Shown here piece after piece: positions 1-64,000 of a stretch of DNA of 64,000 nucleotides. A program made the position numbers and the translations under genes. The stretch is taken from positions 186,001 to 250,000 of the forward strand of contig NZ_LGUI01000001.1 in assembly GCF_002891295.1 (NCBI RefSeq). Direction: 5' to 3'. The stretch is from Streptomyces eurocidicus (GTDB taxonomy: Bacteria; Actinomycetota; Actinomycetes; Streptomycetales; Streptomycetaceae). The notes under the pieces were generated by a model, which worked only from the letters and a program-made list of their open reading frames with translations, did no database searches and was not told the DNA's origin. Within the stretch, counting starts at the first letter, position 1. The number at the start of each line of letters is the position of its first letter.

Positions 1-349
1 GCGGCCAGCAGCTGCTTGCGGAAGAAGAAGCTGGGCGGCAGGCCGTTCTGCAGGGCCTTGATCTGGGAGGCGGAGTAGACCATGACCAGGCCCAGCACGG
101 TGATCAGCAGGGAGCCGCCGAGCACCAGGTAATAGGCGGTCAGCGGCCGGTCCCAGGCGCGCTTGGCACGGATGTGCAGGGTCTTGAGCCCGCCCAGCAC
201 GGTGCCGCGGGGCGGCCGGCGGCCGGGCCGCCCCGCCACGGGCCCCGCCGGGCGGGGCGCCCGGACGGGCCGGGGCGCGCGGCGGGCCCGCGCAGGGCCG
301 TCCAGGCGTCCCGGGGGCCCCGGGGGGCTGCGGTGTGGCCGGCGTGCAT
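1..349 (-). CDS. ftsW: FtsW, septal peptidoglycan glycosyltransferase (partial, probable frameshift)
   Basis: SEDS-family glycosyltransferase that polymerises septal peptidoglycan with its partner FtsI. The part in the window encodes the cytoplasmic N-terminus and the first membrane segments, including TAYYLVLGG and VMVYSASQIKALQNG, then leaves at base 1. In the FtsW frame the only starts are GTG at 239 and GTG at 200, both without a good ribosome site. An ATG at 349 has a GGAGGG site 7 nt upstream but lies in a neighbouring frame; one missing base near the G run at 209-212 would join the two. I therefore give the gene as starting at 349 with a probable single-base loss. It is the last gene seen of the wall cluster, 56 nt after murD. 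Identity is sure, the start is not. Confidence 0.85.
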
Positions 350-405
350 CCGGGTGTCCCTCCGCTCGAGTCCCGCGCCGCCCGTCCGCGCCCGGGCCCG
401 GGCGG

Positions 406-1869
406 CTACGCGTCCGTGTCGCGGCCCGCCGCGAGCGCGTGGACCGCCTCGGCGAATGCCTCGCCGCGCTTGTTGTAGTTGACGAACATGTCCATCGAGG
501 CGCACGCCGGGGCCATGAGCACGGTGTCCCCCGGTCCGGCGAGCCGGGCCGCTTCGCGGACCGCTTCGGCCATCGCACCAGTGTCGGTCCGGTCGAGGTC
601 GACCACCGGCACATCCGGGGCGTGTCGCGCCAGCGCTTCACCGATCAGGGCGCGGTCGGCGCCCATCAGGACGACGCCGCGCAGCCGCTTCGCCGACCGG
701 GTCACGAGGTCGTCGAAGGTGGCACCCTTGGCGAGGCCGCCGGCGATCCAGACGATGGACTCGTAGGCCGCCAGGGACGCCTCGGCGGCGTGCGTGTTGG
801 TGGCCTTGGAGTCGTCCACGTACGCGACGCCGTCGACGTCCGCGACATGGGCGATCCGGTGGGCGTCCGGGCGGAAGGCGCGCAGGCCCTCCCGGACGGC
901 CGCGGGCTGCACGCCGAAGGCGCGGGCCAGGGCGGCGGCCGCGAGGGCGTTGGCGATGTTGTGCGGGGCGGCCGGCTTGATGTCGGCGACCTCGGCGAGC
1001 TCCTGGGCGTTCTTCTGCCGGTCGGCCACGAAGGCCCGGTCGACGAGGAGGCCGTCGACCACGCCGAGCTCGGAGACCGCGGGGGCGCCGAGGGTGAAGC
1101 CGATGGCGCGGCAGCCCTCCTCGACGTCGGCCTCGCGGACCAGGTGCTCGGTGCGGGGGTCCGCCGTGTTGTAGACGCAGGCCACCTGGTTGCCCTCGAA
1201 GACCCGGCCCTTGTCGGCGGCGTACGCCTGCATCGAGCCGTGCCAGTCGAGGTGGTCGGGGGCGAGGTTGAGGACGGCCCCGGAGTGGGCGCGGACCGAC
1301 GGCGCCCAGTGCAGCTGGTAGCTGGAGAGCTCCACGGCCAGGACGTCGTAGGGCTCCGCGCCCGGGGCGTCCTGGGCGAGCACGACGTCGACGATCGGTG
1401 TGCCGATGTTGCCGACGGCGGCGGTGCGCAGCCCCGCGGCCGTGAGGATCGAGGCCAGCATCTGCACGGTGGTGGTCTTGCCGTTGGTGCCGGTGACCGC
1501 GAGCCAGGGGGCGGCGTTCTCGCCGCGCAGCCGCCAGGCGATCTCGACGTCGCCGACCACGTCCACGCCGGCCGCGGCGGCGGCCGCGAAGAGCGGGCTG
1601 TCGGGGCGCCAGCCGGGCGAGGTGACGACCAGGTCCGTGCCCTCGGGCAGGGTCTCGGCGTCGGCGAGGCGGACGGTGACGCCCTCGGCGCCGAGCGCGG
1701 CGGCGCGCTCGCGCAGCGCCTCGCCGTCGCCGCCGTCGACCACGGTCACCCGGGCGCCGAGGCCGGCCAGGGCGCGGGCGGCGCTGACGCCGCTCACCCC
1801 GAGGCCGGCCACGGTGATGTGCTTGCCGCTCCAGGCGGCGGGGCCGGAGGGGCCGGAAAGGGGGGTCAC
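406..1869 (-). CDS. murD: UDP-N-acetylmuramoyl-L-alanine:D-glutamate ligase
   Basis: Cytoplasmic ATP-dependent ligase adding D-glutamate to UDP-MurNAc-L-Ala. About 487 residues, normal for the family. It begins with a Rossmann-like segment ([10 protein letters not shown]), has the Mur-ligase P-loop [10 protein letters not shown], the central motif [13 protein letters not shown] and the C-terminal domain with YVDDSKATN. The GTG at 1869 overlaps the mraY stop as GTGA, the usual coupling in this cluster; an ATG at 1884 would add five residues. It lies between mraY and ftsW in the standard order. Confidence 0.95.
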
Positions 1870-2930
1870 TTGATGGCCAGCCATCCCGCGTAGAAGATTC
1901 CGAGTCCGACGGCGACGCACAGGCCCTGGATGATCCAGAACCGGACCACCACAAGGACCTCGCTCCACCCCTTGAGTTCGAAGTGGTGCTGGAGCGGAGC
2001 CATCCGGAAGACCCGCTTACCGGTGAGGCGGAAGGAGCCGACCTGGATCACCACGGACATGGTGATCAGGACGAACAGACCGCCGAGGAGGGCGAGCAGC
2101 ATCTCCGTGCGGGAGCAGATCGCCAGGCCCGCGAGGGCGCCGCCGAGGGCGAGCGAGCCGGTGTCGCCCATGAAGATCTTGGCGGGCGAGGTGTTCCACC
2201 ACAGGAAGCCGAAGCAGGAGCCCATCAGCGCCGAGGCGACGACCGCGAGGTCGAGCGGGTCGCGGACCTCGTAGCAGGCGGCGCCGGCGGTCAGCGGGTT
2301 GCCGCAGGACTGGCCGTGCTGCCAGGTGCCGATGAAGACGTAGGCGCCGAAGACCATCACGGAGGCGCCGGTGGCGAGGCCGTCGAGGCCGTCGGTGAGG
2401 TTCACGCCGTTCGACATCGCGAGGATCATGAACAGCGCCCAGACCACGAAGATCACGGGGCCGACGGACCAGCCGAAGTCCTGGGTGAAGGACAGCTTGG
2501 TGGAGGCCGGGGTCTGGCCCCGGGTGTCCGCGAACTGCAGCGCCAGCACGGCGAAGGCGATGCCGACGATCAGCTGGCCGGCCATCTTGGCCTTGGCGCG
2601 CAGGCCCAGGCTGCGCTGCTTGACGATCTTGATGTAGTCGTCGAGGAAGCCGACCAGGCCCATGCCCGCGGTCAGGAACAGCACCAGCAGACCGGAGAAG
2701 GTCGGCTCGTGGCTGGTGATGACCTTGGTCAGGGCGTAGGCGATGAGCGTGGCGAGGATGAAGGCGATGCCACCCATGGTGGGCGTGCCCTTCTTCCCCG
2801 CGTGGCCGCGCGGGCCGTCGTCGCGGATGAACTGGCCGTAGCCCTTGCGGGCCAGGAACTTGATCAGCAGCGGGGTGCCGACGAGGGTCAGGACCAGACC
2901 GATGACACCCGCGAAGAGGATCTGGTTCAT
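1866..2930 (-). CDS. mraY: Phospho-N-acetylmuramoyl-pentapeptide transferase MraY
   Basis: Integral membrane enzyme that moves phospho-MurNAc-pentapeptide to undecaprenyl phosphate, giving lipid I. 354 residues with about ten hydrophobic segments. Family signatures are visible: KKGTPTMGG near residue 46, GFLDDYIK near 115, [13 protein letters not shown] near 175 and the late motif [11 protein letters not shown] near 313. The ATG shares one base with the murF stop (TGATG) and the stop overlaps the murD start, so translation of the three is probably coupled. Confidence 0.97.
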
Positions 2931-4351
2931 CAGCCCCGGACCTCGCCCTCGCGCTCGAGCAGCTGCTGCGCGACCCGCTCCAGGCCGACCGACCTGGACG
3001 CCTTCACCAGCACGACGTCACCCGGGCGCAGCTCGCTGCGCAACAGGTCGACCGCCGCCTGCGTGTCGGACACGTGCACCGACTCCTCACCCCACGAACC
3101 CTCGTTATAGGCGCCCATCCGCAGCCAGGCCGCTTCCCTGCCCCCGACTGCCACGAGCTTGCTGACGTTGAGCCGGACGGCGAGCCGTCCGACCGCGTCG
3201 TGCTCGGCGAGGGCCTCCTCGCCGAGCTCGGCCATCGGACCGAGCACGGCCCACGTACGGCCCCCGCGCGCCGAGGCGGCTTCGCCCATGGCGGCCAGCG
3301 CGCGCAGCGCGGCTCGCATGGATTCGGGGTTCGCGTTGTAGGCGTCGTTGACGATCGTCACGCCGTCCGCACGCTCGGTGACCTCCATCCGCCAGCGGGA
3401 GAGCTGGCCCGCCCCGGAGAGCGCGGAGGCGATCTCGTGCGCGGGCATGCCCAGCTCATGGGCGACGGCGGCGGCGGCGAGCGCGTTCGACACGTGGTGC
3501 TCACCGTACAGCCGCATGGTCACGTCCCCGCACCCGGTGGGTGTGTGAAGCGTGAAGGAGGGCTGTCCGGTCGCGGTGAGGCGGACCTTCTCGGCGCGCA
3601 CGTCGGCGTCGGCGGACTCGCCGAAGAGGACGACGCGGGCCTTGGTGCGCGCGGCCATGGCGCGGACCAGGGGGTCGTCGGCGTTGAGGACGGCGACGCC
3701 GCCGGCCTCGGCGGCGGGCAGGGCCTCGACCAGCTCGCCCTTGGCGACGGCGATCTGCTCCCGGCCGCCGAACTCGCCGACGTGGGCGGTCCCGACGTTG
3801 AGGACGAGGCCGACGCGCGGCGGGGTGATCTCGGTGAGGTAGCGGATGTGGCCGATTCCGCGCGCTCCCATTTCCAGCACCAGGGTGTCGGTGCCGGCGT
3901 CGGCGGAGAGCGCGGTGAGCGGCAGGCCGATCTCGTTGTTGAGCGAGCCGGGGGTCCAGACCGTGGGGCCGAGGCGCTGCAGCAGCTGCGCGATCAGGTC
4001 CTTGGTGCTGGTCTTGCCGGCCGAGCCGGTGAGCGCGACGACGGTGGTGCCGAGCTTCTCCACGACGGCGCGGGCGAGGGCGCCGAGGGCCGTGACGACG
4101 TCGTCGACGACGATCGCGGGGACGCCCACGGGGCGGGTGGCCAGCACGGCCGCGGCGCCGGCGGCGACGGCGCGCTCGGCGTAGTCGTGGCCGTCGACGT
4201 GGTCCCCGGGCAGCGCGGCGAAGAGGCTGCCGGGCCGTACCTCACGGGAGTCGATGACGACCGGGCCGTCGGCCGTACGGCCCGGGTCCGGTATGTCGTG
4301 CTGCTGCCCGCCGACAATCGCGGCGATCTCGGCGAGGGACAGAGCGATCAC
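2930..4351 (-). CDS. murF: UDP-N-acetylmuramoyl-tripeptide:D-Ala-D-Ala ligase
   Basis: Adds the D-Ala-D-Ala dipeptide to the UDP-MurNAc-tripeptide in the cytoplasm. 473 residues. The P-loop is [10 protein letters not shown] near residue 108, followed by NNEIGLPLT; the central domain carries VLEMGARG and [12 protein letters not shown], and the C-terminal domain [11 protein letters not shown]. It starts with GTG preceded by a GGAGG site 9 nt away. The gap of 65 nt to murE is the widest inside murE-murD but shows no terminator. Confidence 0.96.
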
Positions 4352-4416
4352 TGAGATTTACCTCCGGCCGTTCGGGAGAGCTTCCGGGGGGAGGGTTGTG
4401 CGCGCATGGCGGTCTG

Positions 4417-6105
4417 TCATCCCTGGTCGTTCCGGTGCTTGGTCGACGGGCCCGGCCGCACGGCCTCGATGGCCTCGCGCAGCACCTGGCGGTCGTCGAA
4501 GGGGCGTACGACTCCGGCGATGTCCTGGCCTTGTTCATGGCCCTTGCCCAGGACGAGGACGGCGTCGCCGGGCTCGGCGCGGGCGACCGCGGCGGCGATG
4601 GCGTCGGCCCGCTCCTCCGCGAGGAGGACCGTGCCGCGCTCGTGGGCCGGCACCTCGGCGGCGCCCGCGAGCATGCTGGCGAGGATCGCGAGGGGATCCT
4701 CGGAGCGGGGGTTGTCGGAGGTCAGCACGGCCGTGTCGGCGAGCCGGGCCAGGGCGGCGCCCATCGGGGCGCGCTTGGTCCGGTCGCGGTCGCCGCCGCA
4801 GCCGAGCACCGCGTGGATGCGGCCTTCGGTGACCTTGCGCAGGGCCCGGAGAACCGATTCGACGGCGTCGGTCTTGTGGGCGTAGTCGACGACGGCCAGA
4901 TAGGGCTGGCCCGCGTCGACGCGCTCCAGCCGGCCGGGCACGCCGGGGACGGCGGCGACGCCGTCGGCGGCGGTCTGCGGGTCGGCCCCGGCGACGACGA
5001 GGGCGGTGATGGCGGCCAGGGCGTTGGCCACGTTGAACGGGCCGGCCAGCGGGGACCGGGCCCGGACCCGCTCGCCGTTCGGGCCGAGGACGGTGAAGAC
5101 CGAGTCGAAGGGGCCGGTCTCGACGTCGGCGGCGCGCCAGTCGGCGTCGGGGCGGCCCTCGGCGGAGAAGGTGGTGACCGGGACCTCGGAGGCGCCCTCG
5201 GCGAGCCTGCGGCCGTACTCGTCGTCGAGGTTGACGACGCCGACGCGGCTGCGGGCCTTGGTGAAGAGCTCCGCCTTGGCCTGGAAGTAGTCCTCCATGC
5301 CCGTGTGGAACTCCATGTGCTCCGGGCTGAGGTTGTTGAAGACCGCGACGTCGAAGACGCAGCCGTCGACGCGGCCGAGCACCAGGGCGTGGCTGGAGAC
5401 CTCCATGGCGACCGAGCGGACGCCGCGCTCGCGCATCACGGCGAAGAGCGCCTGGAGGTCGGTGGCCTCGGGGGTGGTGCGCTCGGACTTGATCCGCTCG
5501 TCGCCGATGCGGGACTCGACGGTGCCGATGAGGCCGGTGAGCCCGCCCATGGCCTTGAGGCCGCCCTCGATGAGGTAGGCGGTGGTGGTCTTGCCGGAGG
5601 TTCCGGTGATGCCGATCTGGAGCAGGTCGCGGCCCGGCTGTCCGTAGATCGTCGCCGCGAGCTCGCCCATCCGGCCGCGCGGGTCGGCGACGGTGAGGAC
5701 GGGCAGACCGGTGGCCGCGGCGCGGTCGGCGCCCGCCGGGTCGGTCAGCACGGCGACGGCGCCGAGGCCGGCGGCCTGGGCGGCGAAGTCCGCGCCGTGG
5801 AAGCGGGCGCCGGGCAGGGCGGCGTAGACGTCGCCCGGCCGCACGGCCCGTGAGTCGTGGGTGATCCCGGTGACGTCGGCGTCACCCGGGGCGCCGATGC
5901 CCAGCTGACCGGCCAGCTCCGCGAGGGGCGCGGGGCGGACATGGGTGGGGCGGGGCGCTCCCGGGTGTACGGCGGGGGCGTCCTGGGTGGTGGGGGACTG
6001 ATCAGCGTGTGGCACGGCGGTGAGCGTACCGGGCGGACCCGCCCCGTCGCGAAGCGAGGGGCGGTCCGGGCCGCGGTTCCCGGGATCGGGAGTGATGGTC
6101 GTCAC
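4417..6105 (-). CDS. murE: UDP-N-acetylmuramoyl-tripeptide synthetase MurE
   Basis: Adds diaminopimelate to UDP-MurNAc-L-Ala-D-Glu. 562 residues; the first roughly 60 form a Pro-rich extension before the conserved N-terminal domain (THDSRAVRPGDVYAALPG). The P-loop is GITGTSGKTTT and the C-terminal motif TSDNPRSEDP contains the DNPR sequence typical of diaminopimelate-adding MurE enzymes (lysine-adding ones differ here). In streptomycetes the substrate is expected to be LL-DAP, which the sequence alone cannot prove. The ATG at 6105 is 13 nt after the ftsI stop. Confidence 0.95.
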   Translation of the reverse strand: MTTITPDPGNRGPDRPSLRDGAGPPGTLTAVPHADQSPTTQDAPAVHPGAPRPTHVRPAPLAELAGQLGIGAPGDADVTGITHDSRAVRPGDVYAALPGARFHGADFAAQAAGLGAVAVLTDPAGADRAAATGLPVLTVADPRGRMGELAATIYGQPGRDLLQIGITGTSGKTTTAYLIEGGLKAMGGLTGLIGTVESRIGDERIKSERTTPEATDLQALFAVMRERGVRSVAMEVSSHALVLGRVDGCVFDVAVFNNLSPEHMEFHTGMEDYFQAKAELFTKARSRVGVVNLDDEYGRRLAEGASEVPVTTFSAEGRPDADWRAADVETGPFDSVFTVLGPNGERVRARSPLAGPFNVANALAAITALVVAGADPQTAADGVAAVPGVPGRLERVDAGQPYLAVVDYAHKTDAVESVLRALRKVTEGRIHAVLGCGGDRDRTKRAPMGAALARLADTAVLTSDNPRSEDPLAILASMLAGAAEVPAHERGTVLLAEERADAIAAAVARAEPGDAVLVLGKGHEQGQDIAGVVRPFDDRQVLREAIEAVRPGPSTKHRNDQG

Positions 6106-6118
6106 GGCCGCCGCCGGA

Positions 6119-8074
6119 TCACTCGCCGTCGTAGCCGACCGGCAGCCGCGGGGGCTGGGTGCCGGACGGCGGTACCTGGAGGGTCTTCAGGGCGAACTCC
6201 ATCACCTGCTTGTAGACGGGACCGCAGATCTGGCCGCCGAAGTAACTCCCCTTGGTGGGGTTCTGGATGGCGCAGTAGACGGTGATCCGCGGCTGGTCGG
6301 CGGGGGCGAAGCCGGCGAAGGAGGCGGTGTACCCGTGGTAGCGCCCGGTGACCGGATCCACCCGGTTGGAGGTGCCGGTCTTGCCCGCGACGCGGTAGCC
6401 GGGGATCTTCGCCTTGGTGCCGGTGCCCTCGCGGTCGTCGACCACGGACTCCAGCATGTCCCGGAGGCTCTTGGCGGTCTTCCCGCTCACCACCCGGGTG
6501 CGCGGCGGGGTGGGCGCGGGGGTGAAGCGGCCGTCGGGGCCCTTGGTGCCGCGGACGAGGGTGGGCTGCACGCGCTGGCCGCCGCCCGCGATCGTGGAGT
6601 AGACGGACGCGGCCTGGACGGCGTTGAGGGACAGGCCCTGGCCGAAGGGGATGGTGTACTGCTGGGAGGCGCTCCACTTCCCCGGGTCGGCGAGGATGCC
6701 GGGGGTCTCGCCCGGGAAGCCGAGCCCGGTGGGCTCGCCGATGCCGAACTTCCGCAGGTACGAGTGGAGGACCCGGTTGGCCTGCGACTGGTCCTTGCCG
6801 AGCTGTTCGGCGGCCAGGATGGTGCCGATGTTGCTGGACTTGGCGAGCACGCCGTTGAGCGTGAGGTGCCAGGTGGCGTGGTCGATGTCGTCGGCGAAGG
6901 CCCGGTCCGCGCGCGGCAGCCGGTTGGGCACCTCGACCCGGGTCTCCGGGGTGGCGGCGCCCTCCTCCAGGACGGCGGCCATGGTCATGACCTTGCTGAC
7001 GCTGCCCGGTTCGTAGGCGTCCTGGAGGGCGGCGTTGCCCAGGGAGCCGCTGTCGGCGTGGGCGAGGTCGTTGGGGTCGTAGCCGGGGGCGTTGGCCATG
7101 GCGAGGATCTCGCCGGAGCGGGTGTCCTGGACGACGACGTAGCCGCGGTCGGCCCCGGACTCCTCCACCTGGCGGGCGATGGCGCTCTGGGCCGCCCACT
7201 GGATGTCCCGGTCGATGGTCAGCTCGACCTGGGAGCCGGGCACGGCGGGCTGTTCCTTGACGTCGCCGGTGGGCACCTGGCGGCCGCCGGACTGGGCGTA
7301 GACGAGCTTGCCGTCCCGGCCGGCCAGCACCTTGTCCAGCTGGGCCTCGATGCCACCGCCGCCGCGGCCCTCGGCGTTCACAAAGCCCAGTATCCCCGAG
7401 GCGAGCCCGCCGTTGGGGTAGACGCGCTTGCTGTGCGGCTCGCGGTTGATGCCGGCGAGGACGTCGCCGGTGCCCTTCTTCTTCGCCGCCCCGGCCGCCG
7501 AGCGCTTCTTGAGCTCCTTGACGCGGGTCCAGGTCTTGGGGGTCTGCTGGCGGGCGAGCACCACGTACTTCGACTTGGGGTTGGCCGTGAGCTTCCGCTC
7601 CAGCACGTCCGGGCTCTGGTCCAGGACCGGGGCGAGCAGCTCGGCGGCCCGCCGGGCCGCGCCCTCGGACTTGATGCGGTCGGGGGTGAGCAGGTCGGGC
7701 GCGGCCGTGATGTCGTAGGCGTCGACGGTGGTGGCGAGGGCCACCCCGGTGCGGTCGGTGATGGTGCCGCGCTCGGCGGCCAGGGTCACCGGGATGTAGC
7801 GGTTGACATTGGCGCGGGCCGCGTACGCGCTGGCGTCGAACGCCTGCACCTGGAGCAGCCGCACGGTGAAGGCCAGCAGGACGAGCGCGAGCCCCAGGCC
7901 GACCATGCGCAGCCGGGGCCGGGGGCTGCCGAGCCGGAGCGGCAGGGAGCCGGCCCGGGGGCGGGCGGCGGGCGGGCCGGCGACCGGGCGGGGGCCGTGC
8001 GGCGCGCGCGGGCCGGGCACGCCGCGGCGGGGTCCGGGCTGCCTGGGGGGCCGGCCTCCGGGGGTCTGCGGCAC
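6119..8074 (-). CDS. ftsI: Septal transpeptidase, class B penicillin-binding protein FtsI
   Basis: Monofunctional class B PBP that cross-links septal peptidoglycan. 651 residues: a basic, Pro-rich cytoplasmic tail of about 50 residues, one membrane segment (VGLGLALVLLAFTVRLLQV), a dimerisation domain and the transpeptidase domain. The three active-site motifs are present: SxxK in PGSVSKVMT, SxN in LAKSSNIGT, and KTG in VAGKTGTSN. The GTG at 8074 has an AGGTGA-type site about 6 nt upstream. As printed, the frame runs without a stop back into ftsL; this is explained under ftsL as a lost base, not as a fusion. Confidence 0.95.
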   Translation of the reverse strand: MPQTPGGRPPRQPGPRRGVPGPRAPHGPRPVAGPPAARPRAGSLPLRLGSPRPRLRMVGLGLALVLLAFTVRLLQVQAFDASAYAARANVNRYIPVTLAAERGTITDRTGVALATTVDAYDITAAPDLLTPDRIKSEGAARRAAELLAPVLDQSPDVLERKLTANPKSKYVVLARQQTPKTWTRVKELKKRSAAGAAKKKGTGDVLAGINREPHSKRVYPNGGLASGILGFVNAEGRGGGGIEAQLDKVLAGRDGKLVYAQSGGRQVPTGDVKEQPAVPGSQVELTIDRDIQWAAQSAIARQVEESGADRGYVVVQDTRSGEILAMANAPGYDPNDLAHADSGSLGNAALQDAYEPGSVSKVMTMAAVLEEGAATPETRVEVPNRLPRADRAFADDIDHATWHLTLNGVLAKSSNIGTILAAEQLGKDQSQANRVLHSYLRKFGIGEPTGLGFPGETPGILADPGKWSASQQYTIPFGQGLSLNAVQAASVYSTIAGGGQRVQPTLVRGTKGPDGRFTPAPTPPRTRVVSGKTAKSLRDMLESVVDDREGTGTKAKIPGYRVAGKTGTSNRVDPVTGRYHGYTASFAGFAPADQPRITVYCAIQNPTKGSYFGGQICGPVYKQVMEFALKTLQVPPSGTQPPRLPVGYDGE

Positions 8075-8078
8075 AGCG

Positions 8079-8734
8079 TCACCTGCCGGTGATCGGGATG
8101 GGCGGGTTGTCCGGCTGGGCCGGCACGGTCGGGGCGGCGGTGCCGGTCGCTGCCCATGGTGCCGGTGGTGCGGCCGGTGCGGGGGGTACCGACACGGCCG
8201 GGGCGGGCACGGACTGCGGGCGGGGGGTGCGGCCGGGGCCGCGGGGACCTGCCCGCCCGGGGGGACCGAAGCGGCCGACGGGCCCGCGGGAGCGGTGTTC
8301 GCGGGGGCCCGGGCCGCCGGGGCGGCCTGGTCCGCCGAGGGGGCCAGGGGCGTGGTCCAGCCCGTGGTGTCCATGGCGCCGGCCGGGGCCGGGGCGCCGC
8401 GGACGGTGCCGTCGGGGCCGAGGAAGGCGGGGTTGCCGCCGGGGATCATGCCCAGCTCCCGGGCGCGCCGCTCCACGGCGTCGGGGGCGGCGAGCCGGTC
8501 GACCTCCTGCTGGAGGGCCTGCTGCTCGTCGGTGAGCTCGGTGGTCTCGCGCTGGAGCCGGGTGAGGTCGAAGGAGCCCTGGTTGAGGGAGGAGTTCAGG
8601 AGCAGCAGCGAGATCAGCCCGGAGCCGAGCAGCACCACCACCAGCAGGACGAACGGGGTGCGTTTCGCCCCGGCCGGGCCCACGACGCGCAGCCGGCCGA
8701 GCCGGGCGCCCCGGCCGCGGGCCGCGGGGGTCAT
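8079..8734 (-). CDS. ftsL: FtsL-like septum protein (apparent single-base frameshift)
   Basis: Small bitopic division protein expected to join the FtsQLB complex. It has a basic N-terminus, one membrane segment ([20 protein letters not shown]) and a coiled coil ([20 protein letters not shown]), then a long Pro/Ala-rich tail. The ATG overlaps the rsmH stop as ATGA. In the printed sequence the frame stays open into ftsI, but after about residue 165 it turns into Arg/His-rich nonsense. The neighbouring frame gives a natural Pro/Ala tail ending in [11 protein letters not shown] and a TGA at 8079-8081, just before the ftsI GTG. Adding one base in the G run 8222-8227 joins the two parts (about 218 residues). 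Confidence 0.85.
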
Positions 8735-9690
8735 GCGGCTTCCTCCCGGATGCGCTCGGCGCCGCGCAGCCGGGCGGGGGCGGCCCGCCGGTTCTCGGCG
8801 ACCTCCTCCTCGGTGGGCAGCTCCGCGCCGCGGGTGAGCAGCTTCAGCCGGGGCTGGTAGCGCTCGGGCACGACGGGCAGGCCGGGGGGCGCGGTGGTGG
8901 CGGCGCCGGCGGCGAAGACCTGCTTCACGATGCGGTCCTCCAGCGACTGGTAGGAGAGCACGGCGATCCGGCCGCCGACGGCGAGGGCGGCCACGGCGGC
9001 GGGGATGGCGGCCTCGACGCTGGCCAGCTCGGCGTTGACCTCGATGCGCAGGGCCTGGAAGGTGCGCTTGGCGGGGTTGCCGCCGTGCCGCTTGGCGGCC
9101 TGCGGGAGGGCGTCGCGGATGAGCTCGACGAGCCGGGCGCTGTTGGCGAAGGGCTCCTTGGCGCGCTCCTTCACCACGGCCTCGACGATCCGCTTGGCCT
9201 GCTTCTCCTCGCCGTAGCTGCGCAGGATGCGGACCAGGTCGCCGGGGGCGTACGTGTTGAGGACGTCGGCCGCGCTGATGCCGGTGGTCTGGTCCATCCG
9301 CATGTCCAGGGGCGCGTCCTGGGCGTAGGCGAAGCCGCGGTCGGCCTCGTCCAGCTGCATGGAGGAGACGCCGAGGTCGAAGAGGACGCCCTGGACGCGG
9401 GGGACGCCGAGCCGCGCCAGGACGTCGGGCAGCTCGTGGTAGACGGCGCGGACCAGGGTGGCGCGGTCGCCGAAGGGGGCCAGCCGCTCGCCGGCCAGCG
9501 CGAGGGCGGTGGGGTCGCGGTCGAGGGCGACGAGCCGGGCCTCCGGGAACCGGGTGAGCAGCGCCTCGCTGTGGCCGCCCGCGCCCAGGGTGCAGTCGAC
9601 GACGACCGCGCCGGGCTCGGTGAGAGCGGGAGCGAGCATGTCCAGGCAGCGCTGGAGCATGACGGGGACGTGTCGCGCGTTGCTGCTCAT
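8731..9690 (-). CDS. rsmH: 16S rRNA (cytosine(1402)-N(4))-methyltransferase RsmH
   Basis: SAM-dependent methyltransferase modifying C1402 of 16S rRNA in the decoding centre (old name MraW). 319 residues. It starts with [12 protein letters not shown], has the SAM-binding motif [14 protein letters not shown] and ends with a family-typical region around [19 protein letters not shown]. The ATG at 9690 has an AGAAGGG ribosome site. It is the first gene of the division cluster; the next start overlaps its stop by 4 nt. No mraZ gene is visible upstream. Confidence 0.96.
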
Positions 9691-10189
9691 GCGCCCTTCT
9701 GAGATTCGGCCCGGTTCGGCGTGTGCACGGCGAATCCGGAGGGGGCGCGGGGCGCACGTACCGCCGGGTCCCCACCCGCCCCGAGGGGAAGCGGCCGGTC
9801 TGGCACCGGGGAAGTGACGCCAGGCGACCGGGGAGCGGGAGGAGGCCGAGAGGTACGTCCGCGTCGCGCACGTGTTTGGGTTTTTTGGATCCAAGGGGAG
9901 CGTGGGGCCTCCCACTTCGCGCCACTTTAGTCCACTCGTCCCCCCGGTCAACCAACCGGAGAGCGCGTCCCGGCGTGGGCGCGGGGCGTGTACGGAGCGC
10001 TCCGGGCGGACTCCCGGGCGGCGCTTCGGGCGACCGGGTGTGATCTTGGCCGGCGCGTCCGGCGCGCCCCTCACCCGTACGGCGGCAGACCCCGCTGAGC
10101 TGTGGCTTACCTCACAGGAGGGCACGTCAGAGGTATTTTGTCGGCGCTGGAACGGGCCTGCGGGCCGTTCGCCGACTACCTTCGTTCAC
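9691..10189. other. Divergent intergenic region, rsmH / carbonic anhydrase
   Basis: About 500 nt between divergent genes. It holds the rsmH promoter candidate at 9924-9951 and a long rsmH leader that includes a T-rich stretch near 9887-9896. No conserved small ORF was recognised. For the rightward gene no clear -10/-35 pair was found. Confidence 0.5.
9924..9951 (-). promoter_or_regulatory. Candidate promoter of the division/cell-wall cluster
   Basis: On the minus strand, TTGACC (9946-9951) and TAAAGT (9924-9929) are separated by 16 nt, a fair match to a housekeeping sigma-70 (HrdB) promoter. Transcription would start near 9917 and leave an untranslated leader of about 225 nt before rsmH. No other convincing promoter was seen in this gap, but the call rests on sequence pattern only. 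Confidence 0.5.
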
Positions 10190-10750
10190 ATGTCGATATC
10201 CGCGTCCCAGCCGGCGCCTCAGAGCTCCGAAAGCGACCGCGCCCAGACCCAGGGCACGGTCACCGACCGTCTCGTTCAGGCCAACGCCGAATACGCCGCC
10301 GCGTTCACCGACCCCGGTATGGACGCCCGCCCCGTTCTCAAGGTCGCCGTGGTGGCCTGTATGGACGCCCGTCTCGACCTGCACGCCGCGCTCGGCCTCG
10401 AGCTCGGCGACTGCCACACCATCCGCAACGCCGGCGGTGTGGTCACCGACGACATGATCCGCTCGCTGACCATCAGCCAGCGGGCGCTCGGCACCCGCTC
10501 CGTGGTGCTGATCCACCACACCGACTGCGGTCTGCTCAGCCTGACCGAGGACTTCCGGCACGAGATCGAGGCCGAGGTCGGACAGCGCCCGGCGTGGGCG
10601 GTGGAGGCGTTCAAGGACCTGGACAAGGATGTCCGGCAGTCCATGCAGCGCGTCCGGACCTCGCCGTTCCTGCCGCACACCGACGACGTGCGCGGATTTG
10701 TCTTCGACGTGACGACGGGTCTGCTGCGCGAGATCGACCCCCGGGACTGA
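10190..10750 (+). CDS. Beta-class carbonic anhydrase
   Basis: Probably interconverts CO2 and bicarbonate in the cytosol using a zinc ion. 186 residues, typical of short actinobacterial beta-carbonic anhydrases. The zinc-site motifs are present: VACMDARLD (Cys plus the Asp-Arg pair) near residue 55 and LIHHTDCG (His and Cys) near 105, with RNAGGVVTDD between. The ATG at 10190 was chosen because homology begins with the Ser/Gln-rich head just after it; no strong ribosome site is seen. It stands alone between the division cluster and the moxR operon. Confidence 0.9.
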   Translation: MSISASQPAPQSSESDRAQTQGTVTDRLVQANAEYAAAFTDPGMDARPVLKVAVVACMDARLDLHAALGLELGDCHTIRNAGGVVTDDMIRSLTISQRALGTRSVVLIHHTDCGLLSLTEDFRHEIEAEVGQRPAWAVEAFKDLDKDVRQSMQRVRTSPFLPHTDDVRGFVFDVTTGLLREIDPRD

Positions 10751-10916
10751 TTATCCACAGGCGGTGACGGGACACCGCGCGGACGGCCAGAATGCGTGGA
10801 GTGGGTGCGCCGTCCAGCCGCCGTCGCATTTCCACGGCGGGCACGGTGTCCGTGATGTCGGGGTGGACCGGGTCCGTGCGTCGGACCCGGCCAGCAGGAG
10901 GGCCGAGGAGGGCCGG

Positions 10917-11971
<1,055 letters not shown>

Positions 11972-11975
<4 letters not shown>

Positions 11976-13345
11976 TGGACCGGGGGGAAGGCGCCCCGGG
12001 GACCGGGGGGCGCGAGCCGGGCGGCGGTTACTTCCACGGCCTGGGGGCGGCGCTCGGCGGGCTGACCACCCGCGGCCGCTCGTTCCTGGCCGCCGGCGTC
12101 GCGGCGGCCGGCTGCGCATACGTCCTGGGCCAGTCCGACCTGCTGCGGGTGGGGCTGCTGCTGGCCGTGCTGCCGCTGGTGTGCGTGCTGGTGCTGCACG
12201 GCACCCGCCACCGGGTCACGGGCAGCCGGCGGCTGACGCCCGCCCGGGTGTCCATGGCCGCCGAGGCCCGGGTGCACCTCCGGATCGACAACGTCTCGCG
12301 GCTCCCCACGGGCCTGCTGATGCTCCAGGACCGGGTGCCGTACGTCCTGGGACCCCGCCCCCGCTTCGTGCTGGACCGGGTGGAGCCCGGCGGCCGGCGC
12401 GAGGTGGCCTACCGGGTCCGCTCCGAGCTGCGCGGGCGCTATCCGCTCGGCCCGCTCCAGCTGCGCCTGACGGACCCCTTCGGCATGTGCGAGCTCACCC
12501 GCGGCTTCAGCGCGTACGACACCCTCACGGTCGTCCCGCGCGTGGACCCGCTGCCCCCGACCCGCCTCGGCGGCGAGGCCACCGGCTACGGCGACGGCCG
12601 CGCCCGGTCGCTCGCCCTGGCCGGCGAGGACGACGTCATCCCGCGCGGCTACCGCCACGGCGACGACCTGCGCCGGGTGCACTGGCGCTCCACCGCCCGC
12701 CACGGCGAGCTCATGGTGCGCCGCGAGGAGCAGCCGCAGCGCGCCCACTGCACGGTGCTGCTGGACACCCGCGGCGTCGGCTACGAGGGCGTGGGCCCGG
12801 ACGCCCCCTTCGAGTGGGCGGTGTCCGGGGCGGCCTCAGCCGCCGTCCACCTGCTGGAGCGGGGGTTCGCCGTGCGGCTGCTGACGGACACGGGGAGCTC
12901 GCTGCCCGGCCCGGACGGCGGGGGCGGCGCCCATGACGCCTCGGACGCGGCGGGCCTGCTGCTCGACGCCCTGGCCGTGGTCGACCACTCCGCGGGCGAC
13001 GGCCTGTCGCCCGCGTACGACGCGCTGCTCCGCGGCGGAGAAGGGCTGCTGGTGGCGTTCCTGGGCGGGCTGGACGACCGGGAGACGGCCGTGGTCGCGC
13101 GGATGCGCGGGCGCAGCCGGGCGGCGGTGGCCTTCGTGCTGGACCCGGCGGCCTGGGCGGCGGACGCCCGGGCCCACGACCCGCGGGCCCGGCAGGCCGC
13201 CGAGAGGCGGCTGCGGGTGCTGCGCGAGGCGGGCTGGACGGCGCTGTCCGCCGCCCCGGGCGCCTCGCTGCCCGAGCTGTGGCGGCTGGCGGGCGGCCCG
13301 CCGGGCACCGCGGGCGCGGCGGAGCAGCCGGGAGGAGCCGCGTGA
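11972..13345 (+). CDS. DUF58 domain protein of the MoxR system
   Basis: Membrane-anchored DUF58 protein. 457 residues: two hydrophobic segments near residues 35-75 (FLAAGVAAAGCAYVL and LLLAVLPLVCVLVL), a beta-rich domain (RLPTGLLMLQDRVPY), then the DUF58 signature GYRHGDDLRRVHWRSTARHG near residue 230, leading into a von Willebrand A-like fold. Starts GTG 11972 or ATG 11975 both overlap the moxR stop. The substrate is unknown; coupling to MoxR and a transglutaminase suggests an assembly or maturation role at the envelope. Confidence 0.88.
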
Positions 13346-15824
13346 GCGGGCGGATGCGGCTGGCGGTGTGCGCCGCGCTGGCCACGCTGGCGGCGGCCTG
13401 CGCGCTGCTGCCGCTCGTCGAGCGGACGGCCTGGATCCTCCAGGCCGCGCTGCTGCTGGCCGTGCAGACGGCGGTGGGGGTGCTGGGCCGCCGGATGCCG
13501 CTGGCCCGGCCCCTGACGGTGGCCGCGCAGGCCGTGGCGGGACTGCTGCTGCTCACCGTGGTCTTCGCCGGTTCCCAGGCGGTCGGCGGGCTGCTGCCCG
13601 GCCCGGACGCCTTCCGGGAGTTCGGGCAGCTGGTCCAGGAGGGCGCCGAGGACGTCGGCCGGTACGCCATCCCCGCCCCGGCGACGACGGGCATCAGGCT
13701 GCTGCTGGTCGGCGGCGTGCTGGTGGTCGGCCTGATCGTGGACGCCCTGGCGGTGACGTACGGCGCCGCCGCCCCCGCGGGCCTGCCCCTGCTGGCGCTC
13801 TACTCCGTGGCGGCCGGGCTGGCCAAGGACGGCACGGACTGGCTGTGGTTCCTGGTGGCGGCGGCCGGCTATCTGGTGCTGCTCCTGGCCGAGGGCCGGG
13901 ACCGGCTGGCCCGCTGGGGCCGGGTGTTCGGCGGCGGGCCGGGCGGCGCCGGTTTCGCCCCGGCGGGCGCCGTGCCCGCCCCGGTCCGCACGGGCCGGCG
14001 GATCGGCGCGCTGGTGCTGGGCATCGCGCTGGTGGTGCCGGCCGTGCTGCCCACGATGGACAGCGGTCTGCTGGACTCCCCCGGCCGGGGTTCCGGGGCG
14101 GGCGCCGGCGACGGCGGGGTCACCTCCGTCAAGCCGCTGGTCGCGCTCCAGGACAGCCTGAAGCAGCCGGTGAACCGCGAGGTGATGCGCTATCGCACCT
14201 CCACGGCGAACAGCCGCGACCTGTATCTGCGCATCGTCGCCCTCGACCGGTTCGACGGCTCCTCGTGGCGGTCCTCCGAGCGGCGGCTGACGGAGCTGCC
14301 CGACGAGCTGCCCGCCCCGGCGGGGCTCGCCCCAGACGTCCGCGCGGATCTGGTCAACACCTCCGTCGCCGCCTCCGGTTCGTACGCGCAGAACTACCTC
14401 CCGCTCCCCTACCCCGCCGAGCGGGTGCGCGCCGAGGGCCGGTGGCGGTACGAACCGGAGGGGCGCGCCCTGGTCGGCGACCGCGGGCAGACCACCCGGG
14501 GCCTGCGCTATCAGGTGTCGAGCCTGCTGGTGGAGCCCACGGCCGAGCAGCTCACGGAGGCGCCCGCGCCGCCCACCCAGGTGCTCCGCGAGTACACCGC
14601 GGTGCCCTCCTCGCTGCCGTCGGTGGTGGCCAGGACGGCCCGGGAGGTGACGGCCGGCTCGGCGAACGCCTATCAGCAGGCGGTGCGGCTCCAGGACTGG
14701 TTCGCGGTCGACGGAGGCTTCCGGTACGACACGGAGGTCGAGTCGGGCACCGGCGGTCAGGCGATCGCGAAGTTCCTGAAGGACAAGCGGGGCTTCTGCG
14801 TCCACTACTCCTTCTCGATGGCCGCCATGGCGCGGACGCTGGGCATCCCCTCCCGGGTCGCGGTCGGCTTCATGCCGGGCACCCCGCAGGCGGACGGCTC
14901 GGTGTCGGTCGGCTCCAAGGACGCGCACGCCTGGCCCGAGCTCTATTTCGAGGGCGCGGGCTGGACCCGCTTCGAGCCGACGCCCAGCCGGGGCTCGGCG
15001 CCCGAGTACACCGTCTCCCAGCGGCCCTCCGCCGCCGACCCCGGGGTGCCGAGCCCGGCGCCGGCCCGCTCGGCGCCCGCCGCGCCCCCGTCGGCGGACG
15101 ACCGCTGCACGGCCCGGATGAAGAAGCTGGAGGGCTGTGTGCCCCCGCCGCAGCAGGCCGGCGGCGGAAGCACGGGCACCGGCGGGCCCGGAGCGGGCGC
15201 GCTGGCGGGCATCGCGGTGGCCGTCCTGGCCGTGGCGGCGCTTCCCCTGCTGCCGTTGCTGTGGCGCAGGCGGGTCCGTGCCCGCAGGCTCGCGGACACC
15301 GCGCCCCGGCGGCGCGGGAAGGCGGCCCGGGCGGCGGAGGCCGGGGCTCCGGGGCCCGAGGGGCCCGGCCGGGCCGGGGCGGGGGACGCCGTCGTGGCGG
15401 AGCGCACCCTGGCGGCCTGGCGGGAGCTCACCGACTCCGCCTGGGACTACGGCATCCCGCCCGACGAGGCCCGGTCGCCGCGGAGCGCGGTGGAGCGGAT
15501 CGTCCGGCTCGGGGAGCTGGACGGGCCGGCCGCCGAGGCCGCGGGCCGGGTCGCGACGGCGGTCGAGCAGGTGCTGTACGCGCCCCGGCCCCGGCCGGCC
15601 GGCGGGCTGGCGGCCGAGGTCGGCGACGTCCGGGCCGGGCTGCGGCCCGCGCGGGGCGGGGCGCCCGGCTGCGGGCGGCGCTGGCGCCGCGCTCGGCGGT
15701 CCGGGTGCTGTGGGAGTTCTCCCGGCGCCGGGAGGCGGCGGCCGCACGGCTGCGGACCGGCCGGGCGTCGGCCCTCCGCCGCCGGGTGGGGGCCGCCCTG
15801 CGCCCGGCCCGGCAGCGCGGCTGA
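13342..15824 (+). CDS. Transglutaminase-like membrane protein (DUF3488/DUF4129 type; apparent frameshift)
   Basis: Large protein with about six N-terminal membrane segments (residues 5-240), an extracytoplasmic transglutaminase-like domain and, after another membrane segment near residue 625, a DUF4129-like cytoplasmic tail. The catalytic triad is visible: Cys in KRGFCVHYSFSMA, His in KDAHAWPELYF and Asp/Glu in FEPTPSRG. The GTG at 13342 overlaps the previous stop (GTGA) after a GGAGGAG site. Near residue 770 the frame changes: RLRAALAPRSAVRVLWEFSR and a TGA at 15824 lie in the next frame. One base lost in the G runs 15653-15661 explains this; the uncorrected frame runs on past the terminator to 16191. 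Confidence 0.87.
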
Positions 15825-15852
15825 CGGACCGTCAGGCAATAGGGAAGAGAAA

Positions 15853-15890
15853 CGGCGTGGGGCCGGGACATCCGTCCCGGCCCCACGCCG
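15853..15890. terminator. Strong hairpin between convergent genes
   Basis: A perfect 17-bp stem (15853-15869 with 15874-15890) and a 4-nt loop lie between the transglutaminase stop and the stop of the opposite DUF3040 gene, so it could end transcription from both sides. There is no long T run, as is common in actinobacteria. Confidence 0.8.
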
Positions 15891-15911
15891 AAAGGCATGG
15901 TCGCGGAAGGC

Positions 15912-16316
15912 TCAGTGGCCCTGCTCGTCGCGTCGGCGCTGCCAGCGCTGCTCGATGCGGTCCATCACGGTCCGGCGCTGCCGCACCTGGCCACGGCCCG
16001 GGCCCCCCAGGGGACCGGCGGCGCCGGGCTGGGCACCGGGCCTCGGGGCCTTGCGCCAGCCGGTCACGGCCAGTGCCGCGCACCCCAGCATCACGAGGAA
16101 GCCCACCACGCTGATCCAGTACTGCCCCGGAATCATCACGCCGGTCATGAGGAGCGCGATGCCCACCAGAAATCCGGCGACCGCCTGGTAGACCCGTCGC
16201 CGGGTGTACGTGCGCAGGCCGCTGCCCTCGAGCGCTGTCGCGAACTTGGGATCTTCGGCGTACAGCGCTCGCTCCATCTGCTCGAGCATGCGCTGCTCGT
16301 GCTCCGAGAGCGGCAC
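15912..16316 (-). CDS. DUF3040 domain membrane protein
   Basis: 134-residue actinobacterial protein of unknown function. The N-terminus MPLSEHEQRMLEQMERALYAED is the DUF3040 signature, followed by two adjacent membrane segments (AGFLVGIALLMTGVMI and ISVVGFLVMLGCAALAVTG) and a basic, Arg/Gln-rich tail. Its long-standing neighbours in streptomycetes are the division cluster and moxR genes, but the role is unknown. Confidence 0.9.
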   Translation of the reverse strand: MPLSEHEQRMLEQMERALYAEDPKFATALEGSGLRTYTRRRVYQAVAGFLVGIALLMTGVMIPGQYWISVVGFLVMLGCAALAVTGWRKAPRPGAQPGAAGPLGGPGRGQVRQRRTVMDRIEQRWQRRRDEQGH

Positions 16317-16555
16317 GGAGTCCTCCTACTCGTCGGTCGCGGGGGGCGACCGGGGTGCGACCCTTTCAAGGATAGGCAGGGAATCGCCCCCGTGAAACCC
16401 GCCCCTCTGCGCCAATCCGCCCACCGCTGCCGGCCTGGCGATCGGTGGTGTCGAGACGTACATTCCCGCTCCGCCGATACGCCATGCCGGACGGTGTCCC
16501 CCGATCATACGGGGCGAAGCGGCTGATCGGGTGGCCTGTGACCTACCGCGCGCGG

Positions 16556-17320
16556 TCAGCCACGCTCGGCCAGGACGTGCAGTTGAGTGGCCACGGAGTG
16601 GAAGGCCGGGAGCTCGGCCGCGACGGCCTCCAGCTGGAGCAGGGCGTCCATGGCGCCGGGCTCGGCGTCGAGCAGCACACCCGGCACCAGATCGGCGAAG
16701 ACGCGCACGCCGTGCACGGCCCCGACCTCCAGACCGGCCCCGGTGACCAGTGCGGACAGCTGGTCGGCCGTGAACCGGCGCGGGACGGGGTCGCCGGCGC
16801 CCCAGTGGCCCGTGGGGTCGGTGAGGACCTGCTTGGCCTCGGCGAAGTGACCGGCGAGGGCACGGGCCAGCACGGCGCCGCCCTGGCCCGCGGCGAGCAG
16901 GCTGAGGGTGCCGGAGGGGCGGAGCGCCTCGACGACACTGCGGACGCCCTCGGCGGGGTCGTCCACGTACTCCAGCACGCCGTGGCACAGGACGGCGTCG
17001 TAGGCACCGCGCTCCACCACGTCGAAGAGGCCGTGGGTGTCGCCCTGGACGCCGCGCACCCGGTCGGCGACACCGGCCTCGGCGGCCCGGCGCTCCAGGG
17101 CGAACAGGGCGTTGGGGCTCGGGTCGACGACGGTCACGCGGTGCCCGAGGCGGGCGACCGGCACCGCGAACTTGCCGGAGCCGCCGCCGGTGTCGAGGAC
17201 CTCCAGCACACCGCCGGTATCCCGCCCGGTGGCCTTGACCCGGCGGTCCAGGGCGTCCTTCAGGACCTCCCAGACCACGGCGGTACGGAGGGACGCCCGG
17301 GGGCGCAGCGGGTCTGACAC
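16556..17320 (-). CDS. SAM-dependent class I methyltransferase
   Basis: 254-residue Rossmann-fold methyltransferase. Motif I is VLDTGGGSGKFAVPVA near residue 43, the acidic end of strand 2 is VTVVDPSPNALFAL, and motif IV is YDAVLCHGVLEYVDDP, followed by the post-motif region LRPSGTLSLLAAG. Overall it resembles SmtA/CmoA-type enzymes, yet the substrate cannot be told from sequence. The GTG at 17320 has a GAGGAG site 9 nt upstream; an in-frame start at 17428 would add an unconserved Pro/Arg-rich head. Confidence 0.85.
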   Translation of the reverse strand: MSDPLRPRASLRTAVVWEVLKDALDRRVKATGRDTGGVLEVLDTGGGSGKFAVPVARLGHRVTVVDPSPNALFALERRAAEAGVADRVRGVQGDTHGLFDVVERGAYDAVLCHGVLEYVDDPAEGVRSVVEALRPSGTLSLLAAGQGGAVLARALAGHFAEAKQVLTDPTGHWGAGDPVPRRFTADQLSALVTGAGLEVGAVHGVRVFADLVPGVLLDAEPGAMDALLQLEAVAAELPAFHSVATQLHVLAERG

Positions 17321-17726
17321 GGCGGGTGGCTCCTCGACAGTGCGACGAAAGGGTGGAACGGCCGGACAGCCGACGCGGACGCCCGGCTGACCTGGGCGTG
17401 CGGCTCCCAGCCTAATGGGCTGGACCAAGCGCTCCGACGACCGCTCGCCGCGGTGGCGGGACCGGATCAGTGTGCGGGGGAACGGGGGCGAGCGACAGAC
17501 CGCCTCCGCGGGTGGGGGGTGAGGCGGGTCTGTCCCCTACCCGCCCCTTCCCGTAACCGGGGGCAAGCCCCCGGGCCCCCTTTCCGCGCTGACGCGCGGT
17601 GTCCTCAAACGCCGGACGGGCTGAAATTCAGCCCGTCCGGCGTTTGAGGGCATTCGGGAAGGGGCGGGGTGGGGAAAAAGCCCCGCGCAACGGCAACCCG
17701 CACCCACCCGCCACCGCCACCCGATT
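17321..17726. other. Intergenic region, methyltransferase / HEPN-like gene
   Basis: About 400 nt. It holds the composite inverted repeat at 17534-17674 and otherwise nothing I can recognise. Confidence 0.5.
17534..17674. repeat. Composite dispersed inverted repeat, copy A
   Basis: Outer arms CCCCTACCCGCCCCTTCCCG (17534-17553) and its near complement (17655-17674) enclose an inner 23-bp palindrome at 17603-17649 (arm starting CCTCAAACGCCGGACGGGCT, one central base). The same units recur at 42068, 52213 and 59494. It stands just past the 3' end of the leftward HEPN-like gene and can fold into a strong hairpin, so a terminator role is likely. Confidence 0.8.
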
Positions 17727-18173
17727 TCAGCCCGCCTCGCGCGGCAGCCGCCGCTGTCCCACCAGATCCGCCTCGACCAGACGCAGGAACACCGCCGCGT
17801 CCCGCAGCAGGTCGTCCGCCTCGCGGGGCGTCGCCGCCGAGGGGATGCCCGCCTCCGCGCGGGCGCGGCGGGCCGCGCCGGAGGCGAACAGTGCGCTCCA
17901 TTCGGACAGTTCCGGCGCGACCTCCGAGAGGTCCTCCCAGGCGCTGCGGATCCGGCGGCGCCGGGCCGGGGCCGCCGGGCGGCCGCGGACGGCGAGGACC
18001 GCGGCGGCCGTGCGCAGGGCGGCGAGGTGCGCGGTGGCGTACCTCTCGTGGGGGGCTTCGAGGGCGGCGGCCGCCACCAGGCCGTCGTGCGCCTGGGCGA
18101 GCAGATCGAGGGCCGCGGACGGGGCCGCGGCGGGGCGCGGCACGGGACGGACGTCGCTCGCGCTACGAGCCAT
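17727..18173 (-). CDS. SAV_6107-type HEPN domain protein
   Basis: 148-residue, helical, Ala/Arg-rich protein. The N-terminus (LDLLAQAHDGLVAAAALEAP), then HERYATAHLAALRTAAAVLA and a C-terminal helix (LLRDAAVFLRLVEADLVGQ) match the actinobacterial SAV_6107 family of HEPN-like proteins, whose role is unknown. The ATG at 18173 has an excellent GGAGG site 6 nt upstream. It is divergent from the tetR gene; the two could share regulation, which is inference. Confidence 0.82.
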   Translation of the reverse strand: MARSASDVRPVPRPAAAPSAALDLLAQAHDGLVAAAALEAPHERYATAHLAALRTAAAVLAVRGRPAAPARRRRIRSAWEDLSEVAPELSEWSALFASGAARRARAEAGIPSAATPREADDLLRDAAVFLRLVEADLVGQRRLPREAG

Positions 18174-18341
18174 GACGAACCTCCTTCGTCGGGGCGGGCC
18201 ACCGCGCGGAGGCGGAGCCGCCAGCTGCCCCCATCGTGGCGCATACCACTGACAATCGGCCTGAGCTGCGTGAACGCTCAAGACGGCGCATGGAGTTGAC
18301 GGCAGCGCCGGCGGCCGTGCGGCGGCAGGGAGAATCGGTTC

Positions 18342-18956
18342 ATGGACAGCAGCAGCACGCGCCGCCGGAACACCCGGCGGAAGCTCTTCGAAGCCGCGGT
18401 CACCCTCATCGCCGAACAGGGCTTCTCCTCCACCACCGTGGACGAGATCGCCGAACGGGCCGGAGTCGCCAAGGGCACGGTCTACTACAACTTCGCCAGC
18501 AAGACCGTGCTCTTCGAGGAGCTGCTGCGGCACGGCATGGAACTGCTGGCCGACTCCCTGCAGCAGGCGGCCGACGAGATGGCCGAGCGGGGCGGCGGCC
18601 GGGTGGACGCCCTGGACGCGATGATCCGGGCCGGGCTGGACTTCATCGCCCGCTACCCGGCGCTGACCCGGCTGTACGTGGCCGAGCTGTGGCGGACCAA
18701 CCGGGCCTGGCAGCCCACGCTGACCCAGGTGCGGCGGCGGACGGTCGCGGTGATCGAGTCGATCCTGCGGGAGGCGGTGGCGGCGGGCGAGCTGAGCCCG
18801 GAGGTCGACATCCCGCTGACGGCGTCCGCGCTCTTCGGGATGGTGCTGGTGGCGGCCCTGGACTGGCAGTCCTTCCAGCCCGAGCGGTCGATCGACGACG
18901 TGCACGCGGCGCTCTCGCGGCTGCTCCAGGGGCGGGTCGGCGGCGTCGCCCGCTGA
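18342..18956 (+). CDS. TetR family transcriptional regulator
   Basis: 204 residues. N-terminal TetR helix-turn-helix at about residues 10-55 (RRKLFEAAVTLIAEQGFSST, then VDEIAERAGVAKGTVYYNFA); the C-terminal ligand domain is not diagnostic. An AGGGAG site lies 8 nt before the ATG. Possible targets are the divergent HEPN gene or the flavoprotein gene at 19405, in front of which a perfect inverted repeat occurs (19341-19356). Its TGA is the first base triplet of a dispersed repeat shared with bfd. Confidence 0.9.
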   Translation: MDSSSTRRRNTRRKLFEAAVTLIAEQGFSSTTVDEIAERAGVAKGTVYYNFASKTVLFEELLRHGMELLADSLQQAADEMAERGGGRVDALDAMIRAGLDFIARYPALTRLYVAELWRTNRAWQPTLTQVRRRTVAVIESILREAVAAGELSPEVDIPLTASALFGMVLVAALDWQSFQPERSIDDVHAALSRLLQGRVGGVAR

Positions 18957-19073
18957 GCGCTCCGCCGGCACTCCGGCGAGTCATCCGCGGGTGCGTCGTG
19001 GCCGGCCGCGCGGTTCCCCGCGCCCCTTCGGGGCGCTGCTGAAAGGCACCGGACTTCGCCGAGCCGGCTCAGC
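18954..19073 (+). repeat. Dispersed ~115-bp repeat, copy 1
   Basis: Starts exactly at the tetR stop codon with TGAGCGCTCCGCCGG and contains GGCCGGCCGCGCGGTTCCCC and a hairpin CGCCCCTTCGGGGCG, ending near CGCCGAGCCGGCT. An inverted copy with only scattered differences lies at 32427-32543, also starting at a stop codon (bfd). The internal hairpin may act in termination. Confidence 0.8.
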
Positions 19074-19340
19074 CGCCGGGACGAGGCCGCTGAAGGGCCC
19101 GGACCCGGGGCGCTGTCCCGGCGCCGACCGATCCCCCTCGGCCGACCCCGGAACAGCGTTCCCCCGTGTTCCCCCGAGCCCCGTTTCCGCGGGGCCCCCG
19201 TGCTCCCCCGGTCACGTCGGGAGCCGCGGGCCGTTCCGCCGCCCCGTGTCGGCGGTACGGGCACCCGCGCCCCTTCCGTGGTCACCACTCTCCCCCGCCG
19301 GACGGCGCGGACCATCCGTGCGGCTACTCATCTCCTCCTC

Positions 19341-19356
19341 TGAGTACGTGTACTCA
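19341..19356. promoter_or_regulatory. Perfect inverted repeat, candidate operator
   Basis: TGAGTACGTGTACTCA consists of two complementary 7-bp arms around GT. It ends about 10 nt before the presumed -35 region of the flavoprotein gene, a good place for a repressor or activator. The TetR protein encoded 400 nt upstream is an obvious but unproven candidate. Confidence 0.5.
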
Positions 19357-19366
19357 CGCCTGAGCG

Positions 19367-19397
19367 TTCAACCCCATGGGATCCCGCCGGATAAAGT
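19367..19397 (+). promoter_or_regulatory. Candidate leaderless promoter of the flavoprotein gene
   Basis: TAAAGT at 19392-19397 fits TANNNT and ends 7 nt before the ATG; a weak TTCAAC lies about 19 nt upstream (19368-19373). With a start point near the ATG the mRNA would be leaderless, which agrees with the absence of a ribosome site. Confidence 0.5.
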
Positions 19398-19404
19398 CGC
19401 ACCC

Positions 19405-20928
19405 ATGGCACGGATTGCGGTGATCGGCGCCGGGATGGGCGCGATGGCAGCCGCCGCCAGGCTGGCCGTCGCGGGCCACCGGGTGGCGGTGTACGAACGC
19501 GCTGGGACGCACGGCGGCGGGGTCGGACGGCTGGCGAGGGAAGGTTTCGCCTTCGACACCGGGCCGGGGCTGCTGCACCTGCCCGCGGTCTACCGCGACC
19601 TGTTCGTCAAGACCGGCAAGGAGTCCCTGGAGCGCAGCGTCGAGCTCGTCCAGGTCGACCCGGCGAGCGGCCACGTCTTCGCGGACGGCACGGCCTTCGC
19701 GCTGCCCAACGCCTCGCGGGCCGGCGTGGTCCGGGCCCTGGACGAGGCGGTCGGCGCGGGTGCGGGCGAGCGCTGGAGCGAGCTGGTCAACCGGGCCCGC
19801 GAGGTCTGGGACGCGACCCGGCGGCCGCTGCTGGAGGAGCCGCTGCGGGCCGGGCCCGCCGCCCGCGAGGCGCTCGGCCGGGACCCCTACCCGGCGGTGC
19901 GCGGCCGCGGCCTGTTCCGGCGGAAGGCACCCGTCACGCTCGCGTCCGTCGCCGGCCGGGAGCTGAAGGACGCCCGGCTCGTCGCCCTCCTGGAGAGCCA
20001 CGCCCTGGCGTACGGGCTCGACCCCCGGCGGGCGCCCGCGAGCGCGACGGTGCTGCCGTATCTGGAGCAGACCTTCGGCAGCTGGTACGTGCGCGGCGGG
20101 ATGCGGGGCCTCGCCGACGCCCTGCACGCCCGGTGCGTGGCCCGGCGGGTCGAGTTCCGCTTCGACGCGGAGGTGGTGCGCGTCCTGACGGAGGACGGCC
20201 GGGCCGCCGGGGTGGAACTGGCCGGCGGCGAACGGGCCGAGGCGGACATGGTGGTGGCCGCGGTCTCCCCCGGCCGCCTCGCCGCGCTCGCGCCGGGCGC
20301 GGCCGGCGGGCTGCCGCGCTCCGGCGGCCCGGTGCCGCCCGGCCGGTTCTCGGTGTTCCTCGCGCTCCGGGGCGGCCGTCCCGAGGGCACCGCGCACCGC
20401 ACCGTGGTCCACGCCCCCGACCGCGGCGCGGAGTTGGCGGAGGTCTTCGACGAGGCGCGAGCCGGTGGCGGGTGGCGCTACCGGCCGACCGTGACCGTGC
20501 TGCGCCCGGACGACGCGGGCACCCGCCCGGACGACGGGCACGAGGCCGTCACGCTCACCGCGACCGTCGCGCCGCACGGCGCCGTGGACTGGACCGACGA
20601 GCGGATCGCCACCGACTTCGCGGCGCGGCTGACGGAGGCCGCGGAGGCGGCGGTTCCGGGCCTGCGGGAGCGGCTGTTGTGGCGGGAGGTGCGCACACCG
20701 GCCGACACGGAGACCGCGACCGGAGCCGAGGGCGGCGGGATCCCCGCGCCCGTACTGGCGGGCGCCGAGGGCGCCTTCCTACGGCCGGGGAACACCACGG
20801 ACGTCCCGGGCCTGTACCTCGCGGGCGGTTTCGCCCACCCCGGCGGCGGGCTGGCGCACGCCGGGATGTCGGGCGCGATGGTGGCCGGGCTCATCGTGGA
20901 CGGGGCCGGCTGGCGGGGCTCGCAGTGA
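19405..20928 (+). CDS. FAD-dependent oxidoreductase of the phytoene desaturase type
   Basis: 507 residues. N-terminal dinucleotide fold IAVIGAGMGAMAAAARLAVAGHRVAVYER, then GVGRLAREGFAFDTGPGLLHLP as in CrtI-type desaturases, and the C-terminal FAD-binding segment GLYLAGGFAHPGGGLAHAGMSGAMVAG. This supports a flavoprotein acting on a hydrophobic polyene- or isoprenoid-like substrate. No phytoene synthase or polyprenyl synthase gene lies nearby in the window, so carotenoid synthesis is not supported. The ATG follows a TANNNT box by 7 nt. Confidence 0.85.
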   Translation: MARIAVIGAGMGAMAAAARLAVAGHRVAVYERAGTHGGGVGRLAREGFAFDTGPGLLHLPAVYRDLFVKTGKESLERSVELVQVDPASGHVFADGTAFALPNASRAGVVRALDEAVGAGAGERWSELVNRAREVWDATRRPLLEEPLRAGPAAREALGRDPYPAVRGRGLFRRKAPVTLASVAGRELKDARLVALLESHALAYGLDPRRAPASATVLPYLEQTFGSWYVRGGMRGLADALHARCVARRVEFRFDAEVVRVLTEDGRAAGVELAGGERAEADMVVAAVSPGRLAALAPGAAGGLPRSGGPVPPGRFSVFLALRGGRPEGTAHRTVVHAPDRGAELAEVFDEARAGGGWRYRPTVTVLRPDDAGTRPDDGHEAVTLTATVAPHGAVDWTDERIATDFAARLTEAAEAAVPGLRERLLWREVRTPADTETATGAEGGGIPAPVLAGAEGAFLRPGNTTDVPGLYLAGGFAHPGGGLAHAGMSGAMVAGLIVDGAGWRGSQ

Positions 20929-20953
20929 GCGGGGCGCCGCCGGCGGGCCGGGG

Positions 20954-21964
20954 TCAGTAGCGGTACTGCTGCCCGTCGTGGCCGGGCAGCTGCTGCGGGT
21001 GGTACGGCTGCTGCGGACCGCCGGGCGGCGGCGGGTTGTCGCCGTCGCGCTGCTGGGGCACCCACACACCGCCGGGCGGGGTGTCCATGTCGTACTGCTG
21101 CGACTGCGGCTGCTGCTGCCCGTAGCCGTCCGCGGCGTACCCGCCCGTTCCGTACTGCTGGGGGTAGGGGGTGTACTGCCCGAAGGCGTCGTAGTTCTCG
21201 TAAGCCTGCGGGCGGCTGCCGATGTACGGGTCCGAGTACGCGGCGTACTGGCCCTGGCCCTGCCCGTAGGAGGGGTCGGGGGCCTGCCCCGCGTAGGCGT
21301 CGTAGCCGGTGAAGCCGGCGGCGTCCGGAGCGGGCGCCTCCGGGGCGTGGCCGGGGTCGCCGTAGCCCCCGTAGGCGCCGCCCTGGACGCTCGGTGCGGG
21401 GGCGAAGCCATCCGGCTGATCCGTCCGGTCGCCGCCGTACGGAGCCTGGCCGAGGCCGGTCGCCGGAGGCGTGCCGGGCATCAGGTCCGGGCCGGCGCCG
21501 GGCTCGGGGAAGGACAGGTCGAGGGCGGCCGTCTCGTCGAGGGCGGGCGCGGCCGGCGGCTCCGCGGCCCGCTCGGCCTTGCGGCGCCGTCCGGCCCTCG
21601 GCGCACCCGCGCCGGAGGGCTCGTCGTCCGAAGTCCCGGACGGGACGCCGCTCTTGCCCCGCTTGCCCTTCCTGCCCGGCTCGTCCCGGTCGCCCCGATC
21701 GTCGCTCTTGTCGCGGCGGAGCGACCAGCCGGTGGAGAAGCCCCGCCGGAAGGAGAGCGTCACATAGGTCTGCCCGACCGCGAAGGCGATCGCGCCCACG
21801 GCGATGACCACCACGGACGGGATGACGACACCGGCGACCACGCCGAGGAAGCCCACGAAGGCGAGGAGCCGCCAGCGCAGCCGCGCCTTGTACTGCAGCA
21901 GCACCTCGCCCAGCAGCCAGAGCGCGACGACGCCGAACGCGATGTAGAGGACCGTCCAGCCCAT
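20954..21964 (-). CDS. Membrane protein with Pro/Tyr/Gln/Gly-rich tail
   Basis: 336 residues, function unknown. Two or three hydrophobic segments at about residues 3-20 and 33-68 (LLAFVGFLGVVAGVVIPSVVVI), a charged stretch near residues 80-135, then about 190 residues low in complexity and rich in Tyr, Gln, Pro and Gly (for example GQGQGQYAAYSDPY). Such tails are often disordered. The ATG lies 41 nt downstream of the metF stop, so both may be on one transcript. Confidence 0.75.
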   Translation of the reverse strand: MGWTVLYIAFGVVALWLLGEVLLQYKARLRWRLLAFVGFLGVVAGVVIPSVVVIAVGAIAFAVGQTYVTLSFRRGFSTGWSLRRDKSDDRGDRDEPGRKGKRGKSGVPSGTSDDEPSGAGAPRAGRRRKAERAAEPPAAPALDETAALDLSFPEPGAGPDLMPGTPPATGLGQAPYGGDRTDQPDGFAPAPSVQGGAYGGYGDPGHAPEAPAPDAAGFTGYDAYAGQAPDPSYGQGQGQYAAYSDPYIGSRPQAYENYDAFGQYTPYPQQYGTGGYAADGYGQQQPQSQQYDMDTPPGGVWVPQQRDGDNPPPPGGPQQPYHPQQLPGHDGQQYRY

Positions 21965-22005
21965 TTACGCCCCTCTCGTTCCGGCTGCCGCACCCGGAAC
22001 AGCCG

Positions 22006-22923
22006 TCAGGACCGCTGGTGCAGCCCCAGATTCTCGTAGATTTCCAGCGTCGCCGTGGAGTGGTTCAGGGTAATGAAGTGCAGACCCGGAATCTCCTCGG
22101 CCATCAGGCGCGCGCACAGCTCGGTGGCGTACTCGATCCCGATCGAGCGTACAGCGGCCGGATCGTCCTTGACCGCGAGGATCCGCTCGGCCAGCTCGGG
22201 CGGGAAGGCGGCATTGCTGAGCTGGGCGAAGCGCTCGATCTGGCGGACGTTGGTGACGGGCATGATCTCGGGGATGATCGGGGTGTCGCACCCCGCCGCC
22301 GCGACCCGGTCGCGCAGCCGGAGGTAGTCCTCGGGGTAGAAGAACATCTGGGTGATGGCGAAGTCCGCCCCGGCCCGGCACTTGTCCACGAAGTACCGGA
22401 CGTCCGTCTCCCAGTCGTCGGAGCGCGGGTGCATCTCCGGGAAGGCGGCGACGCCGACGCAGAAGTCGCCGGACTCCTTGATGAGCCGGACGAGGTCGGC
22501 GGCGTAGCGCACGCCCTCGGGGTGGCGCACCCACTCGCCCATGGGGTCACCGGGCGGGTCGCCGCGCAGCGCGAGCATGTTGCGGATGCCGACGTCGGCG
22601 TACTGGCCGATGATGTTGCGCAGCTCCGCCGTCGAGTGGTTCACCGCCGTCAGGTGCGCGACGGGGGTGAGGGTGGTGTCGGTCGCCATGCGCTCCGTCA
22701 CCCGCACGGTGCCCTCGCGGGAGGAGCCTCCGGCGCCGTAGGTCACGGACACGAAGGTGGGGCCGACCGCCTCGATCCGGCGAATGGCGTTCCACAGGGT
22801 CCGTTCGCCCTTCTCGGACTTCGGGGCCGCGAATTCGAAGGAATACGACCGCTCGCCTGAGGCGAGCAGCTCACGCACCGTACGGGCGTGGTCTGTCCTG
22901 GTGGAGGCTGTGCCAAGGGCCAT
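22006..22923 (-). CDS. metF: 5,10-methylenetetrahydrofolate reductase
   Basis: Reduces methylene-THF to methyl-THF for methionine synthesis using FAD. 305 residues, the size of bacterial MetF. Visible features are the catalytic Glu region [43 protein letters not shown] and [18 protein letters not shown]. No ribosome site precedes the ATG, but TAACTT (22930-22935) lies 6 nt upstream, suggesting a leaderless message. Confidence 0.96.
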
Positions 22924-23066
22924 ACTCGCAAGTTAACCAGCGGGCCGGGGGCACACCCAAGCACGCGCTTCGATATGCCCGATTCGCCGGGCTCCCGTCC
23001 AGCACCTGGACAGGACGTGTGTCAGGTCACGGACCGGACGCGTGCGCACACGGGCCGGCGCGCGCC

Positions 23067-23726
23067 TCAGGCCGAGGCCGCCCGCTCCCGGACACGCCGG
23101 GCGAGCGACGCGGCGGCGGCTCCCGGGTCGTCGGCCTCGGTGATCGCGCGGACCACGACGATCCGGCGGGCGCCGGCGTCCAGCACCTCGTCCAGATTGC
23201 CGGCGTCTATGCCGCCGATGGCGAACCAGGGCCGCGCGGGGGCCAGGGCGGCGGTGTGGCGCACCAGGTCCAGACCCGGGGCGTGCCGTCCCGGCTTCGT
23301 GGGGGTGGGCCAGCAGGGGCCGGTGCAGAAATAGTCCACGCCGGGCTCGGCGACCGCGGCGGCCACCTCTTCCTCGGCGTGCGTGGAGCGGCCGACGAGC
23401 ACGTCCGCGCCCAGCACGGCGCGGGCGGCGGGCACCGGGAGGTCGCCCTGGCCCAGGTGGAGCACGTCGGAACGGATGGCGTGGGCGACGTCCGCGCGGT
23501 CGTTGACCGCGAGGAGCCTGCCGTGGCGGCGGGCGGCCTCGGCGAAGACCGCGAGGTGCTCCAGCTCCTCCCCCGCCTCCATGCCCTTGTCGCGCAGCTG
23601 CACGATGTCCACGCCCGAGGCGAGCACCGCGTCCAGGAACTCCGGCAGGTCGCCCTGGCGCTTACGGGCGTCGGTGCACAGATACAGCCGGGCGTCGGCG
23701 AGCCGCTCGCGCGCGGTGACGGACAT
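23067..23726 (-). CDS. thiE: Thiamine phosphate synthase
   Basis: Joins the HMP-pyrophosphate and thiazole-phosphate moieties to thiamine monophosphate. 219 residues, TIM barrel. Motifs include [11 protein letters not shown] near residue 40, [32 protein letters not shown] and [12 protein letters not shown]. The ATG at 23726 has a GGGGGAG site. It is apart from the thiO-S-G operon, on the other strand, and I see no riboswitch in front of it. Confidence 0.95.
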
Positions 23727-23851
23727 CGGGTGTTCTCCCCCGGGTCGGCGGCGTACGGGCACGGGGGCTCGGCCCCCGCGCCCGTACGCCGGACGGTTTT
23801 CGCGGTCGTTCTCTACGGGTGTCGCACGCGTCTACGGCGCCGCCGGGCGGG

Positions 23852-24217
23852 TCAGACGGCCAGCGCCTGGGCGCGGCGCTTCACCTCCGTGCCGCGATTC
23901 TCGCGCAGGGCCTGCGCCGGGGTGCCCGGCAGGGTGGGGTCGGCGGTGAAGAGCCACTCCAGCATCTCCTCGTCGCTGAAGCCGTCGTCCCGCAGCAGGG
24001 TCAGGGTGCCGGCCAGCCCCTTGACCACCTTGTCGTCGCCGATGAAGTCGGCGGGCACCATGAGCACTCGGTTCTCGCCACGGCGCACCGCGATCAGCTG
24101 GCCCTCCTTGACCAGCTGCCGGACGCGCGTCACCTCGACGCCGAGCTTTTCGGCGATGTCGGGGAGGTTGAGCCAGGCGGGGACGAGAGCATCGATCTTT
24201 GCGTCAATCTCGGTCAC
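23852..24217 (-). CDS. Rv2175c-family DNA-binding protein
   Basis: 121 residues: N-terminal winged HTH (LNLPDIAEKLGVEVTRVRQLVKEGQLIAV) and the C-terminal Rv2175c domain (GTLTLLRDDGFSDEEMLEWLF). In Mycobacterium tuberculosis the homologue is encoded beside, and phosphorylated by, the kinase PknL. A PASTA-type kinase lies 4 kb away here, so a similar relation is possible but inferred. GTG start with CAGGCT 6 nt upstream, perhaps leaderless. Confidence 0.9.
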   Translation of the reverse strand: MTEIDAKIDALVPAWLNLPDIAEKLGVEVTRVRQLVKEGQLIAVRRGENRVLMVPADFIGDDKVVKGLAGTLTLLRDDGFSDEEMLEWLFTADPTLPGTPAQALRENRGTEVKRRAQALAV

Positions 24218-24379
24218 GGGACAAGCCTGCCATCTGGGACTGACAGTCGGTAGCCGGGTTGACCCGACCCGGCGTCAGCGGGTCGTCAGGGAACCCGCCG
24301 GAAACCGGTCGGCGACGACGCCGGAACCCCCGAGGGCCGAGGCGGGACCGGGGCAGGACCGGGCCCGCCCCGGCGCCCG

Positions 24380-25606
24380 TCACAGCCCGGCGGACTTCAG
24401 TGGCACCGACGGGTTCGCCGCCTTCTCCCGGTCCACGGCCGCGCCGCGCTCGATGAGCTTGCGGCCCTGCGCCAGGTCCCGGGGCCGGCCGACGGCCAGC
24501 AGCGCCACCAGGACGCCGTCGCGCAGCCAGCACACCGTCCAGGCGGCGCCGGCGGGGTCGCCGCGCCAGACGAGCTCGTCGCCGTCGGCGTGGTGGCCCG
24601 CGTACTGCACGAACCGGCCGAACTGCTCCGACCAGAAGTAGGGCACCGGGTCGTAGCGGGGACCCTCGGCCGGGCCGAGGGCGATGTTCTCGGCGACGGT
24701 CCGCGGGCCCTGGAGGGCGTTGTCCCAGTGGTGGACCAGCAGCCGCTCGCCGTAGCGGGCGGACGGGAACGACGCGCAGTCGCCCACCGCGTAGACGTCG
24801 GGCAGGGAGGCGCGCAGCCGGTCGTCGGTGGCGACGGAACGATCCGCCGCGAGCGTGATCCCGGAGCCCGCCAGCCAGTCGGTGTCCGGCCGGGCGCCGA
24901 TGCCGACGACCACCGCGCCGGCCGGCAGCCGGGTGCCGTCCGCGAGCAGCACCGCGCCGTCCTCCACGGCGGCCACCCGCGCGCCGGTGAGCAGCCGGGC
25001 GCCGCTGTCGGCGTACCAGGCGGTCATGTGCGCGGCGACCTCGGCGGGCAGGGCGCCCGCCAGCGGCCGGTCGGCGGCCTCGACGACGGTCACCGCGCAG
25101 CCCGCCTCCCGGGCGGCCGTCGCGAACTCGGCGCCGATCCAGCCGGCGCCGACGGCCACCACGTCCCGCTGCTCGGCCAGCACCGGACGCAGACCCTCCG
25201 CGTCGTCCAGGGTGCGCAGCAGATGGACGCCGGGCACGCCCTCGCTGCCGGGCAGCTCGATCGGGCGGGCACCGGTGGCGATGACCAGCACGTCGTAGGG
25301 CACCGGCCCGGCGGAGGTCTCCAGCACGCGTTCCCCGGCGCGCAGCGCGGTGACCTCCCGCCCGAGGCACAGGTCTATGCCCAGGGACGCGAAGTCCACC
25401 TCGAACGCCGAGCCCTCGGCCTTGCCGAGGAGCACCGCTTTGGACAGGGGGGGCCGGTCGTAGGGCCGGTGGGGCTCGGCCCCGAGCAGGGTGATGGTGC
25501 CGAGCCAGCCCTGTTCACGCAGGGCCACGGCGGTCTGCACGCCGGCCATGCCGGCACCCACGATGACGACGCGCCGGTCACTGGAGGTATTCGTCTGGTC
25601 GCTCAC
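24380..25606 (-). CDS. NAD(P)/FAD-dependent oxidoreductase, ferredoxin reductase-like
   Basis: 408 residues. The FAD fold opens with VVIVGAGMAGVQTAVALREQ, the NAD(P) fold is VVAVGAGWIGAEFATAAREAG near residue 150, the second FAD motif is VYAVGDCASFPS near 270, and a C-terminal domain (AWTVCWLRDGVLVALLAVG) follows as in ferredoxin/rubredoxin reductases. The electron acceptor is unknown; no ferredoxin gene is adjacent. It is transcribed away from the TPP-controlled thi operon. Confidence 0.87.
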   Translation of the reverse strand: MSDQTNTSSDRRVVIVGAGMAGVQTAVALREQGWLGTITLLGAEPHRPYDRPPLSKAVLLGKAEGSAFEVDFASLGIDLCLGREVTALRAGERVLETSAGPVPYDVLVIATGARPIELPGSEGVPGVHLLRTLDDAEGLRPVLAEQRDVVAVGAGWIGAEFATAAREAGCAVTVVEAADRPLAGALPAEVAAHMTAWYADSGARLLTGARVAAVEDGAVLLADGTRLPAGAVVVGIGARPDTDWLAGSGITLAADRSVATDDRLRASLPDVYAVGDCASFPSARYGERLLVHHWDNALQGPRTVAENIALGPAEGPRYDPVPYFWSEQFGRFVQYAGHHADGDELVWRGDPAGAAWTVCWLRDGVLVALLAVGRPRDLAQGRKLIERGAAVDREKAANPSVPLKSAGL

Positions 25607-25803
25607 CCGATCACTGTAGGGCGGGGGCCGGGCTTCCCCGCAGCACCGTGCGGGGAGACCTCCGACACAAGGTCATCCACCAGTACTTCGCGGACGGCCC
25701 GGCGCGGGGCCGCCGTTCCGGGTGCTCCCGGCACCCCGCCCGCCCCGGTCCGAGCGGCCTTCCGGTCGCTTCCCGGCGCGTACTAGGGTGGCCGGTGCAA
25801 GCA

Positions 25804-25895
25804 CTCGCGGGAGCCCGGACGCACCGGGCTGAGAGGGAGGCTGGACGGCCTCCGACCGTACGAACCTGATCCGGGTCATGCCGGCGAAGGGAGGG
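25804..25895 (+). ncRNA. TPP riboswitch (THI element)
   Basis: Contains the hallmark sequences GGGCTGAGAGGG (25827-25838) and GAACCTGATCCGGGTCATGC with CGGCGAAGGGAGG after it (to about 25893), preceded by CGGGAGCCC. It lies just before thiO and will lower expression when thiamine pyrophosphate is abundant. The closeness of the 3' end to the ATG (about 12 nt, with the GGGAGGGG serving as ribosome site) suggests control of translation. A TAGGGT box at 25784-25789 may be the promoter. Confidence 0.95.
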
Positions 25896-25906
25896 GCTGG
25901 ACACCC

Positions 25907-27085
25907 ATGTACGCGTCTTCCACCGCGTCGCCGGGGACGTACGACGTCCTCGTCGTCGGCGGCGGTGTCATCGGTCTGGTCACGGCGTGGCGGGCGGCCC
26001 AGCGCGGCCTGCGCACCGCGCTCGCGGACCCCGCGCCCGGCGGCGGGGCGGCGCACGTGGCGGCCGGGATGCTGGCCGCGGTGACCGAACTGCACTACGG
26101 CGAGCAGACCCTGCTCGCGCTGAACCTGGAGTCGGCCCGGCGCTATCCGGCGTTCACGGCCGAGCTGGAGGAGGCGACCGGGCGGGACACCGGGTACCGC
26201 GCGTGCGGCACCCTCGCCGTCGCCCTCGACGCCGACGACCGGGCGCACCTGCGGGAGCTGCACGCCCTCCAGCGCGCCTGCGGCCTCGACGCCGAGTGGC
26301 TGTCCGGGCGCGAGTGCCGCCGGCTGGAGCCGATGCTCGCGCCCGGCGTGCGCGGGGGTGTGCGGGTGGACGGCGACCACCAGACGGATCCGCGGCGGCT
26401 CGCCGGGGCCCTGCTCACGGCCTGCGAGCGGGCCGGGGTGAGCTTCCACCGCGCGGCGGTCATCCGGCTGCTGTGCGCGGGCGGCCGGGCCACCGGGGCC
26501 GAACTCGCGGGCGGCGAGCGGCTGTCCGCCGGTCAGACGGTGCTCGCCGCGGGCAGCCGCAGCGGCGCCCTGGCGGGCGTGCCCGAGGGCGTGCTGCCAC
26601 CGGTCCGCCCGGTGAAGGGACAGATCCTGCGGCTGCGGGTGCCCGCCGCGTACGCCCCGTTCCTCTCCCGGACCGTACGGGCCGTGGTGCGCGGCTGCCC
26701 GGTGTACCTGGTGCCGCGCGAGAACGGCGAGCTGGTCGTCGGCGCGACCACCGAGGAGCTCGGCTGGGACACCACGGTCACCGCGGGCGGGGTCTACGAA
26801 CTGCTGCGCGACGCCCATGAGCTGGTGCCCGGCATCACCGAACTGCCCCTGGTCGAGACCCTCGCCGGGCTGCGCCCCGGCTCCCCCGACAACGCCCCGC
26901 TGCTCGGCCCGACGGACCTGCCGGGGCTGCACACCGCCACCGGCCACCACCGCAACGGCGTCCTGCTCACACCGGTGACGGGCGACGTCATGGCCGAGGT
27001 GCTGACCACCGGGCGGCTGCCCGACGAGGCCCGCCCCTTCTCCCCCCGACGCTTCGCGAACGCCCCCCAGGAGCTGCCCGTATGA
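25907..27085 (+). CDS. thiO: Glycine oxidase ThiO
   Basis: FAD enzyme oxidising glycine to the imine used for the thiazole ring. 392 residues, DAO family. N-terminal VLVVGGGVIGLVTAWRAAQRG, then GGGAAHVAAGMLAAVTE, substrate-domain DGDHQTDPRRLAGALL and C-terminal LAGLRPGSPDNAPLLGPT with ATGHHRNGVLLTPVTG. First gene after the riboswitch; its stop overlaps the thiS ATG by 4 nt. Confidence 0.95.
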   Translation: MYASSTASPGTYDVLVVGGGVIGLVTAWRAAQRGLRTALADPAPGGGAAHVAAGMLAAVTELHYGEQTLLALNLESARRYPAFTAELEEATGRDTGYRACGTLAVALDADDRAHLRELHALQRACGLDAEWLSGRECRRLEPMLAPGVRGGVRVDGDHQTDPRRLAGALLTACERAGVSFHRAAVIRLLCAGGRATGAELAGGERLSAGQTVLAAGSRSGALAGVPEGVLPPVRPVKGQILRLRVPAAYAPFLSRTVRAVVRGCPVYLVPRENGELVVGATTEELGWDTTVTAGGVYELLRDAHELVPGITELPLVETLAGLRPGSPDNAPLLGPTDLPGLHTATGHHRNGVLLTPVTGDVMAEVLTTGRLPDEARPFSPRRFANAPQELPV

Positions 27086-27321
27086 ACCCCACCGACCCCA
27101 CCGACCGCCCCGAGGCCCAGGTGGGCATCAGCGTCAACGGCGAGAGCCGCGCCGTACCCACGGGCCTGACCCTGGACCTCCTCGTCGCGTCGCTCACCAC
27201 GGCGCGCGGCGGCGTCGCGGCCGCCGTCAACGAGGCGGTCGTCCCGCGCGGCCAGTGGGCCGCCACCACGCTCGGCGCGGGCGACCGCGTCGAGGTCCTC
27301 ACCGCAGTACAGGGAGGCTGA
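27082..27321 (+). CDS. thiS: Sulfur carrier protein ThiS
   Basis: 79 residues, ubiquitin-like, ending in the required Gly-Gly (EVLTAVQGG) that is converted to a thiocarboxylate. The first 13 or so residues (Pro/Thr/Asp-rich) are extra compared with the usual 65-residue carrier. ATG overlaps thiO; thiG follows after 9 nt. No thiF-like adenylating gene is visible in the window, so activation must come from elsewhere. Confidence 0.94.
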   Translation: MNPTDPTDRPEAQVGISVNGESRAVPTGLTLDLLVASLTTARGGVAAAVNEAVVPRGQWAATTLGAGDRVEVLTAVQGG

Positions 27322-28131
<810 letters not shown>

Positions 28132-28233
28132 GGCACGGGGCGGCCGTCCGCCCGGCGGGCACGGGGGCCGGGCGGGGCCGCCGGGACCGCCACCGGGCGG
28201 ACCGGGGGAAACCGGCCCGCCCGCGCGGCCTCT

Positions 28234-28246
28234 TAGACTCGTCCCG
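28234..28246 (+). promoter_or_regulatory. Candidate leaderless promoter of the PASTA kinase gene
   Basis: TAGACT at 28234-28239 lies 6 nt before the GTG start and no ribosome site is present, so transcription probably begins at the start codon. Confidence 0.55.
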
Positions 28247-30190
28247 TGGATACGACGCTAGGGGACCCGCTCGTCGGGAACGTGCTCGACGGCCGCTACC
28301 GAGTCGACGCCCGGATCGCCGTCGGCGGCATGGCCACGGTCTACCGGGCCGTGGACACCCGGCTCGACCGCGTGCTCGCGCTGAAGGTGATGCACCCCGG
28401 GCTCGCCGGGGACGCCGCGTTCGTCGAGCGCTTCATCCGCGAGGCGAGGTCGGCCGCCCGGCTCGACCACCCCAATGTGGTGAGCGTCTCGGACCAGGGC
28501 ACCGACCGCGGGTACGTCTACCTCGCGATGGAGTACGTACCCGGGTGCACCCTGCGCGACGTCCTGCGCGAGCGCGGCGCCCTCCAGCCCCGCGCGGCCC
28601 TGGACATCCTGGAGCCGGTGCTCGCGGCGCTCGGCGCGGCCCACCTGGCGGGCCTGATCCACCGCGACATGAAGCCGGAGAACGTCCTGATCGGCGACGA
28701 CGGCCGGGTGAAGGTCGCCGACTTCGGGCTCGTACGGGCCGTGGACACCCACACCTCGGCCTCCACGGGCTCGGTGCTGGGCACCGTCTCGTACCTGGCC
28801 CCCGAGCAGATCGAGCACGGCACCGCCGACACCCGCGTGGACGTCTACGCCTGTGGCGTGGTGCTCTACGAGATGCTCACGGGCGCCAAGCCGCACGGCG
28901 GCACCACCCCGGCCCAGGTGCTCTACCAGCACCTGCACGAGGACGTACCGGCCCCGTCCGCGGCCGTCCCCGGGCTCGCCCCCGGCCTGGACGCCCTGGT
29001 CGCCGAGGCCACCGCCCGTGACCCGCGCGACCGCCCGGCCGACGCCGCCGCGATGCTGGCGCTGGTCCGCGCGGCGCGCGAGGCGCTCTCCGACGCGCAG
29101 CTGGACGCCGTGCCCCCGCAGGCGTCACCGGCGGCCCGGGCGCGCTGGCGGCCGGCTCCGAGGACCGTACGAGCGTGCTGCCCCGCCCCGCGCCGCCCCG
29201 CCCGCGCCCGCCGACGACGCCCTGAACCGCACCACGCGCCTGGACCACCCGCCCGTGCCCCCGGGCCGCCGCCGCCGGCGGCACCCGGCCGGGCCGCCGC
29301 CCGCTGCCCGGCGCGGGCTGCTGGCGGCGCTCGCCGCCGTGCTGGCGGTGCTGATCGGCTCGGGCGTCTGGTACATCAACTCCGGCCAGTTCACGACCGT
29401 CCCGGCCGTCCTGGACATGCCCCAGGACAAGGCCGAGAAGGAGCTCGGCAAGGCCGGGCTCGGGGTGAAGGTCAAGCAGGAGACCAGCGACACGGTCGAG
29501 CGCGGCCGTGTGATGGCGACGGACCCCGCCACCGGCGAGCGGATCCGCAACACCGGCAAGGTGACGATCACCGTCTCCCGCGGCCCGGCCAGGGCCGAGG
29601 TGCCCAACGTCATCGGCATGGGGCTCGACGCCGCGAAGCGGAAGATCGAGGGCGCGGGCCTCACGGTCGGCGACGTGGGGACGCAGTTCAGCGACGAGAC
29701 CGCACAGGGCGCGGTGCTGGCCACCGACCCCAAGGCGGGCGAGGAGCGACGGCCGGACACCCCCGTCGCGCTGACCGTCAGCAAGGGCCCGGCCCTCGAC
29801 GTGCCGGACGTGACCGGCCAGTCCGTCGCGGCGGCCACCGGCGCGCTCCGCGACAAGGGCTTCGAGGTCGAGGTCTCCGGCACCCGGGTCTTCTCCGACA
29901 AGCCCAAGGACGCGGTGGCCGAGCAGTCCCCCGGCAAGGGCGCCAAGGCGGCCAAGGGCGACAGGATCACGCTCACGGTCTCCAAGGGCCAGGAGATGGT
30001 CACGGTCCCCGACGTCACCGGGAAGAGCGAGGCCGACGCCCGGCGGGCGCTCACGGACACGGGCTTCAAGGTCGAGGTGAAGCGGCCGTTCTTCTTCCCC
30101 CGGGACTCCGTCGACCGGCAGTCGGTCAAGGGCGGCGACCAGGCGCCCAAGGGCGGCACCATCACCATCGAGCTCAAGGGCGGTCTGTAG
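28246..30190 (+). CDS. PknB/StkP-type Ser/Thr protein kinase with four PASTA domains (two apparent frameshifts)
   Basis: Transmembrane receptor-like kinase expected to sense peptidoglycan fragments. Kinase domain (about residues 15-280) with GGMATVYRAVD, catalytic IHRDMKPENVLIGDDG, DFG in VKVADFGLVRA and YLAPEQIEHG. A linker, one membrane segment (LLAALAAVLAVLIGSGVWYI) and four PASTA repeats follow, each starting with a VP(D/N/A)V-type motif. Three frames are needed to read it: kinase in the first, SEDRTSVLPRP in the second, membrane plus PASTA in the third. Single missing bases near 29113-29123 and 29181-29200 repair it to about 648 residues. As printed it would be a kinase without receptor. 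Confidence 0.85.
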
Positions 30191-30193
30191 GCC

Positions 30194-31099
30194 ATGCGCG
30201 AGGACGCGGAACCCACGGGCACGGCCCGCGCGCGGGCGCGCAACCCCATCGGCGGGCACATCCCCGTCGCGGGCGGCCTGGCCCGGACCGGGCTGCCCTA
30301 CGCCCGGACGATGGGCGCCGAGACGGTGCAGGTCTTCGTGGCCAACCCGCGCGGCTGGGCCACCCCGGCGGGCGTCGCGCGGCAGGACGAGGAGTTCCGG
30401 GCCGCCTGCGCCGAGGAGGACCTCCCGGTCTGGGTGCACGCCCCCTATCTGATCAACTTCGGCTCGCACACCCCGGCGACGGCCGAGCTGTCCGTCGAGT
30501 CGATGCGGCACTCGCTGCGCCGCGGCCGGGCGATCGGCGCGCGCGGCGTCGTCGTCCACACCGGCTCGGCGACCGGCGGCCGGCCGCGCCGCGAGGCCCT
30601 GGCCCAGGTCCACGAGCGGCTGCTGCCGCTGCTGGACGAGCTGACGCACGACGACGACCCCTGGCTGCTGCTGGAGCCCACCGCCGGGCAGGGCTCGTCG
30701 CTCTGCTCCCTGGTCGAGGACCTCGGCCCGTACTTCGAGGCGCTGGAGCACCACCCGAAGCTGGGGGTCTGCCTGGACACCTGCCACGTCTTCGCGGCGG
30801 GCCACGACCTCGCCGAGCCGGGCGGGATGAAGCGGACGCTCGACGAGCTGGTCTCCGTCGTGGGCGAGGGCCGGCTGCGGCTGATCCACGCCAATGACTC
30901 CAAGGAGGCCGTCGGCGCGCACCGGGACCGGCACGAGAACATCGGTTCCGGCCACATCGGGGCGGACCCGTTCGCGGAGCTGTTCACCCACCCGGCGACG
31001 GAGGGCGTCTCCCTGACGATCGAGACGCCGGGCGGCCCGGAGGGCCACGCGGCGGACGTGGCCCGGCTGAAGGAGCTGCGGGAGGCGGCGGGCTGCTGA
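30194..31099 (+). CDS. nfo: Endonuclease IV (AP endonuclease)
   Basis: Metal-dependent TIM-barrel enzyme cutting DNA at abasic sites. 301 residues. Visible: GGHIPVAGGLARTG at the start, VHAPYLINFGSHTP, VVVHTGSATGG, LLEPTAGQGSS, GVCLDTCHVFAAGHDL and LIHANDSKEAVGAHRDRHENIG, which supply the His, Glu and Asp metal ligands. It starts 4 nt after the PASTA kinase stop and is probably co-transcribed with it. Confidence 0.93.
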   Translation: MREDAEPTGTARARARNPIGGHIPVAGGLARTGLPYARTMGAETVQVFVANPRGWATPAGVARQDEEFRAACAEEDLPVWVHAPYLINFGSHTPATAELSVESMRHSLRRGRAIGARGVVVHTGSATGGRPRREALAQVHERLLPLLDELTHDDDPWLLLEPTAGQGSSLCSLVEDLGPYFEALEHHPKLGVCLDTCHVFAAGHDLAEPGGMKRTLDELVSVVGEGRLRLIHANDSKEAVGAHRDRHENIGSGHIGADPFAELFTHPATEGVSLTIETPGGPEGHAADVARLKELREAAGC

Positions 31100-31121
31100 G
31101 GCCCGCCCCACCCGCCGCGGG

Positions 31122-31754
31122 TCAGATCTCCGGGCCCTCGCCCGGCTGTTCCTGGTACGTGTAGCGCTGTTCCCGCCACGGGTCACCGACGTTGTGGTAA
31201 CCGCGCTCCTCCCAGAACCCCCGCCGGTCGGCCGTCATGTACTCCACGCCGCGCACCCACTTGGGGCCCTTCCAGGCGTAGAGGTGCGGCACCACGAGCC
31301 GCACCGGGAAACCGTGCTCGGCGGTGAGCGGCTCGCCGTCCTTGTGGGTGGCGAAAATCGACTGCTCGGAAGTGAAGTCCGACAGCCGCAGATTCGAGCT
31401 GAAACCGTATTCGGCCCACACCATCACATGCGTGACCTCGGGCGCGGGCGGGGCGAGTTCAAGGATCGTACGCGCCGATACCCCGCCCCATTCGGCGCCC
31501 AGCATGCTGTACTTCGTGACGCAGTGCAGATCCGCCACCACCGTCGAATACGGCAGCGCGGAGAATTCGTCGTGCGTCCAGCAGTGCTTGTCGCCGTCGG
31601 CGGTGGAGCCGAAGACACGGAATTCCCAGCGGTCCGGTCTGAACCTCGGCACCGGCCCGTAGTGCGTCACCGGCCAGCCGCGCTGGAGGCGCTGCCCCGG
31701 GGGCAGCTGGGGGAGGTCCCCTTTGCGGCTTTCGGCGTTTTTAGAGGGCCCCAT
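31122..31754 (-). CDS. Sulfite oxidase-like molybdopterin-dependent oxidoreductase
   Basis: 210 residues, consisting of the molybdopterin domain alone. The likely Mo-binding Cys is in DLHCVTKYSMLGAEWGGV near residue 78; HGFPVRLVVPHLYAWKGPKW and WEERGYHNVGDPW are typical of this YedY/sulfite oxidase-like group. No signal peptide is visible, so it is probably cytoplasmic. The substrate is unknown. It is convergent with nfo and divergent from bfr. Confidence 0.87.
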   Translation of the reverse strand: MGPSKNAESRKGDLPQLPPGQRLQRGWPVTHYGPVPRFRPDRWEFRVFGSTADGDKHCWTHDEFSALPYSTVVADLHCVTKYSMLGAEWGGVSARTILELAPPAPEVTHVMVWAEYGFSSNLRLSDFTSEQSIFATHKDGEPLTAEHGFPVRLVVPHLYAWKGPKWVRGVEYMTADRRGFWEERGYHNVGDPWREQRYTYQEQPGEGPEI

Positions 31755-31816
31755 GGCTCCATGGTGTCAGACCTTCGGCAGTGCCGATGACCAGGGGTTC
31801 CACTATTCGGGCAACT

Positions 31817-31829
31817 CACACTAAGTGTG
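31817..31829. promoter_or_regulatory. Inverted repeat upstream of bfr
   Basis: CACACTAAGTGTG, two 6-bp arms around one base, lies in the divergent region between the molybdopterin oxidoreductase and bacterioferritin genes, 78 nt before the bfr ATG. It does not match the DmdR/IdeR iron box. A regulator site is possible but unproven. Confidence 0.35.
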
Positions 31830-31907
31830 CACTTACTGGACGGTATCGAAGGTCGGTGCGAGGATGCGCGCAACCTGCCAGCCACCCTTGTGGAAGGAGC
31901 CTCTGCG

Positions 31908-32396
31908 ATGCAGGGCGACCCTGAGGTCATCGAATTTCTCAACGAACAGCTGACGGCCGAGCTCACCGCCATCAATCAGTACTTCCTGCACGCGAAAATG
32001 CAGGAGCACCTCGGTTGGACGAAGATCGCCGAGCACACCCGCGCAGAGTCCTTCGACGAGATGAAGCACGCGGAGGTGCTGACCGACCGCATTCTCTTCC
32101 TGGAGGGGCTGCCGAACTACCAGCGGCTCTTCCATGTGCGGATCGGCCAGTCGATCGTGGAGATGTTCCAGGCCGACCGCCAGGTGGAGGTCGAGGCCAT
32201 CGACCGGCTCAAGCGCGGGGTGGAGGTCATGCGGGCCAAGGGCGACATCACCTCGGCCAATATCTTCGAGGCCATCCTCGAGGACGAGGAGAACCACATC
32301 GACTACCTCGACACCCAGCTGGACCTGATCGAGAAGCTCGGCGAACCGCTCTACCTCGCGCAGTTCATCGACCAGTCCAACGGCGGAGCGGACTGA
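31908..32396 (+). CDS. bfr: Bacterioferritin
   Basis: 24-mer iron-storage protein. 162 residues. The ferroxidase ligands are in place at family positions: Glu18, Glu51, His54, Glu94, Glu127 and His130; Met52, which binds haem between subunits, is also present (DEMKHAE). The ATG at 31908 has a GGAAGGAG site. The convergent bfd gene encodes the ferredoxin that helps to release its iron. Confidence 0.97.
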   Translation: MQGDPEVIEFLNEQLTAELTAINQYFLHAKMQEHLGWTKIAEHTRAESFDEMKHAEVLTDRILFLEGLPNYQRLFHVRIGQSIVEMFQADRQVEVEAIDRLKRGVEVMRAKGDITSANIFEAILEDEENHIDYLDTQLDLIEKLGEPLYLAQFIDQSNGGAD

Positions 32397-32426
32397 GCGG
32401 GCGCGGGACGGTCACCCGGGCGGCCC

Positions 32427-32543
32427 AAGCCGGCTCGGCGAAGTCCGGTACGGTTCGGCAGCGCCCCGAAGGGGCGCGGGGAACCGCGCGGCCGGCCGCA
32501 ACGCACCCGCGGACGACTCGCCGGAGTTCCGGCGGAGCGCTCA
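32427..32543 (-). repeat. Dispersed ~115-bp repeat, copy 2
   Basis: Inverted copy of the unit at 18954-19073, lying between the convergent bfr and bfd genes. On the minus strand it starts exactly at the bfd stop with TGAGCGCTCCGCCGG and shows the same hairpin (CGCCCCTTCGGGGCG) and the same end (CGCCGAGCCGGCT). It may serve as terminator. Confidence 0.8.
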
Positions 32544-32789
32544 GGCGGCCTGCGGTATCTCCGCGATCTCCGCGCCGAGCACACCGGGATCCCCCTGGTC
32601 GGCCAGCTCGCGGCGCGGGCACGCGCCACGGCCGAGCAGGGCCTGGATGCGGCGCACACAGCTGCCGCAGTCGGTGCCGGCCTTGCAGGCGGAGGCTATC
32701 TGGCGGGGCGTGCACGCCCCCTTGTCCGCGTGCTCACGCACCTGCTGCTCCGTGATGCCGAAGCAAGAGCAGACGTACACGCGTTTCAC
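32541..32789 (-). CDS. bfd: Bacterioferritin-associated ferredoxin
   Basis: 82-residue [2Fe-2S] protein of the BFD-like family that delivers electrons to bacterioferritin. Cluster ligands are the pair in VCSCFGI (Cys7, Cys9) and the pair in GTDCGSC (Cys41, Cys44). About 30 residues after the core are variable. An iron box stands just upstream, fitting expression under iron limitation, when stored iron has to be released. Confidence 0.93.
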   Translation of the reverse strand: MKRVYVCSCFGITEQQVREHADKGACTPRQIASACKAGTDCGSCVRRIQALLGRGACPRRELADQGDPGVLGAEIAEIPQAA

Positions 32790-32809
32790 CGCCCAGCCGG
32801 GTTGATCAA

Positions 32810-32828
32810 TAAGGTTACCCTTACCTTA
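32810..32828 (-). promoter_or_regulatory. DmdR/IdeR-type iron box upstream of bfd
   Basis: On the minus strand TAAGGTAAGGGTAACCTTA matches the actinobacterial iron box TTAGGTTAGGCTAACCTAA at 16 of 19 positions. It ends 20 nt before the bfd start codon, a position suited to repression by the iron-loaded regulator. Confidence 0.85.
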
Positions 32829-32854
32829 CCCGGCCGGGCGGCCGAATAACAACG

Positions 32855-32891
32855 CCGTGGGGCGCGGATCACTCGGATCCGCGCCCCACGG
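32855..32891. terminator. Terminator downstream of the DAHP synthase gene
   Basis: A perfect 16-bp stem (32855-32870 with 32876-32891) and 5-nt loop lie 24 nt past the DAHP synthase stop and upstream of the bfd promoter region. Confidence 0.8.
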
Positions 32892-32915
32892 TCGTTCACC
32901 GGCGAAAAGCCGCCC

Positions 32916-34265
32916 TCACTGGTCCCGGTACATCTCCGCGACCAGGAACGCCAGGTCCAGCGACTGGCTGCGGTTGAGCCGCGGGTCGCAGGCCGTCTCG
33001 TAGCGCTGGTGCAGGTCGTCGACGAAGATCTCGTCGCCGCCGCCCACGCACTCCGTGACGTCGTCACCGGTCAGCTCGACGTGGATGCCGCCCGGGTGGG
33101 TGCCGAGGCCCTTGTGGACCTCGAAGAAGCCCTTGACCTCGTCCAGCACATCGTCGAAGCGGCGGGTCTTGTGGCCCGAGGCCGCCTCGAAGGTGTTGCC
33201 GTGCATCGGGTCGCAGATCCACGCGACCTGGGCACCGGACGCCGTGACCTTCTCGACCAGCTCCGGCAGCTTCTCCCGGATCTTGTCGGCACCCATCCGG
33301 GTGATGAAGGTCAGCCGGCCCGGCTCGCGCTCCGGGTCGAGCCGCTCGATCAGCGTCAGCGCGTCCTCAGCCGTCGTCGTCGGGCCGAGCTTCACCCCGA
33401 TCGGGTTACGGATCTTCGACGCGAACTCAAGGTGCGCGCCGTCCAGCTGCCGGGTCCGCTCACCGATCCAGACCATGTGGCCCGACACGTCGTACAGATC
33501 GCCGGTCCGCGAGTCGACGCGGGTCAGCGCCGACTCGTAGTCCAGGACGAGCGCCTCGTGCGACGAGAAGAACTCGACGGTCTTGAACTCCTCCGGGTCC
33601 ACCCCGCAGGCGTTCATGAAGTTCAGCGCCCGGTCGATCTCACGGGCCAGCGCCTCGTAGCGCTGCCCGGAGGGGGAGGACTTCACGAAGTCCTGGTTCC
33701 AGGCGTGGACCTGGCGCAGGTCCGCGTAACCACCGGTGGTGAAGGCGCGGACGAGGTTCAGGGTGGCGGCGGAGGCGTGGTACATCCGCTTCAGCCGCTG
33801 CGGGTCCGGCGTACGGGCCTCGGGCGTGAAGGCGAAGCCGTTGACGGAGTCGCCGCGGTAGGTCGGCAGGGTCACGCCGTCGCGGGTCTCGGTCGGCTTC
33901 GAGCGCGGCTTGCTGTACTGACCGGCGATCCGGCCCACCTTCACGACGGGCACGGAGCCCGCGTAGGTCAGCACGGCGCCCATCTGGAGCAGCGTCTTGA
34001 GCTTGTTGCGGATCTGGTCGGCGCCGACGGCGTCGAACGCCTCGGCGCAGTCGCCGCCCTGGAGCAGGAACGCCTCACCACGGGCGACGGCTCCCAGGCG
34101 CTGGCGCAGCTGGTCGCACTCGCCCGCGAAAACCAGCGGCGGATAGGACTCGAGCTCGGCGATCACATCGCGCAGAGCCTCCTGGTCCGGCCAGTCAGGC
34201 TGCTGCGCCGCGGGAAGGGAGCGCCAGGTGTTGCCACCGGCGTGGAGTTCAGCGTTCACGGTCAC
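32916..34265 (-). CDS. 3-deoxy-7-phosphoheptulonate synthase, class II
   Basis: First enzyme of the shikimate pathway, condensing PEP and erythrose 4-phosphate. 449 residues, the plant/actinobacterial class II form. Signatures: TWRSLPAAQQPDWPD at the start, FLLQGGDCAEAF, GRIAGQYSKPRSKPTE, KLGPTTT, VAWICDPMHGNTFEA and GIHVELTGDDVTECVGGG. Divergent from the trp-attenuated trpEG gene, so the entry to the pathway and the tryptophan branch share one intergenic region. Confidence 0.97.
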   Translation of the reverse strand: MTVNAELHAGGNTWRSLPAAQQPDWPDQEALRDVIAELESYPPLVFAGECDQLRQRLGAVARGEAFLLQGGDCAEAFDAVGADQIRNKLKTLLQMGAVLTYAGSVPVVKVGRIAGQYSKPRSKPTETRDGVTLPTYRGDSVNGFAFTPEARTPDPQRLKRMYHASAATLNLVRAFTTGGYADLRQVHAWNQDFVKSSPSGQRYEALAREIDRALNFMNACGVDPEEFKTVEFFSSHEALVLDYESALTRVDSRTGDLYDVSGHMVWIGERTRQLDGAHLEFASKIRNPIGVKLGPTTTAEDALTLIERLDPEREPGRLTFITRMGADKIREKLPELVEKVTASGAQVAWICDPMHGNTFEAASGHKTRRFDDVLDEVKGFFEVHKGLGTHPGGIHVELTGDDVTECVGGGDEIFVDDLHQRYETACDPRLNRSQSLDLAFLVAEMYRDQ

Positions 34266-34437
34266 GCCCCAACCCTACGGGGTCACGGGAGCCGTCCATC
34301 CGCGGGCCCGCACTGTGAGACGCGAAGGGCGCGCGAATGGACGGCACACGCCCCGGGTTCCGCCCCGGCGGCGCGGGCACCGGCCGCGCGCTCCCGCCCG
34401 TCCGCCCGGTCACCATCGCCCGGGGCGCCCCGTCCGG

Positions 34438-34443
34438 TAGGGT
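34438..34443 (+). promoter_or_regulatory. Candidate -10 box of the trpL-trpEG transcript
   Basis: TAGGGT ends 7 nt before the leader-peptide ATG at 34451, as expected if the leader peptide is read from a leaderless mRNA. A matching -35 was not clear. Confidence 0.5.
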
Positions 34444-34450
34444 GCGGAGC

Positions 34451-34507
34451 ATGTTCGCGCAGACGACCCAGAACTGGTGGTGGACCGCTCATCCGGCGGC
34501 CCACTGA
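34451..34507 (+). CDS. trpL: trp leader peptide
   Basis: 18-residue peptide MFAQTTQNWWWTAHPAAH with three consecutive Trp codons, far above chance for a protein of this length. It is followed after 26 nt by a terminator hairpin and then by trpEG. When charged tRNA-Trp is scarce, ribosomes would stall on the TGG codons and prevent the terminator. A trp attenuator of this type has been reported for an anthranilate synthase gene of Streptomyces venezuelae. Confidence 0.95.
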   Translation: MFAQTTQNWWWTAHPAAH

Positions 34508-34533
34508 TCGCGCGTACACCGACTGACGCACCG

Positions 34534-34560
34534 CGAAGGCCGCCCGAGGGGCGGCCTTCG
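34534..34560 (+). terminator. trp attenuator hairpin
   Basis: A perfect 12-bp stem (34534-34545 with 34549-34560), a GAG loop and a following GCGTTTCC form a rho-independent-type terminator between trpL and trpEG. It is the expected terminator form of the attenuator; I did not work out the competing antiterminator fold. Confidence 0.9.
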
Positions 34561-34603
34561 GCGTTTCCCGGGGCCGTTCCTCTCCTCACCGGAAGGAACC
34601 CAG

Positions 34604-36535
34604 ATGACCGGCGACACCCACACCCTCCTCGCACGGCTGACCGAACCCGACTGCCCGCCCTTCGCCCTGCTCCACCGCCGCACCCCCGGGCGCGGCGAGG
34701 ACACCGTCGAGCTGCTCCTCGGCCCGGTGGCGGAGTACGCGCGGCTCGCCGACATCCCGCTGCCGGACGGTCCGCCCACGACCGGCGCGCCGGTCCTGGA
34801 CGCCCTCGCCCTGGTCCCCTTCCGGCAGATCCGCGAGCGCGGCTTCGACGTCCACGACGACGGCACCCCGCTCGCGGTGCTGCGCCCCGAGGAGTGCCAC
34901 GAGCTGCCGCTCGGCGAGGTCCTCGCGGCGCTGCCCGCCCACGAGGTACGGGTGGAGGGCGGCGCCTTCGACGTGGACGACGAGGCGTACGCCCGGATCG
35001 TCGAGCGGGTGATCGCGGACGAGATCGGCGCGGGCGAGGGCGCCAACTTCGTCATCCGGCGCACTTTCGAGGGCGAGATCGAGGGTTTCGGGGCGGCCGA
35101 CGCCCTGGCCCTCTTCCGCAGGCTGCTCGCGGGTGAGCGCGGCGCCTACTGGACGTACGTCGTGCACACCGGCGACCGCACGCTGGTGGGCGCCAGCCCC
35201 GAGGTGCACGTCCGGATGTCCGGCGGCACGGTCGTGATGAACCCGATCAGCGGCACCTACCGCTACCCGCCGGAGGGCCCCTCCAAGGAAGGGCTGCTGG
35301 CCTTCCTTGACCACCGTAAGGAGGTGGAGGAGCTGTCCATGGTCGTGGACGAGGAGCTGAAGATGATGTGCACCGTCGGCGACATGGGCGGGGTCGTCGT
35401 CGGGCCCCGGCTCAAGGAGATGGCCCACCTCGCGCACACCGAGTACGAGCTGCGGGGCCGCTCCTCGCTGGACGTCCGGGAGGTGCTGCGCGAGACGATG
35501 TTCGCCGCGACCGTCACCGGCTCCCCGGTGCAGAACGCCTGCCGGGTCATCGAGCGGTACGAGCCGAGGGGCCGCGACGGCCGGGGCCGCGGCTACTACG
35601 CGGGGGCGCTCGCCCTCCTCGGCCGGGACGGCGGCGGCACCCGCACCCTCGACTCGCCGATCCTGATCCGCACGGCCGACATCGACCGGCGGGGCCGGCT
35701 GCGGCTGCCGGTGGGCGCGACCCTGGTGCGCCACTCGGACCCGTACGGCGAGGTCGCCGAGACCCACGCCAAGGCGGCGGGCGTCCTGGCGGCGCTCGGC
35801 GTCCGCACCGCCCTGCGCGACGCCGGGACCCGGCCCGCCGCCCGGCTCGCGGAGGACCCGGACGTCCGGGCCGCCCTGGACGCCCGCCGCGCGGACCTCG
35901 CGCCCTTCTGGCTGCGGATGCGGACGACGTCCTCCACCGCCCGGCTGACCGGGCACGCGCTCGTCGTCGACGCCGAGGACACCTTCACGGCGATGCTGGC
36001 CCATCTGCTGCGCACCTCGGGCCTCACGGTCACGGTCCGCCGCTACGACGAGCCGGGCCTGCGGGAGGCCGTGCTGGGGCACGAGGGCCCGGTCGTCCTG
36101 GGCCCCGGCCCCGGGAACCCCTCCGACACCGCCGACCCCAAGATGCGCACGCTGCGCGCGCTGACGGCCGAGCTGCTGCGGGGGCACCCGTACGGCCTGC
36201 TCGGCGTGTGCCTGGGGCACGAGCTGATCGCGGCGGAGCTGGGCATGGAGATCGCCCGCAAGGCGGACCCGTCGCAGGGGGCGCAGCAGCGGATCGACTT
36301 CTTCGGGCGGGAGGAGACGGTGGGCTTCTACAACACGTTCACCGCGCGGTGTACGGAGCGGGCGGAGGCGGAGCTGGCCATGCACCGGGTGGAGCTGAGC
36401 CGGGACGCCGCGAGCGGCGACGTCCACGCGCTGCGGGGGATCGGATTCGCCGGCGTGCAGTTCCATCCGGAGTCGGTGCTGACGCTGGACGGCGCGGCGA
36501 TCGTGGCGGAGCTGCTGGCGTCGGTGCTGGTCTGA
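34604..36535 (+). CDS. trpEG: Anthranilate synthase, TrpE-TrpG fusion
   Basis: Converts chorismate and glutamine to anthranilate. 643 residues: TrpE-like domain to about residue 430 (MNPISGTYRYPPEGP, DEELKMMCTVGDMGG, GSPVQNACRVIE, RTADIDRRGRLRLPVGA), then a class I glutamine amidotransferase domain with the nucleophile in LLGVCLGHELIA and the His-Glu pair in VQFHPESV. The layout is like PhzE, which makes ADIC for phenazines, but no phz genes are near and the leader peptide has tandem Trp codons, so the tryptophan role is far more likely. Confidence 0.94.
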   Translation: MTGDTHTLLARLTEPDCPPFALLHRRTPGRGEDTVELLLGPVAEYARLADIPLPDGPPTTGAPVLDALALVPFRQIRERGFDVHDDGTPLAVLRPEECHELPLGEVLAALPAHEVRVEGGAFDVDDEAYARIVERVIADEIGAGEGANFVIRRTFEGEIEGFGAADALALFRRLLAGERGAYWTYVVHTGDRTLVGASPEVHVRMSGGTVVMNPISGTYRYPPEGPSKEGLLAFLDHRKEVEELSMVVDEELKMMCTVGDMGGVVVGPRLKEMAHLAHTEYELRGRSSLDVREVLRETMFAATVTGSPVQNACRVIERYEPRGRDGRGRGYYAGALALLGRDGGGTRTLDSPILIRTADIDRRGRLRLPVGATLVRHSDPYGEVAETHAKAAGVLAALGVRTALRDAGTRPAARLAEDPDVRAALDARRADLAPFWLRMRTTSSTARLTGHALVVDAEDTFTAMLAHLLRTSGLTVTVRRYDEPGLREAVLGHEGPVVLGPGPGNPSDTADPKMRTLRALTAELLRGHPYGLLGVCLGHELIAAELGMEIARKADPSQGAQQRIDFFGREETVGFYNTFTARCTERAEAELAMHRVELSRDAASGDVHALRGIGFAGVQFHPESVLTLDGAAIVAELLASVLV

Positions 36536-36751
36536 AGGAGGGGCCCCGCGGGAACGGGGCCGCCGCGAGCGGTGGGCGGGCCGGATGCCACCCCGCCCGC
36601 CGCCCGGCCGGGCCGTCCTCGGCCCGCACCGGGGCCGGGGACGACGCGGGAGCCCGCGCGCCCCGGCCCCGGCCGGGAACAGGCCCGGATCAGGCCCGTC
36701 GGACGCCCGGGAAAAGCCCGGCGGCCCGCCCGGCCGCGCCCGGAGCCGCCG

Positions 36752-37783
36752 TCAGCCGAAGAACGTCCGCGCCTCCGCGTACAGCGCGTCCGGGACCGTC
36801 TTCAGCCGGGCCGTGGCCTCCCGCAGGGGCACGCGGACCACGTCCGGCCCGCGCAGCGCGACCATCCGCCCGTACTCCCCGTCCCGCACGGCGGTGATCG
36901 CGTGCAGGCCGAAGCGGGTGGCCAGCCAGCGGTCGAAGGCGCTCGGTGTCCCGCCCCGCTGGACGTGCCCGAGCACGGTCGTCCGGGCCTCCTTGCCCGT
37001 GCGGGACTCGATCTCCTTGGCCAGCCACTCCCCCACGCCGGACAGCCGTACGTGCCCGAAGGAGTCGTGCGCGGCGGCGTCCTTGAGGACGAGGTCGCCG
37101 TCCCTGGGCATGGCGCCCTCGGCGACCACCACGATCGGGGCGTAGCTGGCGCGGAAGCGGGAGGTGACCCAGCCGCAGACCTCGTCGAGGTCGAAGCGCT
37201 GTTCGGGGATGAGAATGACGTTGGCGCCGCCGGCGAGGCCGGAGTGCAGGGCGATCCAGCCCGCGTGGCGGCCCATGACCTCCACCACGAGGACCCGCAT
37301 ATGGGACTCGGCGGTGGTGTGGAGGCGGTCGATGGCCTCGGTGGCGATGTTGACGGCGGTGTCGAAGCCGAAGGTGTAGTCCGTGGCGGAGAGGTCGTTG
37401 TCGATGGTCTTGGGGACGCCGACGCACCGCACGCCGTGTTCTTCGTGGAGGCGGGCGGCGACGCCGAGGGTGTCCTCGCCGCCGATCACGATCAGGGCGT
37501 CGACCTCGTCCTTGGCGAGGTTCTCGCGGATGCGGCGGACGCCGTCGGGTTCCTTGAAGGGGTTGGTGCGTGAGGAGCCGAGGATGGTGCCGCCCCGGGG
37601 CAGGATGCCCCGGACGGCGGGGATGTCGAGCCGGGACACGGAGCCCTGGAGCGGCCCCCGCCATCCGTCCCGGTAGCCGGTGAAGTCGTAGCCGTAGTCC
37701 TGGACGCCCTTGCGGACGACCGCGCGGATGACCGCGTTGAGCCCGGGGCAGTCACCACCGCCGGTCAGCAGTCCGACCCGCAT
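36752..37783 (-). CDS. pfkA: 6-phosphofructokinase, group III type
   Basis: Phosphorylates fructose 6-phosphate in glycolysis. 343 residues. Start VGLLTGGGDCPGLNAVIRA; catalytic GVPKTIDNDLSATDYTFGFD; VEVMGRHAGWIALHSG; late GHVQRGGTPSAFDR. The phosphoryl-donor region reads GGEDTLG and PKTIDND, that is Asp and Lys where classical ATP enzymes have Gly and Gly. These are residues of PPi-type enzymes, although studied streptomycete enzymes with this pattern are known to use ATP. Last gene of an operon with a two-component system and an acyltransferase, 46 nt after the regulator. Confidence 0.95.
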   Translation of the reverse strand: MRVGLLTGGGDCPGLNAVIRAVVRKGVQDYGYDFTGYRDGWRGPLQGSVSRLDIPAVRGILPRGGTILGSSRTNPFKEPDGVRRIRENLAKDEVDALIVIGGEDTLGVAARLHEEHGVRCVGVPKTIDNDLSATDYTFGFDTAVNIATEAIDRLHTTAESHMRVLVVEVMGRHAGWIALHSGLAGGANVILIPEQRFDLDEVCGWVTSRFRASYAPIVVVAEGAMPRDGDLVLKDAAAHDSFGHVRLSGVGEWLAKEIESRTGKEARTTVLGHVQRGGTPSAFDRWLATRFGLHAITAVRDGEYGRMVALRGPDVVRVPLREATARLKTVPDALYAEARTFFG

Positions 37784-37829
37784 GACGCTCTCCCTTCAGC
37801 CGAGGACGGCGCCCGGCCTCCGGGGAGCG

Positions 37830-38546
37830 TCAGGCGTCGTCGAGTCCTCGCTCTATCGCGTAGCGCACGAGCTCCACGCGATTGTGCAACTGGAGCTTGC
37901 CCAAGGTGTTCTGTACATGGTTCTGCACCGTGCGGTGGGAAATAACCAGCCGCTCCGCTATCTGCTTGTACGACAGGCCCTTGGCGACGAGGCGCAGCAC
38001 CTCGGTCTCGCGGTCGGTCAGCCGGGGGGCCTTGGGGCCGTCGGGCGCGGCCGGGGCCGGGTCGGCGGCGAGGCGGCGGAACTCGCCGAGGACGAGGCCG
38101 GCGAGGCCGGGGGTGAAGACGGCGTCGCCCACGGCCGTCCGCCGGACGGCGTCCAGCAGCTCCTCGGTGCTGGCGGACTTCAGCAGATAGCCGGTGGCCC
38201 CGGACTTGACGGCCTCCAGCACGTCGGCGTGCTCGCCGCTGGCGGAGAGGACGAGGACGCGCAGCGCGGGGTTCTCGCCGACGAGCTCCTTGCAGACGGC
38301 GACGCCGGGCAGGCCGGGCAGGTTGAGGTCGAGGACCAGCACGTCGGGGGCGGCGGCCCGGGCCCGGCGCACCGCCTGGGGGCCGTCGCCGGCGGTGGCC
38401 ACCACGTCGAACCCGGCGCCCGCCAGATCGCGGGCGACGGCGTCGCGCCACATCGGGTGGTCGTCGACCACCATGACCTTCAGGGTCCGCTCTTCACCCA
38501 TCGGCTCTTCACCCATCGGCTCTTCGTTCATCGGCTCTTCGTTCAT
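37830..38546 (-). CDS. NarL/LuxR-family response regulator
   Basis: Receiver domain at about residues 22-140 (VMVVDDHPMWRDA, phospho-acceptor Asp in VLVLDLNLPGLPG, Lys in GYLLKSAS) and a C-terminal LuxR HTH (RLTDRETEVLRLVAKGLSYK, then RTVQNHVQNTLGKLQ). The N-terminus is a tandem repeat (MNEEPMNEEPMGEEPMGEE), each unit beginning with Met, so the true start is uncertain. The outermost ATG overlaps the kinase stop as ATGA. It pairs with the adjacent MacS-like histidine kinase; targets are unknown. Confidence 0.92.
   Translation of the reverse strand: MNEEPMNEEPMGEEPMGEERTLKVMVVDDHPMWRDAVARDLAGAGFDVVATAGDGPQAVRRARAAAPDVLVLDLNLPGLPGVAVCKELVGENPALRVLVLSASGEHADVLEAVKSGATGYLLKSASTEELLDAVRRTAVGDAVFTPGLAGLVLGEFRRLAADPAPAAPDGPKAPRLTDRETEVLRLVAKGLSYKQIAERLVISHRTVQNHVQNTLGKLQLHNRVELVRYAIERGLDDA
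38487..38546 (-). repeat. Four tandem 15-bp units at the 5' end of the response regulator gene
   Basis: The first 60 bases of the gene are four near-identical units of 15 bases, two coding MNEEP and two MGEEP/R-type. Every unit starts with ATG, so slippage by whole units would change the length and the number of possible starts without breaking the frame. Confidence 0.9.
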
Positions 38547-39793
38547 CGGCCGGTCTCGCTCCCCCGTGGGACTCTCAATTCGACTTCCGTGCCCTGTCCC
38601 GGTACGGACAGCAGTTCGGCGCTGCCGCCCAGGTCCCGCAGCCGGCCGCGGATGGAGAGGGCGACTCCCATGCGCCCTTCCCGTTCCGCGTCGGCGAGCC
38701 TGCCGTCCGGGATGCCCGGGCCGTCGTCCCGCACGGTGACGATCACCGCGTCCGGCTCGTCCTCCAGCAGGATCCAGGCCCGCGCGCCGTCGCCGGCGTG
38801 CTTGCGGACATTGTCCAGGGCGGCGCCGACGGCGGCGGCCAGCTCCGCCGCCGCGGCCGCCTCCAGCAGGACGGCGGTGCCGGGCCCGGCGAAGGAGACG
38901 TCGGGGCCGGCGTGCGGGGCGAGCAGGGCCGCCACGTCGCAGGGGCCCTCGGGGGGCCGGGGTGCGGGTACCGGCCCGGCGGGCCCGGTGGGCACTGCCA
39001 GGCCGGCGAGCTCGGCGTCCTCGGCGTACCGCTCCGGGGTGCCGCTCCGCGCGGGCAGCAGGCCGCCCGCCACCAGGGTGCGCAGGGCGATCTCCTGCTC
39101 GCCGGCCATCCTGCCCAGCTCGGCGGCCTCGCCGCCGAGGGCGGTGCCCCGGCGCTGCACCATGGCCAGCACCTGGAGGACGCCGTCGTGGATGTCGCGG
39201 GCGAGCCGCTCGCGCTCGCGGGTCGCGGCCTCGATCTGGAGGGCGCGGGCCAGCGTGCGCTCACTGGCCCGGGCCACCTCGACGATGTAGCCGATGGCGA
39301 TGGAGGAGACCCAGACCAGCAGGACGTTGTGGACGGTGTCCCGGGCCGGGCTGCCGCGCTCGACCAGGTTGGCGAGGGCGACCAGCGTGGAGCCGACGGC
39401 CGCCCAGCGCCAGCCGCCCTTGATGGCGCAGCCGAGCACGGCGCCGCCGGTCCATATGGACGGCAGGGTCGCCGCGCCGCCGTCGATGCGCGCCGGGGAG
39501 TCCACGAGCGTGGTCAGCAGCACGCCGGCCAGCGCGATGGTGAGGTCGGCGGCCAGGAAGCGCTTGGTGCAGCGCTCGGGCGAGGAGACCCGGTTCCAGG
39601 TCAGCGCCATCCACAGGGTGAGTACGCCCATGTAGAGCGCCCCGCCGAGCGGATGGGCGTATTCCTCGTAGTTGAAGCCGAACAGTGCGAGCGCGTAGCC
39701 GAGCGTCAGAACGCGGTAGCCGGTCAGCGCCCGCCACAGCGGCAGCTCCACCGACATCCGTACGACGCGCGTCTTTCTGCTGCGCGGTGCCAT
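38543..39793 (-). CDS. MacS-like sensor histidine kinase
   Basis: 416 residues. About five N-terminal membrane segments (residues 20-165, for example LTLGYALALFGFN and VLLVWVSSIAIGYIVE), then a HisKA_3-type dimerisation helix with the phospho-acceptor in RERLARDIHDGVLQVLAMV and an HATPase domain with DNVRKHAG, VRDDGPGIPDG and MGVALSIRGRLRDLGG. No large extracytoplasmic sensor domain is seen, so the signal may be in the membrane. Overlaps the regulator gene by 4 nt. Confidence 0.92.
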   Translation of the reverse strand: MAPRSRKTRVVRMSVELPLWRALTGYRVLTLGYALALFGFNYEEYAHPLGGALYMGVLTLWMALTWNRVSSPERCTKRFLAADLTIALAGVLLTTLVDSPARIDGGAATLPSIWTGGAVLGCAIKGGWRWAAVGSTLVALANLVERGSPARDTVHNVLLVWVSSIAIGYIVEVARASERTLARALQIEAATRERERLARDIHDGVLQVLAMVQRRGTALGGEAAELGRMAGEQEIALRTLVAGGLLPARSGTPERYAEDAELAGLAVPTGPAGPVPAPRPPEGPCDVAALLAPHAGPDVSFAGPGTAVLLEAAAAAELAAAVGAALDNVRKHAGDGARAWILLEDEPDAVIVTVRDDGPGIPDGRLADAEREGRMGVALSIRGRLRDLGGSAELLSVPGQGTEVELRVPRGSETGR

Positions 39794-39819
39794 GGACCGT
39801 CCCCCCAGCCCGGACGGGG

Positions 39820-40581
39820 CTATGCCTCGGGCTGCTTCCCCGCCTTGTCGAGTCCGGCGGCCTTCGCCGCCTTCTCCTCCTCGGCCTTGCGCTTCGCCTC
39901 GTCCGCGATCTGCCGCTTGGCGGCGGTCGCGTAGATGTCGACGTACTCCTGGCCGGAGAGCTCCATGATCTTGTACATGACCTCGTCGGTCACCGAGCGC
40001 AGGATGAAGCGGTCGCCGTCCATGCCGTGGTAGCGGCTGAAGTCCAGCGGCTCGCCGATCCGGATGCCCGGCCGGATCATCTTCGGCAGGACCTTCCCGG
40101 GCGGCTGCACCTTCTCGGTGTCGATCATCGCCACGGGGATCACGGGCGCGCCGGAGAGCAGCGCGACGCGGGCCAGGCCACCGGGCTTGCCGCGGTAGAG
40201 GCGGCCGTCCGGGGAACGGGTGCCCTCGGGGTAGATGCCGAAGAGCTCACCGCGCTCCAGCACCTCCAGACCGCTCTTGATCGCCGCTTCGCCGGCGCCG
40301 CGGCCGCCCGAACGGTCCACGGGCAGCTGGCCCACGCCCTTGAAGAACGCGGCCGTCAGCTTTCCCTTGACCCCGGGGGAGGTGAAGTATTCCTGCTTCG
40401 CGATGAAGGTGATCTTGCGATCGAGCACCGCGGGCAGGAAGAAGGAGTCCGAGAACGAGAGGTGGTTGCTCGCCAGGATCGCGGGCCCGTCGGCCGGGAT
40501 GTTCTCCAAGCCCTCCACCCACGGCCGGAAGGCAAGCTTCAGCGACCCGCCGATGGACAGCTTCATAGCGCCGTAGAACAA
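39820..40581 (-). CDS. 1-acyl-sn-glycerol-3-phosphate acyltransferase
   Basis: Phospholipid biosynthesis acyltransferase (PlsC family), 253 residues. Catalytic block NHLSFSDSFFLP holds the NHxxxxD motif (residues about 39-44); the acceptor motif is FGIYPEGTRSPDG; a late motif is PVIPVAMIDT. The C-terminal 30 residues are a charged Lys/Glu/Ala helix. I chose the TTG at 40581 because a perfect AGGAGG lies 7 nt upstream; the first ATG (40566) is five codons inside. It starts the operon that continues with the sensor kinase, regulator and pfkA. Confidence 0.9.
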   Translation of the reverse strand: MFYGAMKLSIGGSLKLAFRPWVEGLENIPADGPAILASNHLSFSDSFFLPAVLDRKITFIAKQEYFTSPGVKGKLTAAFFKGVGQLPVDRSGGRGAGEAAIKSGLEVLERGELFGIYPEGTRSPDGRLYRGKPGGLARVALLSGAPVIPVAMIDTEKVQPPGKVLPKMIRPGIRIGEPLDFSRYHGMDGDRFILRSVTDEVMYKIMELSGQEYVDIYATAAKRQIADEAKRKAEEEKAAKAAGLDKAGKQPEA

Positions 40582-40693
40582 CCGAGAACCTCCTGTAGTG
40601 ACGAGGAGACCTTAACCTGCCTACCCGCCCGGCGGCGCTCCGCGTACGCTGAGGGGCAGACCCCTTTTCCCGTTCCACCGATCGGAGATCCCG

Positions 40694-41464
40694 GTGCCGC
40701 TCCTCCCCGGCGCCGAGCCGTTCCGCCACGACGGCGGAGAGGTCGGCGTCCTCGTGTGCCACGGCTTCACCGGTTCCCCGCAGTCCGTACGGCCCTGGGC
40801 CGAGCACCTCGCGGAGCGCGGCCTCACCGTCTCCCTCCCCCTGCTGCCGGGTCATGGCACCCGCTGGCAGGACATGCAGCTCACCGGCTGGCAGGACTGG
40901 TACGCGGAGGTCGACCGCGCGCTGCGGGAGCTCCGGGAGAACTGCTCCGAGGTGTTCGTCTGCGGCCTGTCGATGGGCGGGGCGCTGACGCTGCGGCTGG
41001 CGGCGAAGCACGGGGCGGATATCTCGGGCATCGTCCTGGTCAACCCGGCGAACAAGGTGCACGGCCCGGCGGCCAGGGCGCTGCCGGTGGTGCGCCATCT
41101 GCTGCCCTCGACCTCGGGCATCGCCAGCGACATCGCGAAGCCCGGCCGCGAGGAGGTCGGCTACGACCGGGTGCCGCTGCACGCGGCGTACTCCTTCCGC
41201 CGCTTCCTGACCATGCTGGACCGGGAACTTCCGCAGGTCACTCAGCCGTTGCTGCTGCTGCACAGCCCCGAGGACCATGTGGTACCGCCCGCCGACTCGG
41301 CGCGGATCCTGGCCCGGGTGTCCTCCCGGGACGTCACCGAGCGGCTGCTGGAGCGCAGCTATCACGTGGCGACGCTGGACCACGACGCCGAGCTGATCTT
41401 CGAGGAGACCTTCGCGTTCATCAGCCGGCTCTCGGCGGGTGTCGGGACGGCCTCCCGTGGCTGA
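40694..41464 (+). CDS. Alpha/beta hydrolase, Est30-like carboxylesterase
   Basis: 256 residues. LVCHGFTGSPQSVRPWAEHLA supplies the oxyanion-hole region, the nucleophile elbow is GLSMGG (Ser93), and the Asp and His are likely those in LHSPEDHVVPP and SYHVATLDHD. The pattern LPGHGTRWQDM also fits the Est30 / monoglyceride lipase-like esterases. The substrate is unknown. GTG start with GGAG 6 nt upstream; the next gene overlaps its 3' end. Confidence 0.9.
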   Translation: MPLLPGAEPFRHDGGEVGVLVCHGFTGSPQSVRPWAEHLAERGLTVSLPLLPGHGTRWQDMQLTGWQDWYAEVDRALRELRENCSEVFVCGLSMGGALTLRLAAKHGADISGIVLVNPANKVHGPAARALPVVRHLLPSTSGIASDIAKPGREEVGYDRVPLHAAYSFRRFLTMLDRELPQVTQPLLLLHSPEDHVVPPADSARILARVSSRDVTERLLERSYHVATLDHDAELIFEETFAFISRLSAGVGTASRG

Positions 41465-42053
41465 GCACGACGCGGACCACGACCGCGACGAGAGCCGCGA
41501 CCCGCTCGACGAGGACGCCGCGTGGGCGGAGCTCGTCGCCGCGTACGGCGAGCAGCCCGACCCGGCGAAGGGCCGCTGGCCCGCCTCGGGTGACGTCCTG
41601 GACTCCGCCGCCACCCGGCCGGGCCCGGCGGACGGCCCCTCGGCCGCCGACCCGACCGGTCCGGAGGAGCCGCCGCTGAAGCGCTCCCCCGAGGAGCCCC
41701 GGCCCGCGAAGCCGGAGCAGCCGGGCAGCTTCATCGTGTACGCGCCCGGGGTCGGCCCCCGGGACTGGGACACCCCGGCCGAGGAGGCGCTCGACGACTC
41801 CGAGGAGGGCCACTTCGTCCCGCCGGAGCCGCCGCCGCTGCCCACGGGCGATGTGACGTCGCGGTTCGCGTGGCTCGCGGTGCTGGGCGGCCCGTTGCTG
41901 CTGCTGATCATGGTCCTGCTGCGGCAGGAGCTGACGTGGTGGGTGACGACGCTGGGGGTGGGCGGGTTCCTGGGCGGTTTCGCGACGCTGGTCCTGCGCA
42001 TGAAGGACACGGATGAAGAGGACGACGATCCCGGGCGCGGTGCGGTGGTGTAG
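41457..42053 (+). CDS. Acidic protein with C-terminal membrane segments
   Basis: 198 residues (204 if GTG 41439 is used). The first 135 residues are acidic, Pro-rich and probably disordered; two membrane segments follow (FAWLAVLGGPLLLLIMVLL and WWVTTLGVGGFLGGFATLVL) and a short acidic tail. It looks like a conserved streptomycete protein of unknown role. The GTG at 41457 overlaps the esterase stop, suggesting coupled translation. Confidence 0.75.
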   Translation: MAEHDADHDRDESRDPLDEDAAWAELVAAYGEQPDPAKGRWPASGDVLDSAATRPGPADGPSAADPTGPEEPPLKRSPEEPRPAKPEQPGSFIVYAPGVGPRDWDTPAEEALDDSEEGHFVPPEPPPLPTGDVTSRFAWLAVLGGPLLLLIMVLLRQELTWWVTTLGVGGFLGGFATLVLRMKDTDEEDDDPGRGAVV

Positions 42054-42067
42054 TGACGGGGGGTTTT

Positions 42068-42128
42068 CCCCTACCCGCCCCTTCCCGAATGTCCTCAAGC
42101 GCCGGACGGGCTCAATCAGCCCGTCCGG
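42068..42128. repeat. Dispersed inverted repeat, copy B (half unit)
   Basis: Has the left outer arm (CCCCTACCCGCCCCTTCCCG) followed by an inner hairpin with an 11-bp stem (42102-42112 with 42118-42128). The right outer arm is missing. It lies between convergent genes and ends one base before the EEP hydrolase stop codon; likely terminator. Confidence 0.75.
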
Positions 42129-42902
42129 TCACGAAGCCGGCACCCGTACGGCCGCCAGCACCGGCAGGTGGTCCGTCGCCGCCCGGAGGTCCCGTTCCTC
42201 CACCCCCGGCAGCCCCATGGGGACCCCGCAGCCCAGGAACTCCACGCCGCCGGTCGCGAACACCGCGTCGATCCGCTGGAGCGGATCGCCCAGGCGCGTC
42301 GTGTGCTCACGCCCCCACGGCCGGGTCGCCCAGCCGTCCTGGAGGGCGTCCGCGAGCAGGCCGAAGGTACGCCCGTCGGGGCGGTCGTTGAGGTCGCCGG
42401 CCGCCACGGCGTACGGCACGTCCAGCGCGGCCAGCCGCTCCAGGAGCAGCCCGCCCTGTTCGTACCGCTCCCGGTCCTTGATGCTGAGGTGGCAGCTGAG
42501 GACGCCCAGCCGGGCCCGGCCGAAGCGGAGCACGGCGGTCGCGAAGCCGCGCTGGTGCAGCCCCGGGGTACGGGGCAGCAGGACGTCCTCGGCGCGCTCC
42601 ACGTGCGCCCGGAGCGAGGACATGATCATCGGGCCGGAGGCGGTGGCGCCGCCCGTGACGTACACCAGGCCCGAGGCGCGGCCTAGCCGGGCCGCGGCCT
42701 TGCGCCAGCGGAAGAAGCGCGGGGCCTCCTGGACGCAGACGACGTCGGGCGCGCAGGCCCGGATGACCCGGCCCAGCGCGTCCACGTCGTCCCGCATGGA
42801 GCGGATGTTGTAGCTGAGCACCCGGACGACGGCCGAGCCGTCCGGCTCGGTACGGGAGGCCGGGAGGTCCGGCAGCGGAGCGGTAGTCACGGACCCGGAC
42901 AC
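42129..42902 (-). CDS. Endonuclease/exonuclease/phosphatase family protein
   Basis: 257 residues with the EEP fold: VRVLSYNIRSM at the start, VVCVQEAPRF (metal-binding Glu), GVLSCHLS (catalytic His region), VAAGDLNDRPDG and a terminal ATDHLPVLAAV. No signal peptide is seen. These proteins hydrolyse phosphodiesters in nucleic acids or lipids; the substrate cannot be told here. GTG start 80 nt after glucokinase. Confidence 0.88.
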   Translation of the reverse strand: MSGSVTTAPLPDLPASRTEPDGSAVVRVLSYNIRSMRDDVDALGRVIRACAPDVVCVQEAPRFFRWRKAAARLGRASGLVYVTGGATASGPMIMSSLRAHVERAEDVLLPRTPGLHQRGFATAVLRFGRARLGVLSCHLSIKDRERYEQGGLLLERLAALDVPYAVAAGDLNDRPDGRTFGLLADALQDGWATRPWGREHTTRLGDPLQRIDAVFATGGVEFLGCGVPMGLPGVEERDLRAATDHLPVLAAVRVPAS

Positions 42903-42982
42903 ACCCTTTCACCGGGCGGTGCCGAGCCGGCACCGCCGGAACGCCGTCGTGGGACCCGGCCGCCGGGGCGGCCGGGGAGCGC

Positions 42983-43924
42983 TCAGCCCTGGCGGGCCAG
43001 GTCCGCCGCGCCGACCAGGCCGGCCTTGCCGCCCAGCTCGGCGGCGAGGACCTGCGCGTGCGGTCGCCACTGGCCGCCGATCAGCCAGCGCTTGAAGGAC
43101 TTGCGGATGGGGTCGAGGACGAGGTCGCCCTCGTCCGAGACGCCGCCGCCGACGATGAACGCCGACGGGTCGAAGAGGGAGGCGAGGTCCGCCAGGCCCG
43201 CGCCGGCCCAGCGGGCCAGCTCGCGGAAGGAATCGATGGCGACCGGGTCGCCCTGCCGCGCCGCGGCGCTGATGTGCTTGCCCTCGATGCCCTCGACCGT
43301 GCCGTCGCCGAGGCCCAGCAGGATCGCGGCGTTCTCCGGGGTGGCGTTGGCGCGCTGCTTGGCGTAGCGGACGAGCGCGCGCCCGGAGGCGTACTGCTCC
43401 CAGCAGCCCTGGCTGCCGCAGCCGCACAGCAGGCCGTCGGGCACCACGCGGATGTGGCCGAACTCGGCGGCCACGCCGAAGCGGCCGCGGCGCAGCTTGT
43501 TGCCGATGATGATGCCGCCGCCGAGGCCGGTGCCGAGGGTGATGCAGATGACGTCGTCGTGGCCCTGGCCGGCGCCGAAGCGGTACTCGCCCCAGGCCGC
43601 GGCGTTGGCGTCGTTCTCGACGACGACGGGGAGGCCGACGCGCTGCTCGACCTTGTCCTTGAGGGCCTCGTGGCGCCAGTTGATGTTCGGGGCGAAGAGG
43701 ACCGTGGCCCGCTTGTCGTCCACATAGCCCGCGGCTCCGATGCCGACCGCCTCGACGTCGTGGTCGGCGCTGACCGTGCGCACGGCGTCGGCGATGGCGT
43801 CGATGACGCCCTCGGGGGTGGGCGGGGTGGGCACCTTGCACGTCGCGAGGATGTTGCCGTCCTCGTCGACCACGCCGGCCGCGATCTTGGTGCCGCCGAT
43901 GTCCACGCCGATGGTGAGTCCCAT
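42983..43924 (-). CDS. glk: ROK-family glucokinase
   Basis: Phosphorylates glucose; in streptomycetes this kinase also takes part in carbon catabolite repression. 313 residues. ATP motif VDIGGTKIAAGVVDEDG, sugar motif VVENDANAAAWGEY, LGTGLGGGIIIG and the zinc signature GHIRVVPDGLLCGCGSQGC. The ATG at 43924 follows a GAGGGA site. Confidence 0.96.
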   Translation of the reverse strand: MGLTIGVDIGGTKIAAGVVDEDGNILATCKVPTPPTPEGVIDAIADAVRTVSADHDVEAVGIGAAGYVDDKRATVLFAPNINWRHEALKDKVEQRVGLPVVVENDANAAAWGEYRFGAGQGHDDVICITLGTGLGGGIIIGNKLRRGRFGVAAEFGHIRVVPDGLLCGCGSQGCWEQYASGRALVRYAKQRANATPENAAILLGLGDGTVEGIEGKHISAAARQGDPVAIDSFRELARWAGAGLADLASLFDPSAFIVGGGVSDEGDLVLDPIRKSFKRWLIGGQWRPHAQVLAAELGGKAGLVGAADLARQG

Positions 43925-44045
43925 GTGTCCCTCAGTTTTTCGCTCGAACCCCGCCGCGACCCACCGTACCGGAGGTGGGAGGGCCTCCCGCGCCCTTATG
44001 GCCCATGGAGGAAGCCGCGGGCGGGCCGTGCGGGGCCGGGGGCGT

Positions 44046-44546
44046 TCAGTCGAGGTCGATGCGCTCGGAACCGCCCGGCGTCCCGTCGTCGCCCCGGGGC
44101 CCTTCGGGGCCGCCGGCGGGACCACCGGTGGGGGCACCGGCGGAATCCGACGGTCCGTCGCCGGAGGCGCCGCGGGTCCAGCGGCCCTCCTGCCCCTGGA
44201 CGGCGGCGCGGTAGGCGGCGAGCAGCTCGGAGCCGGCGGTCGCCAGGTGGTCGAAGACCTGGGGGTTGCGCTCGATGACGGGCTCGACTACGGCCTTGGC
44301 CTGCGCGACGACCTGCTGGACCACGTCCTGGGCGGCCGCGCCCGCGAGCGGCAGCTGGAAGCCGGCGACCTTCTCGGCCACGGCGTCGACGAGCTTGCGG
44401 AGCTCCTCGGCGGCGCTGCCGGGCGGCTGCCCGTACCTCTCGCGGCGGCGGGCCCGCTCGGCGGCGAGGTCCTCGGCGCACGCCTGTTCCCAGGCGTCGG
44501 ACGCGGCCTCCGCGTGCGGTGCGGGGCGCTCGGTGGCATCGCTCAT
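44046..44546 (-). CDS. DUF5304 family protein
   Basis: 166 residues. The acidic N-terminus leads into a helical domain (SAAEELRKLVDAVAEKVAGF, VVAQAKAVVEPVIERNPQVF, HLATAGSELLAAYRAAV), then a Gly/Pro-rich tail. This matches the actinobacterial DUF5304 family, function unknown. In the minus direction it follows the ArsA-like ATPase after 89 nt. Confidence 0.82.
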   Translation of the reverse strand: MSDATERPAPHAEAASDAWEQACAEDLAAERARRRERYGQPPGSAAEELRKLVDAVAEKVAGFQLPLAGAAAQDVVQQVVAQAKAVVEPVIERNPQVFDHLATAGSELLAAYRAAVQGQEGRWTRGASGDGPSDSAGAPTGGPAGGPEGPRGDDGTPGGSERIDLD

Positions 44547-44635
44547 GGCGGACTCCTACGGCCGGAATTTCCTTCGACGTTACCCGAACGGTGGAAAGGC
44601 GTTCAGGAAGGGCGGCCCGGGAGGACGGCCGGGGC

Positions 44636-45952
44636 TCAGGAGGGCCGGGGCCACAGGGCGGGGTCGGGGGTGAAGCGCACGCACAGGGCGCCGTCGCGCA
44701 GCCCGGCCCCGGAGACGGTGCAGCGGCGCAGCGCGGACGGCAGGGGCAGCACCCGGCGGAACGGGCCGACGCCGACGATGAGTTCGTCACCCCTGCGTAT
44801 GAGGTCGAGGGCGTCGCGCCGGGCGCCGGGCAGCGGGAGCCGCCAGACCAGTACGCCGTCGGCGGCCAGCCGGTCCTCCACGGTCCAGGCGTCGGCCTCC
44901 GGGCCGCCCGCCCCGGTGTCCCAGCCGTCGAGCTCGTCGGTGAGGCCGCGGCCGGCGACCACTCCGTACCCCGCCCCGTCACCGATGGTGGTGGAGCGGG
45001 CCCGGCCGGCCAGCTCGGCGAGGTCGGCGCGACCGCGGGGGGCCCGGCCGAGGTGGGGCAGTTCGCAGACGGTGACGCCGTCCACGAGGAACTCCTCGCG
45101 CAGCTCCTTGCGGGCGGTGCGCTGCTCGGCGGCGAGCCCGGCCGTCCAGGGGTCGGCGGCCTCGGCGCAGTGGTCGGGGAGCAGCCGGTTGGCGACGAGG
45201 GCGTCGACGCGGCAGCCCTGGAGGGCCAGGGCCGCGCGGGCCAGGCGGAGCTCCTCCACGGCGTGCGGGCCGGGTTCGGCGACCAGCCGCACGGTGGTGC
45301 CGGCCGCCTCGATCACGTCCTGGACCGCCGCGAGCTCGGCCTCCCAGCGCCCGGCGGTCTCGTACAGCCGCTGGGCGGGCATGGGGACGCCGGCGAGCTG
45401 GGCGAGCATCGGGCGCAGGGCGCGGGCGGCCTGCCGCTCGGGGGGCAGCAGCCGGCGCAGATAGCGCCGGAGCTGCTCGGGCAGGGCGAGCAGGCGCACG
45501 GTGTCGTGGACGGGCGGCAGGTCGACGACGAGCAGGTCCCAGTGTTCTTCCTGGGCGTGGGCGGCGCGGAGGGCCGCGAGGACGGCGAGGGGTTCGGCGC
45601 CGGGGAGCTCGGTGAGCTCCTCCGGGTCGAGGGGGGTGGCGCCGAGGAGGTCGAAGAGGGAGGCGCCGCGGTCCTGGAGCTCGCGGGCGCGGTCCTCGAA
45701 GTGCTCGCCGGTGGCGATGCGGGCGGCCCACAGGCCGGGGGCGACCTCGGCGGGCCCGGCCCAGGGCGCTCCGCCGGGGCCGCCCGTGGCGGGCCGGGGC
45801 AGCGCGGTGCCGAGCACCGACTCCGGGGCGGGGCCGCGGTCGCGGGTGAGGAGCAGGGTGCGCCGCCCCTCGCGCGCGGCGGCGAGCGCCGTGGCCGCGG
45901 CGGCCGTGGTGCGGCCCGCGCCGCCGGGACCGGTGACGAGGACCGTACGCAA
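44636..45952 (-). CDS. ArsA-like ATPase with altered P-loop
   Basis: 438 residues of the ArsA/GET3-like SIMIBI group. The N-terminus reads VTGPGGAGRTTAA, where canonical members have GKGGVGKTT: both the signature Lys and the Walker Lys are replaced (Pro and Arg). The switch-like DLLVVDLPPVHDTVRLLALP is kept. The C-terminal 120 residues resemble the small HSP20-like domain of other bacterial ArsA homologues (LVWRLPLPGARRDALDLIRR). It is not expected to pump arsenite, as no ars genes are near. Activity with such a P-loop is uncertain. Confidence 0.82.
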   Translation of the reverse strand: MRTVLVTGPGGAGRTTAAAATALAAAREGRRTLLLTRDRGPAPESVLGTALPRPATGGPGGAPWAGPAEVAPGLWAARIATGEHFEDRARELQDRGASLFDLLGATPLDPEELTELPGAEPLAVLAALRAAHAQEEHWDLLVVDLPPVHDTVRLLALPEQLRRYLRRLLPPERQAARALRPMLAQLAGVPMPAQRLYETAGRWEAELAAVQDVIEAAGTTVRLVAEPGPHAVEELRLARAALALQGCRVDALVANRLLPDHCAEAADPWTAGLAAEQRTARKELREEFLVDGVTVCELPHLGRAPRGRADLAELAGRARSTTIGDGAGYGVVAGRGLTDELDGWDTGAGGPEADAWTVEDRLAADGVLVWRLPLPGARRDALDLIRRGDELIVGVGPFRRVLPLPSALRRCTVSGAGLRDGALCVRFTPDPALWPRPS

Positions 45953-46099
45953 GGTGGAGCCTCCGGCAGTGATACGTGGTTCCGGGGGGCCGTGGCCGTC
46001 GGCCGGCGGCCGGTGTGGGGAGGTGCTGACAGCGGTGTGGCGGGTGCGGGCGGGCCGGTGGAGGCCCCGCCTGCCAGGAGCCGGGTCAGGATCCGCGGG

Positions 46100-46555
46100 T
46101 CAGGAGGAGGCCGACGCCTTGCTCTCGACGCGCTGCTTGAGGCCGTCGAGGGCGCGGTCGATGATGACCTTCTCCGCCTTGCGCTTGATCATGCCGAGCA
46201 TGGGGATCTTGACGTCCACGGTGAGCTGGTACGTCACCTCGGTGTGCTTGCCGCCGGCCGCGGGCTCCAGGCTGTACGAGCCGTCGAGCTGCCGCAGCAT
46301 CTGGGACTTGACCAGCGACCAGCTGACGACGTTGGGCGCGGGCCAGCTGTAGGCCAGCGTGTGGTCGTCCTTGATGGCGCCGGCGTCGAGGACCAGGCGC
46401 ACCTGGGCGGCGCGGCCCTCCTCGTCGCGGGCGAGGACCTCGGCCTGCTTGACCTCGCCGGTCCACTCGGCGTAGCGGTCGAAGTCCGCGATCACCGCCA
46501 TGACCTCCGCGGGGGTCGCCTCGATCGTGATGCTCGAGCTGGTGTGTTCCGCCAT
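46100..46555 (-). CDS. SRPBCC (START-like) family protein
   Basis: 151 residues: SSITIEATPAEVMAVIADFDRYAEW at the start, a beta-rich middle and the C-terminal helix KVIIDRALDGLKQRVES, the helix-grip fold of polyketide cyclase/dehydrase and lipid-transfer proteins. It probably binds a hydrophobic ligand. It lies between a metallophosphoesterase and the ArsA-like ATPase, all on the minus strand. Confidence 0.87.
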   Translation of the reverse strand: MAEHTSSSITIEATPAEVMAVIADFDRYAEWTGEVKQAEVLARDEEGRAAQVRLVLDAGAIKDDHTLAYSWPAPNVVSWSLVKSQMLRQLDGSYSLEPAAGGKHTEVTYQLTVDVKIPMLGMIKRKAEKVIIDRALDGLKQRVESKASASS

Positions 46556-46660
46556 CTGCGTGGCTCCTCCGTACCGGTCCCTGTGCCTGCTGTGGCCTGC
46601 CGTGCTGCGCCCTGCTCGGTCCTGGAACGACCGCCGCTGAAGGCTATCGTGCGCCGCTCG

Positions 46661-47434
46661 TCACCACTCCAGCACCCACGGTGTCCCGCTGGAGGCGAAG
46701 TGGCCGACGTTGACGCATTCCGTGGCCCCGATCCGCATCCGGCGGGCGAGCGGCTGGTGGACGTGGCCGAAGAGGGCGTAGGCGGGGCGGGTGGCGCGGA
46801 TCGCGTCGAGGAGGGCCGCGCTGCCGCGCTCGAAGCGGCGGGCGACCGTGTCGTAGCAGAGCTCGGGCACGTCGGGCGGGATGTGCGAGCAGAGCACGTC
46901 GACCTCGCCGAGGGCCTCGATCTTCGCGGCGTACTCCTCGTCGTCGATCTCGTAGGGGGTGCGCATGGGCGTCCGCAGGCCGCCGCCGACGAAGCCGAAG
47001 ACCCGGCCGCCGATCTCGACCCGCTCGCCGTCGAGGACGGTGGTGCCCGCCGCCGCGTACTCGGACCAGAGGTGGGGGATGTCGACGTTGCCGTAGGTGG
47101 CGTAGGTGGGGGTGGGGAAGGCCGCGAACAGCTCCGCGTACTGCTTGCGGACGGCGGACTCGATGGCGGCGTTCCGGTCGATGCCCTGCCAGAGGCTGCG
47201 GGCCAGGTCGCGGGCCTCCTCGAAGCGGCGGGCGGTGCGCAGCTCGACCAGCCGGTCGGCGTTGGCCTCCCCGAACAGCTCGGGGAAGATGCCGCGCGAA
47301 TGGTCGTGGTAGTCGAGGAAGAGGACGAGGTCGCCCAGGCAGACGAGCGCGTCGGCGCCGTCTCCCGCCCGGCGCAGGCCCTCGCTGTTGCCGTGTACGT
47401 CACTGACCACGTGAACCCTGAAGCCACCTCGCAT
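46661..47434 (-). CDS. Metallophosphoesterase
   Basis: 257 residues of the calcineurin-like superfamily. Metal motifs: VHVVSDVHGN, LVCLGDLVLFLDYH, TYGNVDIPHLW, LCSHIPPD and LFGHVHQPLARR. The substrate is unknown. A GTG at 47443 would add three residues; I prefer the ATG at 47434 because TAGGGT (47442-47447) ends 7 nt upstream, the spacing of a leaderless message. Confidence 0.88.
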   Translation of the reverse strand: MRGGFRVHVVSDVHGNSEGLRRAGDGADALVCLGDLVLFLDYHDHSRGIFPELFGEANADRLVELRTARRFEEARDLARSLWQGIDRNAAIESAVRKQYAELFAAFPTPTYATYGNVDIPHLWSEYAAAGTTVLDGERVEIGGRVFGFVGGGLRTPMRTPYEIDDEEYAAKIEALGEVDVLCSHIPPDVPELCYDTVARRFERGSAALLDAIRATRPAYALFGHVHQPLARRMRIGATECVNVGHFASSGTPWVLEW

Positions 47435-47703
47435 ACCGATCACCCTAGAGTCTGCGACGGGCCCGCCGGAAGGTCCCCGACCTGCGGTTACTTCCGGGTC
47501 ACCGAACGAAGGGGCTAGGGTTCGCAGAGCAGTCCCGTGGCATGTGACGCAGAGAACATCTCGGCGCGACCCCCTGTTCGAAAGCGATACCGGTGGGTAA
47601 CGTCCGGGCAGTCCACTACCCCCCTTGCCTGATCATGGACCGCAGCCGACGCAGCGCCCCTCGAAGACGCGGCGGCGCCGGCGCCCGACGAGGAGCAGCA
47701 GTC

Positions 47704-49500
47704 TTGCGCGAGTTCAGCCTTCCGGCCCTCTACGAGGTCCCTGCGGACGGAAACCTGACGGATCTGATCCGCCGCAACGCCGCGCAGCGCCCTGACGTCG
47801 CCGTCATAGGGCGCAAGGTCGCCGGCCGCTGGGAGGACGTCACGGCCGTCACCTTCCTGGCCGAGGTGCGCGCGGCGGCGAAGGGGCTGATCGCGTCCGG
47901 TGTGCGGCCGGGCGACCGGGTCGGGCTGATGTCCCGCACCCGCTACGAGTGGACGCTGCTGGACTTCGCGATCTGGAGCGCCGGCGGGGTGACCGTGCCG
48001 GTGTACGAGACGAGCTCGGCCGAGCAGATCCAGTGGATCCTCGGCGACTCCGGCGCGGTGGCCGTCGTCGTCGAGTCCGCGGCGCACGAGGCGCTCGTCG
48101 ACTCGGTGCGCGACCGGCTGCCGGCCCTGGAGCACCTCTGGCAGATCGAGGACGCGGGCGTCGAGCGGCTGCGCACGGCCGGCGAGGGCCTGACCGACGA
48201 GGAGGTCGACGAGCGCAGCGCGCTGGCCGACGCCGACTCCCCCGCGACGATCGTCTACACCTCGGGCACCACCGGGCGCCCCAAGGGCTGTGTGCTGACC
48301 CACCGCGCGTTCTTCGCCGAGTGCGGGAACGCGGTGGAGCGGCTGAAGCCGCTGTTCAACACGGGCGACTCCTCGGTGCTGCTGTTCCTGCCCACGGCGC
48401 ACGTCTTCGGCCGCCTGGTGGAGATCTCGGCGATGCTCGCCCCGATCAAGCTGGGCTGCGTCCCGGACATCCGTAACCTCACCGAGGAGCTGGCCGCCTT
48501 CCGGCCGACGCTGATCCTCGGCGTCCCCCGCGTCTTCGAGAAGGTCTACAACGCCGCGCGGGCCAAGGCCCAGGCCGACGGCAAGGGCAAGATCTTCGAC
48601 AAGGCCGCCGACACCGCCATCGCCTACAGCCGGGCGAAGGACGACCCGGCCGGCCCCTCGCTGGGCCTGCGGATCAAGCACGCGATCTTCGACCGGCTGG
48701 TCTACGGCAAGCTGCGCGGCGTCCTCGGCGGCCGGGCCACGCACGCGATCTCCGGCGGCGCGCCGCTCGGCGAGCGCCTGGGCCACTTCTACCGGGGCAT
48801 CGGCTTCACGGTCCTGGAGGGCTACGGCCTCACCGAGTCCTGCGCGGCGACGGCCTTCAACCCGTGGGACCGGCAGAAGATCGGCACGGTCGGTCAGCCG
48901 CTGCCCGGCTCGGTCGTCCGGATCGCGGACGACGGCGAGGTGCTGCTGCACGGCGAGCACCTCTTCCAGGGCTACTGGAACAACGAGCAGGCCACGAAGG
49001 AGGCCCTCTCGGACGCCTGGTTCCACACCGGCGACCTGGGCACCCTCGACGAGGACGGCTACCTCACGATCACCGGCCGGAAGAAGGAGATCATCGTGAC
49101 GGCGGGCGGCAAGAACGTCGCCCCGGCCGTGATCGAGGACCGCATCCGGGCCCACGCGCTGATCGCCGAGTGCATGGTGGTCGGCGACGCCCGCCCGTTC
49201 GTCGGCGCGCTGATCACGCTGGACGAGGACTTCCTGCCTCGCTGGCTGGAGGACAACGGCAAGCGGGCCGGCACGACCCCGGCCGAGCTGGCGGACGACC
49301 CGGAGCTGCTGGCCGCCGTGCAGAAGGCCGTCGACGACGGCAACTCCGCGGTGTCGAAGGCGGAGTCGGTCCGTAAGTTCCGTATCCTTCCGGCGCAGTT
49401 CACGGAGGAGTCGGGGCATGTCACGCCGTCGCTGAAGCTCAAGCGGAACGTGGTGGCGAAGGACTTCGCGGACGAGATCGAGGCGCTTTACCGCGCGTAG
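47704..49500 (+). CDS. Long-chain fatty-acid--CoA ligase
   Basis: Activates fatty acids to acyl-CoA via acyl-AMP. 598 residues. Motifs: VYTSGTTGRPKGCVLTH near residue 185, LPTAHVFGRLVEI, GAPLGERLGHFYRGIG, EGYGLTESCAATAFN, WFHTGDLGTLDEDGYLTITGRKKE and late LTPSLKLKRN-like region. TTG at 47704 gives the expected head MREFSLPALYEVP and has a GGAG site 8 nt upstream; a start at 47593 would add an Arg-rich head without homology. Confidence 0.93.
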   Translation: MREFSLPALYEVPADGNLTDLIRRNAAQRPDVAVIGRKVAGRWEDVTAVTFLAEVRAAAKGLIASGVRPGDRVGLMSRTRYEWTLLDFAIWSAGGVTVPVYETSSAEQIQWILGDSGAVAVVVESAAHEALVDSVRDRLPALEHLWQIEDAGVERLRTAGEGLTDEEVDERSALADADSPATIVYTSGTTGRPKGCVLTHRAFFAECGNAVERLKPLFNTGDSSVLLFLPTAHVFGRLVEISAMLAPIKLGCVPDIRNLTEELAAFRPTLILGVPRVFEKVYNAARAKAQADGKGKIFDKAADTAIAYSRAKDDPAGPSLGLRIKHAIFDRLVYGKLRGVLGGRATHAISGGAPLGERLGHFYRGIGFTVLEGYGLTESCAATAFNPWDRQKIGTVGQPLPGSVVRIADDGEVLLHGEHLFQGYWNNEQATKEALSDAWFHTGDLGTLDEDGYLTITGRKKEIIVTAGGKNVAPAVIEDRIRAHALIAECMVVGDARPFVGALITLDEDFLPRWLEDNGKRAGTTPAELADDPELLAAVQKAVDDGNSAVSKAESVRKFRILPAQFTEESGHVTPSLKLKRNVVAKDFADEIEALYRA

Positions 49501-49562
49501 CGCGGTGTGCTCACCGTGACCGGGGTGCGGGACCGTCGCCCGTACCGGTCACGGCTTGTCCT

Positions 49563-49604
49563 CAAACGCCCGGACGGTCTGGATTTCGCCCGTCCGGGCG
49601 TTTG
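49563..49604. terminator. Hairpin between convergent genes, related to the dispersed repeat
   Basis: 15-bp stem (49563-49577 with 49590-49604) and a 12-nt loop, with the core CAAACGCCCGGACGG that resembles the inner palindrome of the dispersed repeats. It sits between the acyl-CoA ligase and the convergent glycosyltransferase and may stop transcription from both. Confidence 0.75.
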
Positions 49605-49635
49605 CCTGTGAGCGAGCCCGCCCGGCCCCGCCGTC

Positions 49636-50778
49636 CTACAGCAGTTCCCGCAAGCGGTCGGCCAAGAGGTCCCAGCGCCAGCGTTCCTCCACCCACGCAC
49701 GCCCCCGCTCGCCCATGCGGCGCCGCAGCTCCGGGTCGCCCAGCAGGGTGACGACGCGGTCCGCCGTGTCCGCCGGGGAGCCGCCGCGGACGACGTACCC
49801 CGTCTCCCCGTCCAGGACGGCGTCGGGCGCGCCGCCGGAGTCCCCGGCGATCACGGGCAGGCCCGTCGCGGACGCCTCCAGATAGACGATGCCGAGCCCC
49901 TCGACGTCCAGGCCGCCGCGGCGCGTGCGGCAGGGCATCGCGAAGACGTCACCCGCGCCGTAGTGGGCCGGCAGCTCCTCCCAGGGGACCGGGCCGGTGA
50001 AGCGGACCGCGTCGGCGACCCCGGTCTCCTCGGCCAGCTTCCGCAGGTCGTCGCCGTACGGGCCGCCGCCGACGATCAGCAGCACCGCGTCGGGGACCGC
50101 GGCCAGGATCCGGGGCATGGCCCGGATGAGGGTGTCCTGCCCCTTGCGCGGCACGAGCCGGGAGACGCAGACCACGACCGGGCGGTCGGTGAGGCCCAGG
50201 CGGGCCCGGACCCCGGCGCCGCCGGAGCCGGGGTGGAAGGTCTTCTCGTCCACGCCGGGCGGCAGTTGGACCATGCGGGCGGCGGCCCGGTCGGTCAGCG
50301 CGCCCGCGATCCGGGACCGGGTGTACTCCCCCAGGTAGGTGAGCGTGTCCGTGCCCTCGCCGATGCGCCGCAGCAGTTGCCGGGCGGCGGGCAGCTGGGC
50401 CCACCCGGCCTCGTGGCCGTGGGTCGTGGCGATCAGCTTCCGGGCGCCGGCCCGGCGCAGCGCGGGGGCCATCAGCCCGAGCGGGGCGGCGGCCCCGAAC
50501 CAGACCGAGGTACAGCCGTGTTCGCGCAGCAGCTCGGTGGCGCGGCGCGTCACCCGGGGCGTCGGCAGCAGCATGGTCGTCCGGTCGCGGACGACCTGGA
50601 AGGGCTGTTCGGCGTCGAAGCGCGCGGTGGCCTCGGCGCCCTCCCGGCCGCGCTTCCAGGTGGAGGCGTAGACGACGACCTCGGCGGGGTCCAGGCGCAG
50701 GGCCATGTTGTGCAGGAACGCCTGGATGCCGCCGGGGCGGGGCGGGAAGTCATTGGTGACGACGAGGGTCTTGTGCAT
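49636..50778 (-). CDS. GT4 glycosyltransferase, PimB-like
   Basis: 380 residues, GT-B fold. Start LVVTNDFPPRPGGIQAFLHNM; ATTHGHEAGWAQLPAARQLL; donor-binding VVVCVSRLVPRKGQDTLIRA; and the EX7E-type GLDVEGLGIVYLEASATGLP with VIAGDSGGAPDAV. It resembles mannosyltransferases such as PimB of phosphatidylinositol mannoside synthesis, but acceptor and donor are not proven. ATG at 50778 has TACTGT 9 nt upstream. Confidence 0.88.
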   Translation of the reverse strand: MHKTLVVTNDFPPRPGGIQAFLHNMALRLDPAEVVVYASTWKRGREGAEATARFDAEQPFQVVRDRTTMLLPTPRVTRRATELLREHGCTSVWFGAAAPLGLMAPALRRAGARKLIATTHGHEAGWAQLPAARQLLRRIGEGTDTLTYLGEYTRSRIAGALTDRAAARMVQLPPGVDEKTFHPGSGGAGVRARLGLTDRPVVVCVSRLVPRKGQDTLIRAMPRILAAVPDAVLLIVGGGPYGDDLRKLAEETGVADAVRFTGPVPWEELPAHYGAGDVFAMPCRTRRGGLDVEGLGIVYLEASATGLPVIAGDSGGAPDAVLDGETGYVVRGGSPADTADRVVTLLGDPELRRRMGERGRAWVEERWRWDLLADRLRELL

Positions 50779-50971
50779 CGCGTCCCGACAGTACCGGGTG
50801 TCCCGGCCCCACGGCCGGGGAGGTGCCGCCGGGGCGACCGCGCCGAGGCCGTGCGGGCGGCAACGGGGGCGGAGTACCGCCACGTCACCGCGCCAGGGCG
50901 GTCCGGGCGGGCATCATGCCTTCCAGTAGCGGCGCGCGGACGGCGTGTGAGGACCGTGAAGGGCGAGGTGG

Positions 50972-52237
50972 ATGATGTCGGGCGCTGGTTTGCGGCTCTC
51001 GGTCGCGGTGTGGGCCGTCACCCGGGTCGTGCTGCTGTTGTGCGTGTTCCGGGTGTGGGTGCTGCCGGGATCGGACGTCTCCGTCGACATCGAGGTGATC
51101 TACCAGGGCTGGTACGGGGTGCTGCGCACCGGCACGTTCCCGTACGACGACGTGACGTGGCAGTACCCGCCGGCCGCCGCGCTCGCCGTGCTCGCCCCCG
51201 GGCTGCTGCCGTTCCTGGACTACGCCCCGGCGTTCTTCGTGGTGTGCTTCCTCGCGGACGCGGTGGTCCTCGCCCTGCTGCTGTACACGGTGCGGGGCGG
51301 CGGGCGCAGCGCCAAGGGGGTGTGGGTGTGGGTCGTGGGGGTGCCGCTGCTGGGGCCGATCGTCTACGCCCGCTATGACGTGATGGTGACGGCCGTCGCC
51401 GTGGCGGGGCTGCTGGCGATCGGCCGGCGGACCAGGGCGGCGGGGGCGCTCGTGGCGCTCGGCGCGCTGCTGAAGGTCTGGCCGGTGCTGCTGCTGGTGG
51501 GAACCCCGCGCGGCCGGACCACCCGGTCGGCGTGGACCACCGCGCTGCTCACGGCGGGGGCGCTGGGGCTGCTGTTCGCGGTGACGATGCCGGGGGCGCT
51601 GGCGTTCCTGACCTTCCAGCGGGACCGGGGCACGGAGGTGGAGTCCCTGGGGTCGCTGGTCTTCCACCTGGGCCGGCACTTCGGCTGGCACGGGCACGCG
51701 CGGCTGAACTACGGCTCGGTGGAGTTCCTCGGCCCCTACGTCCGTACGGTCAGCCGGCTCGCGCTGGGCCTGAGCGTGCTGGCCTTCGGCTGGCTGCTGG
51801 TGTGGCGGCTGCGGGCGCGCAGGTTCACGGCCTGCACGCCGTACGACGCGGCGTTCGCGGCCGTGCTCCTGTTCACCACGACGAGCCGGGTGATCAGCCC
51901 GCAGTACGTGGTCTGGCTGATCGGTCTGGCGGCGGTGTGTATGACGATGCGGACGACGCGTCAGGGGCTGCCGATCGCGCTGGTCCTGGTGGCCGCGCCG
52001 CTGACGCAGCTGGAGTTCCCCCTGTGGTTCTCGCATGTGGTGGCGAGCGACAAGCTGGGCGTGGCGACGCTGACGCTGCGGAACGCCCTGCTGGTGGTGG
52101 CGACCCTGATCTCGTGCGCGCGGCTGTGGCGCGGGACGGTGCGCGAGCCGGAGCCGGCGGAGGTCTCCCCGGCCCCGCCCCTGCCCGACCCCGGGGCTCC
52201 GCCCCGGACCCCGGTCCTCAAACGCCGGACGGGCTGA
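50972..52237 (+). CDS. Polytopic membrane glycosyltransferase, GT87-like
   Basis: 421 residues with about ten membrane segments, SVDIEVIYQGWYGVLRTGTF and FPYDDVTWQYPPAA in the first outer loop (the acidic pair probably catalytic), and RYDVMVTAVAVAG. This fits GT-C enzymes of the GT87 family that use polyprenyl-phosphate sugars, as in actinobacterial lipoglycan synthesis. The last 16 residues (near PDPGAPPRTPVLKRRTG) and the stop are encoded by the dispersed repeat. ATG 50972 or 50975; GAGG-type site upstream. Confidence 0.85.
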   Translation: MMSGAGLRLSVAVWAVTRVVLLLCVFRVWVLPGSDVSVDIEVIYQGWYGVLRTGTFPYDDVTWQYPPAAALAVLAPGLLPFLDYAPAFFVVCFLADAVVLALLLYTVRGGGRSAKGVWVWVVGVPLLGPIVYARYDVMVTAVAVAGLLAIGRRTRAAGALVALGALLKVWPVLLLVGTPRGRTTRSAWTTALLTAGALGLLFAVTMPGALAFLTFQRDRGTEVESLGSLVFHLGRHFGWHGHARLNYGSVEFLGPYVRTVSRLALGLSVLAFGWLLVWRLRARRFTACTPYDAAFAAVLLFTTTSRVISPQYVVWLIGLAAVCMTMRTTRQGLPIALVLVAAPLTQLEFPLWFSHVVASDKLGVATLTLRNALLVVATLISCARLWRGTVREPEPAEVSPAPPLPDPGAPPRTPVLKRRTG

Positions 52238-52400
52238 TTTGTTGCCCGGAACCGAGTGAGGAAGCCACCCTGGCCCAGGGAAAGCCGGCCTCGGACAGGG
52301 GCGAAATCCAGCCCGGCCGGCGTTTGAGGCCACCGCGCGTCAGCGCGGAAGGGGGCCCGGGGCGTCAGCCCCGGTTCGGGAAGGGGCGGGCAGGGGAAAG
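52190..52400. repeat. Dispersed inverted repeat, copy C (chimeric, coding in part)
   Basis: The left inner arm CCTCAAACGCCGGACGGGCT starts at 52216 and holds the last codons and TGA of the GT87 gene. The right inner arm (about 52309-52328, to GGCGTTTGAGG) and the right outer arm (near 52375-52395) lie about 75 nt away, with unrelated sequence between where other copies have a 1-5 nt loop. The right half also carries GGCGAAATCCAGCCC, as in the variant hairpin at 49563. Confidence 0.7.
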
Positions 52401-52406
52401 CCCCCC

Positions 52407-53786
52407 TCACCCCAGCTCCCGCTCCACATACGCCCGCCACTCCGCCGTGAACTCCACCTGCGACACCCCCAGCACCCGCCGCAGCTCGGTCCCCACCGAT
52501 CCCGACCGCCGCTCGTGCCCGCCCACCCCCCGGTAGAACGCCACGAGCTTCTCCTCGCCCCAGCGCTCCGCGATCATCCGGCAGGCCAGCCACCCCTCCT
52601 CGTACGCGCGGGCCAGCCGTCCGGACTCGCCCGCGAAGCCGAAGTCGGCGTCCGTGGGCAGCCCGCGCGGCGCCCGGTCCGCGGCCACGGCGCGGGCCAG
52701 TTCGGGCGCGGCCTGGCGGGCGGTGCGGTCGGTGCCCCGGTAGGCCGTCCAGTCGGCGAAGCCCTCCGAGAGCCACAGCGGGGTGGCCGCCGAGGTGAGG
52801 GCGCGGGTGGCGACATGGGCGGTCTCATGGGTGAGGACGACCTGGCGGCCGAAGGAGCCGAGCGCCCCGTACGCCTCGGGGTTGACGATTATCCGGTCGG
52901 CCGGGGCCTCCCCGGAGCCGCCGACCTCGCCGGTCGTCACGGCCGCGATGCCCCGGTAGTTGGAGACGGGCGAATCCAGGAGCGCGGCCATCCGCTCCAC
53001 CGAGGCGGGCATCTGCACGACCACCCGGCCGGGCCACGCGCCCGGCCCCGCTCCCCCGCCCGTGCCCGGACCGCCGTCCCGCCACGCGGCCGCCACCGCG
53101 GGCACGGCGCGGTCCGCGGTGGCCGCGAGGGCCTCCAGGCGCGCCCGGTTCTGGCCGACCCCGAGGACGAGGCTGCGCTCGCCGCGCACCGCCGTGACCG
53201 GGCCCTGCTGCCACAGCTGCCGGCCGCCGCTCGGCGCGTCCTCGGCGGTGACGTACCACCGGCCGGCGCGCTCCACGACGGTCAGCCGGGCCTTGGTGGT
53301 GACCGGCGCCGTGTCATAGCCAGCCAGCCGGTAGCGGAGCTCGGTCTCGGCGGCGAGGCGGCGGCCGTCGCCCTGGGCCGGTGCGAAGCCCCCGGTCCGC
53401 ACCAGGCGGTACTCCCAGGAGGCCAGCGGCACGGCGGCGAGGTTGGCGAACACCCGGCGCTGCTCCGCGCGATACCCCGTGGCGGCCGGGTCCACGGCGG
53501 CGAGGAAGGCCCGCTCGTCGCGGTCGCGCAGCGCGCTGGACCACCGGTCCAGCAGGGCGGTCACGGCCTTCCGGTCGCCGTCCGGGACGGCCGGCCCGGA
53601 GCCCGGGACGAGCGTCCCGCAGCCGCACAGGGACTGGAGCGCGAACAGCCCGGCGGCGAGCCAGGCGGCCACCCGGCGACATGCCCGGCGGGACGCCCCG
53701 GTGGTCGCCCCGCGCACGGCCCCGGGGTCGCCCCCGGGTCCGCTCCCTCGTCCGCTCCACCACCACCGGCCCGTCACGTCCCGCAT
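52407..53786 (-). CDS. Putative lipoprotein with HExxH zinc-peptidase motif
   Basis: 459 residues. After a basic head comes a hydrophobic segment (AAWLAAGLFALQSLCGCG) with a possible lipobox LCGC near residue 56. The N-terminal half resembles an NTF2-like domain (KAVTALLDRWSSALRDRDER); the C-terminal half has VVLTHETAHVATR and, 16 residues on, WLSEGFADW, the HExxH...E pattern of gluzincin peptidases. No known family could be named. TACGAT at 53784-53789 lies 7 nt before the GTG of codon 4 (53777), which may be the real start. Confidence 0.8.
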   Translation of the reverse strand: MRDVTGRWWWSGRGSGPGGDPGAVRGATTGASRRACRRVAAWLAAGLFALQSLCGCGTLVPGSGPAVPDGDRKAVTALLDRWSSALRDRDERAFLAAVDPAATGYRAEQRRVFANLAAVPLASWEYRLVRTGGFAPAQGDGRRLAAETELRYRLAGYDTAPVTTKARLTVVERAGRWYVTAEDAPSGGRQLWQQGPVTAVRGERSLVLGVGQNRARLEALAATADRAVPAVAAAWRDGGPGTGGGAGPGAWPGRVVVQMPASVERMAALLDSPVSNYRGIAAVTTGEVGGSGEAPADRIIVNPEAYGALGSFGRQVVLTHETAHVATRALTSAATPLWLSEGFADWTAYRGTDRTARQAAPELARAVAADRAPRGLPTDADFGFAGESGRLARAYEEGWLACRMIAERWGEEKLVAFYRGVGGHERRSGSVGTELRRVLGVSQVEFTAEWRAYVERELG

Positions 53787-53827
53787 CGTACGAGCCGTGC
53801 GCCCCCGGGCGTACGCTCAGGGCGCGC

Positions 53828-54883
53828 TCATGGCCGGGTGACGGAGGAAATGGGCATCATGTTGGCCGGGTCGTAGCGCACCCGGGCCCCGGGGTAGGGC
53901 GCGTGGACGACCTGGCCGTTGCCCACGTACATCGCCACATGGCTGGCATCGCTGCGGTAGATCACCAGATCGCCGGGCTGGGCCTCCGCCAGGGAGACGT
54001 GCCGGCCGGCGTAGCGCTGCGCCTGCGAGGTGCGCGGCAGGCCCACTCCGGCCCGCCCGTAGGCCCACTGCATCAGGCCGGAACAGTCGAAGGCGCTCGG
54101 CCCGGTGGCGCCCCAGGCGTAGGGCGAGCCGACGGCCGAGCGGGCCGCCATGGCCGCGGCGGCGCCGCGCGAGGAGGTGACGGCGGTGAGGTCGGGCAGC
54201 GCGGCGAGGGGGCTCTCCGTGCGGGCGGCGCCGTCCGAGCGGGAGGCCCGGGCGTAGGCCGCCCGCTCCGGCCGGGGCAGGGAGTTGAGCAGCCGGCGGG
54301 CCGTGGCGAGCTTCTTCTCGACCTCGCGCTTGTGGCGCTCGACGGCGCGGCGGCTCTCCTCCAGCCGCCCGAGGACCTCCACCGCCTCCGCCCGCTCCTG
54401 GCGCAAGGTGCGCTGGGCCTCCGTGAGCGCCCGGAGCTCCTCGGTCCGGCGGCCGCTCACGCGGTCGAGGGTGGCGGCCCGTTCGAGGTAGCCGTCGGGG
54501 TCGGAGGAGAGCAGCAGTTGGAGGGCGGGGGCGACGGCGCCGTTCCGGTACTGCGCGGCGGCGATCATGCCGAGGGCGGCGCGCATCCGGTTGACCTGTT
54601 CCTGGCCGCGCGCGACGCGGTCGGTGGCCTGCTCCACCTTCTTCCGCAGGTCGCCGGTGCGCTCGTCGGCCGCGTTGTACTTCTCGGTGGCGCGCTCCGC
54701 CTCTTCGTAGAGCTTGTCGACCTGTGCCTTGACGGTGCCGGGAGAGCGGCTGTCGTCGCCCGCGGGACTCGCGCCCGCGGGTGTGCTGAGGGTGGCCGCC
54801 GCGGTGGCCACGGCGGCGGACAGGACGGTGGCCCGCACGGTCTGGGTGAGACCTGACTGCGCGGTACGGCGGTGGGACGCCAC
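53828..54883 (-). CDS. NlpC/P60 family cell-wall hydrolase, copy 1
   Basis: 351 residues: signal peptide (VLSAAVATAAATLSTPAGAS), a long coiled coil at about residues 45-215 (VDKLYEEAERATEKYNAADE), and a C-terminal NlpC/P60 domain with Cys in GPSAFDCSGLMQWAYG, and His in DASHVAMYVGNGQ. The architecture is that of RipA-like D,L-endopeptidases that cut peptidoglycan stem peptides. The GTG at 54883 corresponds to the start of the paralogue next door (both ASHRR). It is 41 nt upstream of the HExxH lipoprotein gene in the transcription direction. Confidence 0.92.
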   Translation of the reverse strand: MASHRRTAQSGLTQTVRATVLSAAVATAAATLSTPAGASPAGDDSRSPGTVKAQVDKLYEEAERATEKYNAADERTGDLRKKVEQATDRVARGQEQVNRMRAALGMIAAAQYRNGAVAPALQLLLSSDPDGYLERAATLDRVSGRRTEELRALTEAQRTLRQERAEAVEVLGRLEESRRAVERHKREVEKKLATARRLLNSLPRPERAAYARASRSDGAARTESPLAALPDLTAVTSSRGAAAAMAARSAVGSPYAWGATGPSAFDCSGLMQWAYGRAGVGLPRTSQAQRYAGRHVSLAEAQPGDLVIYRSDASHVAMYVGNGQVVHAPYPGARVRYDPANMMPISSVTRP

Positions 54884-54975
54884 GGGCGGCCGCACTCCCT
54901 TCCTCTGCTTCCGGTGGGTGCGGTCGCTTCGGCCGCCCGGGTGTGCGGACGGTGTGCCGAGGCACCGCGCGCCAG

Positions 54976-55005
54976 ACAGTAGCGGCGTGCTCACCCCGGG
55001 TTCAA
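54976..55005 (-). promoter_or_regulatory. Candidate promoter of NlpC/P60 copy 1
   Basis: Minus strand: TTGAAC (55000-55005), 18 nt, TACTGT (54976-54981). The same -35 and spacer occur before the paralogue (56323-56352). Confidence 0.6.
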
Positions 55006-55029
55006 AGACCGTTCCGCGCCGGAAACTTG

Positions 55030-55065
55030 ACGCCCCGCCGGAGACGCAGGTCACCGGCGGGGCGT
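55030..55065. terminator. Terminator downstream of NlpC/P60 copy 2
   Basis: 12-bp perfect stem (55030-55041 with 55054-55065) and a 12-nt loop, about 65 nt past the stop of copy 2 and just upstream of the copy 1 promoter, separating the two transcripts. Confidence 0.7.
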
Positions 55066-55131
55066 GGAGTCAGCGGAGGTCGCCGTGATTCGCCCGATCG
55101 GGCGGCGGCTCAGCCATTCGGCGGTATCCGG

Positions 55132-56211
55132 TCAGCCTATGCGGACACCGAACTGGAAGGGCATGTTCCCCATCGACTCGTAGCGGACGTTGGTGCCCGA
55201 GCGGGGGGCGTGCAGGGTCTGGCCGTTGCCCGCGTAGAGGCCGACGTGGTGCTGGTCGCCGTAGAAGATGACCAGGTCACCGGGCTTGAGCTGGCTCTGG
55301 TCGTAGATGCGGGTGCCGGCGTTGGCCTGGTCCTGCGAGATGCGCGGCAGGGTGACGCCGGCCTGCGCGTACGCCCAGGAGGTCAGCCCCGAGCAGTCGA
55401 AGGAGCCGGGGCCGGTCGCGCCCCAGACGTACGGGGTGCCGATCTTGCTCTGCGCGGCGGAGAGCGCGGCGGCGGCGCGGCCCGAGGTGGGCAGGTCCTT
55501 GCCGAGGTCCGGGCGGCTCTCGCCACGGCCGGCGCGCGAGTCGCCGCCGCTCTTGGCGTCGCCCTTGGCACCGTCCTTGCCGCCGTCCTTGGCGTTCTCG
55601 CCGGCGATCTCGGCGCGCTCCTTGGCGGTGAGGGTGTTGAGGAGCTTCTGGGCCTCGGCGAGCTTGCCCTGGACCTCCTCCTTCTTCTCCCCGAGGGCCT
55701 TACGGGTCTCCCCGAGGTCCTTGAGCTTGCCGGTGGCCTCCTGGCGCTGCTGCTTGAGCGTGCGCTGCTTCTCGGAGATCTGCTTGAGGGTGTCGGCCTG
55801 CCGGGCGCTGAGCTGGTTCAGCGTGGACGCCTTCTCCAGGAAGCTGTCCGGGTCGGAGGAGAGCAGCAGCTGGAGGGAGGGGTCGATGGCGCCGCCGCGG
55901 TACTGGGCGGTCGCGACCGAACCGAGGCTGTTGCGGAGCTTGTTGAGCTCCTCCTGGCCGCGGGCGACCTTGTCCTGGAGGTCGCCGACCTGCCGGTCGA
56001 GCTTCTCCTGCTTCTCCTTGGCCCCGTTGTACTTCTCGGTGGCCTGCTCCGCCTCTTCGTAGAGCTTGTCGACCTTGGACTTCACGTCCGCCTTGCTCGC
56101 CTCGTCCGCGCTGGCGGACTGGGCCGAGAGGACGACGGCCGCGGCGGCGGTCACGGTGAGCACGGTCACCCGGGTGCGGCCCGGCTGCTTGGGACGACGG
56201 TGGGACGCCAC
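55132..56211 (-). CDS. NlpC/P60 family cell-wall hydrolase, copy 2
   Basis: 359 residues with the same plan as copy 1: signal peptide (VLTVTAAAAVVLSAQSASA), coiled coil (VDKLYEEAEQATEKYNGAKE to about residue 215), a Lys/Asp/Gly-rich linker, and an NlpC/P60 domain with FDCSGLTSWAYAQAG and HHVGLYAGNGQTLHAP. The GTG at 56211 has a GGAG site. A close paralogue, probably by tandem duplication; the linkers differ most. Confidence 0.93.
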   Translation of the reverse strand: MASHRRPKQPGRTRVTVLTVTAAAAVVLSAQSASADEASKADVKSKVDKLYEEAEQATEKYNGAKEKQEKLDRQVGDLQDKVARGQEELNKLRNSLGSVATAQYRGGAIDPSLQLLLSSDPDSFLEKASTLNQLSARQADTLKQISEKQRTLKQQRQEATGKLKDLGETRKALGEKKEEVQGKLAEAQKLLNTLTAKERAEIAGENAKDGGKDGAKGDAKSGGDSRAGRGESRPDLGKDLPTSGRAAAALSAAQSKIGTPYVWGATGPGSFDCSGLTSWAYAQAGVTLPRISQDQANAGTRIYDQSQLKPGDLVIFYGDQHHVGLYAGNGQTLHAPRSGTNVRYESMGNMPFQFGVRIG

Positions 56212-56322
56212 GGAGACGGGCTCCTTCTTCCTCGGCCGCCCGGCGCGCGGGATCCACGGTCGCGGCGGGACCCTCGCCGCCACCCCGAATGGATGATCTA
56301 CCGCGCGAAGGTTCGAGGCCCG

Positions 56323-56352
56323 ACACTAGTGACCCTCATATGATCCGTTCAA
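56323..56352 (-). promoter_or_regulatory. Candidate promoter of NlpC/P60 copy 2
   Basis: Minus strand: TTGAAC (56347-56352), 18 nt, TAGTGT (56323-56328). The leader to the GTG would be about 105 nt. No c-di-AMP (ydaO-type) riboswitch, which precedes some streptomycete wall hydrolase genes, was recognised in it. Confidence 0.55.
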
Positions 56353-56505
56353 ATCCTCAAGCGAAAAATCTCGCCTCATGTGGCGAAGCTTTACCGACAG
56401 GACACAGCCGGTAAGCGGAATCTGACGTTCAGGCACCTTGAGCGCCCCGGACCGGCCCGCTCGGACCCGGCCGGGGCCGGTCGAGGTGCCGGCCGGGGCG
56501 CCGGT

Positions 56506-57885
56506 TCAGGTGCGGGCAAGTCGCTTGAGCAGCAGGGCCGATGCCACCGGCCGCGCACCCGCCTTGGCGACCCCGTCGGCCACCTCGCGGTCGGTGGAGA
56601 CCACCACCACCGGGCGGCCCGGCGGCTCGGCCCGCACCAGCTGGCGGATCAGCTCGTCGGCCGTGACGCCCGGCTTGCTGAACAGCACCCGCACCCCGCG
56701 CGGCGGCGCGAGCAGCACCGGCGCGGCCAGCTCGGCGCCGTCGAAGACACAGGTCATCTCCGCGCCGGTCTGCGCGGCCAGCATGGCGAGCCCGCCCAGC
56801 AGCCGCAGCCGCTGCTTGTCCAGCGGCATCGTCGGATAGCCGGTCTTGGTGACGTTGTAGCCGTCGACGACCAGATGCGCCTGGGGCAGCGCCAGCAGTT
56901 GGTCGAGCAGGGCCGGATCGGTCTCCGACAGCGCGCGGGTCGCGATGTCCTTGGGCGTCATCCGGCCCGGCTCCACCGCGTCGACCGTGTCGGCCGGGTG
57001 CACCGACGCCGGCGGCAGGGCCAGCTCCCGGCGGAGCCCCTGGGCCGCGTCCAGGACCGTGTCCAGCAGCAGCCGCAGCCGCATGTCCTCCACACTGCGG
57101 CCCTCGCGGGTCGCCCGGCGGCTGGCCTCCAGCGCCGCCTCGGCCTCCGACAGCCGCGCCTTGAGCCGGCGCGCCTCGCCCAGCGCCGCGGCCTTCTCGG
57201 CGGCGCCGGCCGTCCGCACGCCCTCCAGCTCGGTCTCCGCCTTGCGCAGCGCGGCCTCGCCGCGCCGCACATCGCTCTGCGCGCTGCGCAGCTTGCGCTG
57301 GAGCGCGTCGGTCTCCTTGCGCGCCGCGTCCAGCTCCGCGCGCACGCGCTCGTTCTCCGTGCGCGCCTCGGCGCGGGCCTCGGCCAGCTCCTCGCGCAGC
57401 CGCCGCAGCTCGCGCTGCGCCTCCTCGCCGGCCCGCTCGGCGCTCGCCCGCTGGGCCTCCTCGCCGGCGGCCGTGACCAGCTTGACCCAGCCGGCGGGCC
57501 GCAGCACATAGGCCATGGCCGCCACGTCCTCCGGGTCCGCGGCGGCGGGCGGCGAACCGGCGTCCAGCGCCTCGGCCAGCTCGGAGCCCGTCTCCCGCAG
57601 CCGGGCGGAGATCCGCTGCCGGAACGCCGCGTCGTTCTCCACGGCCGCGGCCATGGCGTTGCCCGCGAACTTGGCGCGGCGGCTCGCGGTGAACCGGGCG
57701 TACTGGCGCAGCGCGGCGGGCAGTTCGGCGACCGTCAGGCCCCCGAACGCCTCCGCGACCAGCCCGATGACCCGGCGCCTGACGCCTTCGGGCAGGGGTC
57801 GGTCGAGCACCTCGGCGACACCGTCCGGCCCACCGGTGTCCTCGGGTTCACCGGCCGCGTCCGCGCCGCCTGTATGCTCAACCAC
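56506..57885 (-). CDS. NYN (YacP-like) domain protein with coiled coil
   Basis: 459 residues. An N-terminal helical domain (PLPEGVRRRVIGLVAEAFGG) is followed by a long coiled coil, about residues 140-260 (QRELRRLREELAEARAEART), and a C-terminal NYN domain of PIN-like nuclease fold with HLVVDGYNVTKTGYPTMPL, TCVFDGAEL and VVVVSTDREVADG. The Asp residues fit a metal-dependent RNase, but activity is inferred. The small zinc-ribbon gene is 19 nt upstream in the same direction. Confidence 0.9.
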   Translation of the reverse strand: MVEHTGGADAAGEPEDTGGPDGVAEVLDRPLPEGVRRRVIGLVAEAFGGLTVAELPAALRQYARFTASRRAKFAGNAMAAAVENDAAFRQRISARLRETGSELAEALDAGSPPAAADPEDVAAMAYVLRPAGWVKLVTAAGEEAQRASAERAGEEAQRELRRLREELAEARAEARTENERVRAELDAARKETDALQRKLRSAQSDVRRGEAALRKAETELEGVRTAGAAEKAAALGEARRLKARLSEAEAALEASRRATREGRSVEDMRLRLLLDTVLDAAQGLRRELALPPASVHPADTVDAVEPGRMTPKDIATRALSETDPALLDQLLALPQAHLVVDGYNVTKTGYPTMPLDKQRLRLLGGLAMLAAQTGAEMTCVFDGAELAAPVLLAPPRGVRVLFSKPGVTADELIRQLVRAEPPGRPVVVVSTDREVADGVAKAGARPVASALLLKRLART

Positions 57886-57904
57886 CGTTCACTGCTCCCG
57901 TTCT

Positions 57905-58144
57905 TCAGGCGCTCGCGCCCGGCCGGTCCACCAGCTCGATCTGGTCGACCGCGTTGCACCACCGGCACCGCACGGACTCGATCGTCTCACTGACCACTTC
58001 ACGCTCCTCCACCCGAGGCTCTCCGGCCAGGTCGAGGTGCACGTATTCCACAGCCTTGGTCGAGCGCGTCACATCGAACCTGGTCAGATTGCCGCACAGC
58101 GTGCAGCGCCAGCGGGTCTCCGCCGTCGGCTGGGGAACGCCCAT
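57905..58144 (-). CDS. Small zinc-ribbon protein
   Basis: 79 residues with two CxxC knuckles, CTLCGN near residue 14 and CRWCNA near residue 60, framing an antiparallel beta region (KAVEYVHLDLAGEP). A structural zinc ribbon is likely; function unknown. The ATG at 58144 was chosen as homology-like sequence starts there; the frame upstream is Arg-rich. Co-oriented with and close to the NYN gene, which suggests a joint RNA-related role (inference). Confidence 0.83.
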   Translation of the reverse strand: MGVPQPTAETRWRCTLCGNLTRFDVTRSTKAVEYVHLDLAGEPRVEEREVVSETIESVRCRWCNAVDQIELVDRPGASA

Positions 58145-58425
58145 GGTGTCGCCGTCCGTCCTCGTCTGTCGTCGATCTGTCGTCGGTTCGTGCCGGCCGG
58201 CCGTCGTTCGCCGATCCGCCGACCGTCTGCTGACTGTCTGCTCTCCGGCCGGGCGCCGTTCGGGCGTCCCGGCGGGCCGCGGTGCGCCGTCGAACTGCGG
58301 GTGTGCTCCCCGTAACCCTACGTCCTGATGGTCATGCGGCGCCCGGATGGCCGCAGTACGGCCCCTCATCCGCGCCCCGGCGAGGCGCTCTGTGCGGTTT
58401 GCTGCCGGTACGCCATGATCTGCTC

Positions 58426-59196
58426 ATGATCCGAAAGGCAGCGCGCCCGCGGTCCGCGACGCCCGTGGTCACCTACGCCCTCATCGGCATCTGCTGTGCC
58501 GTCTTCGTGCTCGGCCCCACCTCCGGCCTGACGGTCTGGCCCACGCCCCCGGGGGCCGAGAGCTCGGGGCCCGCGCAGCTGGCCGCGCAGAGCGCCTACT
58601 TCGCCCACTGGGGCGTGGTGCCGGAGGAGCTCTGGCACGGCCCACCGGGCGAACTGCTCACCCCGCTCACCGCTCTCTTCCTGCACGGCAACTGGCTGCA
58701 CCTGCTGGGGAACATGCTCTTCCTCCATGTGTTCGGCGCCATGGCCGAGGAGCGCATGGGCCGGGTCGCCTTCGCGCTCTTCTACCTCGCCGCCGGGGTG
58801 CTGGCACTGCTCGGCTACGCCGCCGCGCACGCCCACTCCGAGCAGACGCTCGTCGGGGCCTCCGGAGCGATCTCCGGAGTGCTCGGGGCCTTCCTCTACC
58901 TCTTCCCCCGGGCCCGGGTCACCAGCCTCTTCCCGTTCCTCTTCTTCCTGCCGCTGCGCTTCCCCGCCTGGGCCGTCCTGCTGTTCTGGTTCGTCCTGCA
59001 GTGGCTGGCCGCCCGGACGGCCGACGACCGGCCCGGAGTCGCCTATCTGGCCCATGTCGTGGGCTTCTCGCTCGGCTTCCTCTACGCATGGGCCCGGTAC
59101 AGGCGTGCGGTTAGAGTGAAAGACGCAGCCGGGCCGCACGAGGGCCCGCGCTCTCCCGGGGGGCAGCCCCCGACCCCCGAGAGGAGCCAGCCATGA
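58426..59196 (+). CDS. Rhomboid family intramembrane serine protease
   Basis: 256 residues, six or so membrane segments. Catalytic Ser in VGASGAISGVLGAFLYL, His in YLAHVVGFSLGFLYAW, and the oxyanion-side HGNWLHLLGNMLFLHVFG. The C-terminal 35 residues are polar. Substrates are unknown. The ATG at 58426 follows CATGAT by 6 nt and has no ribosome site. The stop overlaps the next start (ATGA). Confidence 0.92.
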   Translation: MIRKAARPRSATPVVTYALIGICCAVFVLGPTSGLTVWPTPPGAESSGPAQLAAQSAYFAHWGVVPEELWHGPPGELLTPLTALFLHGNWLHLLGNMLFLHVFGAMAEERMGRVAFALFYLAAGVLALLGYAAAHAHSEQTLVGASGAISGVLGAFLYLFPRARVTSLFPFLFFLPLRFPAWAVLLFWFVLQWLAARTADDRPGVAYLAHVVGFSLGFLYAWARYRRAVRVKDAAGPHEGPRSPGGQPPTPERSQP

Positions 59197-59474
59197 TCAC
59201 TTCGATCGTGCTCATCAAGACCGACGTCGACCGCATCCCGGAGATCGCCGAGCAGATCGCCGCGCTGGAGGGCGTCAGCGAGGTGTACTCCGTGACGGGC
59301 GCGCACGACCTGATCGCGATGGTGCGGGTGGCGCGGCACGACGATCTGGCGGACGTCATCCCCGGCCGCATCAGCAAGGTCCCGGGGGTGGCCTCGACGG
59401 AGACGCACATCGCGTTCCGCACGTACTCGCACCACGACCTGGAGGCGGCGTTCGCGATCGGCCTCGACGCGTAG
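59193..59474 (+). CDS. Lrp/AsnC ligand-binding domain protein
   Basis: 93 residues containing only the RAM (ligand-binding) domain of Lrp/AsnC regulators (SIVLIKTDVDRIPEIAEQIA, VTGAHDLIAMVRV, TETHIAFRTYS) and no HTH. Such stand-alone domains form oligomers that may bind amino acids. It overlaps the rhomboid gene by 4 nt with a GAGAGGAG site upstream. Confidence 0.92.
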   Translation: MITSIVLIKTDVDRIPEIAEQIAALEGVSEVYSVTGAHDLIAMVRVARHDDLADVIPGRISKVPGVASTETHIAFRTYSHHDLEAAFAIGLDA

Positions 59475-59493
59475 CGCCGTCCGGCGGGGGCTT

Positions 59494-59618
59494 TTTCCCC
59501 TACCCGCCCCTTCCCGAATGTCCTCAAACGCCGGACGGGCTGAAAATCAGCCCGTCCGGCGCTTGAGGACCGGGGTCCGGGGCGGAGCCCCGGTTCGGGA
59601 AGGGGCGGGTAGGGGAAA
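59494..59618. repeat. Composite dispersed inverted repeat, copy D (complete)
   Basis: Perfect 25-bp outer arms (59494-59518 with 59594-59618) enclose an inner hairpin with 20-bp arms at about 59522-59568 and a short spacer CCGGGGTCCGGGGCGGAGCCCCGG that folds by itself. This is the most complete copy in the window and lies between the convergent Lrp-domain and aminotransferase genes. Confidence 0.85.
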
Positions 59619-59677
59619 GGCCCGCCGCAGGCGCACCACCCGCCCTCCGCCACACCCGCACCCACGTACCGCACCCG

Positions 59678-61033
59678 CTACGCGGGCACGCACCGCCCGC
59701 CCACCGTCCGGTACGACCACCGCGCCCCGTCCCGCACCAGCCCCCGCACCGCGGACACGAACCGCGTCACATGCTCGTCCGGCGTCCCCGCCCCGAAGCT
59801 CACCCGGATCGCGTTCAGGTTCCCCCCGTCAGGGGCCCCGCACTCGCCCGGGGCGTCCGGGGTGCCGCCGAGCAGCAGGCGTACGAGCGGGTGCGCGCAG
59901 AAGAGGCCGTCGCGGACGCCGATGCCGTACTCCGCGGAGAGGGCCGCCGCGAAGTGCGAGCTGTTCCAGCCGTCCACGGTGAAGGCGAGCACGCCGACCC
60001 TCGGGGCGTCGTCGCCGAACAGCGAGAGCACCCGGACCTCCGGCACCTCGGCGAGGCCCGCCCGGACGGTCTCGATGAGCCGCCGCTCGCGCTCCACGAG
60101 CCCCTCGAAGCCCGCCTCGGTGAGCGCCTTGCAGGCCGAGGCGATGGCGTAGGCGCCGATGACGTTGGGCGAGCCCGCCTCGTGCCGGGCGGCGGTCGCG
60201 TGCCAGTCGACGGCGACCCCGCCGGCCGCGTCCCGCGTCACCTGGCGGGTCGCGCCGCCGCCCGCCAGGTAGGGCGCCGCGTCCTGGAGCCAGTCCGGGC
60301 GGCCGGCGAGCACCCCGGCGCCGAACGGCGCGTACAGCTTGTGCCCGGAGAAGGCGATCCAGTCGGCGTCCAGCTCCGTGACGTCCACGGGGTGGTGCGG
60401 GGCGAGCTGCGCGGCGTCCAGCACGATCCGGGCGCCGTGGGCGTGCGCGGCCGCCGCCAGCTCCCGTACGGGCCACAGCTCGCCCGTCACGTTCGACGCG
60501 GCCGTCACGCAGACCAGCGCGGGGCCGTAGGGCTCCCGGTCGGCGAGGGCCCGCTCCAGGGTCTCGACGGCCTCGCGGGGCGAGCGGGGCGCGTCGAGGT
60601 AGGTGACCGTGACGTCCGCGCGCCGCTCCCAGGGCAGCAGCGCCGCGTGGTGCTCGGTCTCGAAGACGAACACCCGGCAGCCGGCCGGGACCGCGGCCGC
60701 GAGGAGGTTGAGGGAGTCGGTGGTCGAGCGGGTGAAGACGACCTGGTCGTCCGGGCGGCAGCCGAGGAAGGCGGCGACCTCGGCGCGGCTGTTCTCGAAC
60801 AGGTCGGTGGACAGCTGGGAGAGGTACCCGGCGCCGCGGTGGACGCTGCCGTAGTAGGGCGCGTACGCCGCCACGTCGTCCCAGACCCGCTGGAGCGCGG
60901 GGGCGCTGGCCGCGTAGTCGAGGGCCGCGTAGGTCACCTCGCCGCCGGTCACCAGCGGCACCCGGACGTCCCGCCCGAGAACGGGCAGAGGGGGGCAAAC
61001 CGATCGGTCGGCGGCAAGGGTGGGTACGGACAT
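59678..61033 (-). CDS. Class V PLP-dependent aminotransferase / cysteine desulfurase-like
   Basis: 451 residues. YAALDYAASAPALQRVWDDV at the start, SVHRGAGYLSQLSTDLFENSR, TRSTTDSLNLLA, ETEHHAALLPW, VLDAAQLAPHHPVDV and the PLP lysine in AFSGHKLYAPFGAGVL. The fold is that of cysteine desulfurases and selenocysteine lyases, but the usual Cys loop could not be identified with certainty. A SAM-IV riboswitch upstream ties it to sulfur or methionine metabolism. ATG with a GGGAG site. Confidence 0.9.
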   Translation of the reverse strand: MSVPTLAADRSVCPPLPVLGRDVRVPLVTGGEVTYAALDYAASAPALQRVWDDVAAYAPYYGSVHRGAGYLSQLSTDLFENSRAEVAAFLGCRPDDQVVFTRSTTDSLNLLAAAVPAGCRVFVFETEHHAALLPWERRADVTVTYLDAPRSPREAVETLERALADREPYGPALVCVTAASNVTGELWPVRELAAAAHAHGARIVLDAAQLAPHHPVDVTELDADWIAFSGHKLYAPFGAGVLAGRPDWLQDAAPYLAGGGATRQVTRDAAGGVAVDWHATAARHEAGSPNVIGAYAIASACKALTEAGFEGLVERERRLIETVRAGLAEVPEVRVLSLFGDDAPRVGVLAFTVDGWNSSHFAAALSAEYGIGVRDGLFCAHPLVRLLLGGTPDAPGECGAPDGGNLNAIRVSFGAGTPDEHVTRFVSAVRGLVRDGARWSYRTVGGRCVPA

Positions 61034-61228
61034 GGCGAACTCCCGTGGGAAGGCAGGCGAATTCCGCCGCGTGACGAGCGCGGGGGAACTGAAAAGGCGC
61101 GAAGGGCGCGTAACGACGCGAGAAGGCGCGTCAGAAAACGGGAAAAGGGGCCCGCGGAGCCCTGGAAAAAGGGCTCGCAGTGCCCTAACGCATTCGCTGA
61201 ACCACGGAAGGAACTCCCTCGGCAACCA

Positions 61229-61248
61229 GGATCCCTGGCGAGGGATCC
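61229..61248 (-). promoter_or_regulatory. Hairpin downstream of the SAM-IV aptamer
   Basis: 8-bp perfect stem GGATCCCT / AGGGATCC with a 4-nt loop, about 30 nt after the aptamer. It is not followed by a T run, so it may be a structural part of the switch instead of a classical terminator. Confidence 0.4.
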
Positions 61249-61278
61249 GCGCTTGCCGCAGACCTCTGTGCCTGCGAC

Positions 61279-61361
61279 CCGGTCATCACCCGGGGCACCC
61301 CGCCGCAGAAGGAGGGTTGCCGGACAGCGGGCCGGGGCCGTGTCGCTGTCACTCGTGACCT
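61279..61361 (-). ncRNA. SAM-IV riboswitch
   Basis: Reading the minus strand, GGTCACGAGTGACAGCGACA, GGCCCCGGCCCGCTG, TCCGGCAACCCTCC, then GCGGCGGGGTGCCCCGGGTG and ATGACC follow in the order of the SAM-IV aptamer known from actinobacteria; the ends GGTCA and TGACC can pair. It lies about 245 nt upstream of the class V aminotransferase gene, which it should switch off when S-adenosylmethionine is plentiful. Confidence 0.9.
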
Positions 61362-61398
61362 GGCGAGGAGTATGGCACAACTGATCGTCGCGCGAAAA

Positions 61399-61423
61399 GG
61401 GGCGTCCGTATCACGGACGCCCC
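61399..61423. terminator. Terminator downstream of trpD
   Basis: 11-bp stem (61399-61409 with 61413-61423), loop ATC, followed on the minus strand by CTTTTCGCGC. It lies 18 nt after the trpD stop. Confidence 0.85.
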
Positions 61424-61440
61424 CACCTCGCCCCGGGGCG

Positions 61441-62505
61441 TCAGGCGTTGCTGGCCTCGACCCAGCGGTCGAGGGCGCCCTTCGCCGCCCCGGAGTCCAG
61501 CGACTCCGCGGCCCGCGCGATCCCCCGGGCGACCTGCTCCGTGAGCGGCGCGTCCGTCGGGTCCAGGGCGACCAGCGCGGCCGCCGCGTTCAGCAGCACC
61601 GCGTCCCGTACGGGCCCGGTGGCGCCGTCCAGCAGCCGGCGGGCGACATCGGCGTTGTACGAGGCGTCGGCGCCGCGCAGCGCCTCCACGGGCACCAGCG
61701 GGATGCCCACGTCCCGGGGGTCGAAGGGCTCCTCGCGGACCTCGCCGGCCCGGACCACCCAGACCCGGGAGGTCGCGGTCGTGGTCAGCTCGTCCAGCCC
61801 GTCGTCCCCGCGGAAGACCAGCGCGGAGGAGCCGCGTTCGGCGAGGACGCCGGCCAGGATCGGGGCCATCCGCGCGTCGGCGACCCCGGTGGCCTGGGCC
61901 CGCACCCGGGCGGGGTTGGTCAGCGGGCCGAGCACGTTGAAGGTGGTCCGGATGCCCAGCTCCCGGCGCGCGGGGGCGACATGGCGCAGCGAGGGGTGGA
62001 ACTTCACGGCGAAGCAGAAGGTGATGCCCGCCTCCTCGGCCACCTCGACCACGCGGCGTGGCGTCAGGTCCAGATTGACGCCGAGCTTCTCCAGGACGTC
62101 CGAGGCGCCGCTGGCGGAGGACGCGGCGCGGTTGCCGTGCTTGACGACCTTGGCTCCGGTGCCGGCGACGACGATCGAGGACATGGTGGAGATGTTGACG
62201 GTCTTGGCGCCGTCGCCGCCGGTGCCCACGATGTCCACGCTGGGGCCGGGCACCTCGATGAGGTTGGCGTGCGCGTACATGGTGCGGACGAGGCCGGAGA
62301 TCTCGGCGACGGTCTCGCCCTTGGCGCGCAGCGCGACCGCGAAGCCGGCGATCTGGGCGTCGGTGGCCTCGCCGCGCATGATCCGGTCCATGGCCCAGGC
62401 GGTGTCGTCCGCGCTCAGGTCCACGCCGCCGAGCAGGGCCTCCAGGAGACCCGGCCAGGAGGGAGCCACCGCGCTGTCGCCGCCTGCCGGGGTCACAACG
62501 TTCAT
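61441..62505 (-). CDS. trpD: Anthranilate phosphoribosyltransferase
   Basis: Transfers phosphoribosyl to anthranilate, second step of the tryptophan branch. 354 residues. Motifs: [20 protein letters not shown] (PRPP binding), [40 protein letters not shown], and [14 protein letters not shown] at 62505 with AGGAG 7-8 nt upstream. It lies 26 kb from trpEG and no Trp leader was seen in front of it. Confidence 0.96.
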
Positions 62506-62590
62506 GGTCCACGCTCCTGGTGGTCGGACTGCGAGCCGCCGCCGTCCGGGGCTCTGCCGGCTCCAGCCTATCCAGCCCCGGGAACGGCGA

Positions 62591-62621
62591 AGAGCCCCGT
62601 CCACGCGCTGGACGGGGCTCT
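62591..62621. terminator. Terminator downstream of qcrB
   Basis: 13-bp perfect stem (62591-62603 with 62609-62621) and a 5-nt loop, 50 nt past the qcrB stop and upstream of trpD. Confidence 0.85.
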
Positions 62622-62671
62622 CGCTGTGGCGATCAGCGATCAGTGGCCGGTGCGGACCGGCCGGTCGGGGA

Positions 62672-64000
62672 TCAGTGGTGGCCGTGGCCGCTGGTGATCT
62701 CCTGGTACTCCTCCGCGGTGGGCTTGGCGATCTGCGTGCCCTCGCCGTAGAAGCCCTTCGAGAGCTTCACCCGGAGCTTCTCCGAGCCGGTGATCTTGCG
62801 CTTGACACCGTTCTCGTCGACCTCGGGGCCGAGCTCGAGCGGCCTGGGCTGCTCGTGCGACGTGAGGGTGTGCAGTTCCTCCTGCGACAGCGGCTCGTGG
62901 ACCTCGACGAACTCACCGTGCGGCAGGCGCTTGATGATGCCCGACTCGCGGCCGTGCAGCACCTTGTCCTTGTCGCGGCGCTGGAGGCCCATGCACATCC
63001 GGCGGGTGGCGATGAAGACCAGCGCCGGGATGACGAAGAAGCCGATCCGGACGAACCAGGTGATGGCGTTGATCGAGAGGTGGAAGTGGGTGGCCCACAG
63101 GTCGTTTCCACCACCGACCAGCATCACGAAGTACGCGGCGATCCACGCGGCGCCGAAGGCGGTGCGCGTCGGGTGGTTGCGCGGGCGGTCCAGCAGGTGG
63201 TGCTCGCGCTTGTCACCGGTGACCCAGGACTCGATGAACGGGTAGACCGCGATCGCGCCCAGGACCAGCGGGAAGATCACCAGCGGGATGAACACGCCCA
63301 GGACGAGCGTGTGGCCCCAGAGGTTGATCTCCCAGCCCGGCATGACACGGATCAGACCCTCGGCGAAGCCCATGTACCAGTCGGGCTGGGCGCCGGTGGA
63401 CACCTGGTCCGGCCGGTACGGGCCGATGGCCCAGATCGGGTTGATCGAGGCGATGGCCGCGATGGCCGCGATGATGCCGAAGACCAGGAAGAAGAAGCCA
63501 CCGGCCTTGGCCATGTAGACCGGCATCAGCGGCATGCCGACGACGTTCTTCTCGGTCCGGCCGGGGCCGGGGTACTGGGTGTGCTTGTGGTACACGACGA
63601 GGATGAGGTGCGCCACGAGCAGACCGAGCATGATGCCCGGCAGCAGCAGGACGTGGATCGAGAAGAAGCGCGGCACGAAGTCCGAGCCCGGGAACTCGCC
63701 GCCGAAGAGGAACATCGAGATGTACGTGCCGATGATCGGCACGGACAGGATCGCGCCCTCCATGAAGCGGACACCGGTGCCGGAGAGCAGGTCGTCCGGC
63801 AGGGAGTAACCGGTGAAGCCGGTGAACATGCCGAGGACGAACAGCAGGAAGCCGAACAGCCAGTTGACCTCGCGCGGCTTGCGGAAGGCACCCGTGAAGA
63901 AGACGCGCATCATGTGCACGAACATCGCCGCGAGGAAGATCAGCGCGGCCCAGTGGTGGATCTGCCGGATGAGCAGACCGCCACGGACGTCGAAGCTGAT
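62672..64000 (-). CDS. qcrB: Cytochrome bc1 complex cytochrome b subunit QcrB (partial, 5' end outside)
   Basis: Membrane subunit of the actinobacterial cytochrome bcc complex that passes electrons from menaquinol. The window holds 442 codons of the C-terminal part; the frame stays open at base 64000 ([25 protein letters not shown]). Visible: the second haem-His pair around [27 protein letters not shown], quinol-site-like [13 protein letters not shown], and [20 protein letters not shown]. The actinobacterial C-terminal extension ends in HGHH. About 100 N-terminal residues are missing. Confidence 0.95.

Follow-up and report, generated by a model that had tools for sequence, protein, structure and literature searches.

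A conserved six-codon open reading frame behind the SAM-IV riboswitch of a cysteine desulfurase-like gene in Streptomyces

Organization of the locus

The window analyzed here is a stretch of 64,000 nucleotides from Streptomyces eurocidicus, and all features described below lie on its reverse strand. A gene for a SufS-like class V PLP enzyme (59678–61033) is preceded by a long leader that begins with a SAM-IV aptamer (61244–61360), and trpD (61441–62604) is the gene upstream of this leader. The first-pass annotation, made from the letters of the window, had proposed a SAM-IV riboswitch with a leader of about 350 nt in front of a class V aminotransferase, to be checked with the Rfam covariance model. 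These proposals were upheld: cmscan with RF00634 matched 61360–61244 at 110.5 bits (cut-off 38; E 1.6e-19) over the full covariance model (positions 1–116), the downstream open reading frame on the same strand passed PF00266 (Aminotransferase class V; 256.3 bits against a gathering threshold of 21.5), and 327 nt separate the first aptamer base from the enzyme ATG at 61033. This is the sole SAM-IV place above the cut-off in an Rfam scan of the whole genome. Another contig of the same genome has a SAM-I element.

For comparison, a set of 80 leaders was assembled, comprising the window leader and those of 79 relatives (L062 is titled Streptosporangium, and the other 78 Streptomyces). The search for relatives limited scoring to the 7998 candidates sharing most words, and one leader (L067), whose shorter flank does not fit the fixed extraction frame, was left out. 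The SAM-IV leader is probably transcribed independently: a −10-like hexamer recurs in the relatives, and 79 of the 80 loci have trpD as the upstream gene on this strand. The hexamer CATACT (61369–61374) is the predicted leader promoter element, and matches to [TC]ANNNT starting 12–15 nt 5′ of the aptamer occur 82 times in the 80 leaders; an E. coli-type promoter scan found nothing at the leader. Behind trpD, the sequence reads as a perfect inverted repeat followed by TTTT (61399–61423), a terminator-like arrangement that was not listed by a terminator scan requiring five T in eight bases.

The enzyme resembles cysteine desulfurases

The longest open reading frame at the enzyme gene spans 59678–61225, within which the ATG at 61033 was taken as the start, as in relatives, giving a protein of 451 residues that shares 96% identity with a protein from a Streptomyces sp. 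The first-pass annotation spoke of an unassigned PLP enzyme of unknown substrate. This understates the evidence: the protein is a homologue of SufS-like cysteine desulfurases whose active site is intact, and both its fold and its active site suggest cysteine as the substrate. Among PDB sequences, the closest belong to cysteine desulfurases like E. coli SufS (SufS/selenocysteine lyase). Likewise, a fold search with the AlphaFold model (mean pLDDT 76.5; weak at residues 1–19, 63–71, 256–260 and 398–403) gave only cysteine desulfurases and selenocysteine lyases among the best 50 matches listed. We aligned 189 sequences, namely the window enzyme, 105 streptomycete and 83 other relatives (188 of 228 relatives were kept after removal of incomplete sequences and duplicates). 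Lys232, His128, His129, Arg283, Phe378, Cys379, Ala380 and His381 are invariant in all 189. Lys232 is the PLP lysine, and the catalytic Cys379 lies in an R-x-G-x-x-C loop that aligns with the Cys loop of E. coli SufS. The nearest sequences and folds, together with the invariant active-site residues, lead us to predict cysteine desulfurase chemistry; the F-C-A-H loop is distinctive.

Against TIGR01979 (SufS), the nearest NCBIfam model, the enzyme scores 253.2 bits, below the curated cut-off of 475.1 bits. In SufU-dependent SufS, the His before the catalytic Cys swaps a Zn ligand; Phe378 sits at the position of the corresponding His of E. coli SufS in 189 of 189 sequences. The genome also encodes five weaker paralogues, which were classified from their matched stretches only: two score above the SufS cut-off, the third is best described as an encapsulin-cargo cysteine desulfurase and the fourth as NifS, and the fifth match is weak. 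The constant Phe378 and the two other proteins above the SufS cut-off, alongside the encapsulin-cargo-type and NifS-type proteins, weigh against a reading in which the enzyme has some other main task (sulfur for Fe–S clusters or thionucleosides, selenocysteine lyase activity, or a PLP reaction of another, unknown kind), with SAM as no more than a signal of demand for it. That reading draws on SufS/selenocysteine lyase as the nearest solved structures, and on the annotation ‘thiamine metabolism’ given in S. lividans (PMC8079986), and we consider it doubtful.

Distribution of the enzyme and its riboswitch

A wider survey covered 296 genomes drawn evenly from the class, with an enzyme threshold of E 1e-70 or better. 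The enzyme is encoded in 110 of these genomes (39 of 114 genera), and SAM-IV lies upstream of it in 104 of the 110. In 77 of them, the window genome included, a listed SAM-IV place lies on the strand of the enzyme gene, no more than 700 nt upstream, and in 27 of the remaining 33 a SAM-IV upstream of the enzyme was confirmed with Rfam; the other six (L253–L258) have no SAM-IV upstream of the enzyme. G277, a genome from the genus of the window, lacks both enzyme and SAM-IV at the thresholds used. The census was redone on Rfam places because loose aptamer patterns had given many false sites. The class sample contains at least 150 SAM-IV places, found with filters that lose weak matches, and 149 were mapped, representing the best-scoring part. 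Of these, 76 are found before the enzyme gene and 53 before a MetY/MetZ open reading frame; the rest comprise seven at MetX-like genes, one at MetK, five at solute-binding proteins and seven without a firm label. Target labels were checked with NCBIfam/Pfam on representatives, covering MetY, two of the seven MetX-like genes, MetK and one of the five solute-binding proteins; the other MetX-like and solute-binding labels were assigned by eye or by cluster. Counted by genome (n = 134), SAM-IV occurs at the enzyme only in 66, at MetY/MetZ only in 42, at both in 11 and at neither in 15.

The link to SAM or methionine supply drawn in the first-pass annotation is borne out by the 104 of 110 genomes with an upstream SAM-IV, and by the methionine genes that make up most of the other mapped targets. 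The suggestion that the enzyme releases sulfur when SAM is short would be consistent with these comparisons. That the remaining labelled SAM-IV genes are methionine, SAM or amino-acid transport genes also argues against a main task outside this pathway. The sulfur could be passed on directly or through a carrier. In G107, a rhodanese-domain open reading frame with MetZ behind it follows a SAM-IV (identified with NCBIfam/Pfam), and a rhodanese open reading frame takes the same place in G031; since both genomes have the enzyme as well as the rhodanese open reading frame behind SAM-IV, persulfide transfer is suggested. The window genome encodes a cystathionine gamma-synthase and an O-acetylhomoserine sulfhydrylase-type protein above the respective cut-offs. 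Vibrionales, which belong to another phylum, offer a parallel, in that MetJ, their methionine repressor, is predicted to act on a cysteine desulfurase gene (PMC4239095). We looked at 60 loci for a recurrent operon partner from which the pathway might be named, leaving aside open reading frames that overlap the enzyme, and accepted none: the commonest neighbor cluster occurred in 14, at scattered distances and on both strands.

A six-codon open reading frame between aptamer and gene

A short upstream open reading frame (uORF), GTG GTT CAG CGA ATG CGT TAG (M-V-Q-R-M-R-stop; 61185–61205), was recognized by pattern conservation between the aptamer and the enzyme gene. It is the less expected part of the leader and was absent from the first-pass annotation. 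A Shine–Dalgarno stretch lies 5′ of the streptomycete uORF, with the sequence GAGGGAG in the window (61214–61220). In all 80 leaders, a frame behind the aptamer opens with GTG or ATG and continues with two codons that vary, then CGA ATG, a single further codon and TAG; one pattern-based leader extraction missed L074, L077, L096 and L099, in which the uORF was found by another search. When 25 same-genus genomes from the class sample were added, the uORF was present in 104 of 104 distinct streptomycete leaders, mostly as M-x-x-R-M-R-stop and once with TTG as the start codon. The pattern occurs at 0.0002 per shuffled leader and never on the reverse strand of the leaders, and its exact form has a single site in the window genome. 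At codon 6, the third base varies (A54/C27/T23) and the first two bases are nearly fixed (C in 103 and G in 102 of 104), which matches the prediction for a coding sequence. Codons 4 and 5 (CGA ATG) are invariant at every base in 104 of 104, silent positions included; they carry no information on coding, and because of this fixation the block could also have a role as RNA.

Immediately behind the uORF lies a short GC hairpin of four pairs followed by TTTTT (61171–61185), which begins on the last base of the stop codon and is a predicted terminator or pause site. A stem of at least four pairs is present here in 77 of the 80 leaders, compared to 20% in shuffles. At least four T within the next ten bases follow only 20 of these 77 hairpins, so that the T-rich tail is weak in most. 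A consensus terminator scan of the leader found none, the post-stop hairpin being under its stem limit.

With start sites (uORF, enzyme and MetY/MetZ) called by a Shine–Dalgarno rule, the uORF begins 12–61 nt past the aptamer in 25 of 25 same-genus sites from the class sample, and the enzyme itself 101–293 nt past it. In other genera, the enzyme’s own start falls 16–69 nt past the aptamer at 50 of 51 sites; five of the 51 (G118, G267, G197, G266 and G131) also carry a short open reading frame, unlike the uORF, 5′ of this start. By these calls, the streptomycete uORF and its Shine–Dalgarno sequence occupy the position where other genera begin the enzyme.

A related arrangement is seen at the 53 MetY/MetZ SAM-IV sites, where a uORF is in place in 17, the gene start in 26 and neither in 10. 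Fifteen of the 17 uORFs contain Cys and eight contain Arg-Met, as in M-T-C-R-M-R-R and M-C-C-C-R-M-N. Cys accounts for 26 of 137 residues in these uORFs versus 0.2% in MetY open reading frames. Only this comparison was used for Cys, because a control with out-of-frame Cys codons was uninformative (26, 21 and 7 for the respective frames; an ATG followed by T creates TGT one frame on). For G177, one of the 17, the uORF picked starts 14 nt 5′ of the start of a Cys-rich one, MCCCCRMTRR. The uORFs of the 80 leaders and of the 25 same-genus class-sample sites contain no Cys codon, and we infer that the streptomycete peptide resembles a Cys-less form of the MetY/MetZ-leader peptides.

These observations bear on two other explanations of the block. 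The conserved CGAATGCGNTAGGGC block could belong to the RNA expression platform and be no gene, with SAM-IV controlling a terminator or the enzyme start directly. The unvarying CGA ATG would suit such a platform, as would the hairpin starting at the stop codon, which 77 of 80 leaders have. We nevertheless regard it as unlikely in view of the constant 21-nt length, the preceding Shine–Dalgarno sequence and the silent variation at codon 6, the coincidence with the gene start of other genera, the differing and mostly Cys-containing uORFs that take the same place in 17 of 53 MetY/MetZ leaders, and the distance to the enzyme start in the 25 same-genus sites. Alternatively, the uORF could act as a second sensor, in which scarcity of charged tRNA stalls the ribosome at a Met or Arg codon, so that SAM and methionine (or arginine) are read together. 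Such a role would make sense of an in-frame Met codon that is invariant in 104 of 104 leaders two codons before the stop, of the Cys in the MetY/MetZ-leader uORFs, and of an S. lividans metNIQ leader peptide that ends CMCRRMCAF (PMC8079986). Yet a single Met codon is weak beside attenuators with runs of codons, and the Cys codons are lacking from the streptomycete uORF, leaving this role quite improbable.

A predicted switch acting on the uORF

Besides the post-stop hairpin (61185–61171), a platform hairpin (61248–61229; arms 61248–61241 and 61236–61229) substantiates the extra leader structure seen in the first-pass annotation. It was derived from an alignment of 44 leaders, drawn from 69 available sequences (68 distinct relatives and the window’s own), in which 96.6% of cells are paired versus 22–72% when the arms are slid; one pair shows 13 two-sided changes. 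The 3′ strand of P1 (GACC plus 3 nt; 61278–61284) has two pairing options in the sequence, the 5′ end of the aptamer or a candidate anti-P1 strand, CCTGGTT (61230–61224, with G–U pairs counted). In 70 of the 80 leaders, the CCTGGTY strand can form at least seven contiguous pairs (G–U allowed) with the P1 strand GACCRGG, as against 1.75% of shuffles; the other 10 have fewer than seven. In addition, the uORF Shine–Dalgarno sequence is able to pair with the 5′ arm of the platform hairpin, with at least six contiguous pairs in 48 of 80 leaders and in 7.9% of shuffles. A different switch, in which downstream GGTTGCCG pairs with CGGCAACC of the aptamer core, was rejected: although the window genome allows perfect pairing, none of the 79 relatives has GGTTGCC.

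To evaluate the direction of such a switch, leaders were folded either with P1 imposed as a constraint and five pseudoknot bases held single-stranded, or with the P1 5′ strand barred from pairing. Across the 80 related leaders, the unpaired probability of the uORF Shine–Dalgarno sequence is 0.14 with P1 forced and 0.25 with P1 forbidden, a modest effect. The site is more hidden with P1 forced in 63 leaders, and the opposite holds in 17. Shuffled spacers gave 0.29 with P1 forced and 0.23 with P1 forbidden, and only 37% of 240 followed the direction of the leaders. The same folding revealed no such effect at enzyme and MetY sites of other genera, the fraction more open when free being 0.40 of 40, 0.59 of 17 and 0.28 of 18. 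Three leaders (L055, L058 and L080) keep the uORF and are without the platform hairpin and the anti-P1 strand. That SAM closes the uORF is thus a prediction, limited to Streptomyces because of the missing effect in other genera and these three leaders.

Proposed mechanism

The aptamer, the uORF, the platform hairpin and the post-stop hairpin are present and conserved in streptomycetes. Our preferred reading, to which we assign a probability of about 0.5, is that SAM-IV hides or frees the ribosome site of the uORF, that translation of the uORF permits transcription of the gene, and that the predicted product directs cysteine sulfur towards homocysteine and methionine. With SAM bound, P1 would close and leave CCTGGTY free, and the uORF Shine–Dalgarno sequence would pair with the platform 5′ arm, as the complementarity and constrained folding suggest. 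In the absence of SAM, CCTGGTY would take the P1 3′ strand, the platform hairpin would stand alone, and the uORF would be translated. A ribosome at the end of the uORF may then cover the post-stop hairpin and so prevent premature termination, whether intrinsic or Rho-dependent. At low SAM, the enzyme would thereby move cysteine sulfur towards homocysteine synthesis, as its active site and the regulon indicate.

Translation-gated premature termination, intrinsic or Rho-dependent, is favored over re-initiation at the enzyme gene, because this gene has its own Shine–Dalgarno-like site (predicted at 61040–61047, CACGGGAG) and sits far from the uORF stop. In S. clavuligerus, premature transcripts arise from the SAM-IV leader of a class V PLP enzyme gene, with a ratio among the most extreme in the study (PMC8269248), and this gene is presumably the orthologue of the window enzyme. 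A more elaborate version of the preferred reading is offered tentatively. Streptomyces SAM-IV might regulate the six-codon cistron so that a translational riboswitch becomes a transcription attenuator that senses SAM and also, by way of the invariant Arg-Met codons, charged tRNA; the peptide would be a Cys-less relative of the Cys-Arg-Met leader peptides that follow SAM-IV in other parts of the class, and the leader would drive a dedicated methionine-pathway desulfurase that feeds homocysteine synthase, directly or via rhodanese.

If the preferred reading holds, a riboswitch conserved across a genus would act on a mini-ORF instead of its gene, and a single leader would join the sensing of SAM to the translation of a leader peptide and to premature termination. 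The enzyme would then be a cysteine desulfurase working for methionine instead of iron–sulfur clusters, which would explain why no other gene is found so often behind the mapped SAM-IV places (76 of the 149 in the best-scoring part). The Cys uORFs at some MetY/MetZ SAM-IV sites further suggest that actinobacterial methionine genes can read SAM together with a second amino-acid signal.

Comparison with known systems

The pairing of SAM-IV with this enzyme is already known in two Streptomyces species. S. lividans SLIV_26975 (a cysteine desulfurase/class V PLP gene; PMC8079986) and S. clavuligerus CRV15_21540 (a class V PLP gene; PMC8269248) are described with the same kind of riboswitch–gene pair as found here. 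The first-pass annotation was made without reference to this published pair. The excerpts of these accounts, including the S. lividans leader-peptide table, make no mention of a uORF at the SAM-IV leader, and no report of a uORF behind SAM-IV was found in the literature searched, which was covered in part; this uORF is the new part. Elsewhere in the SAM-IV family, regulation of metXY has been described in Actinomycetales (PMC4239095). The present leader shares the full covariance match and the position before methionine-linked genes, but the nearest Shine–Dalgarno-bearing start behind the aptamer belongs to the six-codon uORF and not to the gene.

Compared to the SufS family (TIGR01979), the enzyme has the same fold, PLP-Lys, catalytic Cys and surrounding His and Arg residues, but reaches only 253 of 475 bits, carries F-C-A-H in place of H-H-C-A, and lies behind SAM-IV with no recurrent neighbors. 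Actinobacterial cysteine leader peptides are short uORFs with Cys codons before sulfur genes (PMC1262725; Canestrari 2020 via PMC13236596). Cys uORFs likewise occur at the MetY/MetZ SAM-IV sites, whereas the streptomycete uORF is without a Cys codon, and the uORFs described here follow a SAM-IV aptamer. The closest parallel to the proposed design, otherwise met only for the B12 switches of M. tuberculosis, is that of ppe2, where a B12 riboswitch controls a translated uORF needed for downstream expression (PMC11260477). The likeness lies in riboswitch control of a leader whose translation gates expression, which is proposed for the present leader. The ligand and aptamer differ, and expression at ppe2 proceeds by termination–reinitiation, whereas here the uORF stop is far from the start of a gene that seems to have a Shine–Dalgarno sequence of its own.

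Upstream ORFs and SAM-IV elements at other loci

A short upstream ORF (uORF) lies immediately 3′ of the SAM-IV aptamer in 17 leaders of MetY/MetZ genes (loci L009, L011, L013, L015, L021, L164, L172, L182, L183, L185, L187, L190, L195, L199, L215, L227 and L311), and Cys is present in 15 of these 17 uORFs. Such leaders appear to combine Cys leader peptides with SAM sensing. Rhodanese-domain ORFs directly follow SAM-IV at L202 (2095-2508, minus strand; then MetZ) and L225 (651-1064, plus strand), and both genomes additionally carry SAM-IV at the desulfurase. At L243, two SAM-IV elements are divergent (1956-2073, minus; 2175-2291, plus): one serves the desulfurase, and behind the other is a leader-like ORF with Cys, ending in RRHVDLVRVASCTCR, which is seen in L224.

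The leaders of L055, L058 and L080, which keep aptamer and uORF without the platform hairpin and anti-P1 strand, are unexplained by the switch model. No SAM-IV was found upstream of the six enzyme homologues at L253-L258, four of which originate from one family (f36).

Genomic surroundings and paralogue

Elsewhere in the window, a TPP riboswitch (25797-25909, plus strand; 63.1 bits) precedes thiO-like (25907-27085) and thiG-like (27331-28131) ORFs, an ordinary thiamine operon with ORFs named by eye. Tail to tail with the desulfurase gene lies a 93-aa ORF (59193-59474, plus strand) encoding a stand-alone Lrp/AsnC ligand-binding domain, in which no DNA-binding part was seen. The paralogue L004 (G000:C13:154005-155048) best matches, within NCBIfam, the family 2A encapsulin cargo cysteine desulfurase, at 562 of 800 bits over the matched stretch only.
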